64,000 bases of DNA from Fusobacterium ulcerans ATCC 49185 (GTDB lineage Bacteria; Fusobacteriota; Fusobacteriia; Fusobacteriales; Fusobacteriaceae): contig NZ_LR215979.1 of the NCBI RefSeq assembly GCF_900683735.1, forward strand, positions 558,001 through 622,000, written 5' to 3'. Positions 1-64,000 of this stretch are shown piece by piece (position 1 is the stretch's first letter; each line of letters begins with the position of its first letter). The notes beneath the pieces were generated by a model. That model saw only the letters and a program-made list of their open reading frames with translations, was not told the DNA's origin and searched no databases. Position numbers and translations under genes: made by a program.

Positions 1-817
1 CAGCACCAAAACCTATAACTTTTTTATTAGTTCTTGATTTTATAATTTTTTCAAGTCCTTCAAAAGCTCCTCCTACTATGAAAAGGATATTTGCTGTATC
101 TATTTCAATAAGTTCCTGATTAGGATGTTTTCTTCCACCTTGAGGAGGAACTTGTGATTTAGTACCTTCTATTATTTTTAGAAGAGACTGCTGTACACCT
201 TCACCAGAAACATCTCTTGTAATAGACACATTTTCTGATTTTCTTGCTATTTTATCTATTTCATCTATATAAATAATACCTCTTTCAGCAGCATCTACAT
301 CATAATCAGCTGCCTGCAGAAGTCTTACTAATACATTCTCAACATCATCTCCTACATATCCTGCTTCAGTAAGAGTGGTAGCATCAGCTATTGCAAAAGG
401 CACACTTAAGCATCTTGCAAGTGTTTGAGCCAGAAGAGTTTTACCAGAACCAGTTGGTCCAATTAAAAGGACATTAGACTTTTGTAACTCTACATTATTA
501 TCCTCTTCACCATAATTATTTTTATCTAATATTCTTTTATAATGATTATATACAGCAACTGAAAGGATTTTCTTTGTTTCATCCTGTCCAATTACATATT
601 CATCGAGTTTTTCTTTTATCTCCTTTGGTGTCAAAAGAGAATCTGTTGATATATCTTCTGGAAGTTTTTCTCCCATTTTTTCGTTAGAAAGTTCAAGGAT
701 ATCAAAACAGCTTTCTATACATCTGTCACAGATAAGAGCTCCATCTATTCCACTGAATAATTTAGAAACTTCATTTTCAGTACTTCCACAGAAGGAACAT
801 CTAGCTTTTTTACTCAT
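1..817 (-). CDS. clpX: ATP-dependent Clp protease ATPase subunit ClpX (N-terminal part, cut by window edge)
   Basis: ClpX is the AAA+ unfoldase that feeds substrates to ClpP. The reading frame opens at an ATG on the minus strand, 12 bases after the clpP stop, with a GGAGAA-type ribosome site before it. About 272 residues are visible before the left edge. The N-terminus carries the family's four-cysteine zinc finger (two CxxC pairs within the first 40 residues). The Walker A motif GPTGSGKT lies near residue 120, and the Walker B stretch IIYIDEIDK follows further on. The C-terminal part of the AAA+ module and the IGF loop are probably outside the window. It is transcribed with clpP, the classic protease pair. 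Confidence 0.97.
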
Positions 818-828
818 ATCATTCTCCT

Positions 829-1404
829 TTATTTTTTAAAGACTTGATCAATAAGACCATAATTTTTTGCTTCTTCAGCTGACATATAATTATCTCTTTC
901 TGTATCAGTTATGATTTCTGAAAGCGACTTTCCTGTGCAGTCAGCCAATATTTGAGACAGCATTTCTTTCATTCTTAAAATTTCTTTTGCCTGTATTTCT
1001 ATATCTGTAGCCTGACCTCTTGCTCCGCCTAAAGGCTGATGAATCATTATTCTAGAGTGTTCTAAAGCATATCTTTTTCCTTTTGCTCCAGCACCTAAAA
1101 GAAGAGCACCCATACTTGCTGCCTGACCAATACAGACAGTTTGTACATCAGGTTTAATATAGTTCATGGTATCATATATAGCCATTCCTGCTGTTACCAC
1201 TCCACCAGGACTATTTATATACATAATGATATCTTTGTCAGGATCTTCAGCTTCAAGAAAAAGAAGTTGAGCTACAATTGCATTTGCCACGTTATCATCT
1301 ATTTCTGTTCCTAAAAATATTATTCTATCTTTTAAAAGTCTTGAATATATATCATAGGCCCTTTCTGATCTACCTGTACTCTCTACTACTGTTGGACTAT
1401 ACAT
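829..1404 (-). CDS. clpP: ATP-dependent Clp protease proteolytic subunit ClpP
   Basis: This 191-residue serine protease forms the ClpP barrel. The catalytic triad is visible as Ser97 (in GQAASMGA), His122 (in IMIHQPLGG) and Asp171 (in DTERDN), one residue off the Bacillus numbering. I place the start at the ATG at 1404, because a strong AAGGAGGT site precedes it. A longer in-frame reading up to 1449 would add residues [10 protein letters not shown] that are not typical of the family and would place that site inside the gene. clpX follows directly downstream. A long A/U-rich inverted repeat lies in the leader, and its 3' arm runs into the ribosome binding site (see separate entry). Confidence 0.98.
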
Positions 1405-1416
1405 AAATATTACCTC

Positions 1417-1470
1417 CTTAAATAAATAACAAAATGATAGATTTCTCAATTATTCAGTTATTTATTTAAG
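1417..1470 (-). promoter_or_regulatory. Perfect 14-bp inverted repeat in the clpP leader overlapping the ribosome binding site
   Basis: The arms at 1417-1430 and 1457-1470 are perfectly complementary (CTTAAATAAATAAC on one side) with a 26-base spacer. On the minus-strand transcript the 3' arm ends in TTTAAG, which is directly followed by GAGG, so the hairpin would bury the first bases of the AAGGAGG site of clpP. Twelve of the 14 pairs are A-U, so such a stem would be weak and could melt with temperature. It could equally be a DNA operator or a chance product of AT-rich sequence. I see no convincing sigma-70 promoter between tig and clpP. Confidence 0.5.
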
Positions 1471-1500
1471 CTATAGGAAGCAGCTAGCTGCTTCCTATAG
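1471..1500 (-). terminator. 30-bp perfect palindrome after tig, probable (leaky) terminator or processing hairpin
   Basis: The sequence from 1471 to 1500 is a perfect palindrome: a 13-bp stem (CTATAGGAAGCAG) around a CTAG loop. It lies 12 bases after the tig stop. The downstream tract on the transcript is CTTAAATAAATAAC rather than a clean U run, so termination may be partial and allow readthrough into clpPX. Confidence 0.65.
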
Positions 1501-1511
1501 TATTATAATTA

Positions 1512-2798
1512 TTATTTTGCAGTTTCAACTAAAAGATCAATAGCTTTTTGCATCATACATTCACCTTTTAATGTATATTTAAAGTTATCATAGTTATTAT
1601 GAGTTTTTAATTCTTCTTCTAATTTAGCTAAATCCATTCCATAGTATTTAGCAACTTCTGTCATTTTAGCAGTAATTTCTTCTTCAGAAACTTCTAAATT
1701 TTCAGCTTTAGCTATAGCTTCAAGTATAAGATCTACTTTTACTTTTCCTGCAGCCATAGGAGCGATTTGATTTTCTAATTTAGCTCTGTCCATTCCAGTC
1801 ATTTGTAAGTACATATCCATTCCTATACCTTGAGCTGAAAGTTGGTTTTCCATTTCAGAAATTCTGTTTTTAACTTCAGTAGCTACCATTGAAAAAGGAA
1901 CTTCTACTTTTGAATTAGCAGCAACTTTATCTAGTAATTTACCAATGTACCCATTTTTAATTCTAGCTTCTTCTCTAGCTTTAATTTCTTCAGTTTTTTT
2001 AGTTTTAAGATCTTCAATAGATTCAAATCCTAATTCTTTAGCTAGTTCTTCATTTAATTCTGGAACAACAAGTTTTTTGATAGCGTTGATTTTAACTTTG
2101 AAAACAGCAGGTTTTCCAGCAAGGTCAGCAGCATGATATTGCTCAGGGAAAGTTACATTAATTTCTCCCTCTTGTCCAGTTGTATAACCAACTAATTGAT
2201 CTTCAAAATTGTCAATAAACATTTTAGAACCTAATTTTAAAGTATGAGATTCAGATTTTCCTCCTTCAAAAGGAACACCATCAACAAATCCTTCAAAAGC
2301 AAGATCAACAGTATCTCCCATTTCAGCTTTATGTTCAGCTTCAGTATCTTCTAATTTAGACTTGCTGTTTACCATGATTTCAAGTTCTTTATTTAAAACT
2401 TCTTCTGTCATTTCAAAAGTTTCTTTTTCAGCTTCCAAACCTTTATATTCTCCTAACTCAACTGTTGGATATACATCAACTTTGAAAGTAAGATCAAAAG
2501 AATCATTAAGGTTAGTTACTAAACTGTGGATATAACTGATTGGCATGATATTTTCAGCTTTTACTACTTCTTCATAGTATTTATGTAAAACTTTTTCAGT
2601 AACTTCCTCTTTCAAAGCATCTTTAAATTGAGCTTCAACTTTGTCTAAAGGAGCTTTTCCTTTTCTGAATCCAGGAACTTCAGCTTTACTTGCAAGTTCT
2701 CCTAATACCTCATTTTTAATAGGGCTTACTTCTTCTGCAGTAAGAGAAATTTTGATTTCTACTGCTGAATTTTCTAATTTTTTGATTTCGTGTTTCAT
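1512..2798 (-). CDS. tig: Trigger factor, ribosome-associated chaperone and prolyl isomerase
   Basis: Trigger factor binds near the ribosome exit tunnel and helps nascent chains fold. This 428-residue protein has the ribosome-docking signature GFRKGKAP at residues 43-50 and an FKBP-type isomerase domain around residues 150-235. A long helical C-terminal domain follows. Length matches the family. A good AAGGAGG site precedes the ATG at 2798. It lies 14 bases after recJ and upstream of clpP-clpX, an order (tig-clpP-clpX) widely conserved in bacteria. Confidence 0.97.
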   Translation of the reverse strand: MKHEIKKLENSAVEIKISLTAEEVSPIKNEVLGELASKAEVPGFRKGKAPLDKVEAQFKDALKEEVTEKVLHKYYEEVVKAENIMPISYIHSLVTNLNDSFDLTFKVDVYPTVELGEYKGLEAEKETFEMTEEVLNKELEIMVNSKSKLEDTEAEHKAEMGDTVDLAFEGFVDGVPFEGGKSESHTLKLGSKMFIDNFEDQLVGYTTGQEGEINVTFPEQYHAADLAGKPAVFKVKINAIKKLVVPELNEELAKELGFESIEDLKTKKTEEIKAREEARIKNGYIGKLLDKVAANSKVEVPFSMVATEVKNRISEMENQLSAQGIGMDMYLQMTGMDRAKLENQIAPMAAGKVKVDLILEAIAKAENLEVSEEEITAKMTEVAKYYGMDLAKLEEELKTHNNYDNFKYTLKGECMMQKAIDLLVETAK

Positions 2799-2812
2799 TT
2801 TTCCTCCTTGAT

Positions 2813-4531
2813 CTATTTAGTAAAAATTTCATAAAAATCATCTTTTATTTTAATATCTTTTATCCTAATTTGAAAAATTTCTTCTCCTCTATACAGAGTT
2901 TTTTCAGGATAATAAACAATATCAAACTTTTGAATATTGGCTTCTATTTCATTTATTTTGTGACCTAGATCGAATGCTACCATATGGTAATTTTTTCCAT
3001 TTTTCCTTATCATTCCATTAAAATGTCTTTCATCTACACCAAATTTTTTTATATTTTCAAAGGAAAGATCTCTATCAATGAATAAAGGATGTGGATTTTC
3101 AAGACCATATGGAGATATACTTTCCATAGTCTCAAACATATCTTCATCAATGTTTTCAATAGAGTATTCTATATCTATCTTCAAACTCTTTTTTTCTTTT
3201 TCTATTTTTATATTTTCTATACTTGCTTCAAAAATGTTTTTAACCTCATTAAGATTTTCAGCTTTTACTATGAAACCAGCAGCCAGATCATGACCACCAA
3301 ATCTGACAAGTTTTTTACCCATTTTCTGAAAAATATTAAAAACACTTATTCCCTTTACACTTCTGCAAGAAGCTTTTCCAATTCCATCTTTAAAAGCAAC
3401 AAGTGTTACAGGGATGTTGTATTTTACACTTAATCTTGAAGAAACAACACCAATTACTCCAGGATGCCATTTTTCAGAACTTAAAAATATACATTTTAGA
3501 TTTTTTATTCCTATTTTTGCAATTTCATGATTAGCTTCATCATATATATTTTTTTCAAGTTCTCTTCTTTTCTTATTTGATTTTTTCATTTCCTCTATTA
3601 TATTATATATTTCAAAATCATCCTCTTTTAAGAAAAAATCAGCTCCCATTTTAGAAACACCTATTCTTCCAAGAGAATTAATTAGAGGAGATATAAAATA
3701 ACTTACATCAGTTGTGTTTATAGTTTTATTTTGAAATTTAAGATATTTTAAAAGATACATAAGTCCTTTTACTTTGGTTTTTTTCAAAGCTCTGAGACCT
3801 TGTTTTATTATTATTCTATTTTCATCTGTCATAGGAACAACATCAGCAACAGTACCAATCATTACTATGTCCATGTATTGATATAGGTTTTTTATATCAG
3901 CTTTCAGCTTTTGATAAACACCTTGAGCTACTTTTAGAGCTACTCCTGCTCCAGATAAATATTTAAATTCATAGGTATCGCTTAATTTGGGATTTAAGAG
4001 AAGGAGATGATCATCTTCCTCCTCTTTTATACTTTTGTGATGGTCAGTAACAATCACATCTATCCCTAAACTTTCTGCATATTTTACATCTTCTATGGAA
4101 TTAACCCCAGTATCAACAGTGATAACTAGTTTTCCATTTTCTTTGTTAATAAAGTCAATGGTTTTTTTATCCAGTCCATAACCTTCTTCCATCCTGTTGG
4201 GAATGTAATAGTCTACTTCTATCCCAATGTTTCTGAAGACTAGAACAAGAAATACAGCTGCTGTTATTCCATCAACATCATAATCTCCATAAATAAAAAC
4301 TTTTTCCTTTTTTTCTCTTTTTTCTAAAATTTTATCTACTACTTTTTCCATTTTTTCAAATTTGAAAGGGTCTCTAAAATCAGAAATTTTTGGGCTTATA
4401 AATTCATCTGCTTTTTTTCCATCTTCAAAGCCTCTATTGAGTAATAAGGTAGTAAGTAATCTATTCTTCTTCCATTGAGCAGCCTTAGTATCAATAAGAG
4501 TCTGAGGTAGCGAACTATATTCCCACTGCAT
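2813..4531 (-). CDS. recJ: Single-stranded-DNA-specific 5'-3' exonuclease RecJ
   Basis: RecJ degrades single-stranded DNA from the 5' end in recombination and repair. This 572-residue protein is a DHH-superfamily phosphoesterase. The metal-binding motifs are YGDYDVDG near residue 83 and VTDHHK near residue 163. The DHHA1-type glycine-rich motif RFGGHDLAAGF lies further on. A C-terminal OB-like region contains the ENPHP stretch typical of RecJ. It starts 8 bases after rbfA, so translation is probably coupled. Placement between a ribosome maturation factor and trigger factor suggests co-transcription only, not a shared task. Confidence 0.95.
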   Translation of the reverse strand: MQWEYSSLPQTLIDTKAAQWKKNRLLTTLLLNRGFEDGKKADEFISPKISDFRDPFKFEKMEKVVDKILEKREKKEKVFIYGDYDVDGITAAVFLVLVFRNIGIEVDYYIPNRMEEGYGLDKKTIDFINKENGKLVITVDTGVNSIEDVKYAESLGIDVIVTDHHKSIKEEEDDHLLLLNPKLSDTYEFKYLSGAGVALKVAQGVYQKLKADIKNLYQYMDIVMIGTVADVVPMTDENRIIIKQGLRALKKTKVKGLMYLLKYLKFQNKTINTTDVSYFISPLINSLGRIGVSKMGADFFLKEDDFEIYNIIEEMKKSNKKRRELEKNIYDEANHEIAKIGIKNLKCIFLSSEKWHPGVIGVVSSRLSVKYNIPVTLVAFKDGIGKASCRSVKGISVFNIFQKMGKKLVRFGGHDLAAGFIVKAENLNEVKNIFEASIENIKIEKEKKSLKIDIEYSIENIDEDMFETMESISPYGLENPHPLFIDRDLSFENIKKFGVDERHFNGMIRKNGKNYHMVAFDLGHKINEIEANIQKFDIVYYPEKTLYRGEEIFQIRIKDIKIKDDFYEIFTK

Positions 4532-4538
4532 TATACCA

Positions 4539-4886
4539 CTACCTTTTCAAATCATTTAAAAGTTTTGATATTTTAACTGCATGTTCGATAGAGTCATCTA
4601 TTTTAACTCTTATTTCAGGGATATATCTAATTTCGATCTCTTCAGCTACTCTCTTTCTTAGAAATCCTTTTATTTGATTTAATCCTTCTAAAACTTCATC
4701 AGTATTTACATTTTCTTGTCCCATTATACTAAAAAATACATCTGCAAATTTTAAGTCCTCAGTGACATGAACACTTGTAACTGATACAATACCTTTTATT
4801 TTTGGATTTTTTACTTCTTCAAGAAGAGCTTGAGATATAACTCTAGCCATTTCTTTTTCTATTCCTGCTAATCTTTGTCTTTTCAT
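4539..4886 (-). CDS. rbfA: 30S ribosome-binding factor A
   Basis: RbfA binds the 30S subunit during late maturation of the 16S rRNA 5' region. The 115-residue product has the family's KH-like fold signature: an N-terminal MKRQRLAGIEKEMARVISQ helix, VSVTSVHVTEDLKFADVFFS, and the C-terminal RYIPEIRVKIDDSIEHA. Length is typical. It sits directly after infB and before recJ in the nusA-infB operon, which is its usual place. Confidence 0.96.
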   Translation of the reverse strand: MKRQRLAGIEKEMARVISQALLEEVKNPKIKGIVSVTSVHVTEDLKFADVFFSIMGQENVNTDEVLEGLNQIKGFLRKRVAEEIEIRYIPEIRVKIDDSIEHAVKISKLLNDLKR

Positions 4887-4931
4887 TTTACATCACTCTC
4901 TTTCTATATGAACTATTGATCTAGTTATTTC

Positions 4932-7175
4932 TTATTTCAGAGTTCTTTTGATTTCTTGAATTTCAAACGCCTCAACAATATCTCCTTCTTTGATATCGTT
5001 AAAGTTTTCTACTCCAAGACCACATTCTTGTCCTGCAACTACTTCTTTAGCATCATCTTTGTATCTTTTTAATGAAGAAAGTTTTCCTTCATACATAACT
5101 ATTCCATCTCTTAGTATTCTGATGTTTGAGTCATTTTTAACTTTTCCATCAACAACAACACATCCAGCTATGTTTCCAACTTTAGAAACTTTAAATACTT
5201 TTTTGATTTCAATTCTTCCAAGATATATTTCTTTGAATTCAGGTTCAAGCATACCAGTAAGAGCTTTCTCTATATCTTCAGTAATATGATAAATAATATT
5301 TGAAGTTCTTATTTCAACACCATTAACGTCAGCCTCTTTTATCGCTTTTGTAGTAGGTCTTACATGGAAACCTATTATAATAGCATTTGAAACTTCAGCA
5401 AGTTTAACGTCACTTTCTGTAATTGCTCCAGAAGCAGCTTGAATAATATTAACAGCAACTTCATTAGTAGAAAGCTTCATTAATGATTCTCTTAAAGCTT
5501 CTACTGAACCTCTAGAATCTGCTCTCAATACAAGGTTAAGCTCTTTAAGATTTTCATGGTCAAATTGTTCTGATAATGATTCAAGAGAGATAGTTTTCTT
5601 GCTTGTTTCAGAAAGTTTTCTCTCTTTAGCAACTTCTTCAACAATTCTTTTTGCATGTTGTTCATTTTGAATGACATACATAGTATCTCCAGCTTGAGGA
5701 ACTTGATTGAAACCAATAATTTCAGCTGGTTGAGAAAGTTCAACTTTTTCAACTCTTTCTCCTCTATCATTAATTAATGCCCTTACTTTACCATAAACTT
5801 CACCAGCAACAATAACATCACCTATTTTTAATGTACCTTCTTGAACAAGAATATCTGCAATAGGTCCAACTTTAGGATCAAGTTTAGATTCAAGAACAAC
5901 TCCCTTAGCTCTTTTCTTAGGGTTAGCTTTAAGTTCAAGAATTTCAGCTGTAATAAGTATAGTATCAAGTAATGTATCAAGGTTTAATTGTTTTTTAGCA
6001 GATACTTCAACGAATTCAGTATCTCCTCCCCACTCAATAGAAACAAGTCCATGTTCCATGAGTTCTTGTTTTACTTTTTGAGGATTAGCTTCAGGTTTGT
6101 CAATTTTATTTACTGCAACAATAATAGGAACATTGGCAGCTTTTGCATGTGATAGAGCTTCTATTGTTTGTGGCATAACTCCATCATCTGCAGCAACTAC
6201 TAAGATAGCAATATCAGTAACTTGCGCTCCTCTAGCTCTCATATCAGTAAAAGCCTCATGACCAGGAGTATCAACAAAAGTAATTTTTTTACCACTCTTA
6301 ATAACTTGGTAAGCTCCAATTTTTTGAGTAATTCCACCATCTTCTCCAGATACTACATTACTTGCTCTGATGGCATCAAGCAATGATGTTTTACCATGGT
6401 CAACGTGTCCCATGATAGTAATTACAGGAGGTCTTTCTACAAGATCTTCATCTTTATCTTCAAGCTCAAGAGCAAATTTTTCTCCAAATTCTAATTCTAC
6501 TTCTTCTTCTTTTTCAACTAAAGCATCATAATCCATAGCTATTTCTTCAGCCATTTCTATAGATATAGGGCTGTTAATAGTAAGCATTTGGCCTTTGAGG
6601 AAAAGTTTTTTGATTATTTCAGCACTTCCTACACCAAGTCTTGATGCAAAATCACCTAAAGTGATTTCTCCTCTTACTTTGATTATTTTTACTCCATCTT
6701 CTTCAATAGTTTCAGAACCAGCATTATCTACAGTTTTCATAACAAAGTCAGTTCTTCTTCCTTTTTTCTTTTTATTCTTTTTAGATTTTTCATCATCATT
6801 ACTAGTTTTTTCTCCAGAAGCTGGCTTAGCTCCCTTCCAAGTTTTCTTATCTTTTCCAATTTTTATTTGTTGAGATTTTTTACCATTACCTAGTCCTTCC
6901 TCTTCAAATATATCATCTGTTTCTGCTTCTATTTCTACAACCTTTTTATTCAAACTATCTCCCTTTCCATTTGAAGTCGTTTTTTCAGGCTTCACAATTA
7001 CATCTTCTTTATTATTCATATTTTCAAAATATTTATCTATTTTTTTCACATCTTCTTCAGCTAAACCAGATAAATGAGAAGAAACTGTAATTTTAATATC
7101 ATCTTTTAAAAGATTTAAAAATTCTTTATTTCCCATATCATATTTTTTAGCTAATTCATGTACTCTTACTTTCAT
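4932..7175 (-). CDS. infB: Translation initiation factor IF-2
   Basis: IF-2 is the GTPase that brings initiator tRNA to the ribosome. The 747-residue protein begins with an IF2_N-like module ([11 protein letters not shown]). It continues through a low-complexity Lys/Glu/Ser-rich linker to about residue 150 and a second IF2_N-type segment. The G domain follows, with GHVDHGKT near residues 254-261, then DTPGHEAF and NKID. Domains II-IV complete the protein. A strong TAGGAGGT site precedes the ATG. It lies between the ylxR-ylxQ fusion and rbfA, as in many Gram-positive nusA operons. Confidence 0.98.
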
Positions 7176-7195
7176 TAATTACCTCCTAAATTAGG

Positions 7196-7723
7196 TTAAT
7201 TTATGAGGCCACGGGCTATTTTTTTATTTTTGACACCAACAACACTTACTTCATCTTTGCCAAAAATGTCTCCAAGTTGGTTTTTATTACCAAAATAAAC
7301 AAAGTTTATATTTAGCTCTTTAGCTTTAAGGAGAAGTTTTTTTTCATTTTTCTCGCTTATATCTTGAGCCAAAACTAAGAAATGAGTATGTTCTATCTCA
7401 TCTAAAACCATGTTCATTCCAAAAGACAAAACTTGTGAATTTTTCATTGCCTTTAAAATATTCAAATAGTCCTTTTCTCCCTTTTTTAAAAGATTCAACA
7501 TCTTCATCAGGTCATCTGTGTTCATCTTTATCTTCTTATGCTTAGCAAGCCTTTGAAGACATTCATGAGTTTTACAGACATAGTAGCCTCTGCTTTGCTG
7601 TTTCTGTTTTTCATCAAAAACATACTTATCTTCCCCTGTTTTAACCAGTCTAAATAAATCTTTTTTATTTTTTTTATCTTTGCAGATTAAACAAGTTCTT
7701 TCTGGAAAGTCCTGATTACTCAC
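7196..7723 (-). CDS. Fused YlxR (DUF448) and YlxQ/L7Ae-like RNA-binding protein
   Basis: The 175-residue product joins two proteins that are separate neighbours (ylxR and ylxQ) in Bacillus. Residues 1-75 match YlxR: ERTCLICKDKK, LFRLV and the RGYYVCKTHEC region with paired cysteines. Residues from about 85 onward look like an L7Ae/L30e-type RNA-binding fold: KNSQVLSFGMNMV, FLVLAQDIS and a C-terminal VVGVKNKKIA. The start overlaps the last 8 bases of nusA, so translation is coupled. The fusion reading is from sequence pattern only; the cellular role of both families is poorly defined. Confidence 0.8.
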   Translation of the reverse strand: MSNQDFPERTCLICKDKKNKKDLFRLVKTGEDKYVFDEKQKQQSRGYYVCKTHECLQRLAKHKKIKMNTDDLMKMLNLLKKGEKDYLNILKAMKNSQVLSFGMNMVLDEIEHTHFLVLAQDISEKNEKKLLLKAKELNINFVYFGNKNQLGDIFGKDEVSVVGVKNKKIARGLIN

Positions 7724-8801
7724 TTTGTTCTCCTTCTAAAGAGTCTTCTTTAGAACTATTCTCAGTTTTTATATCAACTCTCATACCAGTTAATTTGGCA
7801 GCAAGTCTAGCATTTTGACCATTTTTACCAATAGCCAGAGATAATTGTGAATTATCTACAATAACTCTTGCTGTATTTTCATCTTCAATAACTTCAACAC
7901 TTTTTACTTTTGCTGGACTCAGTACCGCTGAAACGAATTCTTCAACAGATTCTTTCCAAATAACAATATCTATTTTTTCTCCATTTAATTCATTGACAAT
8001 ATTTTTTATTCTAAGACCTTTTTGTCCAATACATGCTCCAACAGTATCAATGTTAGGATCAGCTGAATATACAGCAACTTTAGCTCTTGAACCAGCTTCT
8101 CTGGCAACTGCTTTTATTTCTATTAATCCAGAAGTGATTTCTGGAATTTCAAGTTCAAACAATTTTTTTAATAGACCTTCATGCTTTCTAGAAATAACTA
8201 TTTTAGGGAATTTATTAGTTTTTTCAACTTCAGCTAAAAACACTTTAAGTCTTTCACCTACTCTATAAGTATCTGCAGGAGATTGTTCAGTAGTTGGAAG
8301 TATAGCTTCTATACCATCAAATTCAACAAATATATTCTTTTTCTCATCAATTCTTCTTATGATACCATTTATAATATCATTTTCTTTTCCTTTGAATCTA
8401 TCATAAATATATTGTCTTTCAGCTTCTCTTACTTTTTGAATAACTATTTGTTTTCCATTTTGAATAGCATTTCTTCTGAACTCTTCACAGTTGATTTCTA
8501 TTCTTACTATGTCACCAACTTTTACTCTTTTTTTAATTTCCTGAGCATCATCAAGAGAGATTTCGATAGCAGCATCATAAAGGTCTTCAGTTTCTACAAC
8601 CGTTTTAACTTCATAAAGCTTTACATCACCAGTTTCTCTGTTGATTTCAACTTCAACATTTTCCTCTTCACCATGATTTTTTTTGTAAGCTGCCAAAAGA
8701 GCTTGTTCAACAGTTAAAAGAAGATTTTCTTTGCTTATTCCTTTTTCTCTTTCTAATTCATCTAGTGCTTCTAAAAAAACTTTAGCATCTTTACTTTTCA
8801 T
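7716..8801 (-). CDS. nusA: Transcription termination/antitermination factor NusA
   Basis: NusA binds RNA polymerase and modulates pausing, termination and antitermination. The 361 residues hold the N-terminal polymerase-binding domain (about 1-125) and an S1 domain (about 135-200, DIINGIIRRIDEKKNIFVEF). Two KH domains follow, with IGQKGLRIKNIV and IGKNGQNARLAAKLTG. There are no C-terminal acidic repeats, which agrees with the short form in Firmicutes. A CAGGAGG site lies upstream of the ATG. It follows rimP and overlaps the next gene. Confidence 0.97.
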   Translation of the reverse strand: MKSKDAKVFLEALDELEREKGISKENLLLTVEQALLAAYKKNHGEEENVEVEINRETGDVKLYEVKTVVETEDLYDAAIEISLDDAQEIKKRVKVGDIVRIEINCEEFRRNAIQNGKQIVIQKVREAERQYIYDRFKGKENDIINGIIRRIDEKKNIFVEFDGIEAILPTTEQSPADTYRVGERLKVFLAEVEKTNKFPKIVISRKHEGLLKKLFELEIPEITSGLIEIKAVAREAGSRAKVAVYSADPNIDTVGACIGQKGLRIKNIVNELNGEKIDIVIWKESVEEFVSAVLSPAKVKSVEVIEDENTARVIVDNSQLSLAIGKNGQNARLAAKLTGMRVDIKTENSSKEDSLEGEQSE

Positions 8802-8830
8802 ATTATTTTCATTACCTCCTGAAAATTCTA

Positions 8831-9310
8831 TTAAAATTCTTCAAATTCATAAACAAGATTGGCTTTTCTTACTTCTGAAAAGGGAATTTCCATTACTTTT
8901 TCATCATTTATTTCTAAATATATAATACTATCTCTACAATCTGCAATTATTCCTTCAAAATTTTTATTCTCATCGACTTTATGCTTAAGACTTAATTTTG
9001 CTTTCTCACCTTTGAACCTGATATAATCCTCCATTTTTTTTAAGGGTCTTTCAATTCCTGGAGAAGATACTTCTAAGAAGAATCTTTGCTCAATGAGTTT
9101 GTCTATATCTTCATCTATTTTATTACTGATAGCTGCACAATCTTCAAGAGTTATATCACCTTTTAAATTTTCGACATATATTCTCACATACCAATACCCA
9201 CCATCTTGAAGGTATTCAATATCAACAAGAGATAACGCCATTTCATTTACCACAGGAGTAACAATGGTTTCAATTTTTTTCAAAATATTTTCCTTGTTAT
9301 TTTTTTCCAT
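8831..9310 (-). CDS. rimP: Ribosome maturation factor RimP
   Basis: RimP aids assembly of the 30S subunit. The 159-residue protein shows the family pattern VDIEYLQDGGYWYVRIYVE followed by LEDCAAISNKIDEDID and the EVSSPGIERPL signature. I take the ATG at 9310. An in-frame GTG at 9325 is part of the GAGGTG sequence that serves as the ribosome site, so it is unlikely to be the start. It is the first gene of the rimP-nusA-infB-rbfA-recJ-tig run and has its own strong promoter. Confidence 0.95.
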   Translation of the reverse strand: MEKNNKENILKKIETIVTPVVNEMALSLVDIEYLQDGGYWYVRIYVENLKGDITLEDCAAISNKIDEDIDKLIEQRFFLEVSSPGIERPLKKMEDYIRFKGEKAKLSLKHKVDENKNFEGIIADCRDSIIYLEINDEKVMEIPFSEVRKANLVYEFEEF

Positions 9311-9351
9311 AAAGTATGTATTCACCTCACTTTCAAGATAACTACTAAAGA

Positions 9352-9376
9352 GGGAGTGGACTAAAAACCCACTCCC
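9352..9376 (-). promoter_or_regulatory. GC-rich hairpin in the rimP operon leader
   Basis: An 8-bp stem (GGGAGTGG with CCACTCCC) around a 9-base loop lies between the rimP promoter and start codon. It stands out in very AT-rich surroundings. No U run follows in the transcript direction, so it is more likely a leader stability or regulatory hairpin than a terminator. Confidence 0.5.
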
Positions 9377-9408
9377 CTACATTAGCTAGTATAATTTATT
9401 TTCAAGAT

Positions 9409-9437
9409 ATTATAACACACATTCTTGAAAAAATCAA
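9409..9437 (-). promoter_or_regulatory. Sigma-70 type promoter of the rimP-nusA-infB operon
   Basis: Read on the minus strand there is TTGATT (9432-9437), a 17-base spacer and a perfect TATAAT (9409-9414). The start site would fall near 9402, giving a leader of about 90 bases that contains the hairpin at 9352-9376. Confidence 0.8.
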
Positions 9438-9719
9438 ATTTAACTAAGGGAAGTTTCATTGAAAAACATAGACAGGCAAAGGGAAAAGAGATAAAAGTAA
9501 AGATTGTTTTTAAATTCAATTAAAAAAAGAACTTTTAGAAAATGATTATGTAAAAGAAGTAATCAGAAAAAATGTTAATTAAAAATCTTGTTTTGAGTAT
9601 TTTTTATTCAGAAATGAAAAAAAACATATATTTTTTATAATTTTGAAATATATTTTTTACAACATAAAAAAGGAAAATTAACTTGAAATAAGAATCTGTT
9701 AATTAGTAATTTAAAAACA
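9438..9719. other. Non-coding AT-rich gap with a possible decayed coding remnant
   Basis: No intact gene is present between the rimP promoter and the glmS promoter. On the plus strand, bases 9425-9523 read openly as a protein-like tail (GSFIEKHRQAKGKEIK and following residues) to a TAA. A second frame at about 9526-9582 reads KELLENDYVKEVIRKNVN to a TAA. These could be the end of a gene broken by a frameshift, but the stretch is short and could be chance. Confidence 0.25.
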
Positions 9720-9748
9720 TTAACAAATATTTAACAAAACTGTATAAA
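9720..9748 (+). promoter_or_regulatory. Probable promoter of the glm/mal/cit cluster
   Basis: TTAACA at 9720-9725, a 17-base spacer and TATAAA at 9743-9748 give a good sigma-70 match about 135 bases before glmS. The leader after it is AT-rich; I see no cobalamin riboswitch signature in it. Confidence 0.6.
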
Positions 9749-9882
9749 ATAGCAAGTTTGATATATTTTATTAAAAAAATAAATTTTTATCATTCATATT
9801 ATTAATAATGCTTGATTTTTTACAAAAAAGAGGTATATTATTATTAAAGTTTAAATATCATACACAGAGGAGGCTATTTTTC

Positions 9883-10302
9883 ATGGAAAAAAATGGAAAA
9901 AAAGTTGTAATTGGAGTTATTGGATCAGACTGTCACGCAGTTGGAAACAAAATTATTCATCACGTTTTAGAGTCTAACGGATTTGAAGTAGTAAACATTG
10001 GAGTTTTATCACCACAAGCTGACTTTATCAACGCAGCTGTTGAAACTAGTGCTGATGCTATAATAGTTTCTTCTTTATATGGGCATGGGGAACTAGATTG
10101 TCAAGGAATGAGAGAAAAATGTAAAGAAGCAGGACTTAACGACATCATCCTTTATGTAGGTGGAAACATTGTTGTTGGAAAACAAGTTTGGGAAGAGGTA
10201 GAAGAAAGATTTAAAGCTATGGGATTTGATAGAGTTTACAGACCAGGAACTCCTATTGAAGATACTACAGAAGATTTAAAGAAAGATTTGGGAATTGCTT
10301 AA
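9883..10302 (+). CDS. glmS: Methylaspartate (glutamate) mutase, small cobalamin-binding subunit S
   Basis: This is the B12-binding subunit of adenosylcobalamin-dependent glutamate mutase (EC 5.4.99.1), which isomerises L-glutamate to (2S,3S)-3-methylaspartate. The 139-residue protein is one Rossmann-like cobalamin domain. Its base-off motif DxHxxG reads D16-C-H18-A-V-G21, with His18 the lower cobalt ligand. The ATG at 9883 follows an AGGAGG site; an open frame from 9808 adds an unrelated leader and is rejected. It opens a plus-strand cluster in the order S-L-E, then methylaspartate ammonia-lyase. Also called mutS in some sources; it is not the mismatch-repair gene. Confidence 0.96.
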
Positions 10303-10358
10303 TTTTTAGTCAATTAGAAATTTTCAAAAATATTTTACAATAAAAGAGAGTGGTTGTT

Positions 10359-11765
10359 ATGAAAGTTTATCTAGCCATAGATTTTGGTAGTACTTATACT
10401 AAACTTACTGCTATAGATATGGATAATGAAGTTATTTTAGCGACAGCAAAAGATATTACTACAGTTGAAGAAGACATCATGATTGGATTTAATAAGGCTT
10501 ATGAAAAATTAAAAGCTACAATAAAAGAAAAGATGGATTTTGATTCTGTAGAGTTTGTAAGTAAAACTGCATGTTCGTCTGCTGCTGGTGGATTGAAGAT
10601 GGTAGCCATAGGACTTGTACCTGAACTTACAGCTGAAGCTGCTAAAAAAGCTGCTCTGGGAGCTGGAGCAAGAGTAATAAAGACATATGCTTATGAACTA
10701 AATCACAGAGAACTTGAAGAGATCAAGGCTACTCCTCTGGACATAATATTATTAGCTGGTGGAACAGATGGTGGTAATAAAGACTGTATCATTCATAATG
10801 CTAAAATGATTGCAGAGTATAAACTTGATGTGCCAGTTGTAGTTGCTGGTAACAAAGCAGCTATTGACCAGGTGGAAGCTATTTTTAAAGAAAATGAAAT
10901 AGACTATTTTATAACTGAAAATGTAATGCCAGTAATAAATAAACTTAATGTTGAACCTTCTCGTGAGGAAATCAGAAAAGTTTTTATGAGTAGAATAGTG
11001 GAAGCTAAAGGAATGAAAAATGCAGAAGATTTTATAAAAGGTATACTGATGCCTACTCCAGCAGCAGTTTTAAAAGCAGCTGAAGTGCTTGCAGAGGGTA
11101 CTGATGATGAAGATGGAATAGGAGATTTAATAGTAGTAGATATTGGGGGAGCAACCACAGATGTTCACTCAATAGCTAAAGGAGAACCTACCAAACCTTC
11201 TATCATGATAAAAGGTTTGGAAGAACCATTTGCTAAAAGAACTGTAGAGGGAGATCTTGGAATGAGATACTCATCAGTAGCTCTTTTAGAAGCAGCAGGA
11301 ACAAGAAAAATAAGAAACTATTTACATGATTCATTAAAGCAGATTGATGTAAAAGCTGCATGTCAATATAGACATGATCACATCAAAATGGTGCCTCAAA
11401 CTGAAGAAGAAATTAGATTTGATGAGGCAATGGCAATGGCAGCTACTGAAATTGCGATGACAAGACACTGTGGAGTATTAGAATGTGTTTATACTCCTAT
11501 GGGAACAATGTTTAATCAAAGTGGAAAAGATTTAACTGAGGCACCTTATGTTATTGGAACAGGAGGAGTTATTATTCATAGTCTAAATCCTCAAGGAATA
11601 TTAAAAGCTGGAAATTTTAGTGAGCAGGATCCTGTTCATTTAAAACCTATGTCTCCAAAGTTCCTTGTAGATAAAACATATATACTGTCATCAATGGGAC
11701 TATTAGCTCAAGATTATCCAAATTTAGCTGTTAGAATAATGAAAAAATATCTAGTCGAAGTATAA
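10359..11765 (+). CDS. glmL: Glutamate mutase-associated reactivating ATPase GlmL/MutL
   Basis: The 468-residue protein belongs to the ASKHA ATPase family. It starts with the phosphate-1 motif [14 protein letters not shown], has a LAGGTDGG loop mid-protein, and a second phosphate motif [13 protein letters not shown]. In clostridial glutamate mutase operons this protein sits between the S and E subunits. It is thought to reactivate the enzyme by exchanging damaged cobalamin. The ATG at 10359 is chosen because a GAGAGTGG ribosome site precedes it; the GTG at 10350 lies within that site. The function is from family and position. Confidence 0.92.
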
Positions 11766-11791
11766 GAAATTATAAGGAGGAATATTTAAAT

Positions 11792-13264
11792 ATGAAACTT
11801 AAATTTAAAAAATGGACTGAAGAAGAGTTCTTCGCAGTAAGAGAAGAAGTTTTAAAAGGATGGCCTACAGGTAAAGAAGTAAACTTAGAAGAAGCTGTGG
11901 CTTATCATAAAGCATTACCAGAATCAAAAAGCTTCTCTAAAAAATTAGTAGATGCTAAAAATGCAGGAATTACTCTAGCTCAACCTAGAGCAGGGGTTGC
12001 TTTAATAGAACAACATATAGAATTATTAGACTACTTAGACAAAGTTGGAGGAGCGGATTTGCTTCCATCAACTATTGACTCTTATACAAGACAAAATAAA
12101 TATGAAAACTGTGAAAAAGGAATAGAAGAATCTAAAAAAGCTGGAAGATCACTTCTTAATGGATTCCCAGGTGTAAATCATGGAGTTACTGGATGTAGAC
12201 AAGTTGTTGAAGCTATTGATCTACCTCTACAAATGAGACATGGAACTCCAGATGCTAGATTACTTTCAGAAATTATGATTGCAGCTGGATTTACTTCTGA
12301 TGAGGGTGGAGGAATCAGTTATAATGTTCCTTATGCTAAATCAGTTTCTCTAGAAAAAACTCTAATTGACTGGCAATATGTTGACAGACTAGTTGGATGG
12401 TATGAAGAACATGGAGTATCAATTAACAGAGAACCATTTGGACCATTAACTGGGACACTAGTTCCTCCATCAATGTCAAATGCTGTCGGAATCCTTGAAG
12501 GATTACTAGCTGCTGAACAAGGAGTTAAAAATATTACTTTAGGATATGGACAATGTGGAAACTTAATCCAAGACGTTGCTGCTATCAGAGCATTAGTTGA
12601 GCAAGGAGAAGAGTACTTTAAAGAGTATGGATATAATGATATTGATTTAACAACTGTATTCCACCAATGGATGGGAGGATTCCCAGAAGATGAAGCTAAA
12701 GCATTTGGAGTTATCTCTAATGGTGCTTCTGCTGCTGCTCTTGCTGGAGCTACAAAAGTTATTGTTAAAACTCCTCATGAAGCTATTGGAGTTCCTACAA
12801 AAGAAGCTAATGCAATGGGAATCAAAGCTACAAAAATGGTTCTTAATCTTCTTAAAGGACAAGCATTATCAATGTCTCCAGAATTAGCAAAAGAAATCGA
12901 TGTTATTAAAGCTGAAACTAAATGTATTTTGAATAAAGTATTAGAATTAGGAGAAGGAGACTGGGCTGTTGGTGTAGTTAAAGCTTTTGAGCAAGGGGTA
13001 CTAGATGTTCCATTTGCTCCATCTAAATATAATGCAGGTAAAATGATGCCAGCTAGAGATAATGTAGGTAAGGTAAGATATCTAGCTGTTGGAAATGTTC
13101 CATTAAGTAAAGAATTAGTAGACTTTAACTTAGCTCAATTAGAAGAAAGAGCTAAATTTGAAGGAAGAGCAGTAGGATTCCAAATGACTGTTGATGATAT
13201 ATTCGCAGTAGGAAAAGGAACTCTTATTGGAAGACCTGAAACTGAACATATGAAAAACAATTAA
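11792..13264 (+). CDS. glmE: Methylaspartate (glutamate) mutase, catalytic subunit E
   Basis: The large subunit supplies the TIM-barrel active site for the radical carbon-skeleton rearrangement of glutamate and pairs with GlmS. It has 490 residues, close to the clostridial enzyme. Regions typical of the family include [44 protein letters not shown] and [23 protein letters not shown] site lies before the ATG, 26 bases after glmL. Codon use is like that of highly expressed genes nearby (strong preference for AGA, GGA and CCA), which fits a main catabolic enzyme. Confidence 0.97.
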
Positions 13265-13400
13265 TTCGATTAGTGAATAAAATTTGTAGAAATCATAGTA
13301 TAAAATTGATATGATAAATGTAAAATAATTTAGAAAATCAATTTTTAAATGTTGGTTGCAATTATGTTGGAAATAGATTATATATTTAATTAGGAAGAAA

Positions 13401-13422
13401 GTGGGAATTGAAAAATTCCCAC
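13401..13422 (+). promoter_or_regulatory. Perfect hairpin with GAAA tetraloop between glmE and mal
   Basis: GTGGGAATT at 13401-13409 pairs perfectly with AATTCCCAC at 13414-13422 around a GAAA loop, a stable GNRA tetraloop. No U run follows, so it is not a standard terminator. It lies 28 bases before the mal start, just upstream of the TTAGGAGG ribosome site. It could mark an RNA processing or stability boundary that sets different levels for mutase and lyase. Confidence 0.55.
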
Positions 13423-13450
13423 ACAATTTAAAATCTTAGGAGGCTTAATT

Positions 13451-14695
13451 ATGAAAATTGTAGATGTAGTATGTTCTGCAGGAAAAACAGGATTCTATTT
13501 TGATGACCAAAGAGCAATAAAAGCAGGAGCTGGACATGATGGTATGTTCTATCTAGGAACTCCAGTAACACCAGGATTCAAATCAATCAGACAAGCAGGA
13601 GAAGCTATCTCTGTTTTACTAGTTCTTGAAGATGGACAAGTTGCTCATGGTGATTGTGCTGCTGTTCAATACTCAGGTGCAGGAGGAAGAGATCCTTTAT
13701 TCCTAGCAAAAGATTTTATTCCAGTAATAGAAAAAGAAATTGCTCCAAAATTAATAGGAAGAGAACTTGATAATTTCAAATCTCTTGCTGAAGAATTTGA
13801 TGCATTAGAAGTTAATGGAAAAAGATTACATACTGCAATAAGATATGGAATTACTCAAGCTTTATTAGATGGTGTTGCAAAAGCTAGAAAAGTAACTTTA
13901 GCTGAAGTTATTAAAGCTGACTACAATACAGGATTAGAAATCACTAAGAGACCTATATTTACTCAATCAGGAGATGACAGATATGTCGCTGCTGATAAAA
14001 TGATAATCAAAGAAGCTGATGTTTTACCTCATGCTTTGATTAACAATGTAAAAGAAAAATTAGGATTACATGGGGAAATCTTACTTGACTATGTTAAATG
14101 GTTAAGAGACAGAATCATTTCTCAAAGAACTGATGCTGACTACTCTCCAATATTCCACATAGATGTTTATGGAACTATTGGTGCTGCATTTGATTGTGAT
14201 ACTAAAAAAATGGCTGATTACATAGCTACATTAGTAGAAGCTGCAAAACCATTCAAATTAAGAATAGAAGGACCTATGGACGTTGAAGACAGAGATAAAC
14301 AAATTGAAGCTCTTGCTGCTTTAACTGCAGAAGTAGATGCAAGAGGAATCGAAGTTGAACTAGTTGCTGATGAATGGTGTAATACTTTAGAAGATATTAA
14401 ATTATTTGCTGATAAAAAAGCTGGACATGTAGTTCAAATCAAAACTCCAGATCTTGGAGGAGTAAACAACATAGCTGATGCAATTCTTTATTGTAATAAA
14501 GTAGGAATTGGATCATACTGTGGAGGAACTTGTAACGAAACTAACAGATCTGCTGAAGTTACTACTAACATTGGTATGGCTTGTGGAGCTCTTCAAGTTC
14601 TTGCTAAACCAGGAATGGGTGTTGACGAAGGATACATGATCGTATTTAACGAAATGTCTAGAGTTGAAGCTTTAGTAAACAGAAGAAAGAAATAG
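13451..14695 (+). CDS. mal: Methylaspartate ammonia-lyase
   Basis: This enolase-superfamily enzyme (EC 4.3.1.2) removes ammonia from 3-methylaspartate to give mesaconate. The 414-residue length fits the family. Metal-ligand regions can be recognised as HIDVYGTIG, RIEGPMD and ELVADEWCNT. The catalytic lysine lies in VVQIKTPDLGG. A strong TTAGGAGG site precedes the ATG. It follows glmE by about 190 bases and precedes citDEF, so the order of genes follows the order of steps in the methylaspartate pathway. Confidence 0.97.
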   Translation: MKIVDVVCSAGKTGFYFDDQRAIKAGAGHDGMFYLGTPVTPGFKSIRQAGEAISVLLVLEDGQVAHGDCAAVQYSGAGGRDPLFLAKDFIPVIEKEIAPKLIGRELDNFKSLAEEFDALEVNGKRLHTAIRYGITQALLDGVAKARKVTLAEVIKADYNTGLEITKRPIFTQSGDDRYVAADKMIIKEADVLPHALINNVKEKLGLHGEILLDYVKWLRDRIISQRTDADYSPIFHIDVYGTIGAAFDCDTKKMADYIATLVEAAKPFKLRIEGPMDVEDRDKQIEALAALTAEVDARGIEVELVADEWCNTLEDIKLFADKKAGHVVQIKTPDLGGVNNIADAILYCNKVGIGSYCGGTCNETNRSAEVTTNIGMACGALQVLAKPGMGVDEGYMIVFNEMSRVEALVNRRKK

Positions 14696-14737
14696 TTTTC
14701 TTTTAAAAGTATAATTATAATTTATTTTGATTTTGGG

Positions 14738-14761
14738 AAAGGTAGTTATATGACTACCTTT
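14738..14761 (+). terminator. Terminator-like hairpin between mal and citD
   Basis: AAAGGTAGT (14738-14746) pairs with ACTACCTTT (14753-14761) around a 6-base loop and runs into TTCCTTTAA. The U tract is imperfect, so it is probably an attenuating terminator within the cluster. Confidence 0.6.
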
Positions 14762-14826
14762 TTCCTTTAATTAGTCCTAATATTTATAGAAAATTTTATT
14801 TAGAATTTAATAATGAGGTGAATCAA

Positions 14827-15087
14827 ATGACAATAAAGAAAGCTGCTAAATGTGGTACTCTAGAATCAAATGATATATTTGTGATTCTAACTCCAGCTGA
14901 AAGTGGAATAGAAGTAGAATTAGAAAGTACTGTAGAAAAACAATTTGGAGCTCATATAAGAGAAGTTATAAAAAATAAACTTGTAGAACTTGGAGTTGAA
15001 GGTGTAAAAGTACAAGCTCAAGATAAAGGAGCTCTTGATTATACTATCAGAGCAAGAATAGAAGCTGCTGTAGCTAGAGGATTATAA
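14827..15087 (+). CDS. citD: Citrate/citramalate lyase acyl carrier protein (gamma subunit)
   Basis: CitD carries the phosphoribosyl-dephospho-CoA prosthetic group of citrate lyase-type enzymes. The 86-residue product has the attachment serine at residue 14 in KCGTLESND, exactly as in known CitD, and ends with a typical ARIEAAVARG. The ATG at 14827 follows a GAGGTG ribosome site; the GTG at 14818 belongs to that site. In this gene context, after methylaspartate ammonia-lyase, the enzyme is more likely citramalate lyase than citrate lyase. The genes for loading the prosthetic group (citC, citX, citG) are not in the window. Confidence 0.93.
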   Translation: MTIKKAAKCGTLESNDIFVILTPAESGIEVELESTVEKQFGAHIREVIKNKLVELGVEGVKVQAQDKGALDYTIRARIEAAVARGL

Positions 15088-15122
15088 TAATTATATTATT
15101 TTTTATATGAGAGGTGTTTATC

Positions 15123-15995
15123 GTGGAATTAAGAAGAACTATGTTATTTATGCCTGGAAATAACCCAGGAATGCTCCAAACAGCTGCTGTATTTGGTTCA
15201 GATGCTGTTATATTTGACTTGGAAGACGCTGTTGCATTAACAGAAAAAGATGCTGCAAGATATTTGATAAGTGAAGCTTTAAGAACAAATAAATATGATG
15301 GTGTAGAAGTAGTAGTGAGAGTTAATCCTTTATCTACTCCGTATGCAGAAAAAGATATAGATGTAATAGCAAGATTGAAACCAGATGCTATACTTCTTCC
15401 AAAAGCATGTCCTGAAGATATAGCTGTATTAGATAAAAAACTAAATGAAATAGAAAAAGAAATGGGATTTGAAGCTGGAAGTATAAAAATACATCCATTA
15501 GTAGAAACTACTTATGGAGTAGAAACAGTTTATGAAACTATAAAATCAAGTCCAAGAGTAATTTCAGTTTTGTTAGGAGGAGAAGACCTTGCAGTTGATT
15601 TAGGAGTAAAAAGAACTAAGTCATCAGATGAACTATTCTATGCAAGAACTAAAGTAGTAAATGCATGTAAAGCTTGTAAAGTAGATGCAATAGATACTCC
15701 ATTTACAGATACAAATGACTATGAAGGATTGATGGCTGATTCATTAAAAGCAAAAATGTTAGGATTTACAGGAAAACTTGCTATAAACCCAAGACAAATA
15801 GATACAATTCATGCAGCTTATTGTCCATCACAAGCTGAAATCAATCATGCTTTAAGAGTAATAGCTGCTAAAGATGAAGCTGCTAAAGAAGGTCTTGGAG
15901 TATTTTCATTAGATGGAAAAATGGTTGACCTTCCAATTATAAATAGAGCTATTCATACATTGGATGTTGCAAGACTTATTGGTCTGATAGATTAA
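15123..15995 (+). CDS. citE: Citrate/citramalate lyase beta subunit
   Basis: CitE cleaves the acyl-bound citrate or citramalate intermediate; for citramalate this releases pyruvate. The protein has 290 residues with the family N-terminus RRTMLFMPGNNPGML and the metal/acid motif DAVIFDLEDAV. LGGEDLAVDLG and a C-terminal NPRQIDTIH are also present. I place the start at the GTG at 15123, six bases after a GAGGTG ribosome site. The alternative GTG at 15114 is inside that site. It is 35 bases after citD and 25 before citF, clearly one operon. Confidence 0.93.
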   Translation: MELRRTMLFMPGNNPGMLQTAAVFGSDAVIFDLEDAVALTEKDAARYLISEALRTNKYDGVEVVVRVNPLSTPYAEKDIDVIARLKPDAILLPKACPEDIAVLDKKLNEIEKEMGFEAGSIKIHPLVETTYGVETVYETIKSSPRVISVLLGGEDLAVDLGVKRTKSSDELFYARTKVVNACKACKVDAIDTPFTDTNDYEGLMADSLKAKMLGFTGKLAINPRQIDTIHAAYCPSQAEINHALRVIAAKDEAAKEGLGVFSLDGKMVDLPIINRAIHTLDVARLIGLID

Positions 15996-16020
15996 TCAAT
16001 AATATGTGAGGTGTTTATAG

Positions 16021-17565
16021 ATGAAAAATATTTTAGGAAGAGAAGTTCCTGATTTTATAGAAGGATACGGAAAAATCAATCATTATAATGGATATTTAGC
16101 AAATACAACAGGAGTAGTAAAAAAGAATTATAGTTTTAAAGCTGTAACTCCTAATGATAAAAAACTTCATACTGATTTTGTAGAATTAATGGATAAACTT
16201 CCATTAAAAGATGGGATGGTAGTGTCTTTTCACCATCATTTAAGAAATGGAGATTATGTATTAAACTTAGTAATGGCAGAAATAGCAAAAAGAGGTTACA
16301 AAGATGTAACAATAGTTGCAAGTTCTATATTCCCATGTCATAAACCTTTAGTAGAAATGATAGAAAAAGGAATAGTGACACAAATATATGCTGGATATAT
16401 GTCAGGACCAGTAGCTCAAGCAATATCACAAGGGAAAATGCAAAAACCAGCTGTTATGCATACACATGGTGGAAGAGCAAGAATAATGGAAACAGGAGAA
16501 GTTGAAGTAGATATAGCTTTTGTTGCAGCTCCAACATCAGATGAATATGGAAATATTAATGGAGTAGATGGAAAATCAGCATGTGGAGCTTTAGGATATG
16601 CTCATTCAGATGTTGAAAATGCTAAATTAGTAGTAGCAATTACTGATAATTTAGTTCCTTATCCCAATACAACAATAGAAATCAATCAGACTTTAATAGA
16701 TTATGTATTAGTAGTAGATGCTATTGGAGATCCTAAGGGAATAGTATCTGGAACTACTCAGATTACTAAAAATCCAATTGGATTAAAAGTTGCTGATCTT
16801 ACAGCTAAATTTATAGAACAATCAGGATATTTAAAAGATGGAATGAGTTTTCAGACAGGTGCAGGAGGAATATCACTTGCTGTTGCAGCAGAAGTTAGAA
16901 ATCTTATGAAATCAAAAAATATAGTGGGTAGCTTTGCTGCTGGAGGAATAACAGGATATATAGTAGATATGTATAAAGATGGACTTTTTAAAGCTTTATT
17001 TGATGTACAATGTTTTGATCTTAATGCAATCAAATCAGCAAAAGAGAATCCAAATCATATAAAAATGTCAGCAACAATGTATGCAAATGCAAATAACAAA
17101 GGTTCGGTAGTAAACATGCTTGATATAGTTATACTAGGTGCAACAGAAATGGATACAAATTTCAATGTAAATGTAACTACAGGATCTGATGGTGTTATTA
17201 TGGGAGGGTCTGGAGGACATAGTGACACAGCTGCTGGTTCAAAATTGTGTATAATAGTATCACAACTTGTAAATGCAAGAATATCAGTAGTGAAAGATAG
17301 AATAACTACTGTAACAACTCCTGGAGAAACAGTAGATGTACTGGTAACAGAAAGAGGAATAGCAATAAATCCATTAAGAAAAGATTTAATAGAGAAATTT
17401 AAAAATTCTAACCTTCCAATAAAAACAATAGAAGAACTAAAGGAAATAGCAGAAGCTATGACAGGAAAGGAAGAAGCAATAGAATTTGAGGATAAAGTAG
17501 TTGCTGTAGTACAATATAGAGATGGTACTGTAGTGGATGTTGTAAGACAAGTAAAAAATAACTAA
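16021..17565 (+). CDS. citF: Citrate/citramalate lyase alpha subunit (acetyl-ACP:substrate ACP transferase)
   Basis: CitF swaps acetyl on the acyl carrier protein for citrate or citramalate, which primes cleavage by CitE. The 514-residue length fits. Family features include FHHHLRNGDYVLNLVMAEIA, the glycine-rich TGAGGISLAVAAEV, a GSFAAGGITGYIVDM stretch and VMGGSGGHSDTAAG. A TGAGGTG site precedes the ATG. It is the last gene of the glutamate cluster; a strong new promoter for metK begins right after its stop. Confidence 0.95.
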   Translation: MKNILGREVPDFIEGYGKINHYNGYLANTTGVVKKNYSFKAVTPNDKKLHTDFVELMDKLPLKDGMVVSFHHHLRNGDYVLNLVMAEIAKRGYKDVTIVASSIFPCHKPLVEMIEKGIVTQIYAGYMSGPVAQAISQGKMQKPAVMHTHGGRARIMETGEVEVDIAFVAAPTSDEYGNINGVDGKSACGALGYAHSDVENAKLVVAITDNLVPYPNTTIEINQTLIDYVLVVDAIGDPKGIVSGTTQITKNPIGLKVADLTAKFIEQSGYLKDGMSFQTGAGGISLAVAAEVRNLMKSKNIVGSFAAGGITGYIVDMYKDGLFKALFDVQCFDLNAIKSAKENPNHIKMSATMYANANNKGSVVNMLDIVILGATEMDTNFNVNVTTGSDGVIMGGSGGHSDTAAGSKLCIIVSQLVNARISVVKDRITTVTTPGETVDVLVTERGIAINPLRKDLIEKFKNSNLPIKTIEELKEIAEAMTGKEEAIEFEDKVVAVVQYRDGTVVDVVRQVKNN

Positions 17566-17572
17566 ATAATTA

Positions 17573-17601
17573 TTGACATGATTAGTAAAAAAATATATAA
17601 T
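17573..17601 (+). promoter_or_regulatory. Consensus sigma-70 promoter of metK
   Basis: TTGACA (17573-17578), a 17-base spacer and TATAAT (17596-17601) match the consensus perfectly. It is placed about 30 bases before the SAM riboswitch aptamer. Confidence 0.9.
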
Positions 17602-17629
17602 AAGGTATAAATGATAAATATAAAGAATA

Positions 17630-17767
17630 CCATCAAGAGAGATTGAGGGACTGGCCCGTTGAAATCTCAGCAACCTGCTTTTTAAGTGTGGTGCTAACTC
17701 CTGATAGATGGAATATTGGATTTAATACTTAATCCCTTTCATCTGTCTGGTGAAAGGGATTTTTTTA
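17630..17767 (+). ncRNA. SAM-I (S-box) riboswitch with terminator, controlling metK
   Basis: The conserved S-box core is clear: a GAGGGACTGGCCC block near 17644-17656, then CAGCAACC, GGTGCTAA and a closing GATAGATGG. P1 is CCATC (17630-17634) with GATGG (17707-17711). The expression platform is visible. A terminator stem ATCCCTTTCA (17732-17741) pairs with TGAAAGGGAT (17751-17760) and is followed by seven T. The 3' side of P1 (GATAGATG) can instead pair with CATCTGTC at 17740-17747, giving the antiterminator. SAM binding would thus stop transcription into the SAM synthetase gene. Confidence 0.96.
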
Positions 17768-17807
17768 TCTTAAACATTAAATTATTAATATATTTTAAGG
17801 AGGAAAA

Positions 17808-18962
17808 ATGAAAAATTTAACTTATTTCACATCAGAATTTGTATCACCTGGTCATCCAGATAAGGTATCAGATCAAATTTCGGATGCAGTAGTAGACGCA
17901 TGTCTTGCTGATGATCCGAATTCAAGAGTAGCATGTGAAGTATTTTGTACAACAGGACAAGTTGTTGTAGGAGGAGAGATTACAACTACCACTTATATAG
18001 ATATTCAAGATATTGTAAGAAGTAAAATAGATGAGATTGGATACAAAGAAGGAATGGGATTTGATTCAAATTGTGGAGTACTGAGTGCTATTCATGCTCA
18101 ATCACCAGATATTGCCATGGGAGTAGATATTGGAGGAGCAGGAGATCAGGGAATAATGTTTGGAGGAGCTGTAAAAGAAACTCCAGAATTAATGCCATTA
18201 GCTCTTGTATTAGCTAGAGAGATATTGGTAAAACTTACTAAAATGACTAGAGCAAAAGAGCTTCCATGGGCAAGACCAGATGCAAAATCACAAGTAACTT
18301 TAGCTTATGATGAAAATGGAAAAATAGATCATGTTGATACAGTGGTAGTATCTGTACAACATAATCCAGATGTAACTCAAGTTCAAATTAGGGAAGAAGT
18401 AATAGAAAAAGTAATAAAACCAGTTTTAAGAGCATATGAACTTAATCCAGAAGAAGTAAAACATTTCCATATTAATCCAACAGGAAGATTTGTAATTGGA
18501 GGGCCACATGGAGATACAGGAGTAACAGGAAGAAAAATAATAGTAGATACATATGGAGGATTCTTTAGACATGGAGGAGGAGCTTTTTCAGGAAAGGACC
18601 CTTCAAAAGTAGACAGATCAGCAGCATATGCAGCAAGATGGGTAGCTAAAAATATAGTAGCAGCGAACTTGGCAGATAAATGTGAAATACAATTATCATA
18701 TGCAATAGGGGTAGTAGAACCAACATCAGTAAAAGTAGATACATTTGGAACAGGAAAAGTAGATGAATATGATTTAGCAGAGGCAGTAAAAAAAGTATTT
18801 GATTTGACACCAAGAGGAATAGAAAGAGCACTTGAATTAAGAAGTGGAAAATTTAAATATCAAGATTTGGCAGCATTTGGTCATATAGGAAGAACAGATT
18901 TAGATCTTCCATGGGAAAAAGTTGATAAAGTAGAAGAATTAAAAAAAGCTTTAAATAAATAA
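17808..18962 (+). CDS. metK: S-adenosylmethionine synthetase
   Basis: MetK makes SAM from methionine and ATP. The 384-residue protein has the standard motifs [17 protein letters not shown] near the N-terminus, [10 protein letters not shown], and the [13 protein letters not shown] to [16 protein letters not shown] region with catalytic and metal residues. A TAAGGAGG site precedes the ATG. Expression is under the SAM-I riboswitch just upstream, so excess SAM should shut it off. The next gene degrades SAH/MTA, products of SAM use. Confidence 0.98.
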
Positions 18963-18972
18963 TTAAAATATA

Positions 18973-19020
18973 AAAAGATGAATCAAAAATTTAAAATTAG
19001 GTTTTTGATCATCTTTTTTT
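18973..19020 (+). terminator. Terminator after metK
   Basis: AAAGATGA plus ATCAAAAA pair with TTTTTGAT plus CATCTTT, with a small bulge, and are followed by a T run up to about 19021. Confidence 0.75.
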
Positions 19021-19034
19021 AAAAGGGGAAGAAG

Positions 19035-19790
19035 ATGAAAAAATTAATAACAGTGTTGCTAATGATTTGTTTAGGAATAACTGCTTTTGCTCAAAAGATT
19101 GCTTTAATAGGAGCAATGGATTCTGAAATAGAGATTCTTAAAAATTCTATGAAAAATGTGACTGAAACAAAAATAGGAGCCATAACTTATTATGAAGGAA
19201 TACTTGAAGAGAAGGATGTAGTACTTTTAAAAACAGGAATTGGAAAAGTAAATGCAGCTATTGGAGCAGATACAGTTATTAGAGAGTTTAAAGCTGAAAG
19301 TATAATATTTACAGGAGTTGCAGGAGCAGTAGATAATAAATTAAATATTGCTGATATGGTTGTATCAAAAGACTTAGTGCAGCATGATGTTGATTTAACA
19401 GCTTTTGGGAGACCAATGGGACTGATACCAGGTAGTGAATCTATAGAATTTAAAGCTGATAAAAATTTAATAGATATTGCCTATGAATCTGCTGTAAAAG
19501 TTCTTGGGAAAGACAAAGTTAAAATTGGAAGAATAGCAACTGGAGATCAATTTATAGCTGATAAAGATAAGGTTGAAATGATAGGAAAAGTTTTTGGAGC
19601 TTCTGCTGTGGAAATGGAAGGTGGAGCTGTAGCCCAGGTAGCTCACTTGTATAATATACCATTTGTTGTATTGAGAGCAGTTTCAGATAAAGCAGATGGA
19701 AGTGCTAAAATAACATATGAAGATTTTGTCATAATTGCAGCTAATAATTCAGCTAATATTGTAAAAGAAATGCTGAAAAAAATTAAGTAA
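19035..19790 (+). CDS. mtnN: 5'-methylthioadenosine/S-adenosylhomocysteine nucleosidase with a signal peptide
   Basis: The enzyme splits MTA and SAH into adenine and the thioribose product. The family core is intact: IGAMDSEI (catalytic Glu as in the E. coli enzyme), VTGVAGA-like FTGVAGAVD, AVEMEGGAVAQV, and RAVSDKADG with the catalytic aspartate. The 251-residue protein is about 20 longer than usual because of an N-terminal signal sequence. That sequence reads MKKLITVLLMICLGITAFAQ, with a likely cut after AFA. Most MTANs are cytoplasmic, so this one may act in the periplasm. It follows metK by about 70 bases but after a terminator. An AAGGGG ribosome site supports this start. Confidence 0.88.
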   Translation: MKKLITVLLMICLGITAFAQKIALIGAMDSEIEILKNSMKNVTETKIGAITYYEGILEEKDVVLLKTGIGKVNAAIGADTVIREFKAESIIFTGVAGAVDNKLNIADMVVSKDLVQHDVDLTAFGRPMGLIPGSESIEFKADKNLIDIAYESAVKVLGKDKVKIGRIATGDQFIADKDKVEMIGKVFGASAVEMEGGAVAQVAHLYNIPFVVLRAVSDKADGSAKITYEDFVIIAANNSANIVKEMLKKIK

Positions 19791-19810
19791 GGAAAATTGA
19801 ATATATTTTT

Positions 19811-19858
19811 AAGTGTATCTTTGATGCTGAAAAAGCAATATTTAAAGATACACTTTTT
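19811..19858. terminator. Bidirectional-type terminator after mtnN
   Basis: AAGTGTATCTTT pairs perfectly with AAAGATACACTT and is followed by TTTTTT. It separates mtnN from the next promoter. Confidence 0.8.
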
Positions 19859-19887
19859 TTATTGAAAAGCATTTAAATACAAAATTA

Positions 19888-19916
19888 TTGACACCTTTTA
19901 TATCCAGTGTTATACT
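19888..19916 (+). promoter_or_regulatory. Promoter of the nucleoside-gate transporter gene
   Basis: TTGACA (19888-19893), a 17-base spacer and TATACT (19911-19916) lie about 35 bases before the start codon. Confidence 0.8.
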
Positions 19917-19950
19917 TTTGTAGTATGAGAAAAACCAAGGAGACAGATAC

Positions 19951-21102
19951 ATGGAAAAATTGAAAAAGAAAGCAATAAGTCTAGAAGCTTTTATATGTTT
20001 AGGGTTGCTGGTAGGTTCTTGCATAGCAACAGCCAATATAATGGGACCTGTGAATATGATAAATACAATAATGGGAACTGCACATGATCTTTTGATAAAT
20101 ACTGTATTTTTTATAATGGGAGTTGCAGTATTAGCAGGAGCACTCTCAGAAATATTATCTGAATTTGGAGTGATATCCCTGATAAATAAATTGCTTTATT
20201 TTGTAATCTATCCTCTTTATAGATTGCCAGGAGCTTCTGCATTAGCAATAGTGACAACTTATATATCAGATAATCCAGCTGTACTCAGTTTAGCAGCAAA
20301 TAAAGAATTTAGAAAATATTTTAAAAATTATCAATTTACAGCTCTTACTAATTTAGGAACATCTTTTGGAATGGGGTTTATAGTATCAGCATTTATGGTA
20401 GCACAAGGTGGACTGATGAAAGTGAACCTTTTTAAAGCAGTTCTTATTGGAAATCTTGGAGCAATAGTTGGAAGTATAGTAAGTGTAAATTTAATGATAT
20501 ATTATAGTAAAAAATATTTTAAAAGTATAGGAGAATCTGAAGAAGAAAAAGAAATAGAAAAATTTGTTCTTGATACAAGAGAAGTAAGAGGAGGAACAGT
20601 TTTTGGAAGATTTTTAGAAGCAATGCTAGAAGGTGGAAAAGTAGGAGTAGAAATGGGAATTGCTATAATTCCTGGAGTAATCATCATATGTACAACAGTA
20701 CTCATGCTTACTAATAGTATGCCAGAAGGTGGGTATACAGGAGCAGCTTATGAAGGAATAGGAGTACTTCCAATAATTGGAGAAAAGCTTAATTTTATAT
20801 TAAGACCATTGTTTGGATTTACTAGTCCACAAGCAATAGCTTTTCCTATAACAGCACTTGGAGCAGTGGGAGCTGCTATTGGACTTGTGCCACAATTTAT
20901 AAAAGAAGGAGTAATAGGACCAAGAGAGATAGCTGTCTTTACAAGTATGGGAATGTGTTGGAGTGGATATTTAAGTACCCATGTGGCTATGATGGATAGT
21001 TTAAAATATAGAGATTTAACTGGAAAAGCAATATTCAGTCATACTATTGGTGGATTAGCAGCTGGAATGGCAGCAAATTTTTTATATTCATTGTTTATAT
21101 AG
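19951..21102 (+). CDS. Membrane protein of the nucleoside recognition (Gate) type
   Basis: The 383-residue protein is polytopic, with roughly eight to ten hydrophobic segments. Two similar halves each look like a Gate domain: residues about 45-180 (ITYPLYRLPGAS-type, here IYPLYRLPGASALAIVTTYI and NLGTSFGMGF) and residues about 225-380. This pattern is typical of nucleoside-recognition/spore-maturation-like membrane proteins and concentrative nucleoside transporters. The substrate is not known from sequence. An AAGGAGA site precedes the ATG. It has its own promoter and terminator. Its place beside an exported MTA/SAH nucleosidase makes nucleoside or nucleobase handling plausible, but this is inference. 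Confidence 0.65.
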   Translation: MEKLKKKAISLEAFICLGLLVGSCIATANIMGPVNMINTIMGTAHDLLINTVFFIMGVAVLAGALSEILSEFGVISLINKLLYFVIYPLYRLPGASALAIVTTYISDNPAVLSLAANKEFRKYFKNYQFTALTNLGTSFGMGFIVSAFMVAQGGLMKVNLFKAVLIGNLGAIVGSIVSVNLMIYYSKKYFKSIGESEEEKEIEKFVLDTREVRGGTVFGRFLEAMLEGGKVGVEMGIAIIPGVIIICTTVLMLTNSMPEGGYTGAAYEGIGVLPIIGEKLNFILRPLFGFTSPQAIAFPITALGAVGAAIGLVPQFIKEGVIGPREIAVFTSMGMCWSGYLSTHVAMMDSLKYRDLTGKAIFSHTIGGLAAGMAANFLYSLFI

Positions 21103-21109
21103 ATAGAGC

Positions 21110-21135
21110 AGAGGATATTTATTTATCCTCTTTTT
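21110..21135 (+). terminator. Terminator after the Gate-type gene
   Basis: AGAGGATA (21110-21117) pairs with TATCCTCT (21124-21131), followed by TTTTT. Confidence 0.8.
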
Positions 21136-21250
21136 CATTTTTTAGGAAATTATAATTTGATAAATTTGTTGAAAAAATAAAAAATATTAATTATTTTGTA
21201 TTCATACTAGATATATTAATTGAATAAGATTAAAATTGACAGCACAAAAA

Positions 21251-21269
21251 AGCTGATTGTTAATCAGCT
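21251..21269 (-). terminator. Terminator of the transposase gene
   Basis: AGCTGATT pairs perfectly with AATCAGCT around a 3-base loop. On the minus strand TTTTTT follows. It lies 3 bases after the transposase stop. Confidence 0.75.
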
Positions 21270-21271
21270 AT

Positions 21272-22480
21272 TTAGCGATATTCTTTCCAGCAAATGGAGC
21301 CTGTATGTATATTAAAATATGATATTTTTTTAACTTTCATTCTGGTATTACATTTAAAACAATAAAAAGGATTTACTCCAAAAGCTTTCCATATTTCAAG
21401 TTGATAAAAAGTAAAATTGGAATATTTAGAGACATATTTTCTCATGAATTTCATGATGTTTTTAAGTTCTGATTTAATATTTCTAGAATAGATTCCAAAG
21501 CGCCTAATCATTTTGAAATGTTTAGGGGGAATGTGAATAATTAATTTGGAAAGAAATGTTTCTGCATCTAAAGTAAGCTCAATTCTTTGTTTATCATCAG
21601 CAAGACTTTCATAATAGAAAGTAACCTTATTATCATAAAAATCAATAATTTTATATTCTGCGATAGGAGCTCTTGCTAGATATCTGCCAATATATTTAAT
21701 TGCATAAATATTATTATTTAAATCATTTTTTGCAACATTGAAAAAGAATCTTGTATTTTTGCGATAAAGGTAGTTAGCAGCAGCATAAGCTTTAGCTTTA
21801 ATTTCAGGCTTGTCATAATTTCCAGATTTAACAATATCAATAACCATTTTTTTCCATTGTCCAGCAATGGAATTGACATGAAAATATTTTTTTTCAAGAA
21901 ATTGGTAGTTTTTATTGAAACCACCTAAAGTAACAATAGCATGAATATGAGGGTTCCATTTAAGATCGCGTCCAAAGGTGTGAATAACAGTAATCAATCC
22001 ATAATGAATGATATCTGAGTTAGTAAAGTATTTAGAAGAATATTTTGAAATTTTATGAATTCTTTGATTTTTTGCTTTAATGTTATGAAATTGATATTTA
22101 AAAACATCATTAACAGCATAAGCAAGCTTAGTTAAAAGATCTCTATCATAGAAGAAAAACATTCTAAGTTCTTCAGGAATAGTAAAAAGGACACTTCTAT
22201 GTTTAACATGAATAAGAGAAGTGGAAGTTTTTTCAGTTCAAAGAGCAGAATAACGTTTACCGCAGGAAGGACAAAATCTAGATTTACAAGTAACTTTAAT
22301 TTTATGCGCATCATGACAATTAGGGCATTGAAGAGAGAGAAAAGATTTATCAATAGAACAAGCTAAGAATTTTTGAATAGTCTGTTTAACATCCTCAAAA
22401 TGCTCATTTTTAAAATATTTCTTGATTTTACCTAAAAGATTTGTTATATTGATTTTAGAGATAATATGTTTGATTTGCAT
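21272..22480 (-). pseudogene. IS91-family transposase broken by an in-frame TGA
   Basis: The minus-strand frame runs from an ATG at 22480 to a TAA at 21272, 402 codons, with one stop: TGA at 22238-22240 (codon 81). The N-terminal part is a zinc-binding domain (CPNCHDAHKI, CKSRFCPSCGKRYS). The rest is the Y2/HUH transposase, with the PHIHAIVTLGG metal motif and a downstream YIGRYLARAPIAEYK region with candidate tyrosines. The residues after the stop (TEKTSTSLIHVKHRS) continue the family pattern. A tryptophan is expected at this point, so TGG to TGA is the simplest change. An ATG at 22162 could start a fragment without the zinc finger. TGA recoding is unlikely, because other genes here use TGG for Trp. 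Confidence 0.88.
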
Positions 22481-22531
22481 GTATGTCTCCTTTGTATAAT
22501 TAGGGTGGTAACTATATTATACAAAAAAGAG

Positions 22532-22573
22532 AGCTGAGTAAAACATTTTTTTAAATGTTACTCAGCTTTTTTT
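22532..22573 (+). terminator. Stem-loop at the transposase 5' side, terminator-like on the plus strand
   Basis: AGCTGAGT (22532-22539) pairs with ACTCAGCT (22560-22567), and AACATTT inside pairs with AAATGTT. A run of seven T follows on the plus strand. It could shield the element from outside transcription or be part of the element end. Confidence 0.55.
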
Positions 22574-22651
22574 ATTTCCAGGAAAAAGGAAAGAAGTTTT
22601 TATCTTGTATAATTTATATATAAAAATATATATTAATAAGGGGGTATTTTT

Positions 22652-22861
22652 ATGAAATATGGTTTAAAAGATAGGATAGATGCAGAAAATTTAGCTAGAG
22701 CTGTAGAAAAAGGTGAAGAATTTTTGGAAAAAGATAAAAAAGTGGAAATATCTTTTGATGGAACAGCAATAGTAGTTACAAAAACGATATCTTATACTAT
22801 TACTGAGGAATTTGTAGAAGAGAATGAAGAAAAATTAAAAAAATTAGGAATATTAAAATAA
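22652..22861 (+). CDS. Small charged protein of unknown function
   Basis: I do not recognise this 69-residue protein. It is rich in Glu and Lys, has no signal or membrane segment, and is predicted by eye to be helix (residues 7-30), strands (about 33-48, EISFDGTAIVVTKTISY) and a C-terminal helix. A strong AAGGGGGT ribosome site lies before the ATG, and a strong terminator follows, so it looks like a genuine single gene. It lies between the broken insertion sequence and malic enzyme. Confidence 0.65.
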   Translation: MKYGLKDRIDAENLARAVEKGEEFLEKDKKVEISFDGTAIVVTKTISYTITEEFVEENEEKLKKLGILK

Positions 22862-22872
22862 GAACATTACTT

Positions 22873-22928
22873 TAAAATTTAGGTGACTGAAAAATAAAAA
22901 AATTTTTTCAATCACCTAAATTTTTGTA
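22873..22928. terminator. Strong terminator hairpin after the 69-residue gene
   Basis: AAATTTAGGTGA pairs with TCACCTAAATTT, with further pairing CTGAAAAA/TTTTTCA inside, and T runs on both sides. It can work in both directions. Confidence 0.8.
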
Positions 22929-23077
22929 AAAAAGCATATAATAAATATTATATATTGTGCACTGATGAAAAAAATATTTTAAAAATTTATTTTCAGAAAA
23001 TATATGTACTAGTTTAAGTTTATTATATCAATATTAGATATTAAATACGTAAATAAGACAAGAAAAAAAGAAAGTAC
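22929..23077. other. AT-rich intergenic stretch before the malic enzyme promoter
   Basis: No gene, RNA or clear repeat is visible here. A TGCACTG sequence near 22957 recurs near 23156 downstream of the promoter, but two copies of seven bases are weak evidence for an operator. Confidence 0.4.
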
Positions 23078-23106
23078 TTTACTTTTGTACAAAAAGGGGA
23101 TATAAT
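23078..23106 (+). promoter_or_regulatory. Probable promoter of the malic enzyme gene
   Basis: TTTACT (23078-23083), a 17-base spacer and TATAAT (23101-23106) precede a leader of about 108 bases. Confidence 0.65.
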
Positions 23107-23220
23107 ACATCATATAAAGCTTTAAAGGCAAATATATATTATTTGAATATAGTTTGCACTGTTACAATAAACGAAAATAAATTTTCAAAAAATATTTTAT
23201 AATAAACGGAGGGAGATATT

Positions 23221-24399
23221 ATGTCAACAGTATTCGAAAGAGCACTAGAAATGCATGAAAAAAATAAAGGAAAGATATCAATAGTTTCAAAAGTAAAAGT
23301 AGCTAATAAAGATGATTTGAGTCTTGCTTATTCACCAGGTGTTGCAGAACCTTGTAGAAAAATAGCAGCTAACAAAGAGGATGTATATAAATATACAGCT
23401 AAAGGAAACATGGTTGCAGTTATAACTGATGGAACAGCAGTATTAGGACTTGGAGATATCGGTCCAGAAGCAGCTCTTCCAGTAATGGAAGGTAAATGTG
23501 TACTATTCAAAGAATTTGCAGGGGTAGATGCAATTCCTATTTGTTTAGATACTAAAGATCCAGAAGAAATTATTAGAACAGTAAAATTACTAGCTCCAGG
23601 ACTTGGAGGAGTAAACTTAGAAGATATATCAGCACCAAGATGTATAGAAATAGAAACTAGATTAAAGAAAGAATTAGATATTCCTGTATTCCATGATGAT
23701 CAACATGGAACTGCAATAGTAGTTGCTGCGGGACTTATCAATGCTTTCAAAGTTGTAGGTAAAAAATTCTCTGATGCTAAAGTTGTAGTAAATGGAGCAG
23801 GGGCAGCAGGAAGTTCTATAACTAAACTTATAAGAGATTTAGGGGCAAAAGAAATATTAGTTCTTGATAAACCTGGAATCCTTAGAAAAAGTGATAAAGA
23901 ATCTTATGACTTCTCTAAGAGAGAGTTAGCTGAAATAACTAATCCTAATGACCTTGCTGGAGATTTAGCATTTGCAGTACAAGGAGCTGACGTTTTCATT
24001 GGAGTATCTGTAGGAAATATTCTTACTACTGAAATGGTAAAAACAATGAATAAAGATGCTGTAATATTTGCAATGGCAAATCCTACTCCTGAAATAATGC
24101 CAGAAGACGCTTTAGCAGGAGGAGCAAAAATAGTAGGAACTGGAAGATCAGATTATCCTAACCAAATAAATAATGTTCTTGTATTCCCAGGATTATTCAA
24201 AGGGGCTTTAAGAGCAAAATCTAGAAAAATAACTGAAGAAATGAAACTTGCAGCAGCAAGAGGATTAGCTTCTCTTATTACTGATGAAGAAATGAATGAA
24301 AATTACATCATTCCAGATGCTTTTGATAAAAGAGTTGCAGATGCAGTTGCAGATGCAGTTGAAAAAGTAGCAAAAGAACAAGGAATATGCAGAGATTAG
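23221..24399 (+). CDS. NAD(P)-dependent malic enzyme
   Basis: The enzyme oxidatively decarboxylates malate to pyruvate. The 392-residue protein is the short bacterial type without a phosphotransacetylase domain. It shows SLAYSPGVAEPCRKI with the catalytic tyrosine, DGTAVLGLGDIGPEAALPVM, the metal motif HDDQHGTAIVV, and a Rossmann GAGAAGSS. Cofactor choice cannot be set by eye. A GGAGGGAG site precedes the ATG. It is a single gene with its own promoter and terminator, and it would link C4 acids to the pyruvate pool also fed by the citramalate lyase route. Confidence 0.94.
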   Translation: MSTVFERALEMHEKNKGKISIVSKVKVANKDDLSLAYSPGVAEPCRKIAANKEDVYKYTAKGNMVAVITDGTAVLGLGDIGPEAALPVMEGKCVLFKEFAGVDAIPICLDTKDPEEIIRTVKLLAPGLGGVNLEDISAPRCIEIETRLKKELDIPVFHDDQHGTAIVVAAGLINAFKVVGKKFSDAKVVVNGAGAAGSSITKLIRDLGAKEILVLDKPGILRKSDKESYDFSKRELAEITNPNDLAGDLAFAVQGADVFIGVSVGNILTTEMVKTMNKDAVIFAMANPTPEIMPEDALAGGAKIVGTGRSDYPNQINNVLVFPGLFKGALRAKSRKITEEMKLAAARGLASLITDEEMNENYIIPDAFDKRVADAVADAVEKVAKEQGICRD

Positions 24400-24408
24400 T
24401 AAATAAAA

Positions 24409-24440
24409 GAGGCAGTCTGTTTTATACAGGCTGCCAATTT
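24409..24440. terminator. Terminator between convergent malic enzyme and ABM genes
   Basis: GGCAGTCTG pairs with CAGGCTGCC (one G-U pair) around TTTTATA. A T run follows on the plus side and an A run precedes, so it can serve both genes. Confidence 0.75.
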
Positions 24441-24442
24441 TT

Positions 24443-24730
24443 TTAGAATAGAACTTCATGTATAGTGAGTTCAGATTCTCCTTCTCTTAATTCATTTAAT
24501 TGAGGAACAAATACAGTGAAATGTGGAGTTTTCATATGTTTATCTAAAACCTCCATATTTTCCCATTTTTCAATAAAAGCAAGAATACTTCTGTTATCTT
24601 TGTCCTGTATCATTTCATAAAAAATATTTCCATTTTCTTTTCTTGTTTCATCTGCTAATTTTTTTGCTATTTCTAAATATTTATCAATATTTTTTTCAGG
24701 TACAATAGATTTTGCATATACAACTATCAT
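24443..24730 (-). CDS. Antibiotic biosynthesis monooxygenase (ABM) domain protein, YgiN-like
   Basis: The 95-residue protein is a single dimeric alpha-beta-barrel ABM domain: MIVVYAKSIVPEKNIDKYLE, then NGNIFYEMIQDKDNRSILAFIEKWEN and HMKTPHFTVFVPQL. Members include quinol monooxygenases such as YgiN, but many have unknown substrates. A TTAAGGAGG site supports the start. It lies downstream of metH on the same strand with a gap of 56 bases, so it could be on the metFH transcript or have its own promoter. Confidence 0.8.
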   Translation of the reverse strand: MIVVYAKSIVPEKNIDKYLEIAKKLADETRKENGNIFYEMIQDKDNRSILAFIEKWENMEVLDKHMKTPHFTVFVPQLNELREGESELTIHEVLF

Positions 24731-24786
24731 AATATTGGCCTCCTTAATTTTTTTTAGTATAAATATACTGTAGCAGGTATTTAAAA

Positions 24787-27700
24787 TTATTTCAAATCAA
24801 AATAAAAGCTCTTTGGATTGGAAATATAAATACCACACACAGTACTCAGTGGAGACATAGCAAAATTATTAGTAAGATATGCTCCTGTTCTTTCACCTTC
24901 AGTGATTTCAAAAATAATTTTCTTGATAGAATGATCTGGAATAGATGAATAGCCTATAGCAGGTCTGATATTAGGCAGCCAGATATTTTCTTCCTTCAAA
25001 TAAATTTCCATAAATTCAGAAGCAGCTTCAGCAACTCTTGTAAGGAGAATGTTTTCCATTATGCTCATATAGTTATCTTCATCAAATAGAGAGCTGTTTA
25101 CTGAAATAATAAAAGTCCCTATAAAGTCATTTTCATTGAAAAAATCGCTTATTCCAATATTTTTATTTTTTACTTCTCCTCTTATAAAAGAGATATTCCA
25201 ATTTTTATCACCATCTTTTATACTTAAATTATTAGAATTTTTTGTGCAAGGGAAAATTCCAAAAGCACATTTGATTTTTATGTCATTTTCTTTCATTTTT
25301 TCTAAAATATATTTAGCATCATTAAGCGTATTTTCTTCTAAAGGTGTATTTTTAACTTTCATATTATAAAGAAGAAAATTCCAGTTAATATATTTTTCAA
25401 TCTTTTGGAGAGGAAATTCTATATACTGTTTTCCCAATTGATTAGGAACTATGACTTTAGAAGTAAAATCTTCTTTAGGAGATACTGATATTTTAGAGCT
25501 GTTTTTTTTATTATTCAAATATACTTTGCACAACTCTCTGAGTTCATTTGTTTTCTCACTCATAAATAAATCTTTGTCACCATAGATCAACTTATTTATT
25601 ATTGTAAGAGTGTCTAAAGCATCTGTAGTGTGGAAAGTTTTTCCTTGATAAAATGGCTCTAATTTTACAGCAGTATGCAATTTAGAAGTAGCTGCTCCTG
25701 CTATTAATACAGGAATAGGAAGTTTGCTGCTGTTTAAAAGAAAAAGAATCTTTTCCATTTCTTTTAATGAAGGACTGATAAGACCACTTAGTGTAATGAT
25801 ATCTACACTGTTTTTTACAGCTTCTTCGAGTATTTTTTCTTTGCTTACCATTACCCCTAAATCTATCACTTCATAACCATTACATTTCAAAACTGTTCCA
25901 GCAATATTTTTACCAATATCATGAACATCTCCTTCTACAGTAGCCATAAGAACCTTGCCCTTTATTCCTATATTAGCTTCTATTTTCATATGAGGTTTCA
26001 AAATATCAACAGCTCTGTTCATAACACTTGATGATCTTATAAGCTGTGGAAGGTACAGTTCTCCTCCTTCAAAAAGAATACCTATTTTATCCATACATTT
26101 CATTAGAATATTTTGTATAATATCTAAAGGTGTCAGAGTTTCCAGAGCAGTATTTATATCTGTATCAAAAGTTGTACTACCTCCATAAATAAGAGCATTT
26201 TCTATTCTGTCCTTTAAAGAATCAAAATCATTCTTTATTATTTTAGGAGCAGAGGAGCTGTTCTTTTTAAGAAGAACAGAGGCATTTTTTAATTTTATAG
26301 CAAGTTTCAATATAGAATCAAGAGAATCCTCTTCTCCATTTATTAAGGATAGGATTGTGTTTTTCTCTTCTGAAGTAAGCTGAGGAGCTTTCTCACTAGG
26401 ATTCATTATAGCAAAATTCATTCCTTTTTCTTTTACATTTTCAATAAATAGAGAGTGTATAGCTGCTCTCAAAGGATTATTTCCCCTAAAGGCAAAGGAT
26501 AAGTTGCTAAGTCCACCAGTAATACTGCATTGAGGAAGATTTTTTTTTATCCATTGAACTGTTTTTATAAAATTCACCCCATTATATCTATCATTTTCAC
26601 TTCCAGTACCTATAGTCAATATATTTGGATCAAAAGCTATATCTGAGTTGGGAATCCCTTCTTCTACCAATATTTTATATGAACGATTGCAGATTTTTAC
26701 CTTTCTTTCATAAGAGACTCCCTGCCCATTTTCATCAAAAGCCATAACAACAACAGCAGCACCATATTTTTTTATTATTCTGGCTTTTTTTCTGAAAGCT
26801 TCTTCTCCCTCTTTTAAAGAGATGGAATTTACTATTGGTTTTCCAGCTATGTTTTTTAAGGCAGTTTCAATAGTGAAAAAGTCTGATGAATCTATCATTA
26901 TAGGAATTTTTGAGACTATTGGATCATTTTGAATTATTCTTAAAAATCTTTCCATTTCCTCATGAGGTATTAACAGTCCATCATCAAGATTAATATCTAG
27001 TACAGCAGCTCCTTTTTCTATTTGTGAACGAGCTATTTCTAGAGCTTTTGTATAGTTTTTTTCTTCAATCAATGTTTTAAAAATTTTAGAACCAGCTACA
27101 TTATTTCTTTCTCCAACTATTGTGAATTTATTACTGAAATCATATATTTCATTTCCAGAGAGAAAATATCTGTTTTCTTTTGAAATTGGAAGTCTAGGTT
27201 CTTTATTTTTTACTAAATCGGCTATTGCTTTTATGTGTGAAAAATGTGTTCCACAACATCCTCCAAGAATATTTACCTTTTTTTCATCTACTAATTCCTT
27301 TAAATATCCAGCAGTTATCTCAGGAGTTTCTTCATATTCTCCTTCTTCATTAGGGAGTCCAGCATTAGGATACAGAGAAATATATTTATCTGTAAAAGAA
27401 GCTATTCTTTTTATCATTGGAATAAGGTCTTTAGCTCCAAAAGAACAATTGAGCCCAAAAGAAATAACTGAAGGTCTATTTAAAGCAACAATTAATGATT
27501 CTATACTTTGTCCTGAGAAAATTTTTCCCTGTTTATTTACAGTTGCAGAAATCATAATTGGAAGTTGAATTTTTTTCTTTTCAAAAAGTTCCTCAGCAGC
27601 TATAAGTGCAGCTTTAGCATTTAATCCATCAAATATAGTTTCTATCAATATACAATCAGCACCACCATCTATGACACCTTCTATCTGCTCAGAGTATATG

Positions 27701-28128
27701 TTTTTCATCTGATCAAAATTAATTTCTCTTTCATAAGGAATATCTCCTATTGGAAGGGAAAGGCTTTTACTTGTAGGACCTATAGAACCAGCAACATATA
27801 TTTTTTTTCTAGAAGTTTTGTAGAAAGTATCTGCCGTTTCCCTAGCTAACTCAGCTCCTTTTTTTGAAAGTGTATAAGACATATCTTCTATTTGATAATC
27901 TTTCAGAGATATTTTGTTGCAGTTGAATGAATTTGTTTCTATGATGTCAGCACCAGCTTCAATATACTTAGTGTGTATCTCTTTTATTACATCAGGCCTT
28001 GTTATATTCAAAATTTCATTACAGCCTTTTTTTCCTTGAAAATCAGCTTCTGTAAGATTATATTTTTGAATAGCTGTTCCAGTAGCTCCATCTAGTACAA
28101 GTACTCTTTTTTTCAGTTCATTTATCAT
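24787..28128 (-). CDS. metH: Cobalamin-dependent methionine synthase
   Basis: MetH moves a methyl group from methyltetrahydrofolate to homocysteine through methylcobalamin. The 1113-residue protein keeps all modules: the homocysteine domain (zinc Cys in NCSFGAKD near 231 and GGCCGTHF near 292) and the pterin-binding barrel (about 325-600). A cobalamin cap and B12 domain with DVHDIG follow near residue 737. The C-terminal AdoMet reactivation domain carries RPAIGYSSIPDH and ERTGAYLT. It is somewhat shorter than the E. coli enzyme. The ATG overlaps the metF stop (TAATG) with GGAGG inside metF, so translation is coupled. The SAM-I riboswitch upstream of metF should control both. Confidence 0.97.
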   Translation of the reverse strand: MINELKKRVLVLDGATGTAIQKYNLTEADFQGKKGCNEILNITRPDVIKEIHTKYIEAGADIIETNSFNCNKISLKDYQIEDMSYTLSKKGAELARETADTFYKTSRKKIYVAGSIGPTSKSLSLPIGDIPYEREINFDQMKNIYSEQIEGVIDGGADCILIETIFDGLNAKAALIAAEELFEKKKIQLPIMISATVNKQGKIFSGQSIESLIVALNRPSVISFGLNCSFGAKDLIPMIKRIASFTDKYISLYPNAGLPNEEGEYEETPEITAGYLKELVDEKKVNILGGCCGTHFSHIKAIADLVKNKEPRLPISKENRYFLSGNEIYDFSNKFTIVGERNNVAGSKIFKTLIEEKNYTKALEIARSQIEKGAAVLDINLDDGLLIPHEEMERFLRIIQNDPIVSKIPIMIDSSDFFTIETALKNIAGKPIVNSISLKEGEEAFRKKARIIKKYGAAVVVMAFDENGQGVSYERKVKICNRSYKILVEEGIPNSDIAFDPNILTIGTGSENDRYNGVNFIKTVQWIKKNLPQCSITGGLSNLSFAFRGNNPLRAAIHSLFIENVKEKGMNFAIMNPSEKAPQLTSEEKNTILSLINGEEDSLDSILKLAIKLKNASVLLKKNSSSAPKIIKNDFDSLKDRIENALIYGGSTTFDTDINTALETLTPLDIIQNILMKCMDKIGILFEGGELYLPQLIRSSSVMNRAVDILKPHMKIEANIGIKGKVLMATVEGDVHDIGKNIAGTVLKCNGYEVIDLGVMVSKEKILEEAVKNSVDIITLSGLISPSLKEMEKILFLLNSSKLPIPVLIAGAATSKLHTAVKLEPFYQGKTFHTTDALDTLTIINKLIYGDKDLFMSEKTNELRELCKVYLNNKKNSSKISVSPKEDFTSKVIVPNQLGKQYIEFPLQKIEKYINWNFLLYNMKVKNTPLEENTLNDAKYILEKMKENDIKIKCAFGIFPCTKNSNNLSIKDGDKNWNISFIRGEVKNKNIGISDFFNENDFIGTFIISVNSSLFDEDNYMSIMENILLTRVAEAASEFMEIYLKEENIWLPNIRPAIGYSSIPDHSIKKIIFEITEGERTGAYLTNNFAMSPLSTVCGIYISNPKSFYFDLK

Positions 28129-29009
28129 TATCTGCTACCTCCAGAAATTTCTCTTATATGTGCTATATTTGCCATTATTTTTTTAGCTGTATCTACTTTA
28201 TTCATGGTATATAAATGTATTCCATCAATATCAGATGTTATTAAATCTATAATTTGTTCAGTAGCATAAGCAGTTCCAGCTTCCTTCAGTGCTTGAGGAT
28301 TATCTTCGTACTTATTTAATATTTTTTGAAATTTTTCTGGAATACTGCATCCACACATTGAGGTTATTTTTCTTATCTGTTTTGCATTTGTAACAGGCAT
28401 TATTCCAGCAACTAATGGAATATTTATTTGAAGTTTATTCAATTTGTTTCTGAAACGATAAAAGGATTCATTATCAAAAAATATTTGAGAAATAAGAAAA
28501 TCAGTTCCAGAGTCTACCTTTGTTTTTAAGTTAAAGAGATCTAGAAGATCATTTGTTTCTTGATGCCCCTCAGGATAATATGCCCCTCCTATTGAAAAAT
28601 CTTTCTTTTTCTTTATGTGAGAAATAAGATCTTGAGCATATTTAAAATCACCATCTTCAATGTGAAGTCCACCTTTAGGTTTATCTCCCCTTAAAGCAAG
28701 AATATTTTCTATATTATTTTTTCTTAACTGTTCTAATATATCATCAATTTCATTTGCCTTAGCTCCAAGACAAGTGAGGTGTGCCAGAGCCTCTATTTTA
28801 TTATCATTCTTAATCTTTGATGCAATCTCTACTGTTCTTCCTCTAGTGGCTCCTCCAGCTCCATATGTGACACTCATAAAGTCTGGCTGTAATTTTGCCA
28901 GCTCATCAATGGAAGAATAAACATCTTCTAAAGAATATATATTATTTGGTGGAAATACTTCAAAGGATACAATTGTTTTTTTTGTTTTAAATAATTCTGA
29001 AATTTTCAT
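28128..29009 (-). CDS. metF: Methylenetetrahydrofolate reductase
   Basis: MetF makes 5-methyltetrahydrofolate, the methyl donor for MetH. The 293-residue protein has the family features: a VSFEVFPP start, DFMSVTYGAGGATRGRT, the ALRGDKPKG loop, FLISQIFFDNESFYRF and PLVAGIMPV. A TAGGAGA site precedes the ATG. It is the first gene of metF-metH, and the pair overlaps by one base. Confidence 0.97.
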   Translation of the reverse strand: MKISELFKTKKTIVSFEVFPPNNIYSLEDVYSSIDELAKLQPDFMSVTYGAGGATRGRTVEIASKIKNDNKIEALAHLTCLGAKANEIDDILEQLRKNNIENILALRGDKPKGGLHIEDGDFKYAQDLISHIKKKKDFSIGGAYYPEGHQETNDLLDLFNLKTKVDSGTDFLISQIFFDNESFYRFRNKLNKLQINIPLVAGIMPVTNAKQIRKITSMCGCSIPEKFQKILNKYEDNPQALKEAGTAYATEQIIDLITSDIDGIHLYTMNKVDTAKKIMANIAHIREISGGSR

Positions 29010-29033
29010 TTGTTCATCTCCTATTTGAATCCA

Positions 29034-29171
29034 ATAAAAAAAGCTTTTTCCACCTGATAGATGAAAAAAGCTTAAAATGCTAGAATCTAAACCATCTATC
29101 AGGAATTAGCACCACGCTTGAAGCAGGTTGCTGAGATATCAAAGGGCCTGTCCCTCCATCTCTCTCTATGG
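29034..29171 (-). ncRNA. SAM-I (S-box) riboswitch with terminator, controlling metF-metH
   Basis: On the minus strand the S-box core reads GATGGAGGGACAGGCCC, then CAGCAACCTGCTT, GTGGTGCTAATTCC and GATAGATGG. The aptamer spans about 29092-29171. The terminator stem is formed by 29063-29073 and 29041-29051 (AAGCTTTTTTC with GGAAAAAGCTT) and runs into TTTTTATT. The loop ATCTATCAG can pair with the 3' part of P1, which gives the antiterminator. This is a second, independent copy of the metK switch. Confidence 0.96.
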
Positions 29172-29188
29172 ATTTAATTATTTCATGA

Positions 29189-29217
29189 ATTGTATCACAT
29201 TCAAAAATTATTGTCAA
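29189..29217 (-). promoter_or_regulatory. Promoter of metF-metH
   Basis: On the minus strand: TTGACA (29212-29217), a 17-base spacer and TACAAT (29189-29194), directly before the S-box. Confidence 0.85.
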
Positions 29218-29248
29218 TAGAGGAAAAATATCTGAGTGTTCTTTTGTC

Positions 29249-29279
29249 TTTACACAAGATAAGAAAAATATGGTATAAT
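29249..29279 (+). promoter_or_regulatory. Possible promoter of the orphan ABC ATPase gene
   Basis: A TGG-TATAAT at 29271-29279 lies about 33 bases before the start. The best -35 match, TTTACA at 29249-29254, is 19 bases away, which is long. Confidence 0.5.
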
Positions 29280-29311
29280 CCTTAGTGTAGAATACAAAAA
29301 AAGGAGTAAAT

Positions 29312-30436
29312 ATGAGTGGAGTTACTTTAAAAAATATTGAAAAAATATATTCAAATGGCTTTAAGGCTGTTCATGGGATAGATTTAGAAATAAAATCTGG
29401 AGAATTTATGGTACTTGTTGGTCCATCAGGATGTGCTAAGTCAACTATGTTGAGAATGATAGCTGGACTGGAAGATATAACAAGAGGAGAATTATGGATA
29501 GAAGGAAAACTTTCCAATAAACTTCCACCTAAAGACAGAGGGATAGCTATGGTATTCCAAAATTATGCTCTTTACCCTCATATGACTACTTATGAAAATA
29601 TGGCTTTTGGATTAAAAATGGCAAAGTTTTCTAAAAAAGAAATAGATAAGAGAGTAAGAGAAACTGCTGAAAGACTCGAAATAAGTGATATTCTGGATAG
29701 AAAACCCAAAGAAATGTCAGGGGGACAAAAACAGAGAGTAGCATTAGGCAGAGCTATAGTGAGAGAGCCAAAAGTATTTCTTTTTGATGAACCTCTTTCT
29801 AATTTAGATGCCAAATTAAGAGTGTCTATGAGAGTAAGAATAACACAGCTTCATAAAGAACTTCTCAATGAAGGGAAAGAAACTATAATGATATATGTAA
29901 CCCATGATCAGGTAGAGGCAATGACAATGGGAGACAGAATATGTGTACTTAATAAAGGAAAAGTTATGCAAGTAGATACTCCTATGAATATATATAATTT
30001 TCCTGTAAATAAATTTGTAGCTGGATTTATTGGTTCACCAGCTATGAATATAGTTGAGGGAGAACTTCTGAAAAAGAATGAAGACATTTTAGTAAAGTTA
30101 GATAATGATGTTTATTTGGTTTTGGATAAAGAGAAAGCAGAAAAAGTAAAAGATAATGTTGGAGAGAAAATATGGTTTGGAATAAGACCAGAAAATATAA
30201 AAGTTTCAGATAATAATAAAATTGAAAAAAATAGAATTCAAGGAACTGTAAGTGTAGTTGAAAACATGGGAAATGAAGTATATATATATTTTAAAATAGG
30301 AAAAAAGGAGTTTACTGCAAGAACTTCCACAGATGTAATTAAAAATATTTCCTTTGGAAAAAAACTATTATTTGACTTTAATATGTTAAATATTCATATT
30401 TTTCATTATAAAACAGAAAAAAATATATCAAAATAG
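29312..30436 (+). CDS. ABC transporter ATPase of the MalK/UgpC/MsmX sugar type, orphan
   Basis: The 374-residue ATPase has the sugar-importer layout: a nucleotide-binding domain to about residue 235, then a C-terminal OB/TOBE regulatory domain ([12 protein letters not shown]). Q-loop NYALYPHM, signature MSGGQKQR, Walker B FLFDEP and switch His in THDQVEAMT are intact. Walker A reads GPSGCAKST at residues 37-45, with Ala where Gly is usual before the lysine. No permease or binding-protein gene is adjacent, so it may be a shared ATPase serving several sugar or glycerol-phosphate importers, like MsmX. Confidence 0.88.
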
Positions 30437-30530
30437 GGAAAATTTAATTTAATCTCTTTATTTCTTAAAGATTATGAGGTATACTAATATTAACTATACA
30501 TCATTATCATTATTCAAAGGGGGAATAATC

Positions 30531-31082
30531 ATGACAAATCAGTATAATAAAGATGGTAAAAAAGAAGGACTATGGGTAAAAACTTACGATAATGGGAGAA
30601 TTCAAGAAGAAAAAAATTATGTAAATGGAATTAGAGAAGGAGAATATAAATCATATTATATGAATGGTCAGGTAGAAACTCATAAATTTTATAAAGATGG
30701 GAATATCCATGGAGTATATGAAACTTTCTACAGCGATGGAAAATTAAGCTCTAAACGTACTCTTGTAAATGGAGAAACAGTTGGACTTTATGAAGAATTT
30801 TTCCCAAATGGAAAATTAAAAAAATCATCAGAACATGTTAGCAATTCTACAACAACAAAAAATATAAAATATTTCCCAAATGGACAAGTGAAACTTGATG
30901 TTAATTTTAAAAATGGAGCTATGTATGGTCCTTATAAAGAATATTTTTCAAATGGAGTTCTCTATATAGAATGTAATTATGGAGAAAATGGAAAATTAGA
31001 TGGTGTTTATAAAGAATATGATGCAGAAGGTAAATTGGTAAAAGAGTGCCATTATTCTAGTGGTTCTGAACAATTTAAATAA
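30531..31082 (+). CDS. YwqK/MORN-variant repeat protein
   Basis: The 183-residue protein is built almost wholly from about seven repeats of some 23 residues with the pattern G-x-Y-x-x-Y-[FY]-x-N-G-[KQ], for example EGEYKSYYMNGQ, GVYETFYSDGK and GPYKEYFSNG. This is the MORN_2/YwqK-type repeat, annotated as the antitoxin component YwqK in databases. No partner toxin is visible here, so that label should not be read as function. The ATG at 30531 follows AAAGGGGG; a longer frame from 30474 lacks such a site. Such repeat proteins are common in fusobacterial genomes (from memory). Confidence 0.8.
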   Translation: MTNQYNKDGKKEGLWVKTYDNGRIQEEKNYVNGIREGEYKSYYMNGQVETHKFYKDGNIHGVYETFYSDGKLSSKRTLVNGETVGLYEEFFPNGKLKKSSEHVSNSTTTKNIKYFPNGQVKLDVNFKNGAMYGPYKEYFSNGVLYIECNYGENGKLDGVYKEYDAEGKLVKECHYSSGSEQFK

Positions 31083-31099
31083 TTCAAAAAAAAAATAGC

Positions 31100-31132
31100 A
31101 GCTGCCTGAAGAAAAAATACTTACAGGCAGCT
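31100..31132. terminator. Bidirectional terminator between YwqK-type and Rrf2 genes
   Basis: AGCTGCCTG (31100-31108) pairs perfectly with CAGGCAGCT (31124-31132). TTTTTT follows and a long A run precedes, so both convergent genes are served. Confidence 0.85.
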
Positions 31133-31141
31133 TTTTTATTA

Positions 31142-31576
31142 TTAAATAATATCTTCTAATATATTTTTTAAATTTACTTTGTTACTTAAAATCATATCAA
31201 AGGTAATTTTTTTTAAAAATTTTTTTTCAAATTCTTGTATCTGATCAAATATAGAAAATATTTCATCTTTTTTAATATTTTTTTTAGGCATATTTTTCAT
31301 AACAGTTAATATACTTATATCACTTTGTACTGCTGTTATAACATCTAAGAGATTGATTTTATCAATAGTTTTTCCTAAACAATATCCTCCAGTAACACCT
31401 CTAAATGGGAGAACTATATTTGCACTTGTCAAAGGTCTCAGAACTTTAAGAACGAATTTATCAGAAAAATCAATAGTTTTTCCAATAATCTTTGCAGAAG
31501 ATATTTCTCCTCTTTGAAGTGTAGATAAATATAGAATAGTTTTTATAGCACAATTTGTTTCCTGGGTTATTTTCAT
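31142..31576 (-). CDS. Rrf2-family transcriptional regulator
   Basis: The 144-residue protein has an N-terminal winged helix of Rrf2 type: MKITQETNCAIKTILYLSTL, the recognition region SDKFVLKVLRPLTSANIV and the RGVTGGYCLG wing. The three-cysteine cluster that holds iron-sulfur in IscR/NsrR is absent. Only two cysteines are seen, one near residue 9 and one in the wing. It is therefore probably not an Fe-S sensor. An AAGGAG site supports the start. Its target is not evident. Confidence 0.82.
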   Translation of the reverse strand: MKITQETNCAIKTILYLSTLQRGEISSAKIIGKTIDFSDKFVLKVLRPLTSANIVLPFRGVTGGYCLGKTIDKINLLDVITAVQSDISILTVMKNMPKKNIKKDEIFSIFDQIQEFEKKFLKKITFDMILSNKVNLKNILEDII

Positions 31577-31730
31577 TTTTTACTCCTTTTTAACTAAAAT
31601 ATATTGAATTATATCACAGAATATATTTTTAGAGTATAGTTTTTTAGAAATAAAAAATTATGTTAATTAGAGACTTATTGCTTAAGATATGTTGGAGTAC
31701 AAATTTCTATGAATTTAGTTTCCTTTAAAA

Positions 31731-32459
31731 TTAGAATGAAGTTGTTATTGTATATTTAAATTTATCTCCTCTTATTATTCTTTCAGTAAACATGATTGGC
31801 TCCTCATCTTCAAAAGTGGTTCTTTCTATTTTTATTACTGGCTGAAATTTCATTAAATTAAGATATCTTGTTATATCTTCATCAGGAGTAATTGGATAAA
31901 AAGTTTCTTCTCCTTTAGAAAATTTTATAGAAAATCTATTTTTAAGTATATTACAAAGGGAAGAAGTGTTTAATTCATCTATATAAAAATAATTAAATTT
32001 TTCTATTGGCAGATATGCCTTTTCAAAAATAAGAGGGATAGAATCTACAAGCCTTAAACGAGTAATTCTGTGAACATTGCTGTTTTCTTTTATTTTTAGA
32101 GCATTTGCTATATATTTATCAGCTGGAATTATTTCAAAGGATAAAACTTTAGAAATGGCTTCTTTTCCAAGTTTTTTCATTTCTTCTGTAAAATCATAAA
32201 ACTTATATAAATCAGGCTTCAATTGTTTTGGAGCAACAAAAGTTCCCTTTCCATGTTTTTTATAGATATATCCCATTTTTTCTAACTGAAAAATAGCTTG
32301 TCTTACAGTATCACGACTTAGATTAAATTTATCACAAAGTTCTCTTTCAGAAGGAAGTTTTTCATGTTCTTTGAACTTATCACATTCTATTTCTGAAAGT
32401 AAAAAATTCATTAATTGCCCATATAATGGCATTTTATTGTTTTTTTCAAAATCGCACAT
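31731..32459 (-). CDS. GntR-family regulator with UTRA ligand domain
   Basis: Residues about 8-75 form the GntR winged helix (LPSERELCDKFNLSRDTVRQ followed by GYIYKKHGKGTFVA). Residues about 90-242 form the UTRA domain (HutC subfamily), which binds small effectors. A GGAAGGAGG site precedes the ATG. It lies downstream of, and on the same strand as, the aminotransferase and activase genes, with about 150 bases between. A role in controlling them is plausible. Ligand unknown. Confidence 0.85.
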   Translation of the reverse strand: MCDFEKNNKMPLYGQLMNFLLSEIECDKFKEHEKLPSERELCDKFNLSRDTVRQAIFQLEKMGYIYKKHGKGTFVAPKQLKPDLYKFYDFTEEMKKLGKEAISKVLSFEIIPADKYIANALKIKENSNVHRITRLRLVDSIPLIFEKAYLPIEKFNYFYIDELNTSSLCNILKNRFSIKFSKGEETFYPITPDEDITRYLNLMKFQPVIKIERTTFEDEEPIMFTERIIRGDKFKYTITTSF

Positions 32460-32554
32460 AAATCCTCCTTCCCCCTGAATTTGAAATTATTTATAATACT
32501 AGCATTATATAATATATAGTTAGAATTGAATAAAGGCAATAGCTTGGACTTAAA

Positions 32555-32572
32555 AAGTCCCTTTTAGGACTT
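32555..32572 (-). terminator. Weak hairpin after the aminotransferase gene
   Basis: AAGTCC and GGACTT form a 6-bp stem followed by TTTAAG on the minus strand. A third GGACTT copy at 32546-32551 allows an alternative fold. It could be a terminator or a regulator site for the GntR gene. Confidence 0.35.
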
Positions 32573-32606
32573 GAGATGTCATAAAAGAGACTTTTAATGC
32601 AAAACT

Positions 32607-33713
32607 TTATTTTTTTAGAATTCTTAAAGTTTTTTCAATAGCCTTTAAAGTATAATCAAGTCTGTAGAAACGAGCATTTTCACCCATGTGACCTATTCTA
32701 AGTACTTTGTTGCTTAGATAAGAATAAGAATCAGCTATCATTACTTCAAAGTTGTGAAGAAGATAATTGGATACTTCTTTGTAATCATAACCTTCTGGAA
32801 GGCAGAAAGCAGTTACTGTTGGAGAATATCCATTTTTTAAATAAAGTTCTATTCCCATATCCATAAGCCTAGTTCTTACATATTCAGCAGCAGTATGATG
32901 TCTTTCTCTAACTTTTTCTACTCCTTCTTTGTAGATGTTATCAATTGCAACATCAAAAGCTATTAAATCACTAGCAGGCATTGTATAAGGGAAAAGCTGC
33001 TCTTTTACACAATTTTTCCATAAAGATAAGTTACAATAAAAAGAAGCGATTGGAGTTTTTCTATTCTCAATAGCCTCCCATGCATCATTACTTACTGTCA
33101 TTATTGTAATCCCAGAAGGAGCAGAAAAAACTTTTTGAGAGCCTCCTAGAGCAATATCAATTCCCCATTCATCTACATTTAACTGAACCCCACCTACAGC
33201 AGCAACACTGTCAACTACTGTCATGATCCCTTCAGATTTTAAAATTTTACAAATAATTTCAACATTATTAAGTACCCCAGAAGGAGTATCGCAATGAACT
33301 ACAGTGGCATATTTAAAATCTTTATTTTTTTCAAGAAATATTCTTAATTTATCTATATCAAGAGTACTTTTAACATCAGTTTCAAATAAAGTAACCTCTC
33401 CACCATAAGTTTCTACTAGACCTTTGAAACCTTCTCCAAAGATACCATTAGATATAACAAGAACTTTATCTCCTGGTTCAGTAAGTGAAGCACAAGCAGT
33501 ATCTAATCCAAGCATACCCTCGCCATTCATTATAACAGTCTGGGCTTTTTTAGCACCAAATAATTTTCCAGTTTTTTTACATAATTTATCATAAAAAGTA
33601 AAAAAATTAGGATCTAAATCAGGGTTTCCAAAAAAGCTGCATCTAGCTTTTAAAACATTTTCTCTTACCATTGTAGGTCCAGGAGTCATCATAAGATAGT
33701 TAGCTTTATACAA
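32607..33713 (-). CDS. Class V PLP-dependent aminotransferase (serine-pyruvate/alanine-glyoxylate type)
   Basis: The 368-residue enzyme shows the family start TPGPTMVRENVL, the cofactor region HCDTPSGVLN and VVDSVAAVGGV, and the PLP lysine in GGSQKVFSAPSG near residue 194. The end contains RIGHMGE. Members use serine, alanine, glyoxylate, pyruvate or aminoethylphosphonate; the actual pair cannot be told here. The start is a TTG at 33713 with GGAGGTGG 8 bases upstream; the next ATG would cut into the conserved N-terminus. It follows the activase gene on the same strand. Confidence 0.88.
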   Translation of the reverse strand: MYKANYLMMTPGPTMVRENVLKARCSFFGNPDLDPNFFTFYDKLCKKTGKLFGAKKAQTVIMNGEGMLGLDTACASLTEPGDKVLVISNGIFGEGFKGLVETYGGEVTLFETDVKSTLDIDKLRIFLEKNKDFKYATVVHCDTPSGVLNNVEIICKILKSEGIMTVVDSVAAVGGVQLNVDEWGIDIALGGSQKVFSAPSGITIMTVSNDAWEAIENRKTPIASFYCNLSLWKNCVKEQLFPYTMPASDLIAFDVAIDNIYKEGVEKVRERHHTAAEYVRTRLMDMGIELYLKNGYSPTVTAFCLPEGYDYKEVSNYLLHNFEVMIADSYSYLSNKVLRIGHMGENARFYRLDYTLKAIEKTLRILKK

Positions 33714-33779
33714 TCAATCCACCTCCAAAAAATTTAAAACCTCTTTATTTCTTTAATTATATCATAAATTGAATATTTT

Positions 33780-36700
33780 TTAAGAGTTTTTTAGATTTTT
33801 TCTGGCAACAGACAGCATAAGTTTTATCCTATTTAACTGGTTAACTTCAGAATAAGCAGGGTCATAATCTATAGGAGCTATATTGACATTACTGTATTCT
33901 GATCGTAATTTTTTGATCATACCTTTTCCTGTTATATGATTAGGAAGACAACCAAAAGGCTGAACACAAACAATGTTAGGAACATCTTTTTCAATAAACT
34001 CTATCATTTCTCCCATAAGGAACCAACCCTCTCCAGACTGATTTCCTATTGAAATATATTGAGAAGTTTTTTTAGCAAGGTCTTGAATAGAATCTTCATG
34101 ACCAAACCTAGGATTTTTTTGTAATGCATTATTTAATACTTTTGTATACTGATCTATTATCCAAAGAGCAGCTTTTAATTTCATTGCTGCAATTTTACCT
34201 TTGAATCTTTCTGTTATAAATATGTCACTATATATACAATATTTTACAAAGCTCATAAGACTTGAAGTGTAAACTTCTCCACCTTCAGCTTCAATAAAGT
34301 CAGTTAAATTATTGTTAGCAAAAGGACTGAATTTAACAAGAATTTCTCCTACTATTCCTACTCTTATCTTCTTCTCATCAGATACTTCAATTTTAGAAAA
34401 ATCATTTACTATTGCATTTATATTATTTTTAAATTGAGAAAATTTACCATTATATATATTTTCTTTGACTTTTTCATTCCATTTTTCATATAATTCAAAA
34501 GCACTTCCTTTAATTTTTTCATAGGGGCGTACATGATAAAGAAGTTTCATAAGAATATCCCCATATGATACAGCTATCAGGCATTTATGAGCAAAAGGAA
34601 GAGTTATAGAAAAACCTTCCTGTTTCTCAAACCCGCTTGCATTTAAAGAAAGAATAGGAATTTTTTCAAAACCACTGTCTTTTATAGCTTTTTTCAAGAA
34701 TCCTAAATAGTTAGTAGCACGACAGCTTCCACCAGTTTGTGAAATCATAACAGCAGTTTTATCAAGATCATATTTTCCAGATTTTAATGCTGCAATGAGC
34801 TCTCCAATAACCAATATAGATGGGTAACAAGCATCATTGTTAACATATTGAAGTCCACAATCTAATGCTTCTTGTGTTTCATCCAGCACTTCAAGGTTAT
34901 ATCCTTCAGCTTTGAATGCAGTTTTTAATAATTTAAAATGCATAGGTGCCATTTGTGGAGCAAGAATAGTATATTCTTTTTTCATTTTTTTAGTAAATTG
35001 AGCTCGTTTATATTCTATTTTCTTTTTAATAGAAGATCTAAGAGCATTTTTCTTATAGTCTAGAGCAGCTAAAAGACTTCTTATTCTTATTTTTACAGCT
35101 CCAAGGTTACTTATTTCATCTATTTTTAAAAGAGTATGTACTTTTCCATAATTGGCTAAAATTTCTTCTACTTGATCAGTAGTTACTGCATCTATACCAC
35201 AGCTGAAACTATTTAGCTCTATAAGTTCAAGACACTTACTTTTTCCAACATAAGCAGCAGCTCTATATAATCTTGAATGATACGTCCATTGATCTATTAC
35301 TCTTAGTTCTTCATCAAGAGAAGCAAGACTGGCAACAGCATCTCCAGTAAGAACAGCTATTCCAAAAGAATTTATTATATTTGGAATACCATGATGAATT
35401 TCTTTGTCACAATGATAAGGTCTTCCACAAAGAACTACTCCAGTTTTTCCAGTTTTTTCTAGATCAGCAATTATTTCAAGAGCTTTGTTTCTCATATCTT
35501 TTCTAAAGTTATATTTTTCTTCCCATGCAGCATCTACAGCAATTTTAGCTTCAGATTTTGATATTCCAAATCTTTCAAATTCTTCAAAAACAGTCTTATA
35601 AAGAATTTCTTTGCTTTCAAATGAGAAAAATGGAAGTATTAAATCTATATGTTTTTCTTTTAAAATATCCATATTATTATTAATAACTTCTGGATATGAC
35701 ATAACAATTGGACAGTTAAACTGATTAGAAGATTTTTCATCTTCTTTCTCTTCAAATATAACACAAGGATAGAAGATTCTTTTTACACCTTTTTCTATAA
35801 GGTCTACAATGTGTCCATGAACAAGTTTTGCAGGGTAGCATATAGAATCAGAAGAAATAGTATCAATCCCTTTTTCATATAATTTTTTAGATGAATCATC
35901 AGATATAATTACTCTAAATCCAAGGTTAGTCAACAGTGTAAACCAGAATGGATATGAGTCGTAGAAATTCAAAACTCTAGGAATACCGATTTCTCCTCTA
36001 GCAGCTTTTGAAGGTTCTAAAGGTGTATAATTAAATAATCTATTGTATTTGTAATCAAACATATTAGGTGCTGTATTTTTCTTCATTTTTCCAAGAGGGT
36101 TATCACACCTATTACCTGATATAAAATTTTCACCATTTTTAAATTTATGGATAGTCAATAAACAATGATTATTACAAAGCTTACATCTAGTAAGGTTTGT
36201 AGTACAGCTGAAATTATTTAATTCATCTAAAGTCATAATAGATGAACTTTCTCCAGCCTGTTCCATTGCTATAAGGGCAGCTCCAAAAGCTCCCATAAGT
36301 CCAGCAACATTAGGTCTGATTACACTCCTTTCTGAAACCAATTCAAAAGCTCTCAGTACAGAGTTATTAAGGAAAGTTCCTCCTTGAACAACTATATTTT
36401 TTCCTAATTCCTCTTTGTTTTTTATTTTTATAACTTTAAAAAGTGTATTTTTTACAACAGAGTAAGAAAGTCCAGCAGAAATATCAGCCACTTCTACTCC
36501 ATCTTTTTGTGCCTGTTTAACTTTTGAATTCATAAATACAGTACATCTGGTACCAAGGTCAGCTGGAGATTTAGATTCCATTCCTAATCTGGAAAATTCC
36601 AGAATATCCATTCCAAGGGAATGAGCAAAAGTTTCAAGGAATGATCCACATCCAGAAGAACAAGCTTCATTTAAAAGAATAGAAGTAATAATACCATCTT

Positions 36701-38009
36701 GTATTTTCAGACATTTCATATCTTGTCCACCAATATCAAGTATAAAATCAACATCTGGCTGGAAAAATTGTGATCCTTTATAATGTGCCATAGTTTCTAC
36801 TATACCAATATCTACTCTTAAAGCTGCCTTGATAAGAGTTTCTCCATATCCAGTTACACATGAACCTTTAATAATAATATTTTTATTCATTTTTGAATAC
36901 AGTTTTTTAAGCGTAGCAATAATATTATCAAGTGGATTTCCCTTGTTATGAGAATAATGTGAGAATAATATCTCTTTTTCTTCTGAAATAAGAACTACTT
37001 TAATTGTAGTGGAACCTGCATCTATTCCAAGGTAAGCATTTCCTTCATAAGTATTTAAATCCCTTGTTTCTATTTTTTCTTTTTCATGTCTTTCAAGAAA
37101 TTCATTCAGTTCATCTTCAGTTTCAAATAATGGCTGTAATCTTGAAGTATCAGAGGTATCTTTTTCATTAAGACGCTCTACTTTAGTTTTAAGCTCTTCA
37201 TAAGAAAATACTGCATCATTTTCTTTAGATAGAAAAGCAGCTCCCTGAGCAACAAAAAGTTGTGAATTTTCAGGAAAAACAACATCTTCAGGGGCTAATT
37301 TTAATGTATCAATAAATCTATTTCTAAGCTCGCTTAAAAAGAAAAGAGGACCCCCTAAAAAAGCCACCTTTCCTGTAATTTTCTTACCACATGCAAGACC
37401 AGTTATAGTTTGATTGACTACAGCTTGAAATACAGATACAGCTATATTTTCTTTTCTTACCCCCTCATTAATAAGAGGTTGTATGTCAGTTTTTGCAAAT
37501 ACTCCACATCTGGCAGCGATTGGATAAATTGAGTCAAATCCTTTAGCAAGTTCATTAAGACCTGAAGCATCTGTATCCAAAAGGGTAGCTATTTGATCAA
37601 TGAATGCTCCTGTACCGCCAGCACAACTTCCATTCATTCTTTGATCCATATCATTTTTAAGGAAAGTTATTTTTGCATCTTCCCCTCCAAGTTCAATAGC
37701 TACATCAGTTTCTGGAATAAGTGCTTCAATAGATTTTATGCAGGCAATAACTTCTTGTACAAAATCTATTCCTATCCATGAAGATATCCCCATTCCACTA
37801 GAACCAGTGATACTTATTTTGTATTTTATATCTTCACCAAAATTATTTTTCATATGTTCTAAAAAATCATCAAACATTTTTTTAGTTGTTTCTCTAACAT
37901 TAGATAGATGTCTTTGATAAATTGAATAGATAATATTATCTTTTTCATCAAGACATACTATTTTTATAGTAGTAGAACCAACATCCATTCCTATATGAAA
38001 TTCTCTCAT
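33780..38009 (-). CDS. Giant fused acyl-CoA dehydratase activase (BcrAD/BadFG and HgdB-like)
   Basis: This 1409-residue protein joins several parts of 2-hydroxyacyl-CoA dehydratase systems. Two ASKHA activator domains start with GMDVGSTTIKIV (residue about 7) and LGIDAGSTTIKVV (about 330). Each has the Cys motif for a [4Fe-4S] cluster shared across a dimer (GSCAGGTGAF, and CSSGCGSF near 452). A CxxC-rich CoA-activase segment follows near residue 610 (CKLCNNHC). Two dehydratase-like regions then follow (GRPYHCDKEIHHGIPN near 862, GSCRATNYLGF near 1096), ending with VQPFGCLPNHITGKG near 1350. Such proteins are widespread in anaerobes; their substrate is unknown. No separate dehydratase subunits are adjacent. 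An AAGGAGA site supports the ATG. Confidence 0.88.
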   Translation of the reverse strand: MREFHIGMDVGSTTIKIVCLDEKDNIIYSIYQRHLSNVRETTKKMFDDFLEHMKNNFGEDIKYKISITGSSGMGISSWIGIDFVQEVIACIKSIEALIPETDVAIELGGEDAKITFLKNDMDQRMNGSCAGGTGAFIDQIATLLDTDASGLNELAKGFDSIYPIAARCGVFAKTDIQPLINEGVRKENIAVSVFQAVVNQTITGLACGKKITGKVAFLGGPLFFLSELRNRFIDTLKLAPEDVVFPENSQLFVAQGAAFLSKENDAVFSYEELKTKVERLNEKDTSDTSRLQPLFETEDELNEFLERHEKEKIETRDLNTYEGNAYLGIDAGSTTIKVVLISEEKEILFSHYSHNKGNPLDNIIATLKKLYSKMNKNIIIKGSCVTGYGETLIKAALRVDIGIVETMAHYKGSQFFQPDVDFILDIGGQDMKCLKIQDGIITSILLNEACSSGCGSFLETFAHSLGMDILEFSRLGMESKSPADLGTRCTVFMNSKVKQAQKDGVEVADISAGLSYSVVKNTLFKVIKIKNKEELGKNIVVQGGTFLNNSVLRAFELVSERSVIRPNVAGLMGAFGAALIAMEQAGESSSIMTLDELNNFSCTTNLTRCKLCNNHCLLTIHKFKNGENFISGNRCDNPLGKMKKNTAPNMFDYKYNRLFNYTPLEPSKAARGEIGIPRVLNFYDSYPFWFTLLTNLGFRVIISDDSSKKLYEKGIDTISSDSICYPAKLVHGHIVDLIEKGVKRIFYPCVIFEEKEDEKSSNQFNCPIVMSYPEVINNNMDILKEKHIDLILPFFSFESKEILYKTVFEEFERFGISKSEAKIAVDAAWEEKYNFRKDMRNKALEIIADLEKTGKTGVVLCGRPYHCDKEIHHGIPNIINSFGIAVLTGDAVASLASLDEELRVIDQWTYHSRLYRAAAYVGKSKCLELIELNSFSCGIDAVTTDQVEEILANYGKVHTLLKIDEISNLGAVKIRIRSLLAALDYKKNALRSSIKKKIEYKRAQFTKKMKKEYTILAPQMAPMHFKLLKTAFKAEGYNLEVLDETQEALDCGLQYVNNDACYPSILVIGELIAALKSGKYDLDKTAVMISQTGGSCRATNYLGFLKKAIKDSGFEKIPILSLNASGFEKQEGFSITLPFAHKCLIAVSYGDILMKLLYHVRPYEKIKGSAFELYEKWNEKVKENIYNGKFSQFKNNINAIVNDFSKIEVSDEKKIRVGIVGEILVKFSPFANNNLTDFIEAEGGEVYTSSLMSFVKYCIYSDIFITERFKGKIAAMKLKAALWIIDQYTKVLNNALQKNPRFGHEDSIQDLAKKTSQYISIGNQSGEGWFLMGEMIEFIEKDVPNIVCVQPFGCLPNHITGKGMIKKLRSEYSNVNIAPIDYDPAYSEVNQLNRIKLMLSVARKNLKNS

Positions 38010-38065
38010 AAATTAATCTCCTTATTATTGTTTCTTGAATATAATGTGATTTTTATGAGAAATTG

Positions 38066-38404
38066 TTAAATCAAAAGAATTCGGGAATCATACCGTTCAA
38101 GGATTGTATAAAATGTTAAAATATCTTTTTGTGGATAAATAACAGTATTTATGCAAGGCTCTTCTGTAACAATCTCTGTCATTTCTAAAAAAGCAGGTAT
38201 AGGATTTTTTAAAGTTTCCCTATCTGCAAGTTCTATTTTGTCTATTTTTATAAAACTATATTCTCTAGTACTTTCTATTTTACCTAAAAGCAGAATATTT
38301 TGAGGTAAATCTTTAAAAGCAGAATGTTTTTCCTGAATATCAAAATTAGAAGTAAAAAACATAAACATAAATGAAATTACAAAATAAAATAATCTCATTG
38401 TCAT
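38066..38404 (-). CDS. Small exported protein of unknown function
   Basis: I do not recognise this 112-residue protein. Residues 1-19 (MTMRLFYFVISFMFMFFTS) look like a signal peptide or membrane anchor. The rest is soluble, with several beta-strand-like segments (NILLLGKIESTREYSFIKID and others). A GGAGG site lies six bases before the ATG. It is set between the HAD phosphatase and the activase genes on the same strand. Confidence 0.65.
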   Translation of the reverse strand: MTMRLFYFVISFMFMFFTSNFDIQEKHSAFKDLPQNILLLGKIESTREYSFIKIDKIELADRETLKNPIPAFLEMTEIVTEEPCINTVIYPQKDILTFYTILERYDSRILLI

Positions 38405-38431
38405 ATTTGCCTCCTTGTTAAAATTAAAAAA

Positions 38432-39148
38432 TTATAAAGTTTCCACATTAGAATGTACTTTATAAATAACATCTTTCCTTTCTATAATGATTTCTGTATT
38501 TTTTTTCAGATAATCAGATTCTTTTATACTATTCAAAAGTTCAAGACTTGGATTAATAGCTCTGGGATGTCCAACACTAAGTAGCATACTGTAATCCCCA
38601 TGAGTATCACCATAAGCATAACTTTTCATTAAATCAATACCATATTTTTTACAAAACATATCTATAGATTTCATTTTATTTTCTGAATCCCACATTGGAG
38701 AAATCTTTCCAGAAAGGATTCCGTTTTCTACATGGTATATAGAACCGCAAAAATCATCAGCATTCCATTTTTTAGCCATTCTGGACACTAAAAAATCTGG
38801 ACTTCCAGAAATAAAAATAACTTTATGTCCTTGCTCTTTATGCCATTTTATCATACTTCTTGTGTAAGAATAAACTCTATTCCCTTTTAATTCTACTACC
38901 TGATCTGCCACAAAATCATTGTATTTTGTAGAAAGTCCCTTTATAGCATCAACATAAGTTTGTGTGAGGCCAAGAAGATATTTGTCATAATCTCCAACCC
39001 TTTCATCCCAGAGTTTAAAAGCTTCCTTTACTCTTGTATCGTATTCTCTGAAATCCAACAATTCATATTTTATAAGTTTTTTAAAATGCTCAGTCAGAAG
39101 AGAATTTCTATAAATTGTTCCATCAATATCAAAAAATGCCGCAATCAT
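38432..39148 (-). CDS. HAD-IB family phosphatase (SerB-like)
   Basis: The 238-residue protein has the HAD motifs: FFDIDGTIYRNS (nucleophile Asp), VIFISGSPDFL, a lysine further on and AYGDTHGDYSML with the metal aspartates. The cap between motifs is helical, as in phosphoserine-phosphatase-like HAD-IB enzymes. The substrate is not known. I choose the ATG at 39148; an ATG three codons upstream touches the GAGGGG ribosome site. Confidence 0.85.
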   Translation of the reverse strand: MIAAFFDIDGTIYRNSLLTEHFKKLIKYELLDFREYDTRVKEAFKLWDERVGDYDKYLLGLTQTYVDAIKGLSTKYNDFVADQVVELKGNRVYSYTRSMIKWHKEQGHKVIFISGSPDFLVSRMAKKWNADDFCGSIYHVENGILSGKISPMWDSENKMKSIDMFCKKYGIDLMKSYAYGDTHGDYSMLLSVGHPRAINPSLELLNSIKESDYLKKNTEIIIERKDVIYKVHSNVETL

Positions 39149-39243
39149 ATATATCATCCCCTCATTTTTTATATGGAATTAACTATCCATGTTAAGAAAT
39201 TATAGTTCAAAAATAAAAAAAAGTCAATTTTTCTCATTGTTTC

Positions 39244-39273
39244 TTGACTAAAATATGGTAAAATTAATATAAT
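39244..39273 (+). promoter_or_regulatory. Promoter of the exported nuclease-like gene
   Basis: TTGACT (39244-39249), an 18-base spacer and TATAAT (39268-39273) lie about 30 bases before the start codon. Confidence 0.7.
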
Positions 39274-39303
39274 AGTATTTTTTGTAAAAAAGGTGTGTGA
39301 AAT

Positions 39304-40128
39304 ATGAAAAAAATAAAATTGATTTTTATATATTTTATATTAACAGCAGTAATTTTTGCTCAAGAAGGATATATAGCGTCTTTTAACACATTAAGACTTG
39401 GAAAAAGTCAGAAAGATTATACTTTGACAGCTCAGGCTCTTGAAATGTTTGATATAGCAGGACTTATAGAAGTAATGGATATAGAAGGGGTAGAAAAGCT
39501 TGTTAATGCTTTGAATAAAGTTTCAGGGGAGAAATGGGATTATCATATATCTCCATATCCAGTAGGAAAGAATAGTTATAAGGAATATTTTGCTTATGTA
39601 TGGAAAAAAGATAAAGTAGAATTTTTAAAAGAAAGAGGTTTTTATAAAGATGTAGAAGAGAAATTTGCAAGACCACCATATGGAGCAGATTTTAAAATAG
39701 GAGAATTTGATTTTACATTTGTTCTTGTTCATTCAGTATTTGGAAAAAATGAAAGTGCAAGAAGAGCAGAAGCTTTTAAGATGAATGAAGTGTATGACTA
39801 TTTTCAAAATATGGATTCAGAAGAAAATGATGTTATTATTGCTGGAGATTTCAATCTTTCAGGATTTGATGAATCATTTGAAAAATTACTTTCTCATCCA
39901 GATAAGATAATATATGCTTTAAGTCCAACTATTAAAACTACACTAGGAAAGAAAAGTCTGGCAAGTTCTTATGATAATATGTTTCTTTCTACAATATATA
40001 CTAAGGAATTTACTGGAAAAAGTGGAGCTTTAGATTTTACACAGGGACAATATAGACTTATGAAAGATAAAATATCAGATCATCTTCCTATATTTATAGT
40101 AGTAGAAATATCAGAGGATGATGATTAA
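39304..40128 (+). CDS. Exported endonuclease/exonuclease/phosphatase (DNase I-like) protein
   Basis: The 274-residue protein starts with a signal peptide ending in TAVIFAQEG. The mature part is an EEP fold: SFNTLRLGKS near the N-terminus (metal-binding Asn), GLIEVMD (Glu), FVLVHSVFG, IIAGDFNLSG (Asp/Asn) and the C-terminal SDHLPIFI (Asp/His). This pattern fits secreted DNases that digest extracellular DNA, but phosphatases share it. An AAAGGTG site supports the start. thiN follows after 15 bases. Confidence 0.85.
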   Translation: MKKIKLIFIYFILTAVIFAQEGYIASFNTLRLGKSQKDYTLTAQALEMFDIAGLIEVMDIEGVEKLVNALNKVSGEKWDYHISPYPVGKNSYKEYFAYVWKKDKVEFLKERGFYKDVEEKFARPPYGADFKIGEFDFTFVLVHSVFGKNESARRAEAFKMNEVYDYFQNMDSEENDVIIAGDFNLSGFDESFEKLLSHPDKIIYALSPTIKTTLGKKSLASSYDNMFLSTIYTKEFTGKSGALDFTQGQYRLMKDKISDHLPIFIVVEISEDDD

Positions 40129-40143
40129 AAAATAGAGGTAAAA

Positions 40144-40776
40144 ATGAAAATAGCATATGTATTTTTTAATGGGCAGCTTGAAGGAAGTAAGGAATTTTAT
40201 ACAAAATTAATAAATGAAAAAAAAGGGGATATTTATTGTGCAGATGGTGGAGCTAACCATTTGGAGTTTTTAAATATTTTACCATTAGAAATATGGGGAG
40301 ATCTTGATTCTGTAACAAAGGAAATTATAGAAAAATATCGTATTAATAATGTAACAATAAAAAAATTTCCTAAGGATAAAGATTATACAGATGGTGAGTT
40401 AATATTACAGCATATTTCCAAGCTGGGCTATGATAAGATTGTTGTAATTGGAGGATTAGGAGGAAGAATAGACCATTCGTTAACTAATCTGAATCTTATT
40501 TTCAAATTTAAAAATCTTATGTTTGTAACAGAAAAAGAAAGAATATTCTCTATTGAAAAAAAAGCTGAATTAACAGAATTGAATGGAAAAACTATTTCTT
40601 TTGTCCCATTTTCTGAAAAAGTTGAAGGACTTACATTAGAAGGATTTAAATATCCATTAAATAAATATACACTCCATCAGGGAGATTCCATTTGTATGAG
40701 CAATATAGCCATAGAGGATATATGCAAAGTGACTTTTGATACAGGGAAATTGATGGGAATAGTATTAAGTGAATAG
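40144..40776 (+). CDS. thiN: Thiamine pyrophosphokinase
   Basis: The enzyme makes thiamine pyrophosphate from thiamine. The 210-residue protein shows the family motifs DGGANHLEFLNI, WGDLDSVTKE, KDKDYTDGELIL and GGLGGRIDHSLTN. Length is typical. A TAGAGGT site lies before the ATG. It lies between the exported nuclease and a small membrane protein; these three plus-strand genes are close enough to be one transcript. Confidence 0.93.
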   Translation: MKIAYVFFNGQLEGSKEFYTKLINEKKGDIYCADGGANHLEFLNILPLEIWGDLDSVTKEIIEKYRINNVTIKKFPKDKDYTDGELILQHISKLGYDKIVVIGGLGGRIDHSLTNLNLIFKFKNLMFVTEKERIFSIEKKAELTELNGKTISFVPFSEKVEGLTLEGFKYPLNKYTLHQGDSICMSNIAIEDICKVTFDTGKLMGIVLSE

Positions 40777-40797
40777 ACTGATATAGGAGGGTAATAT

Positions 40798-41055
40798 ATG
40801 TTGAAAGTATGGATTGCTATAGGAGTATCATTATTAATAATTGCAGCATATTTTGGAGTTCTTTTAGTAAGTTCAACAAAAGAATCAGATGATAAATATG
40901 TTGTAGGAGTATTAAGAACAGGTTATAAAATATTTGAATATTTTAATAGAAAGAAAAATAATTTAGGAATATACTTTTCTTATATTATTTTATGGATAGG
41001 GTATATGGCCTTGAATGGAAGAAAACCTAAACTAAAAAAAGATACATTGAAGTAA
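40798..41055 (+). CDS. Small membrane protein of unknown function
   Basis: The 85-residue protein has two hydrophobic segments, about residues 4-26 and 62-78 (YFSYIILWIGYMAL), with a charged loop between. I do not recognise the family. A TAGGAGGG ribosome site precedes the ATG and it starts 21 bases after thiN, so it is probably translated as part of that operon. Confidence 0.7.
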   Translation: MLKVWIAIGVSLLIIAAYFGVLLVSSTKESDDKYVVGVLRTGYKIFEYFNRKKNNLGIYFSYIILWIGYMALNGRKPKLKKDTLK

Positions 41056-41059
41056 ACTA

Positions 41060-41088
41060 TTGACAGAAACGCATTATTGTAGTATAAT
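41060..41088 (+). promoter_or_regulatory. Promoter of the FlK-like thioesterase gene
   Basis: TTGACA (41060-41065), a 17-base spacer and TATAAT (41083-41088), a perfect consensus match, starting just after the previous gene's stop. Confidence 0.85.
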
Positions 41089-41118
41089 TTTCGAGAATTT
41101 AATATCAGGAGGGTAATA

Positions 41119-41496
41119 ATGCTGAAAGAAGGAATGAGCTTAACACTTGAAAAAATAGTAAATGAAAATGAAACAGCAGCTAAAATTGCATCAGGAGCTT
41201 TAAATGTTTTTGCAACACCAATACTTATAGCATTTATGGAAAATACCTCATTTGAGTTGGTACAAAAAGAACTTTCAGCAGGAGAAACAACAGTAGGAAT
41301 ATCAGTAAATATAAAACATTTAAAGGCTAATCTTGTAGGAGATAAAATTAGATGTATATCTATTCTTGAAAAAATTGATGGGAAGAAACTTGAATTTTCT
41401 GTAAAAGTGTATCATAAGGACACTTTAGTTGGAGAAGGAAAGCATGAGAGATTTATAGTAAATGAAGAAAAATTTTTAAATAAATTAAAGGGGTAG
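41119..41496 (+). CDS. FlK-like hot-dog thioesterase
   Basis: The 125-residue protein resembles fluoroacetyl-CoA thioesterase FlK: FATPILIAFMENTS holds the family's Thr and Glu positions, then GETTVGISVNIKHLKAN holds the His region. FlK itself protects against fluoroacetate, but the many bacterial relatives probably hydrolyse other short acyl-CoAs. A CAGGAGGG site precedes the ATG. It has a consensus promoter and its stop lies inside a terminator. Confidence 0.82.
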   Translation: MLKEGMSLTLEKIVNENETAAKIASGALNVFATPILIAFMENTSFELVQKELSAGETTVGISVNIKHLKANLVGDKIRCISILEKIDGKKLEFSVKVYHKDTLVGEGKHERFIVNEEKFLNKLKG

Positions 41497-41517
41497 TCTC
41501 AGTACTATCCTTTTTTT
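41491..41517 (+). terminator. Terminator overlapping the thioesterase stop codon
   Basis: GGGTAGT (41491-41497, includes the TAG stop) pairs with ACTATCC (41504-41510) and is followed by seven T. Confidence 0.7.
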
Positions 41518-41562
41518 AAGGAAAAATAAAGTTTTAAATAATATATTTTAAAAGGGGGAAAA

Positions 41563-42825
41563 ATGGAAAATAGTATGGAAAAAATAGGAAGTAAAACAAA
41601 ACTCTTATTAGGAGCGCAGCATGTTCTTGCAATGTTTGGGGCAACAGTTTTAGTTCCTTTTTTAACTGGGTTAAATCCTTCAATTGCACTTATAGCAGCA
41701 GGAGCTGGGACATTGATATTTCACTTTTGCACTAAAAGGATAGTTCCAGTATTTTTGGGATCGTCTTTTGCCTTTATAGGTGCTTTAAGTTTGGTATTGA
41801 AAGAAGAAGGAATAGGAGCTGTAAAAGGTGGAGTTATAGCTGCAGGATTTATTTATTTAATAATGGCTTATTTAGTAAAAGTTTTTGGTGTAGAAAAAAT
41901 TAAATCTTTTTTTCCACCAGTAGTAACAGGGCCAATTATAATGGTAATAGGACTTAGAATGAGTCCAGTAGCTCTAAATATGGCAGGATATGCAAATGGA
42001 AAGTTTGAACCAAAAAGTTTAATAATAGCTTTGGTAGTTATTATTTCTATGATTAGTATAACAATAATGAAGAAATCATTTTTTAGACTTGTTCCCATTT
42101 TAATATCTGTAACATTGGGATATATAGTAGCTATGTGTATGGGGCTTGTAAGTTTTGAACCTATTGCACAGGCAAACTGGCTGGGACTCTCAGCTGAAGC
42201 TGCTGCTGATCTTTTCACACTTCCAGCTTTTTCTTTAAGTGCGATACTTGCAATAGCTCCTATAGCTTTGGTAGTTTTTATTGAGCATATCGGAGATATT
42301 ACAACAAATGGTGCTGTTGTAGGAAAGGATTTCTTTAAAGATCCTGGAATACATAGAACACTTATGGGAGATGGCGTTGCTACAATTGTGGCAGGACTTC
42401 TAGGTGGGCCAGCAAATACTACTTATGGAGAGAATACAGGAGTTTTAGCAGTAACTAAAGTTTATGATCCTTCAATTTTAAGAATAGCAGCATGTTATGC
42501 AATTATCTTAGGACTTTTAGGAAAATTTGGAGTTATTCTTCAAACTATACCTGCTCCAGTGATGGGGGGAGTTTCAATAATATTATTTGGAATGATATCT
42601 GCAGTAGGAGCAAGAACATTAGTGGATGCAGGATTAGATTTTTCTAATTCAAGAAATCTTATTATAGCATCATTGATATTTGTGTTTGGAATAGCAGTAG
42701 ATAATATTGTTATATGGAAAACAGTTTCTCTTTCAGGACTTGCTCTTGCAGCTCTTGCAGGAGTGATTTTAAATAAAGTTCTTCCACTAGATAGAGAAGT
42801 GACAATAAATAAGAAAATAGATTAG
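41563..42825 (+). CDS. uraA: Uracil permease, NCS2 (nucleobase:cation symporter) family
   Basis: The 420-residue protein is polytopic and follows the UraA pattern. The start contains LLLGAQHVLAMFGATVLVPFLTGL, then FLGSSFAFIGA. The transport motif region reads ALVVFIEHIGDITTNGAVVGKDFF and GGPANTTYGENTGVLAVT. The paired Glu residues (FIEH and YGEN) are the substrate-binding positions in UraA. This supports uracil rather than xanthine or urate, though NCS2 substrates are hard to call. An AAGGGGG site precedes the ATG. Confidence 0.9.
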   Translation: MENSMEKIGSKTKLLLGAQHVLAMFGATVLVPFLTGLNPSIALIAAGAGTLIFHFCTKRIVPVFLGSSFAFIGALSLVLKEEGIGAVKGGVIAAGFIYLIMAYLVKVFGVEKIKSFFPPVVTGPIIMVIGLRMSPVALNMAGYANGKFEPKSLIIALVVIISMISITIMKKSFFRLVPILISVTLGYIVAMCMGLVSFEPIAQANWLGLSAEAAADLFTLPAFSLSAILAIAPIALVVFIEHIGDITTNGAVVGKDFFKDPGIHRTLMGDGVATIVAGLLGGPANTTYGENTGVLAVTKVYDPSILRIAACYAIILGLLGKFGVILQTIPAPVMGGVSIILFGMISAVGARTLVDAGLDFSNSRNLIIASLIFVFGIAVDNIVIWKTVSLSGLALAALAGVILNKVLPLDREVTINKKID

Positions 42826-42832
42826 TTAAAAT

Positions 42833-42872
42833 AAATCCATTGATTAAAGAATTTTGGTTAGTGGATTTTTTT
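42833..42872 (+). terminator. Terminator after uraA
   Basis: AAATCCA (42833-42839) pairs with TGGATTT (42862-42868), with G-U-rich pairing inside, and runs into a T tract. Confidence 0.7.
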
Positions 42873-42967
42873 AATTTCCAAGTTAAAAAAACAATTTTTG
42901 ATTTTAAATTTAGAAATTTAGATTATAATAGGAGAAAAAAACGAAAAGAATTAAATACTTATTTAGG

Positions 42968-42997
42968 TTGGAAAAAATTAAAATGAGATGGTATAAT
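42968..42997 (+). promoter_or_regulatory. Promoter in the CRISPR leader
   Basis: TTGGAA (42968-42973), an 18-base spacer and TATAAT (42992-42997) lie about 50 bases before the first repeat. The direction agrees with a degenerate last repeat on the right. Confidence 0.6.
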
Positions 42998-43047
42998 TAG
43001 AGCAGTAGAGAAAATATTGAAAAGTAAAAGTTGTGAATTTATGAGCA

Positions 43048-43335
43048 TTGAATAGTAACTTAGAAGTTTTTAAATAAAGTATACTTAAATCTAAATGGAA
43101 TAAGTTTAAAAAATTGAATAGTAACTTAGAAGTTTTTAAATTCTGGTAATACCTCTTTACAATATGCTTCAATTAATATTGAATAGTAACTTAGAAGTTT
43201 TTAAATATAAACTAAGGCTTGAATGGTCGGAAGCCGAAACAGATTGAATAGTAACTTAGAAGTTTTTAAATAAAATAAAAGAAGCCGCTTTGTAATTTTC
43301 GGCTTCATTGAATAATAATTTAGAAGTTTTTAATT
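43048..43335 (+). CRISPR. Five-repeat CRISPR array, I-B-like repeat, no adjacent cas genes
   Basis: Four identical 29-bp repeats start at 43048, 43113, 43178 and 43243 (5' half ATTGAATAGTAACTT, 3' half AGAAGTTTTTAAAT). A fifth, degenerate copy starts at 43307 with three changes. Spacers are 36, 36, 36 and 35 bp and unrelated to each other, except that spacer 3 shares GAAGCCGAAA with the reverse complement of spacer 4. The degenerate copy marks the trailer end, so the array reads rightward, which agrees with the leader promoter. The repeat resembles the 29-bp type I-B repeat of Clostridioides difficile (about 20 of 29 positions, from memory). No cas gene lies in the window. Confidence 0.93.
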
Positions 43336-43386
43336 ATATATTGTAGCATTTGAAAAAAGAAAATAAAATATCAAATAAATTCTATT

Positions 43387-44589
43387 TTAGATTAATGTAG
43401 ATAGTATAGATGCCTTAGAAACTATTCCCATAAGCTCTCCATTATCAATAACTGCAATAGGGAATTTAGTATTTGCAGCAATAGGAAGAATATCGTTTAT
43501 TAGTGCATCCGAAGATGTAGTTGGAATTTCATTGAATATATAATCAGAAAGAAATCCATTTTCATTTCTACATTTAAGAGCATTGTCAATTGTTATTATT
43601 CCCAAAAATTTCATATGATTATCTATAACATAAGCACTTGAAACTCTGTTGCTTTTCATTTCACGAATAGCAATACCTGCACCTTCTTTCAAACGAATTA
43701 TACAAGAAGGATTAAACATTATCTGCTTTACACTTATAACTTTAGTTTTATCAGCACTGTCAATGAATTGACGGACATAATCATCAGCTGGATTAGCTGA
43801 CATATTTTCTGGTGTGTCTAACTGAATAAGTCTTGAATCTTTCATAATGGCAACTTTATCACCAAGTTTAAAAGCTTCATTTATATCATGAGTAATAAAT
43901 ACTATTGTTTTCTTTAGTTTTTTTTGTATTGATAATAGTTCAAACTGCATATCGCTACGAACTAATGGATCAAGAGCTGAAAATGGTTCATCCATAAGAA
44001 GTATTTCAGGATCGTTAGCCAAAGCTCTGGCAATTCCAACTCTTTGTTTCATTCCACCAGAAAGACTATTGATATTTGTATGTTCTAGTCCTTCAAGACC
44101 TACCATTTTTAATACTTCCATAGCTTTTTTTTCTCTTTCTTCTTTTGAAATACCTTTGATTTCAAGACCGTATTCAATATTACTTATGACATCCCTATGA
44201 GACATCAAACCAAAATTTTGGAATACCATTGAAATTTTATTTCTTCTAAAATCTATAAGCTCTTTTTGAGAAAATTTTCCAATATCTTTACCATCAAATA
44301 GGATAGTACCAGATGTTGGATTATGAAGTCTGTTTAAACAACGAATAACTGTAGATTTACCAGAGCCAGAAAGACCAATAATAACAAAGATTTCTCCTTG
44401 TTTTACATCAAAAGACATATCCCAGATAGCAGAAGTTACACCAGTTTTTTTAAAAACCTCATTTTTTTCTGCTCCAGATTTGAGCATTTTTACTGCTTCA
44501 TTTTTATTAAGTCCATAAAGTTTTGTTAAATTTTTTACACTTAAAATATATTTTTCATCATGTGCATCATTCTCTATATTTTTGTTCAT
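43387..44589 (-). CDS. proV: Glycine betaine/L-proline ABC transporter, ATPase subunit with CBS domains
   Basis: The 400-residue ATPase belongs to the ProV/OpuAA group. The nucleotide-binding domain (about residues 40-275) has GLSGSGKST, NSLSGGMKQRVGIARAL and LLMDEPFSALDPL. Two CBS domains follow (about 280-400, including SSAYVIDNHMKFLGI and FPIAVIDNGELMGIV). In OpuA these sense ionic strength or c-di-AMP. The start overlaps the proW stop by one base (TAATG), giving tight coupling. It is the last gene of the minus-strand proX-proW-proV operon. Confidence 0.93.
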   Translation of the reverse strand: MNKNIENDAHDEKYILSVKNLTKLYGLNKNEAVKMLKSGAEKNEVFKKTGVTSAIWDMSFDVKQGEIFVIIGLSGSGKSTVIRCLNRLHNPTSGTILFDGKDIGKFSQKELIDFRRNKISMVFQNFGLMSHRDVISNIEYGLEIKGISKEEREKKAMEVLKMVGLEGLEHTNINSLSGGMKQRVGIARALANDPEILLMDEPFSALDPLVRSDMQFELLSIQKKLKKTIVFITHDINEAFKLGDKVAIMKDSRLIQLDTPENMSANPADDYVRQFIDSADKTKVISVKQIMFNPSCIIRLKEGAGIAIREMKSNRVSSAYVIDNHMKFLGIITIDNALKCRNENGFLSDYIFNEIPTTSSDALINDILPIAANTKFPIAVIDNGELMGIVSKASILSTLI

Positions 44590-45452
44590 TATTTTTTCTT
44601 CACCTCGCTTCTATTGATCCATGCCTGAGTGATACGGTCCATTAGAATAGCTACTATAACAACAGCAGTTCCTGCAACAAGACCACGGCCTATCTCAATA
44701 CGATTTACCCCTATAAGGACTTCCATACCTAGACCACTAGCACCAATCATTGAACATGTAACAACCATAGCCATAGCCATCATCAATGTCTGGTTTACAC
44801 CAGTCATGATGGTAGGAAGAGCTTGAGGTATTTGTACTTTCCATAATGTCTGAAATTTTGTAGAACCAAATGCTCTTGCAGCTTCAACCACTTCTTTATC
44901 TACTTGTCTGATACCATGACTTGTAAGTCGGATAACAGGAACTATAGCATATATTGTAGTAGCAATAACTGCTGGAGCTTTTCCAAGTCCAAAGAAAAGA
45001 ACTGCTGGAATAAGATAGACAAAGACAGGCATTGTCTGCATTGTATCAAGTATAGGTCTTACAAAACTGTTTATTTTCTCATTACCAGAAATTAATATTC
45101 CTATTGGGAATCCAAGCAAAAGAGATATAAATACAGCAGCAAGAACAATAGAAAGTGTATCATTCATTAAATCCCAAAGTCCAATTACTCCTATGAAAAA
45201 AAGCATACAGCTATAAAGTATTCCATTTCTTAATTTACCTGTAAGTCTCCATCCAGCAATGAATACAAGAAAAACAAGTACCCACCAAGGAATAAAATTA
45301 AGTATGGTCAATATACCACCTATCAATCCATTTAAAATATTTTTTATAACATTAAAAAATCCACTAAATTGAATACTAAAATTTTTAACAGTTTTATCAA
45401 TAAGAGCAACATCTATATTCAATTTGAAGGGGAAATTAAAAATCCAATCCAT
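44589..45452 (-). CDS. proW: Glycine betaine/L-proline ABC transporter, permease subunit
   Basis: The 287-residue membrane protein has about six hydrophobic segments and the binding-protein-dependent permease signature (EAARAFGSTKFQTLWKVQIPQA), which docks on the ATPase. Sequences such as RPILDTMQTMPVFVYLIPAV are typical of ProW/OpuAB. It lies between the substrate-binding lipoprotein and the ATPase genes. Confidence 0.93.
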   Translation of the reverse strand: MDWIFNFPFKLNIDVALIDKTVKNFSIQFSGFFNVIKNILNGLIGGILTILNFIPWWVLVFLVFIAGWRLTGKLRNGILYSCMLFFIGVIGLWDLMNDTLSIVLAAVFISLLLGFPIGILISGNEKINSFVRPILDTMQTMPVFVYLIPAVLFFGLGKAPAVIATTIYAIVPVIRLTSHGIRQVDKEVVEAARAFGSTKFQTLWKVQIPQALPTIMTGVNQTLMMAMAMVVTCSMIGASGLGMEVLIGVNRIEIGRGLVAGTAVVIVAILMDRITQAWINRSEVKKK

Positions 45453-45467
45453 AATGTCCTCCTGTTA

Positions 45468-46427
45468 TTAATTTAAAGCTTTTCTTACAGCTGCTGCTTT
45501 ATCAGCATCCAGCCATTGATCGATTAAGTTATCATTGTTTTTCAGAAGCCATTTAGCAGTAGCATTGTAGTTATCTCCAGTTTCCTGCATATGTGCTAAA
45601 GCTTCAGATGTCAATTTACTTGAAGTATGATATTTGCTAAGAAAAGCAGCAATTTCTGGAGATTTTTCTTTAAATTTATTACTTGCACCAATAGTTACTT
45701 TTACAGATGGACAAGCAGTTTTCCCTTCAAGAAATGCTTCAGCATTATATGGCTCATCTTCTAAAAGGACAAAATCATATTTACCTAACAACCAAGTTGG
45801 TTCCCAGTAATAGCCTACAATTGGTTCTTTCTTTTCATATGCTGCTGTAAAAGCAGCAGATAAGGCAGCATCTGAACCTGGTCTGAAATATACAAAATCC
45901 TTATCTAAACCATAAGCTTCATATTTTTTATACATAATATTATCTATTTCCCAACCTGGAATAGCACCATAAATACGTCCTTTTTCAGGATTTTCACTAT
46001 CTTTGAAAAGTTCTTTGTATTTAGGCAGATCTTTTACAGATTTAAGATCAGGAGCCATAGTTTCTATTACATATTTAGGAACATATATTCCTTGTCTGTT
46101 ATCATCAAAGTTAACCCCTAATTCTTGAAAAAGTCCAGCTTTTAGATCTGGGTAATAGCTAGGAATATTGTCAGTCCACTCTTCCATATGTATATCTATC
46201 TCACCACTTTTAATTGCTTCATGCAAAATAGGCGTAGAACCAGGAACTTCACTCCAAGTATATCCAAATGCGTTTTCTATAATAAAACCTGCAACAGCAT
46301 TGTGAACTTTATTACTGTCCCATCCTGCATCTGCAAAACGTACCTCTTTTTTATCACTTCCACCACATCCTAAGAATACTAATGTAAGAAAACCAGTGAA
46401 AATAAAAGTAAGTATTTTTTTCTTCAT
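45468..46427 (-). CDS. proX: Glycine betaine/proline-type substrate-binding lipoprotein
   Basis: The 319-residue protein begins with a lipoprotein signal peptide with lipobox FLGC (Cys at about residue 21). The mature OpuAC-type domain includes FADAGWDSNKVHNAVAGFI, the DIHMEEWTDNIP region and EPIVGYYWEPTWLLGKYD. Aromatic residues in the latter two commonly form the box for a quaternary ammonium group. An AGGAGG site precedes the ATG. It is the first gene of the operon, and its promoter lies within a long inverted repeat. Confidence 0.92.
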   Translation of the reverse strand: MKKKILTFIFTGFLTLVFLGCGGSDKKEVRFADAGWDSNKVHNAVAGFIIENAFGYTWSEVPGSTPILHEAIKSGEIDIHMEEWTDNIPSYYPDLKAGLFQELGVNFDDNRQGIYVPKYVIETMAPDLKSVKDLPKYKELFKDSENPEKGRIYGAIPGWEIDNIMYKKYEAYGLDKDFVYFRPGSDAALSAAFTAAYEKKEPIVGYYWEPTWLLGKYDFVLLEDEPYNAEAFLEGKTACPSVKVTIGASNKFKEKSPEIAAFLSKYHTSSKLTSEALAHMQETGDNYNATAKWLLKNNDNLIDQWLDADKAAAVRKALN

Positions 46428-46499
46428 ATAAAACCTCCTCTTGTGAATTAAAACTTATATTAATTTATTATTCGACTATAAACAAAAAATTCTTTTTTT

Positions 46500-46544
46500 A
46501 AAAGTAACAACTTTATTTTATAACTAAGTTGTTACTTTTGTCAA
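46500..46544 (-). promoter_or_regulatory. opu promoter embedded in a perfect 14-bp inverted repeat (probable operator)
   Basis: AAAAGTAACAACTT at 46500-46513 and its exact reverse complement at 46526-46539 are 12 bases apart. On the minus strand a promoter TTGACA (46539-46544), 16-base spacer and TATAAA (46517-46522) overlaps it. One arm fills the spacer, the -10 sits between the arms, and the second arm covers the expected start site. A regulator dimer bound here would block polymerase. The site also lies upstream of pepF on the plus strand. Confidence 0.7.
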
Positions 46545-46610
46545 GATTTTTTTGTAAAAGTATGCTATAATAAAAAAGTATATGATTAGTAATAATAGGG
46601 GGTAAAGACT

Positions 46611-46751
46611 ATAAAAAAGATATTTGTAATTGGATTTTTAGCTGCACTCATAGGTGCAAAATTTTATTTTCAAAATGAAGGAAAGGGAAAAGAAAATCAT
46701 AATAATGAAGATATAAAAATAGAAAAACAAGAAGAGAAAGAAGGAGAAAAA
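46611..46751 (+). other. In-frame N-terminal membrane-anchor extension of pepF without a standard start codon
   Basis: Upstream of the pepF ATG, 47 in-frame codons are open. They encode KKIFVIGFLAALIGAKFYF and then a charged Lys/Glu/Asn linker, which looks like a signal anchor. An AGGGGG ribosome site at 46597-46602 is 8 bases before an ATA codon at 46611, exactly where a start would be expected. An in-frame TAG at 46596 bounds it, and no ATG, GTG or TTG lies between. Either ATA is used or an original ATG was lost. Confidence 0.55.
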
Positions 46752-48590
46752 ATGGAAAAGAAAATTTTAAAAAGGGAAGATATAGATAAAAAATATAAAT
46801 GGAATTTAGAAGAATATTATCCAAATTGGGAAGCATGGAACAGAGAACTTGAGCAAACAAAAGAATTAATGAAAAAAGTTCCGGAATATAAAGGGAAAAT
46901 AAAATATAGTTCTGAAAAATTTACAGAAATGATTCAATTGGAAGAAAAAATAGGCAGAACAATAGAAAAATTGTATATATATCCATATATGTTGAAAGAC
47001 ATTAATTCAAAAGATGAAATAGCTTCTATAAAATTACAGGAAATAATGGCAATACTTACAGAATATTCTGTGGCTACTTCTTGGATGACACCTGAAATAT
47101 TGGAAATATCAAAAGAAACAATGGAAAAATGGATAGAAAAAAATCAAATTTTACAAGAACATAAATTTAGTTTGATGGAAATATATAGATTACAAGGGCA
47201 TGTATTAGATGAAGGAAAAGAAAAACTCTTATCTTATTATGGGCAATATATGGGAGCTCCAGATGATATATATGGAGAACTTTCTATTTCAGATATAAAA
47301 TGGAATGAAGTAGAGCTTTCAGATGGTTATAAAGGACCAGTGACTAATGGTATTTATTCAAAAGTTTTATCTACTAACAGAAATCAAGAAGATAGAAAAA
47401 AAGCTTTTGAAGCTTTATATGGATCATATGATGCTAATAAAAATACTTATGGAGCTATATATAGATCACTTCTTCAAAGAGATGTAGCTTCATCAAAAGC
47501 TAGAAATTATAATTCTACACTAGATAAGGCTCTTGAACCTAAAAATGTGCCATCTGAAGTATTTGAAACACTTTTGAAATCAGCAATAGATAATAATGCA
47601 CCACTTCAAAGATATGTAAAACTTAGACAAAAAGCTTTAGGATTAGAAAATTACCATTATTATGATAATAGTATCAATATTGTTGATTATAATAAAGAAT
47701 TTTCATATGATACAGCAAGAGAGATGGTATTAAATTCAATAGCTCCATTAGGAAAAGACTATAGTGAAAAAATGAATAAAGCTCTTAGTGAAGGTTGGAT
47801 AGATGTATATGAAACTGAGAACAAAAGAAGTGGAGCTTATTCAATTGGAATTTATGATGTTCATCCATATATGCTTTTAAATTATCAGTCTACTATGAAT
47901 GATGTATTTACATTAGCACATGAGCTTGGACATACAATGCATACAATACTTTCTAATGAAAACCAGCCATATGCTTCTTCTAACTATACAATATTTGTAG
48001 CTGAAGTAGCATCAACATTTAATGAAAGACTTATGCTTGATTATATGATAAAAAATAGTGATGATCCAAAAGAAAAAATAGCATTACTGGAACAAGCTTT
48101 GGGAAATATAGTAGGGACTTTCTATATTCAGACTTTATTTGCTAACTATGAATATCAGGCTCATAAATTAGTAGAAGAAGGAAAAGCAGTAACACCAGAT
48201 GTATTAAGTGGAATAATGAATAATCTGTTTAAACAATATTTTGGAGAAACTCTTACTATGGATGAACTTCAAAAAATAGTTTGGGCAAGAATACCACATT
48301 TTTATAATTCACCATATTATGTATATCAGTATGCAACAAGCTTTGCTTCATCAGCAAATTTATATGACAGAATAACTAATGAAAAATATAAAATAGAAGA
48401 AAGAGGAGCAGCAACTTCTGCATATCTTGAACTATTAAAATCAGGTGGAAACGATCACCCAATGAATCAGCTGAAAAAAGCTGGGGTAGATTTGGAAAAA
48501 GAGGAGAGCTTCCATGCAGTAGCAAAAGAATTTGATAGACTGCTGGATCAACTGGAATCTGAGCTTGAAAAATTAGAAAACAACAAGTAA
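46752..48590 (+). CDS. pepF: Oligoendopeptidase F (M3 metallopeptidase)
   Basis: PepF cleaves short peptides of about 7-17 residues. The 612-residue protein has the M3B zinc motif HELGH at residues 390-394, with the third ligand Glu in FVAEVASTFNE about 28 residues on, and the family C-terminus. The ATG at 46752 has its own good ribosome site (GAAGGAGA). Translation from here gives a normal-length cytoplasmic enzyme. An upstream in-frame anchor segment could make a longer membrane-bound form (see 46611-46751). Confidence 0.93.
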   Translation: MEKKILKREDIDKKYKWNLEEYYPNWEAWNRELEQTKELMKKVPEYKGKIKYSSEKFTEMIQLEEKIGRTIEKLYIYPYMLKDINSKDEIASIKLQEIMAILTEYSVATSWMTPEILEISKETMEKWIEKNQILQEHKFSLMEIYRLQGHVLDEGKEKLLSYYGQYMGAPDDIYGELSISDIKWNEVELSDGYKGPVTNGIYSKVLSTNRNQEDRKKAFEALYGSYDANKNTYGAIYRSLLQRDVASSKARNYNSTLDKALEPKNVPSEVFETLLKSAIDNNAPLQRYVKLRQKALGLENYHYYDNSINIVDYNKEFSYDTAREMVLNSIAPLGKDYSEKMNKALSEGWIDVYETENKRSGAYSIGIYDVHPYMLLNYQSTMNDVFTLAHELGHTMHTILSNENQPYASSNYTIFVAEVASTFNERLMLDYMIKNSDDPKEKIALLEQALGNIVGTFYIQTLFANYEYQAHKLVEEGKAVTPDVLSGIMNNLFKQYFGETLTMDELQKIVWARIPHFYNSPYYVYQYATSFASSANLYDRITNEKYKIEERGAATSAYLELLKSGGNDHPMNQLKKAGVDLEKEESFHAVAKEFDRLLDQLESELEKLENNK

Positions 48591-48719
48591 AATTTAGGAA
48601 TAAAACAGGAAGCAGAATAGGAAATAAAAGTTATAATATTTGATGTTGATATTAAAAATGGCATCAATATCTCAATTAAATAAGAATCTGCTCCATAGAA
48701 GAAATATGAATAATAAAAA

Positions 48720-48770
48720 AGAGTGTCTCAAAGATTGGATATAAATCCTGTTTAAGAGGCACTCTTTTAT
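48720..48770. terminator. Terminator between convergent pepF and DMT transporter genes
   Basis: AGAGTGTCTC (48720-48729) pairs with GAGGCACTCT (48756-48765) with one G-U pair; a T run follows on the plus side and an A run precedes. Confidence 0.75.
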
Positions 48771-48781
48771 TTTTATTTTAT

Positions 48782-49705
48782 TTATTCCTGAATAAAACTA
48801 TTAACCATCATTCCAATAGCTACTAAGATTATTCCAACTATTCCTAAAGTAGTAGGGACAGTGTCATGGAAAACAAGAATACCTCCTGAGAGAGTGAATA
48901 TAAGCTCTCCAACCTGTGTAGATTCTACAACAGCAAGTTTGTGAGTATCTCCTTTAACCATATCAGTAGCTTTGAAAAACATTATTGTGGCAATAACTCC
49001 AGATGAGACAGCAACAATAAAAGATTGAATAAGCTGATTATGGCTTGGAGGTCCTGTCTGCACAAAACCAAATATTACAATGATTATCCAGAATGGAATA
49101 CTGCATAATGTCATTCCAAATACCCTTTGAAGAGTACTCAATCTGTTGCTGCATAATTCCATCATTTTACGGTTTCCCAGTGGATAAGAAAATGCTGCAA
49201 AAAGAACAGGAACAACCACAAAAAGACTGTCAATGATAGATATTTTTTTAGCTTCTTCAGAAAGCATAAGAAATATACCAGTCAAAATAACAAGAGAAAC
49301 AAGCAGAAACTTTTTTGGAATATGGCTTCTTATTTTTTTCCCATCAACTATTGTGTAAAAAAATGGAGACATAAGAGCACCAGCAATAATAGTCAACTGC
49401 CATGTTCCTGCTACCAGCCATGAAGCTCCATATGCTGAAGCAAAACTTAAAGGAGCATAAAAGAATCCAAAACCTACAGTACTCCATATAAACCATGAAA
49501 CAGGATTTTTTTTGATATCTTCAATAACTGGGGATAATTGTTTTTTTGTTGCTACTATACAAAATAAAATAGGAAGCATAAAGAGATATCTTAAAGATGA
49601 ACTCCAATACCAGCTTCCTCCTCCTATATTCATCTGTCTATTAAGGACAAATGTAAAGGAAAAGAAAAAAGAGGCTCCTATTCCAAATAAAAGTGCTTTT
49701 TTCAT
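48782..49705 (-). CDS. DMT-superfamily transporter, EmrE-like multidrug/metabolite exporter type
   Basis: The 307-residue protein has about ten hydrophobic segments in two EamA-like halves. The N-terminal GIGASFFFSFTFVLNRQMN and the following WYWSSSLRYLFMLPILF match a family often annotated as multidrug resistance efflux transporter. The substrate is unknown. A TAGGAGA site precedes the ATG. It is the last of four close minus-strand genes. Confidence 0.8.
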   Translation of the reverse strand: MKKALLFGIGASFFFSFTFVLNRQMNIGGGSWYWSSSLRYLFMLPILFCIVATKKQLSPVIEDIKKNPVSWFIWSTVGFGFFYAPLSFASAYGASWLVAGTWQLTIIAGALMSPFFYTIVDGKKIRSHIPKKFLLVSLVILTGIFLMLSEEAKKISIIDSLFVVVPVLFAAFSYPLGNRKMMELCSNRLSTLQRVFGMTLCSIPFWIIIVIFGFVQTGPPSHNQLIQSFIVAVSSGVIATIMFFKATDMVKGDTHKLAVVESTQVGELIFTLSGGILVFHDTVPTTLGIVGIILVAIGMMVNSFIQE

Positions 49706-49725
49706 TTTATTCTCCTATTAAAAAT

Positions 49726-51039
49726 CTACTTTAAAATAAGTTCAATTTTATCTATTCTATTTTCTTTTATACTTTTTATTTTAAATATAATATCATTTAC
49801 TTCTATTTCTTTATCAAGATATGTATCATCAGGTATTTCACCTAATATGTCTATTAGATATCCTGATATAGTATTGTGATTTTTAGAAATAATATCTATA
49901 TCAAGGTTGTCTATAAGGTCATCTATAGAATAAATTCCATCAACTAAGTAAATATGATTATCAATTTTTTCAAGTTTAGGTTCATTATCATCATACTCAT
50001 CATCAATATTTCCCATTACTTCTTCTACAAGGTCTTCCATAGTTACTATTCCAGAGAAGCCACCATATTCATCTATAAGTATAGCAATATATTTTTTAGA
50101 TTTCTGCATTTCCTTAAATAATGTATCTATATTTTTACTCTCAGGAACAAGATAAGGTTTACGAAGTATAGAACGAATATCTACATTTTCAAAGCCTTTA
50201 TTTCTTGCTTCTAAAATAAGGTCTTTTATATAAAGGACACCTATAATATTGTCAATATCCTCTTCATATACAGGTATTCTAGAATGCTTAGTTGAAAGCA
50301 GTTCATCTAAATACTCAGTAATAGAAGCATCAATATCAATAGAATAGACATCTGTTCTTGGAATCATTATTTCTGAAGCTAGGATATCATCAAATTCAAA
50401 TATAGAATTTATCATTTCTTTTTCAGTTTCATTAAATACTCCATTAGCTTGTCCAACTTCTACCATAGATCTTATTTCTTCTTTGGAAATATTTTCTTCA
50501 AGATTTTCAGCTTTCATTCCTAAAATCTGAAGAACAAAATTTGTAGAAAAAGACAGAAGTTTGATAAATGGTGAAGTAAGTTTTGAAATAAATAAAACAG
50601 GTTTTACAGTAAATAGACTTACTATTTCAGCTTTTTGCAAAGCAATACGTTTAGGTACAAGTTCACCAAAAACTAAAGTAAAAAATGAAAGAATAATAGT
50701 AACTATAATAATTGCAATTGTTTCTCCATAAGGAATTCCTAATTTTGTCATGATAGCATTTAAAGGATAGGAGAAACTAGTAGCAGCAGAAGCACTTGCT
50801 AAAAATCCTGAAAGTGTGATTGCTACTTGTATAGTAGATAAAAATCTTGTAGGTTCTTTTAAAAGTTCCTGAAGAAGCTGAGCATTTTTATTTCCCTCTT
50901 CAGCAAGTATTTTAATCTTATTTTTATTCACAGAAACTGTAGCCATTTCTGCACCAGCAAAAAAAGCATTTGCAATAGTTAAAATTAAAAGAAATAATAA
51001 TTGAGATATGACGTTGGTCGTACCAGGTGTTTCATCCAT
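49726..51039 (-). CDS. CNNM/HlyC-CorC family membrane protein (DUF21 and CBS domains)
   Basis: The 437-residue protein has a DUF21/CNNM membrane domain (about residues 10-185), a CBS pair (about 205-335, with IMIPRTDVYSIDIDAS and FSGIVTMEDLVEEVMG) and a C-terminal CorC_HlyC domain. The old name hemolysin is misleading; relatives act in magnesium or cobalt export or sodium-coupled magnesium transport. A TAGGAGGA site precedes the ATG. Confidence 0.9.
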   Translation of the reverse strand: MDETPGTTNVISQLLFLLILTIANAFFAGAEMATVSVNKNKIKILAEEGNKNAQLLQELLKEPTRFLSTIQVAITLSGFLASASAATSFSYPLNAIMTKLGIPYGETIAIIIVTIILSFFTLVFGELVPKRIALQKAEIVSLFTVKPVLFISKLTSPFIKLLSFSTNFVLQILGMKAENLEENISKEEIRSMVEVGQANGVFNETEKEMINSIFEFDDILASEIMIPRTDVYSIDIDASITEYLDELLSTKHSRIPVYEEDIDNIIGVLYIKDLILEARNKGFENVDIRSILRKPYLVPESKNIDTLFKEMQKSKKYIAILIDEYGGFSGIVTMEDLVEEVMGNIDDEYDDNEPKLEKIDNHIYLVDGIYSIDDLIDNLDIDIISKNHNTISGYLIDILGEIPDDTYLDKEIEVNDIIFKIKSIKENRIDKIELILK

Positions 51040-51124
51040 AAAAAAATCCTCCTAAAATAATTGATTTAAATTAAGAGGATTTTATCAAATTTAATAATAA
51101 AAGTCAAAGTATATTTATAAAATT

Positions 51125-51490
51125 TTATTTGAAGATATAATTAGATTGTTTTAAAATTTCTACTGCTTTATCAAATTTATCAGCTTTTAAAAGAATATAG
51201 TCTGTATTGTATGTAGAAACAGCAAATATACTTATTCCATTATCAGCAAGAATAGTAGAGATTTTAGCAAGTATACCAATCAATGAAAAATCTAAAACTC
51301 CTTCTATTCTAAAACCTTTCCAGTTGTTGTCACATTCAATATATTCTTGAGGAACATACTTAGTAGAACATACTAATGAAAGCTCTTCATCAGTTTTTCC
51401 AATGAAAATAAATTCATCCTCATAGTTTATATCATTTAGATTTTTTATCTTACAGATGGAAAAATCATTAGGTAAAATTTTTAAATTCAT
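51125..51490 (-). CDS. ACT-domain protein
   Basis: The 121-residue protein carries an ACT fold in its C-terminal half (GVLDFSLIGILAKISTILADNGISIFAVSTYNTDYILLK). The first half, with DEELSLVCSTKYVP, resembles the small ACT_7/CASTOR-like proteins. ACT domains usually bind amino acids, so this may be a free-standing amino-acid sensor; this is inference. It begins 10 bases after a DMT transporter gene, and an AAGGAGG site supports the start. The pairing with a metabolite exporter fits ligand-linked control. Confidence 0.82.
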   Translation of the reverse strand: MNLKILPNDFSICKIKNLNDINYEDEFIFIGKTDEELSLVCSTKYVPQEYIECDNNWKGFRIEGVLDFSLIGILAKISTILADNGISIFAVSTYNTDYILLKADKFDKAVEILKQSNYIFK

Positions 51491-51499
51491 AAAACCTCC

Positions 51500-52384
51500 T
51501 TATAAAAAAAATAAAGCAATTCCAATAACAGAAACAAATGCTCCAGCTATCTCTCTAATTTTTACTTTTTCTTTGAAAACAATTATAGAAATTGGAATTA
51601 CTATAATTGGACTAATAGAAGAAAAAGTAGAGGCAACACCAGCATTTATTAAATTAAATGCAGAAATAAGAAAAGTGATACCAACAGTAGCTGTAACAGT
51701 ACCTAATAAAATAAGTCCCATAAGTTTTTTGTCAGTAAAAGAGAAAAATATTCTTCCCCATTTTTTCTTAAATGTGAGATAAAATAAAAATACTCCCATA
51801 GCACAAATCATTCGTATTTGCGTAGATGAACTAGGATCATATCCCCTTGCCCCTATTTTTGTAAAGATGTTGCCAAGAGCTTCTAAAATAACTGCAGTTG
51901 TAATAAAGGCTATTCCTTTAGGAGAAAGCTTCTTATCTTCTAGATTTTCACTTTTAGGTTTTAATACTACCATAAGGACTCCAGAACATGTGATAAACAT
52001 AGCTAATGTCTGAATTAGTGTAAGAGATTCCCCAAGGAACAAAAATCCAAATAAACCTACAATAAGAGGAGTCATTGTCATAAAGAGCATACATATTCTT
52101 GCCCCTATGAGGATATAAGACTCATAAAGAAACATATCTCCAAGAAAAAGTCCAATTATTCCAGAAATACTCAAGAAAGTCCAATTGTGTAATGTAGAAT
52201 CAGTTGGGAAAAATACCCCCCTTGAGAGAAATGTAACTGAACCAAGCATAATTATTCCCATAATAAGTCTTATTACATTAACTGTTACACTGTCAGCTTT
52301 CTTAGAAGCTGCTTCAAAAAATATAGAGCTAAATGCCCAACCAAAAGCTGTTATTAAAGCATAGAGTTCCCCCAAATAATTCAT
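51500..52384 (-). CDS. EamA-family DMT transporter
   Basis: The 294-residue protein has ten hydrophobic segments in two EamA repeats (for example GWAFSSIFFEAASK and, in the second half, LLGTVTATVGITFLISAFNLINAGVASTFSS in pieces). PIIVIPISIIVFKE is typical of the end of the second repeat. Such carriers export amino acids or other metabolites; the substrate is unknown. The ACT-domain gene follows closely, so the two may be one operon. Confidence 0.85.
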   Translation of the reverse strand: MNYLGELYALITAFGWAFSSIFFEAASKKADSVTVNVIRLIMGIIMLGSVTFLSRGVFFPTDSTLHNWTFLSISGIIGLFLGDMFLYESYILIGARICMLFMTMTPLIVGLFGFLFLGESLTLIQTLAMFITCSGVLMVVLKPKSENLEDKKLSPKGIAFITTAVILEALGNIFTKIGARGYDPSSSTQIRMICAMGVFLFYLTFKKKWGRIFFSFTDKKLMGLILLGTVTATVGITFLISAFNLINAGVASTFSSISPIIVIPISIIVFKEKVKIREIAGAFVSVIGIALFFL

Positions 52385-52458
52385 TTTTTCCTCCTATTTT
52401 TTTATTTGTTAAGATACATTATAGTATATTTTTTAAAAAATAAAAAGAGAAATAAAAA

Positions 52459-52486
52459 AGAACCTGATTTTAATCATCAGGTTCTT
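52459..52486 (-). terminator. Terminator after the AbgT gene
   Basis: AAGAACCTGA (52459-52468) pairs with TCAGGTTCTT (52477-52486). On the minus strand TTTTTTATTT follows. Confidence 0.85.
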
Positions 52487-52493
52487 AAATTTA

Positions 52494-54047
52494 TTATCCT
52501 AACATTTTGCTGAATTCAATAAATACTCCTGGTCCAATTGGTAATCCAAAAGCAAACCAGATAGCTAAAAGGATAGTCCATCCAAGTAAGAAACAAATTG
52601 AGAATGGAAGCATCATTGAAATAAGAGTTCCCATACCAGAATCTTTATCATATTTTTGCATGAAAGCAACTATCATTGCAAAGTAAGACATTAATGGAGA
52701 AATGATATTTGTAGATGAATCTCCAATTCTGTAAGCAGCTTGAGTAAATTCAGGTGAGTAGTTAAGTTCCATAAGCATTGGAACGAATACTGGAGCCATG
52801 ATTGCCCATTTAGCTGATGCAGAACCCATAAATAGATTAATGAATGCAGTGAATAGAACGAATCCAAGAATTAATGGTAATCCTGTAAATCCTATTGATT
52901 TAAGAGTGTCAGCTCCTTTAACTGCAAGGATAGTTCCTAGATTTGTATACCCAAAGTATGCTATAAATTGAGAAGCTGTAAATGCAAGGGCCATATATCC
53001 ACCCATTCCAGCAAGAGCTTTGCCCATAAGTTTAGCAACATCTTTATCACTTTTTAAAGTTTTAGCTGTAAATCCATAAGCTAATCCAGGAAGTAAGAAG
53101 AAGAACATCATTGCTGGAATAAGTCCAGAAGAAGTCCAAGCTTTTAAGCTTCCATCAATTTTTAATACAGCATTAGCTGGCAAAGTAAGAACTAACATAA
53201 CTGCAAGGTAAGCAAGAACAACTAGACCAGCAGCTCTCAATCCTTTTCTTTCAAGATCAGTTAATTCTTTCATGTCATGCTCAACATCACCATGATAAGG
53301 ACCAAGTCTAGGTTCTACTATTTTTTCAGTGATAATAGTACCTAAAGCAGTGATGATAAATGTAGATACAAACATGAAATAGTAGTTAGCAGTTGCAGCA
53401 ACAAAATAATCAGGTCTGATAAGTCTTGCAGCTTCTGTAGTAATACCTCCAAGTAATGGGTCAGTAGTTCCTAGTAAAAGGTTAGCAGAGAATCCTCCTG
53501 ATACTCCAGCAAACGCAGCAGCTAATCCAGCTAGTGGATGTCTTCCAAATGAAAGGAAAATAACTGCTCCTAAAGGAACAAGTACAACATATCCAGCATC
53601 AGATGCAACGTTAGACATAACTCCAGCAAAAACAACTATAGCAGTTATAGCTCTTCTTGGAGTTCCCATAACAACTTTTTTGATGGTAGAAGACATAAGT
53701 CCGCTTCCTTCACAAACTCCAATACCAATGATACCTACAAGAACTGTACCTAATGGAGCAAACCCTGTAAAGTTTTTAACCATAGAGTTAAATATATATC
53801 TTATACCAGCAGCATTAGTTAAAGACTTAACAGTAACTGTTATTTCTTCAAAGTTTCCAGTTTTTTTGTTTAAAGCATTGTAAGTAGCAGATACACCCAT
53901 TTTTTCAGTAATTCCAGATACTATAATAATAGTTAAACAGAATAACACAAAAAGTGTCACTGGATGTGGAAGTTTATTTCCACCAACTTCGATGAAATCA
54001 AGGAACTTGTTAAAAAAGCCCTTTTTTTCTTGCTTCATTTGATTCAT
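52494..54047 (-). CDS. AbgT-family transporter (p-aminobenzoyl-glutamate type)
   Basis: The 517-residue membrane protein matches the AbgT family: GNKLPHPVTLFVLFC near the N-terminus, SNVASDAGYVVLVPLGA, LAGLAAAFAGVSGGFSANLL, GSASAKWAIMAPVFVPML and a conserved RIGDSSTNIISPLMSYFA. AbgT imports p-aminobenzoyl-glutamate; a relative, MtrF, exports sulfonamides. I take the ATG at 54047, which follows GGGAGGA; a longer frame adds 14 atypical residues. No peptidase partner (abgA/abgB) is adjacent. Confidence 0.9.
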   Translation of the reverse strand: MNQMKQEKKGFFNKFLDFIEVGGNKLPHPVTLFVLFCLTIIIVSGITEKMGVSATYNALNKKTGNFEEITVTVKSLTNAAGIRYIFNSMVKNFTGFAPLGTVLVGIIGIGVCEGSGLMSSTIKKVVMGTPRRAITAIVVFAGVMSNVASDAGYVVLVPLGAVIFLSFGRHPLAGLAAAFAGVSGGFSANLLLGTTDPLLGGITTEAARLIRPDYFVAATANYYFMFVSTFIITALGTIITEKIVEPRLGPYHGDVEHDMKELTDLERKGLRAAGLVVLAYLAVMLVLTLPANAVLKIDGSLKAWTSSGLIPAMMFFFLLPGLAYGFTAKTLKSDKDVAKLMGKALAGMGGYMALAFTASQFIAYFGYTNLGTILAVKGADTLKSIGFTGLPLILGFVLFTAFINLFMGSASAKWAIMAPVFVPMLMELNYSPEFTQAAYRIGDSSTNIISPLMSYFAMIVAFMQKYDKDSGMGTLISMMLPFSICFLLGWTILLAIWFAFGLPIGPGVFIEFSKMLG

Positions 54048-54076
54048 AAAATCCTCCCTAAAACTTATTCTTGACC

Positions 54077-54092
54077 TTTTTGATATCAAAAA
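54077..54092 (-). promoter_or_regulatory. 16-bp palindrome TTTTTGATATCAAAAA in the abgT leader
   Basis: A perfect palindrome lies between the abgT promoter and its start codon, 30 bases before the ATG. It could be a repressor site, but A/T palindromes arise easily by chance here. Confidence 0.4.
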
Positions 54093-54151
54093 TTATCATT
54101 TGTTTTTAACAATTTGTATATATTTGAAATCAAAAGTCATTATCTGAACAA

Positions 54152-54180
54152 ATTATACATGGAAATGATATTAAAATCAA
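54152..54180 (-). promoter_or_regulatory. Promoter of the abgT gene
   Basis: On the minus strand: TTGATT (54175-54180), a 17-base spacer and TATAAT (54152-54157). The leader is about 100 bases. Confidence 0.75.
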
Positions 54181-54528
54181 TTTGATATTACTTATGGAAA
54201 CAATATATTATATATATTATTGAAAGAAACTGGGTATATAAGAACTTGATTAATAGTATTAAATATATTGAAAGAGTAAAAAAATAGTATGATTTAATAA
54301 AAATATATATATTTAATTTAAAAAATATTTTATTTTAAAAATAAAAAAGAAAATTAATAGGAATAAATATTAAGAATAAAGAAGTAAAAAAAATATAAAG
54401 AATAATTTTGATGTTATTTTATTCATAGTAGAGAAAGGTGAAAAATAGAATTTAGTATATGGTCATTGTATTAAAGAATTCTAAAGTTATCTGTTAAATG
54501 AAAAATTATTTTAAAAAAGTGATAAAGT
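54181..54528. other. AT-rich divergent intergenic stretch between abgT and sppA
   Basis: Apart from the promoters at its two ends I see no gene, RNA or repeat in this very AT-rich stretch. A 68-codon open frame on the minus strand (54471-54677) overlaps the sppA start and lacks a ribosome site. Confidence 0.5.
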
Positions 54529-54557
54529 TTGACACAAGTGTGTGGAACTGTTATTAT
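54529..54557 (+). promoter_or_regulatory. Promoter of sppA
   Basis: TTGACA (54529-54534), a 17-base spacer and TATTAT (54552-54557), about 40 bases before the start codon. Confidence 0.75.
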
Positions 54558-54597
54558 AAAACTATAAGGAATAAATTGTAGAGGCAGGTGTAGCATA

Positions 54598-56352
54598 GTG
54601 AAATTTTTAAATTTTTTAAAGAAATTTATTTTAGGAACAATTTTATTTGTAATAAAAGAAATATTTTCTTTTTTCATAAAAGCTTTTTTGTTTCTAGTGG
54701 TAATATTTTCAATAGGAATATTTTTTACAAAAACAGCATTAGAAAAAGATAAAATAACTATTGAAAAAGGAAGTTATATAGAAGTAGATTTATCAAAAGA
54801 GTATAAGGAAAAAGGAAAAAATTTACCTGAGTTTTTAAAAGGGCAAGAGACTAACTTTTTTTCTATGTTAAAAACTTTTGATTATATAGAAAGAGATAAA
54901 GATATTAAAGGAGTAGTGTTAAAGCTCGATAACTTATCACTTAGCAGTGCTCAGATAGAGGAGCTTGGTAAAAAATTAGATAGCTTGAAGAAGAGTAAAA
55001 AAGAAGTATATTCTTATATGACAATGGCTGATAATAAAAACTATTCATTAGCTATAAAAAGCGATCATATATTTATGCCTCCTGCAATGAGTGCACCTGT
55101 AAATATAACTGGTTATTATGGAGAACTTATGTACTATAAACTTCTAGCAGATAAGCTAGGTATAGAATTTAATGTTATACATGTTGGAAACTATAAAGCA
55201 TATGGTGAAAATCTTACAAAAGAACATATATCGAAGGAGTATAAAGAAAATATAGAAAGAATGTATAACAAAAAATATGATAATTTTGTAAATAATATAG
55301 CAACTGAAAGAAAAGTTAATCATGATTTTATTAATGAAAAAATTCTTAATGGTGACTTAATGGCATCAGAGCCAAATCAAATGAAAAAATTAAATTTGAT
55401 AGATGAATTTATGTATTATGATCATCTAAAACAAGTTATTGGTGATGGAAAACTTGTTTCATTTGAAAATTATAATTCTTTTCTGTCAAAAAATAATCTT
55501 TTAGGATTGAATGGAAATAAGAGAAAAGATAAAATAGCTGTGATATATGCTGAAGGAACAATGTTTATGGACAGTACTTCAGGAGGAATTTCTGGAAGTA
55601 TAACTCCAAATGTGTTAATAGAAGAGATAAATAAGGCACTAAATGATAGTAGTGTAAAAGGAATAGTTTTAAGAATAAATTCACCAGGAGGATCAGCATT
55701 ATCAGCCAATATTATAAGCAATAAGATAATAGAAGCTAATGGAATTAAACCTATATATATTTCAATTGGGGGTGTAGCCGCTTCAGGAGGATATTATATA
55801 GCTGCTTCAGGAGAAAAAATATATGCAGATAAGGAAAGCCTTACAGGTTCAATAGGGGTAGTAAGTATAATACCCAACATAAAAAAAATGCTTGGGAATG
55901 TATCTATTAATGTAGATGAAGTTAAAAAAGGAGAATATTCAGATATCTATTCTATGGTGAAAGATTTTGATGCAGATAAAAGAGATAAACTTTATGCTTC
56001 AAATTTAAAAGTATATAATGAGTTTTTAGATACAGTATCTTTTGGAAGAAAACTTAATAGACAACATGTGGAAAGAGTAGCTCAAGGAAAAGTATGGTTA
56101 GGGGAAGAAGCCTTAGAATTAGGATTAATAGATGAAATAGGTGGATTAGAAAATACTATAAAAGGACTTGCAGATGATTTGAAATTAAGAGATTATGATA
56201 CTGTTGAGATAATAAATGCACCTAATTATGACTCTATTATAAAAAAATATGTTCCAGCAGTAAAAATATTAGAAAAATATGATTCGTTTATTTTAGATAA
56301 AGAACTTTATTTTAAGCCTATATATTATTTTCCTTATGATATAAACTTATAG
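54598..56352 (+). CDS. sppA: Signal peptide peptidase SppA (protease IV), long form
   Basis: SppA digests cleaved signal peptides at the inner membrane. The 584-residue protein is the two-repeat long form. It has an N-terminal membrane anchor (about residues 18-45) and the first half with the general-base lysine in HVGNYKAYGENLT. The second half carries LRINSPGGSALSANII and the serine motif GGVAASGGYYIAA. The start is a GTG at 54598 with AGGTG seven bases upstream; the anchor sits just after it, which supports this choice. Length is close to the E. coli enzyme. Confidence 0.93.
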   Translation: MKFLNFLKKFILGTILFVIKEIFSFFIKAFLFLVVIFSIGIFFTKTALEKDKITIEKGSYIEVDLSKEYKEKGKNLPEFLKGQETNFFSMLKTFDYIERDKDIKGVVLKLDNLSLSSAQIEELGKKLDSLKKSKKEVYSYMTMADNKNYSLAIKSDHIFMPPAMSAPVNITGYYGELMYYKLLADKLGIEFNVIHVGNYKAYGENLTKEHISKEYKENIERMYNKKYDNFVNNIATERKVNHDFINEKILNGDLMASEPNQMKKLNLIDEFMYYDHLKQVIGDGKLVSFENYNSFLSKNNLLGLNGNKRKDKIAVIYAEGTMFMDSTSGGISGSITPNVLIEEINKALNDSSVKGIVLRINSPGGSALSANIISNKIIEANGIKPIYISIGGVAASGGYYIAASGEKIYADKESLTGSIGVVSIIPNIKKMLGNVSINVDEVKKGEYSDIYSMVKDFDADKRDKLYASNLKVYNEFLDTVSFGRKLNRQHVERVAQGKVWLGEEALELGLIDEIGGLENTIKGLADDLKLRDYDTVEIINAPNYDSIIKKYVPAVKILEKYDSFILDKELYFKPIYYFPYDINL

Positions 56353-56421
56353 GTTGAAAAAATAGGATATATTATGATATAATCAATCGTGAAGAACAAA
56401 AATTTTAGGAGGAAAAAAACA

Positions 56422-56778
56422 ATGGTAAGAAAATTAAAGGGTGGAAGAACAGGTAATGGAGCTTCAAACCAAATGGATATATTAAAGCAAGCTCAATCTA
56501 TGCAACAAGAAATGATGATTGTTCAAGAAGGGCTTAAAGCAAAAGAGTTAACAGCATCAGTTGGTGGAGGAGCTGTTACAGTAAAAGTTAATGGACAAAA
56601 AGAACTGTTAGAAGTTAAATTAAGTGATGAAATAGTTAAAGAAGCTGCTGAAGATAAAGAGATGCTTGAAGATCTTATTCTTTCAGCTGTAAAAGAAGCT
56701 ATGAGACAAGCTGATGAATTAGCAGAAGCTGAAATGGGAAAAGTAACTGGTGGAATCAATATCCCTGGACTATTCTAA
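56422..56778 (+). CDS. YbaB/EbfC-family nucleoid-associated protein
   Basis: The 118-residue protein has the family core: MDILKQAQSMQQEMMIVQEGL, then VTVKVNGQKELLEVKLSDEIV and a helical C-terminus. These small dimers bind DNA and are often next to dnaX and recR, which are not seen here. I take the ATG at 56422, which has a perfect AGGAGG; a longer frame from a GTG at 56389 is rejected. An extra glycine/arginine-rich stretch (RKLKGGRTGNGASNQ) precedes the usual start. Confidence 0.9.
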   Translation: MVRKLKGGRTGNGASNQMDILKQAQSMQQEMMIVQEGLKAKELTASVGGGAVTVKVNGQKELLEVKLSDEIVKEAAEDKEMLEDLILSAVKEAMRQADELAEAEMGKVTGGINIPGLF

Positions 56779-56790
56779 TAATAAATGTAC

Positions 56791-56821
56791 AGAGACTGAA
56801 ATTTTTTCAGTCTCTTTTTTT
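56791..56821 (+). terminator. Terminator after the ybaB-type gene
   Basis: AGAGACTGAA (56791-56800) pairs perfectly with TTCAGTCTCT (56806-56815), followed by a T run. Confidence 0.85.
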
Positions 56822-56955
56822 CATTAAATGATAAAAAATTAGAAATTAAGATAAAATGCAGAATTGAGAAAATTATATTTGAAATTATCTGTTTTAATTC
56901 CAGTTATTTTATGGTATCATTAAGTGTATTATCAACTTATTTAAGGAGGAAAAAA

Positions 56956-57882
56956 ATGAGTTCATTTATTGTATTTTTACTATTTGTATTTATTGTGGTA
57001 TTAATAGCTTTTCATGTGAGAATAGTACCTCAATCAAGAGCTTATGTAATAGAAAGACTTGGAGGATATAAGGAAACTTGGAGTGTTGGAATAAATTTTC
57101 TGGTTCCTTTTATTGACAGAGTTGCAAAAAGAGTTTCTTTAAAAGAACAAGTTATTGATTTTAAACCACAGCCTGTTATAACTAAAGATAATGTAACTAT
57201 GCAGATAGACTCTGTAATATATTTCCAGATTACAGATCCTAAACTATATACATATGGAGTAGAAAATCCTATGAATGCTATAGAAAATCTTACTGCTACT
57301 ACTCTTAGAAATATAATAGGAGATATGGAACTTGATGCCACTTTGACTTCTAGAGATACTATCAATACTGAAATGAGAGCTATTCTTGATGAAGCTACAG
57401 ATCCATGGGGAATGAAAATTAACAGAGTAGAATTAAAAAATATAATTCCACCTAGAGAAATTCAAGATGCAATGGAAAGACAAATGAAAGCTGAGAGAGA
57501 AAGAAGAGAGGCTATTTTAAGAGCAGAAGGACAAAAAAAATCAGCAGTTCTTGTAGCAGAAGGAGAAAAGGAATCTCAAATCTTAAGAGCAGAAGCAGAA
57601 AAACAATCAGCTATCCTAAGAGCAGAAGGGCAAAAAGAAGTTGCTATCAAAGAAGCTCAAGGTAAAGCAGAAGCTATACTATCTGTACAAAAAGCAGAGG
57701 CAGAAGCAATTAAATTATTAAAAGAAGCAGATGCAAGTAAAGAAGTACTTATGATAAAAGGAATGGAAACATTCAGTAAAGTTGCAGATGGTAAATCTAC
57801 TAAGATAATTATTCCATCGGAATTACAAAACTTAACTACATTCAGTACTTTATTTGGAGAATTCAAAGAAAAAGATAAATAA
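56956..57882 (+). CDS. SPFH/band 7 paraslipin (QmcA-like)
   Basis: The 308-residue protein has one N-terminal membrane segment (residues about 3-21), a band 7 domain (about 22-200, VPQSRAYVIERLGGYKETW to VELKNIIPPREIQDAMERQM) and a long Ala/Glu/Lys-rich coiled coil with repeats of RAEGQKKSAV type. A short tail follows. Paraslipins form membrane microdomain cages and often pair with an NfeD protein; none is seen next to it. The ATG at 56956 follows AAGGAGG; a longer frame from 56911 is rejected. Confidence 0.9.
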   Translation: MSSFIVFLLFVFIVVLIAFHVRIVPQSRAYVIERLGGYKETWSVGINFLVPFIDRVAKRVSLKEQVIDFKPQPVITKDNVTMQIDSVIYFQITDPKLYTYGVENPMNAIENLTATTLRNIIGDMELDATLTSRDTINTEMRAILDEATDPWGMKINRVELKNIIPPREIQDAMERQMKAERERREAILRAEGQKKSAVLVAEGEKESQILRAEAEKQSAILRAEGQKEVAIKEAQGKAEAILSVQKAEAEAIKLLKEADASKEVLMIKGMETFSKVADGKSTKIIIPSELQNLTTFSTLFGEFKEKDK

Positions 57883-57979
57883 TTTTATTAAGGTGGGCTT
57901 TCATAATTGTGGAGGCCTTTTTTTATTTATTTCCATATATTTTTTATTTTAAAAAGTTCACTATTTTTATAAAAATCAG

Positions 57980-58006
57980 AAAAAAAGAGCTCTAAAAAGA
58001 GCTCAG
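57980..58006 (-). terminator. Terminator after the Cys-rich minus-strand gene
   Basis: GAGCTC at 57987-57992 and 57999-58004 form a hairpin; on the minus strand TTTTTTTC follows. Confidence 0.7.
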
Positions 58007-58015
58007 TTTAAAAAA

Positions 58016-58330
58016 TTAATCTTCCATTTCAAATTCCCGAATTGCTTTTGCTGTGATTACCTTTACTTTAGAAGTGTCAAAAGTACTGTTCATACTGCAT
58101 TTATTGCAGGTACTGCAATCTCCATCACTGCAGCAGTTAGAAGAACAGTCAGTTTTAGGATTTCTAGCTTCATAAGCTTCATATGATTCTAAATATCCAT
58201 TTTTTTCCAGAGTTTCATAAGCTTTTACAAGCTCTTCTTCGTTTATTCCTAAATTTTTCATTATAGCACTGTCACTATAGACAGCTGATGAAAGAAGGAA
58301 TTTTATAAGTTTTATTTCGATATCAGTCAT
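58016..58330 (-). CDS. Small winged-helix-like protein with a cysteine-rich segment
   Basis: I do not recognise this 104-residue protein with certainty. Residues 1-55 look like a compact helix-turn-helix or winged helix (IKLIKFLLSSAVYSDSAIMKNLGINEEELVKAYETLEKNGYLE read in pieces). Residues about 62-82 carry seven cysteines in CSSNCCSDGDCSTCNKC. The layout recalls FeoC-like or other small metal-sensing regulators, but no feo gene is adjacent. The ATG at 58330 has AAAGGA seven bases upstream; an ATG five codons further up forms part of that site. Confidence 0.7.
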   Translation of the reverse strand: MTDIEIKLIKFLLSSAVYSDSAIMKNLGINEEELVKAYETLEKNGYLESYEAYEARNPKTDCSSNCCSDGDCSTCNKCSMNSTFDTSKVKVITAKAIREFEMED

Positions 58331-58433
58331 AATTTTTCCTTTCATAAATAAGATATGTTTAAATAAATTATATCATATCCTAGACAGAAATTGGAAAAAA
58401 TATTATAATATCATATCGCAAAAGGAGGAACAG

Positions 58434-59237
58434 ATGAAAAAGGGAGAAATAGCTTTAGAAAGTTTAAGAACTACATATAGAAAAAAAATATGGACAAAAT
58501 TTGTAAAAGCCATAAAAGATTTTAATCTTATAGAAGATGGAGATAGAATAGCAGTAGGAGTATCAGGAGGGAAGGACAGCCTTCTTTTATGTAAATTATT
58601 TCAAGAAATGAAAAAAGATAGAAGCAAAAAGTTTGAAGTAGCTTTTATTTCAATGAATCCTGGTTTTGGAGCTATGGATATGGAGCAGTTTAAAGCTAAT
58701 CTTGAAGAACTTGAAATACCATGTGAAGTTTTTGAAGCTAATGTATGGGAGATTGCATTTAAAGAAAATCCAGAAAGTCCATGCTTTTTATGTGCCAAGA
58801 TGAGAAGAGGGGTACTTTATAATAAAGTGGAGGAGCTAGGATATAACAAGCTTGCTTTAGGACATCATTTTGATGATGTGGTAGAAACAACTATGATAAA
58901 TATATTTTATGCAGGAACTGTAAAAACAATGATACCTAAGGTAAAATCAACAAGTGGGAAAATGGAACTTATAAGACCTATGGTATACATAAAAGAAAAG
59001 GATATAATAGCCTATACTCAAAGAAACGAGATAGAAGCTATGGGATGTGGGTGTCCTGTGGAATCTGGTAAAACTGATTCTAAAAGAAAAGAGATAAAAA
59101 TTCTTTTGAATGAACTTGAAGAAAAAAATCCAAATATAAAGCAAAGTATTTTTAATTCTATGAAGAATATCAACCTTGACTATGTCATTGGATATACAAG
59201 AGGAAATAAAAGTGATACTAATAAGACAGAGGAATAA
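58434..59237 (+). CDS. TtcA-family tRNA thiolation PP-loop protein (copy 1)
   Basis: TtcA-type enzymes add sulfur to cytidine 32 of tRNA using an Fe-S cluster. The 267-residue protein has the PP-loop SGGKDS at residues 44-49, the CxxC cluster pair in SPCFLCAKMRRG (about 117-120) and a third cysteine region MGCGCPVESG. LALGHHFDDVVET is also typical. An AAAGGAGG site precedes the ATG. A second, diverged copy begins two bases after the stop, so both are translated from one message. Which tRNA position each modifies is not known. Confidence 0.85.
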   Translation: MKKGEIALESLRTTYRKKIWTKFVKAIKDFNLIEDGDRIAVGVSGGKDSLLLCKLFQEMKKDRSKKFEVAFISMNPGFGAMDMEQFKANLEELEIPCEVFEANVWEIAFKENPESPCFLCAKMRRGVLYNKVEELGYNKLALGHHFDDVVETTMINIFYAGTVKTMIPKVKSTSGKMELIRPMVYIKEKDIIAYTQRNEIEAMGCGCPVESGKTDSKRKEIKILLNELEEKNPNIKQSIFNSMKNINLDYVIGYTRGNKSDTNKTEE

Positions 59238-59239
59238 TA

Positions 59240-60001
59240 ATGGAAGAGATAATAAAAAAAGAAAATAATATATTAAATTTTATAGAAAATAAGAATTTCA
59301 GTAAAACTATATGGAGCCCTGTAGGTCGTGCAATGCATAAATATAATATGATAGGGGCAGGAGACAGAATAGCTGTGGGGGTATCAGGAGGGAAAGACAG
59401 TCTGACTACTCTAAATGCTTTAATAAGAATAAAAAAGATAGCTAATATAGATTTTGAAATTATTCCTATTCATATACACCCTAATATTGATAAAGCGTCA
59501 TTTGAAGTAATAGAAAAGTATTGTGAAAAACTGGGATTAAAACTTCAAGTGGAGCATACAAATTTAAGTGATATGCTTTTTGGAGAAAAGGAAGTAAAAA
59601 ATCCATGTTTTTTGTGCGGAAGAATAAGAAGAGGAATTCTTTATAGAATGATGAAAGAGCAGGAAATAAATAAACTTGCTTTGGGGCATCATAAAGATGA
59701 TATAATAGAAACTTTTCTTATGAATGTATTTTATCAAGGGAATATGAAAATGATGAAACCGTGTTATCTTTCAAAAGAATATGGAGTTACTGTAATAAGA
59801 CCACTTGCATTTGTTGAAGAAAAAGATATAATAAGATATGTGAATAAATTGGATCTTCCTGTGGTAAAATCAGATTGTCCATATGAAGTCAGCGAAAATT
59901 CAAGAAGATTGAGAGTTAAAAATCTTATAAAAGAGATATCTTTAGAAAATAAAGATGTAAGGAGTGTTATTTTTAACAGCATCAAAGAATTACTGGATTA
60001 A
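59240..60001 (+). CDS. TtcA-family tRNA thiolation PP-loop protein (copy 2)
   Basis: This 253-residue paralogue of the preceding gene has the PP-loop SGGKDS at residues 49-54, the CxxC in NPCFLCGRIRRG (about residue 123) and LALGHHKDDIIET. The third cysteine lies in VKSDCPYEVSE, where copy 1 has GCGCP, so the cluster site is kept but its surroundings differ. The two copies share the same layout over their full length. The GAGGAAT before the ATG lies in the end of copy 1, giving coupled translation. Confidence 0.85.
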   Translation: MEEIIKKENNILNFIENKNFSKTIWSPVGRAMHKYNMIGAGDRIAVGVSGGKDSLTTLNALIRIKKIANIDFEIIPIHIHPNIDKASFEVIEKYCEKLGLKLQVEHTNLSDMLFGEKEVKNPCFLCGRIRRGILYRMMKEQEINKLALGHHKDDIIETFLMNVFYQGNMKMMKPCYLSKEYGVTVIRPLAFVEEKDIIRYVNKLDLPVVKSDCPYEVSENSRRLRVKNLIKEISLENKDVRSVIFNSIKELLD

Positions 60002-60042
60002 AATTTAGACATCAATTGGAATTACAAATATAAGGAGGAATT

Positions 60043-60435
60043 ATGAGTTTATTATTAAATATTATATGGCTATTTTTAGGAGGATTAGTTCTAGCTTTTG
60101 AATGGTTTATAGCAGGAATAATAAGTACAGTACTTATAATAACTATACCATTTGCAAGGGGTTGCTTTGAAATGGCTAGTTCATGTTTGACACCTTTTGG
60201 AAAGGATATAGTACTAAAAACTGAATATGGAGAGCTACCAAGACCAATATCAGCATTTTTATGGATAATTCTTTTAGGAATATGGCTGGCAATATCACAT
60301 ATCATAGCTGGAATATTACAATGTATAACAATAATAGGAATACCTATGGGAATACAGAATTTTAAATTAGCTAAGATAGCTTTTAATCCATATAAATATA
60401 CTTTGGTAGACAGAAGATTTACAGGCAGAAAATAA
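60043..60435 (+). CDS. YccF-domain inner membrane protein
   Basis: The 130-residue protein has two YccF-type repeats, each a hydrophobic pair followed by a conserved turn: NIIWLFLGGLVLAFEWFIAG with TIPFARGCFEMA, and WIILLGIWLAISHIIAG with IGIPMGIQNFKLAKIAF. The function of the family is not known. A TAAGGAGG site precedes the ATG. It follows the TtcA pair after 41 bases, probably in the same operon. Confidence 0.9.
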   Translation: MSLLLNIIWLFLGGLVLAFEWFIAGIISTVLIITIPFARGCFEMASSCLTPFGKDIVLKTEYGELPRPISAFLWIILLGIWLAISHIIAGILQCITIIGIPMGIQNFKLAKIAFNPYKYTLVDRRFTGRK

Positions 60436-60511
60436 TAAGGATAAATATCCTTACTTGCATTTTGGGTAAATTTTAGTTGGTAATTATAATTTAGAAGGTA
60501 AAATCCCAGAA

Positions 60512-60544
60512 AGAACTATCTGTTCTAATCAGATAGTTCTTTTT
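60512..60544 (+). terminator. Terminator after yccF
   Basis: AGAACTATCTG (60512-60522) pairs perfectly with CAGATAGTTCT (60530-60540), followed by TTTT. Confidence 0.85.
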
Positions 60545-60548
60545 ATAG

Positions 60549-60589
60549 AAAAAAGCTGACAAGAAGAAAATCTTCAAGTCAGCTTTTTT
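60549..60589. terminator. Bidirectional terminator before the M20 peptidase gene
   Basis: AAAAAAGCTGAC (60549-60560) pairs perfectly with GTCAGCTTTTTT (60578-60589); GAAGA/TCTTC pairs inside. It ends the minus-strand nhaC-peptidase transcript and backs up the plus-strand terminator. Confidence 0.85.
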
Positions 60590-60619
60590 GGTGTTCTTTG
60601 TTTTAGGGATACTTAATGA

Positions 60620-61765
60620 TTATTTTGAAAGCTTTGAAACTGTTTTTATATAAATTTCTGTGGCAGCAAGTACTTGATGGATATGTCCATATTCATTAGC
60701 TCCATGCATATTTCCTCCAGAAGGTCCAAAAGTTACTGTAGGAATATCTAAAGAGTTAGCTAATATGTTAGAGTCACAAACTGATTTGTCAAATTCTATT
60801 CTGATTTCATTACCAGTTACTTCTTTGAATGTTTCTTTTACAGTTTGAACTAATATATGAGATTCTTCTAATGCAAATGGTTCCATATATGCTGAGTTTC
60901 TAGGTTTTAACCTTACATCTACTTTACCAGCTAATCCTAATTTTTCAGCAGCCTCTAGTATTTGTTTTTCACAAACTTCATAAGTTTCTCCAGGAACAGT
61001 GTATCTGTCTATGAATAGATCACATTTTTCAGGAACTATAAGAGCATTTTTTACTCCACCCTCTATACTTCTTACTACCCAAGTTCCTCCACCAAGAGTT
61101 GGATGGATAATAGTAGGAAGTTCTTCTATAGCTATTGCTAGCTTACTTCCAGAGATAAGAGCATTTTCTCCAACATTTGGATAATGACTAGCATGAGCAG
61201 CCTTTCCAGATACAGTAACTTCAATGCTGTATCTTCCTCTAAAACCAATAGCCATATTGTCAAACCTGCATTCAGCCATTATAGCCATATCAGCACTTAA
61301 TCCTTCATTAACTAATTGATAAGTTCCTTTAGAAAGATTTTCTTCATCTGATACAAAAGCAAGAACAAGTTCTCCAGTAAATTTATCTTTATTTTCTGAA
61401 TAGTATTTTGCAGTAGCAAGAATAGCAGCAAGTCCACCTTTCATATCCATAGCACCAAGACCATATGTTCTATCTCCATCTTCAGTGGGAGTAAAAGGAT
61501 CAGTATTCCATCCATTTGCTACTTTTACTGTATCTATATGACCAATAAGCATAACTCTAGGACCAGGTTTTCCACTATCTAAAACAGCATATACAGAGGG
61601 ACTTTGTTTTTCTTTATCCCCTTCATAATAACTCATTTTAGGTTCAAGTCCAAATTCTTTTAATTTTTCAGAAACATATTCAGCAAGCTTTGCTTCTTCT
61701 CCAGTAATGCTTCTGATTTTTATCATATCATACCAGTACTCTTTGATCAAATTTTCATTTATCAT
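60620..61765 (-). CDS. M20-family metallopeptidase/deacylase (YgeY/ArgE-like)
   Basis: The 381-residue enzyme has the M20 zinc residues: His in MLIGHIDTV, bridging Asp in GAMDMKGG, the catalytic Glu pair in VSDEENLSK, Asp/Glu in AECRFDN and His in GNMHGANE. A dimerisation domain with KAAHASHYP lies between. Relatives include acetylornithine deacetylase and the YgeY group; the substrate is not known. The ATG at 61765 follows GGGGG; a longer frame adds five residues. It lies downstream of the NhaC-type antiporter and is probably co-transcribed, which suggests uptake and cleavage of an amidated amino acid or peptide. Confidence 0.87.
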   Translation of the reverse strand: MINENLIKEYWYDMIKIRSITGEEAKLAEYVSEKLKEFGLEPKMSYYEGDKEKQSPSVYAVLDSGKPGPRVMLIGHIDTVKVANGWNTDPFTPTEDGDRTYGLGAMDMKGGLAAILATAKYYSENKDKFTGELVLAFVSDEENLSKGTYQLVNEGLSADMAIMAECRFDNMAIGFRGRYSIEVTVSGKAAHASHYPNVGENALISGSKLAIAIEELPTIIHPTLGGGTWVVRSIEGGVKNALIVPEKCDLFIDRYTVPGETYEVCEKQILEAAEKLGLAGKVDVRLKPRNSAYMEPFALEESHILVQTVKETFKEVTGNEIRIEFDKSVCDSNILANSLDIPTVTFGPSGGNMHGANEYGHIHQVLAATEIYIKTVSKLSK

Positions 61766-61883
61766 AATATTAACCCCCAATATAGTTTATTTTTTAGGTT
61801 TAGTTTTAAGTTTTATTCTTTTTATTTTTTAAGCACTGATGCTTTTCCCCTGTCTGTTATTTCTCTGCCTTAAAATTAATTTT

Positions 61884-63275
61884 TTATTGTTTATTCCCAT
61901 CAACTTTTTCAATAGTGAATCCTGTAATTACATAGATAAAAGAAATTATTATACTTAAATAAGTGACTGGAGCATATAGAATAAAATCCATTGTTTTTAC
62001 TCCAAGAGTAGTTGCAACAAACACACCTGTAACACTCCATGGAACAATTGGAGCAAATCCAGTACCTGTATCTAAAAGTATTCTAGCTAAATTTTTTCTT
62101 TTTAATCCATAAGAATCAAATAAACCTCTTACCATTTGCCCAAGAACTGAATAAGTTACATAGTAACTTCCAGTTATTGTAAAGAATAGAGAGTGTAAAA
62201 TAAATACTCCAACCATCATTGATTTACCAGTTTTAGCTATGTTAGTTATTTTTTCAAGCAGAATATCAACAACTCCTGCTGTTCTCAATGGAGCACCAAA
62301 TATAGCTGAAGCTATAAGAAGAGCAACTGTACTAAGCATACTGTTCAGTCCACCTCTAACAAGCATTTTATCAACAATAGCTACACCAGTTTTAGCAGTA
62401 TATCCATTAGAAAGAGCTCCTGCTACCTGATTTAATGAAGAACCTTGGAATATCATAGCTAAAATACCACCAGCAATAATTCCAATAGTAAATACTGGTA
62501 ATGTAGGTTTTTTCATGATAATAAGGACTAAAACCAATACTGGTGGAATTAGTAACAATGGATTTAATGTAAATGTTTTTTCCAGAGTTCCCATAATAAG
62601 ATCATAACTTTCTCCACCAATAACTCCATCTTTATATTGAAGACCAATCACAAAATACATTATCAATGCTACTATAAATGCAGGTAAAGTTGTTTTAAAA
62701 GAATGCTTTATTGCCTCTAAAAGATTAACTTCACAAACTGCTGCTGAAAGTACAGTAGAATCAGACAAAGGTGAAAGTTTATCTCCGAAGATAGCTCCAC
62801 TAACAACAGCTCCAGCTGTTAAAGGTAAAGATATTCCCAATCCAACAGCAACTCCCATAAATGCAATACCAACGGTACTTATTGTTCCCCAAGATGTTCC
62901 AGCCATAACTGACATTAATGTACAAATTATACATACCATTACCAAGAAAAGACTTGGACTAAGAACTTTCATTCCATAGTATATCATAAGAGGAACAGTT
63001 CCAGAAATCATCCATGCCCCAACTAAAACTCCAACAGATAGAACAATAAGGATAGGAACAGCCATAGTAGTTATAGTTTTCACTATATCACTTTGGATAT
63101 TAGAATATTCAATTCCAAAGATAGTAGAAATTATAACAGTGATAACTCCTCCAAATAATAAAATAATAGCAGTAGGTGCCTTAACAACTTTTATTCCTAA
63201 TATGATAACAAGTATCGAAATAATAAGAATAAGCATAGCCTGACCAGATGAAACCTTTTTTGCTTGGTTTTCCAT
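61884..63275 (-). CDS. NhaC-family Na+/H+ antiporter-type transporter
   Basis: The 463-residue protein has about eleven to twelve hydrophobic segments and NhaC family features: VMAGTSWGTISTVGIAFMGV, AVVSGAIFGDKLSPLSDSTVLSAA and GTGFAPIVPWSVTGVFVA. Many NhaC members next to peptidase genes may move amino acids rather than only sodium. A GGGGGG site precedes the ATG. Two palindromes in its leader, and a divergent GntR gene, point to repression by that regulator. Confidence 0.88.
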   Translation of the reverse strand: MENQAKKVSSGQAMLILIISILVIILGIKVVKAPTAIILLFGGVITVIISTIFGIEYSNIQSDIVKTITTMAVPILIVLSVGVLVGAWMISGTVPLMIYYGMKVLSPSLFLVMVCIICTLMSVMAGTSWGTISTVGIAFMGVAVGLGISLPLTAGAVVSGAIFGDKLSPLSDSTVLSAAVCEVNLLEAIKHSFKTTLPAFIVALIMYFVIGLQYKDGVIGGESYDLIMGTLEKTFTLNPLLLIPPVLVLVLIIMKKPTLPVFTIGIIAGGILAMIFQGSSLNQVAGALSNGYTAKTGVAIVDKMLVRGGLNSMLSTVALLIASAIFGAPLRTAGVVDILLEKITNIAKTGKSMMVGVFILHSLFFTITGSYYVTYSVLGQMVRGLFDSYGLKRKNLARILLDTGTGFAPIVPWSVTGVFVATTLGVKTMDFILYAPVTYLSIIISFIYVITGFTIEKVDGNKQ

Positions 63276-63316
63276 AAAGATAACCCCCCATTTTAATTTA
63301 ATATATGCCCTTTAAA

Positions 63317-63355
63317 GATTGTATACAACTTTTTTAATTTTAGAATATTGTATAC
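63317..63355 (-). promoter_or_regulatory. Tandem TTGTATACAA-type operators in the nhaC leader
   Basis: TTGTATACAA at 63317-63326 is a perfect palindrome. TTGTATACGA at 63346-63355 differs at one base. Their centres are 29 bases apart and both lie just downstream of the nhaC promoter, between it and the start codon. The shape (GTATAC core) is common for GntR/FCD regulators, and such a regulator is encoded divergently at 63722. Confidence 0.7.
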
Positions 63356-63369
63356 GATTTCTTAAACAA

Positions 63370-63398
63370 AGTTTAATAGATAATCAGTGATTTGTCAA
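63370..63398 (-). promoter_or_regulatory. Promoter of the nhaC-peptidase operon
   Basis: On the minus strand: TTGACA (63393-63398), a 17-base spacer and TAAACT (63370-63375). The start site would fall near 63363, just before the two operator palindromes. Confidence 0.65.
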
Positions 63399-63707
63399 TA
63401 CTTTTTTTGATATAAATGTATTATTTTAATTTTTTTTGATTTATTTTAATATTTAAAATGTAGATAATATATCTAAAAAATTGTTGTTTGGAAAAAATGA
63501 CAATGACTCAAAAATTATTCTATATAGCATATAATTTTTTATAAAGTATATTTTGTGGATTATTAGATATATAAAAAAATATGTAAAATTTGAAAATATT
63601 TTATTATTATTGATTTTTTTAGTAGAATTTAATTTGAAATCCTAGATTAAAAAGAAAAAGTATGATAAAATTATTGTGGGAGAATCAATTTTTGGGTAAA
63701 TTTTATT
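63399..63707. other. AT-rich intergenic stretch before the GntR gene
   Basis: No gene or RNA is visible. I could not place a convincing plus-strand promoter for the GntR gene; TATGAT near 63661 is a weak -10 candidate. Confidence 0.4.
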
Positions 63708-63721
63708 AAGGAGTGTAACAT

Positions 63722-64000
63722 ATGAGAGAAAATGCTATAGAGGTTATGGATAGAAGAACACTTGTATTTGAAGCATTAAAGAATGATATTATAAATGGTA
63801 ATATAAAATTTGGAGAAAAGATAAATGAAAATGAATACTCTATCAGATATAATATAAGCAGAACACCCTTGAGAGAAGCATTAAGTAAATTAGAAATGAT
63901 GGGGATAATTGAAAGAATACCTTTTAAAGGTGTGTTTCTAAAAAAGTTTGATTCAAATAAAGTAAAAGAAATATATGAGATAAGACTAGAACTTGAATAC
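63722..64000 (+). CDS. GntR/FCD-family transcriptional regulator (N-terminal part, cut by window edge)
   Basis: About 93 residues are visible. The winged helix covers residues about 12-75: VFEALKNDIINGNIKFGEKI, the recognition region YNISRTPLREALSKLEMMG and a wing IERIPFKGVFLKKF. The following KVKEIYEIRLELE is the usual start of an FCD ligand domain. An AAGGAGTG site precedes the ATG. It is divergent from the nhaC-peptidase operon, whose leader holds two GTATAC palindromes, so it likely represses that operon in response to its substrate. Confidence 0.88.
   Translation, partial: MRENAIEVMDRRTLVFEALKNDIINGNIKFGEKINENEYSIRYNISRTPLREALSKLEMMGIIERIPFKGVFLKKFDSNKVKEIYEIRLELEY

Follow-up and report, generated by a model that had tools for sequence, protein, structure and literature searches.

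Comparison of the pepF gene of Fusobacterium ulcerans ATCC 49185 with its relatives suggests that this one gene probably encodes two isoforms of a peptidase: an anchored, probably periplasmic PepF initiated at an AUA codon, and a cytosolic PepF initiated at an AUG codon further downstream. The gene is located in the window, the whole stretch of 64,000 nucleotides of DNA analyzed here. The arrangement is kept in related genomes, which suggests that it is in use and not a recent accident.

A 47-codon open frame led by ATA precedes the ATG of PepF

The short form of PepF, read from the ATG at 46752 (46752-48590, plus strand), is an M3B oligoendopeptidase F of 612 amino acids with matches to TIGR00181, PF01432 and PF08439. 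In a profile search, TIGR00181 scored 649.8 bits (curated cut-off 490.55) over profile positions 1-590 of 591, and the zinc site HELGH is in frame at 47919-47933. HEXXH is the zinc motif that serves as the signature of M3 peptidases. PepF thus shares with oligoendopeptidase F (TIGR00181; solved relatives 3ce2 and 2qr4) the full-length core, the M3 domain and the HELGH site, and is 81% identical to the PepF of Fusobacterium sp. S1M_St_21. In the long form described below, the profile begins at residue 55, and the anchor lies outside it.

Upstream of the ATG at 46752, the open frame extends back to 46599, following a TAG at 46596-46598. Counted from an ATA at 46611-46613, the proposed start codon of anchored PepF, it comprises 47 codons in frame with PepF (46611-46751, plus strand), with no ATG, GTG or TTG among them. 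This extension translates as IKKIFVIGFLAALIGAKFYFQNEGKGKENHNNEDIKIEKQEEKEGEK and consists of a lysine pair (KK) and a hydrophobic helix (IKKIFVIGFLAALIGAKFYF), followed by a K/E-rich linker; its maximal Kyte-Doolittle value over 15 residues is 2.29. The Shine-Dalgarno sequence (SD) AGGGGG of the long form (46597-46602, plus strand) is positioned 8 nt before the ATA, with a predicted anti-SD duplex of -10.7 kcal/mol. The short form has an internal SD, AAGGAG (46741-46746, plus strand), 5 nt before its ATG (-8.8 kcal/mol). Reading of the sequence thereby confirmed the open extension of 47 codons, the ATA codon and the AGGGGG site that a preliminary description of this DNA had reported. Note that the SD score at the ATA is broad: the adjacent ACT and AAA codons score alike, and what sets ATA apart is that it is near-cognate.

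How often such a constellation arises by chance was surveyed in 352 stop-bounded ORFs (120 codons or longer) from 464 kb of the host genome, made up of the window and 20 sampled stretches. In 32 of them, 20 or more upstream codons contained no canonical start, and in two of these 32 an ATA, ATT, ATC or CTG followed an SD scoring -9 kcal/mol or stronger. One was pepF, with its 47 upstream codons; in the other, the near-cognate codon was only 1-2 codons ahead of the canonical start. In these 464 kb, pepF was the sole ORF of the 352 with a long, hydrophobic extension free of canonical starts and a near-cognate codon after a strong SD. A hydrophobic open frame by itself is not unique to pepF, because ORF 58434 also has one (51 codons), without a comparable SD.

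The ATA codon and its SD are shared by the closest genomes

Of 12 Fusobacterium genomes searched, all contained pepF. In the four closest genomes (G000, G008, G009 and G010; 96% amino-acid identity in PepF), the codon at the proposed start is ATA, preceded by an SD of the type GGGGG, GGAGG or GGAGGG (duplex energy from -9.8 to -12.7 kcal/mol) and, 38-39 nt before the codon, by an extended -10 element. Since in-frame stops intervene between the -10 element and the ATA in G000, G009 and G010, an upstream canonical start on a transcript from this element cannot reach the frame and is ruled out in these three genomes. In G008, a GTG with a weak SD (-2.4 kcal/mol) seven codons upstream of the ATA could serve instead.

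Two further genomes group with these four in a tree of 18 PepF cores, drawn from 57 parsed genomes (support 99/96). G007 has ATT behind GGAGGGG (-9.8 kcal/mol), with the -10 element 34 nt upstream, and an ATG five codons earlier with a weak SD (-3.2 kcal/mol) that could serve as start. In G011, ATA follows GGGGG, with the -10 element 35 nt upstream, and an ATG two codons before the ATA (weak SD, -2.3 kcal/mol) could likewise serve; the GGGGG ends 1 nt before this ATG and 7 nt before the ATA. In the pepF of the window the frame is out of reach of any canonical start; in G011 and G007, weak-SD ATGs upstream could enter it. A strong SD at proper spacing is conserved together with the codon in all four ATA genomes and with the ATT of G007.

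Elsewhere in the genus the homologous anchor begins with ATG (G001-G004). In the three of these sequences that were aligned, this ATG shares a column with the ATA, and homologues beginning MKKLIIIGF or MKNLIIIGF have their ATG in that column. The long start of G005 is GTG, and G006 has no extension. Among the 38 extended genes outside the six-genome clade, the long start is ATG in 35, GTG in two and TTG in one. The comparison of this codon in relatives that the preliminary description had proposed as a check therefore found ATA kept in 4/4 close genomes and the extension present in relatives as well. A sequencing error or a recent mutation at the ATA was rejected, as the codon occurs in four separate genomes.

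A short ORF in another frame (ATG to TAA, 46582-46605) overlaps the SD of the long form and stops 5 nt before the ATA. By eye, the remaining three ATA genomes lack it, and only G009 has an other-frame ATG at its SD. Entry into the pepF frame by frameshifting from this ORF was set aside by inspection.

The anchor-coding segment has not decayed

To what extent the extension is preserved was assessed over the first 72 nt after the ATA, where only one column varies among the four ATA genomes. The PepF core of the same genomes has a mean of 11.7 variable columns per 72 nt and a minimum of 4 (589 overlapping windows of 72 nt). Seventeen gene starts in the window have 2-38 variable columns, each above the single one of the anchor; these include the ATG of PepF itself, a GTG ORF of doubtful status and two rows with 38 columns, apparently misaligned by an indel. 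They were kept from 54 window ORFs tried, the other 37 having no counterpart that satisfied the length and start criteria in the 60 kb taken per genome.

Core pS among the four ATA genomes is 0.29-0.48, and there has therefore been time enough for the extension to decay. It contains no stop or frameshift in any of the four, and the SD and its spacing are kept although the surrounding leader has changed. These observations bear on the view that the ATG was lost, that only soluble PepF is made and that the open frame is a relic. The lack of a canonical start in the 47 codons would agree with this, as would G006, in which the extension is absent and hence dispensable. A relic shared by four genomes at this divergence, undisrupted, less variable over 72 nt than any window of the core and still preceded by its spaced SD, is nevertheless very improbable in our estimate.

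The preliminary description had left two options, use of the ATA to give membrane and soluble PepF, or recent loss of an ATG to leave the soluble enzyme. The former is well supported by the comparison: codon, SD, spacing and promoter element recur in all four close genomes, the encoded anchor has been conserved, and most extended genes of the family have an internal SD-start (see below). The latter is not supported, since four species-level genomes with diverged cores and undecayed anchors share the ATA.

Relative to G011 and G007, changes at codon position 2 are few (2/20 and 2/23), and the hydrophobic pattern is kept with 13/22 and 11/22 identical residues, respectively. Within the ATA genomes, pS of the anchor segment is 0-0.067 and pN is 0. 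Because synonymous sites are silent too, dN/dS is uninformative here and selection on the protein is inseparable from constraint on the RNA. At the protein level the linker has diverged more than the core (pN 0.034-0.088 versus 0.013-0.034).

Promoter and leader signals

An extended -10 promoter element, TGCTATAAT, is located at 46563-46571 (plus strand), and TGNTATAAT is found 34-39 nt before the ATA or ATT in 6/6 genomes of the clade. A sigma-70 scan returned an overlapping site (TTGTCA at 46538, spacer 17, TATGCT) and not the hexamer of this element; with four sites compared to 2.8 in shuffled sequences (sd 1.6), its yield was not clearly above shuffles.

That synonymous sites hardly vary over the first 72 nt would also be expected if the stretch from the promoter to 46751 were an untranslated regulatory leader of soluble PepF, for example with an attenuator hairpin, conserved as RNA. 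A terminator-like hairpin does lie inside the anchor-coding segment at 46643-46658 (TGCACTCATAGGTGCA, then AAATTTTATT; one found versus 0.0 in shuffles, sd 0.2) and is identical in the four ATA genomes. By eye, it is not kept in G011 and G007, yet the hydrophobic amino-acid pattern is, and in homologues the same peptide is begun with ATG, mostly with an SD of its own. Folding of the leader was no better than that of shuffles (z -0.11 and -1.13), and a search of 46300-47000 against Rfam up to E = 1 gave a sole match at chance level (E 0.3; 20.3 bits versus a gathering score of 74), located on a palindrome upstream. A conserved leader RNA structure was rejected on these grounds, with the hairpin at 46643-46658 retained as a minor rival, and we give the untranslated leader very little credence.

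The palindrome is perfect (AAAAGTAACAACTT-12 nt-AAGTTGTTACTTTT, 46500-46539) and lies between pepF and a divergent gene at 46427, which looks like the first gene of an operon for a glycine-betaine ABC transporter. A promoter-like minus-strand site (46544-46515) overlaps the palindrome, whose 37-base core, loop included, occurs at one place per genome in G000, G008, G009 and G010. The palindrome may serve the divergent promoters as an operator.

Two starts are conserved across the family

A search of the family returned a PepF-like match in 61/61 genomes, two of them only distant (G044 and G057; 24-27% identity). N-termini were parsed in 57, leaving out these two and G043 and G045, which the pattern missed; by eye, an extension is present in G043 but not in G045. 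A hydrophobic extension was present in 44 of the 57 parsed genomes and absent from 13. A canonical long start preceded by an SD scoring -8 kcal/mol or stronger is present in 34/44 extended genes, and an internal ATG, GTG or TTG close to where the core begins has an SD of this strength in 37/44, the exceptions being G013, G026, G028, G049, G050, G051 and G054. Synonymous codon shuffles yielded such an internal SD-start in a mean of 10.2 of 44 genes (maximum 17 in 200 shuffles) and codon-order shuffles in 0.9 of 44. Both starts are thus conserved beyond chance, although the genomes are related and the 37/44 against 10.2 is not to be read as a probability. Within the linkers, an SD of this kind precedes 37/79 start codons versus 81/1802 other codons.

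These counts also address whether the long form is the only or dominant product in the clade, with the internal SD and ATG incidental. K/E-rich linkers do produce AAGGAG by chance, as the roughly 10/44 in synonymous shuffles illustrates, but the observed frequency is 37/44. Furthermore, PepF of the 13 extensionless genomes starts 4-15 codons before the anchor residue (11/13 at 11-15), compared to 6-23 codons for the internal starts. AUA is a weak start codon and AUG with an SD a strong one, in keeping with results in S. aureus (PMC13009471). We therefore consider it unlikely that the long form prevails, and favor production of both isoforms.

In two extended genes (G026, L050; G028, L048) a lipobox-like motif lies within the hydrophobic stretch of PepF, and the N-terminus of G005 PepF (L019) reads by eye like a cleavable signal. 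Such signals, which stand in place of the signal anchor in these relatives, are consistent with export, and the family may use several routes to it.

Probable near-cognate initiation in Fusobacterium and known cases in other bacteria

A second gene with a probable near-cognate start is infC, which in 12/12 genomes of the genus has ATT 4-8 nt behind GGAGGT (loci L076-L087). In the four closest genomes and G005, no in-frame ATG, GTG or TTG precedes the ATT, and in the four closest an in-frame stop is directly before it (e.g. G000:C1:3620288-3620782, L079); the others have a canonical codon inside or beside the SD. Because the ATT stands behind GGAGGT with no preceding canonical codon in five genomes, near-cognate initiation very likely operates in these bacteria.

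The AUU starts of E. coli infC and pcnB give lower expression and are monitored by IF3. They resemble the proposed pepF start in being near-cognate AUN codons and differ in using AUU rather than AUA and in producing a single isoform. Internal starts that give shorter isoforms are also known.

Ribo-Ret detected AUA starts for infC and ccpN of S. aureus, each behind an extended SD; citZ has an AUA start as well, and output from the AUA of ccpN and citZ was demonstrated with reporters (PMC13009471). Non-canonical starts there gave ~10% of AUG output in poor medium, and ccpN reached as much as 30% in rich medium (PMC13009471). S. aureus infC, ccpN and cvfC1 (the last with AUU) share with the proposed start of pepF the near-cognate codon behind an extended SD; the cvfC1 start is conserved among Staphylococci and that of ccpN between S. 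aureus and B. subtilis (PMC13009471). These systems belong to another phylum and to genes other than pepF. In the portions of that study available to us, each gene begins with its unusual codon, and no second start downstream giving a differently located protein is described (PMC13009471). The GTC start of Streptomyces sigR is repressed by IF3 and resembles the arrangement proposed for pepF in that a non-canonical start keeps one product scarce (PMC5472188). It differs in its codon and in encoding a regulatory protein, and the effect of IF3 was tested for sigR, the link to pepF being by analogy (PMC5472188). IF3 favors strong codon-anticodon pairs; the AUA/CAU case was not seen among the pairs in the available part of that work (PMC10158994).

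Titles and abstract openings of the open-licence literature contained, among the matches listed, no dual-start or AUA-started PepF and no mapping of translation starts in Fusobacterium. Nor was there, among the matches listed from this literature, a conserved dual-location enzyme with its anchored form on a near-cognate start in one clade. Because AUA/AUU starts and internal starts are known and their combination was not among these matches, we count the pepF arrangement as a new combination; the use of AUA for a membrane isoform would be its new part.

A model for dual location of PepF

From the sequence comparison we infer initiation at the AUA, a transcription start, a topology, periplasmic activity and an isoform ratio as follows. 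A single transcript from the extended -10 element would carry both translation starts. The strong SD would let ribosomes begin on the AUA at 46611, giving a PepF of 659 residues with an N-terminal signal anchor and a charged linker. With the anchor oriented N-in and C-out, the peptidase domain would face the periplasm, tethered to the inner membrane. The second SD would direct ordinary AUG initiation at 46752 and yield the cytosolic form of 612 residues. AUA in place of AUG would keep the anchored form scarce; as AUA initiation in the S. aureus reporters gave only ~10-30% of AUG output, the long form may be minor. By analogy with other AUU, AUA and GUC starts, the AUA would be sensitive to IF3, and control of AUA-started PepF by this factor is plausible.

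More tentatively, and with considerable doubt, the identity of the start codon could act as an evolutionary dial between anchored periplasmic and cytosolic PepF, with the anchored form moved to an IF3-sensitive AUA or AUU in the six-genome clade, where the level of IF3 or the growth rate would determine the location of PepF activity.

Gene callers normally accept only ATG, GTG and TTG as starts. PepF would likely be annotated by them as purely cytosolic, with the anchor missed. If our reading is correct, this metabolic enzyme of a diderm anaerobe has retained a near-cognate start as a means of metering its membrane isoform. The gene would offer a clean test case for control of protein location at the level of translation, and dual starts occur in most of the extended genes examined in the family.
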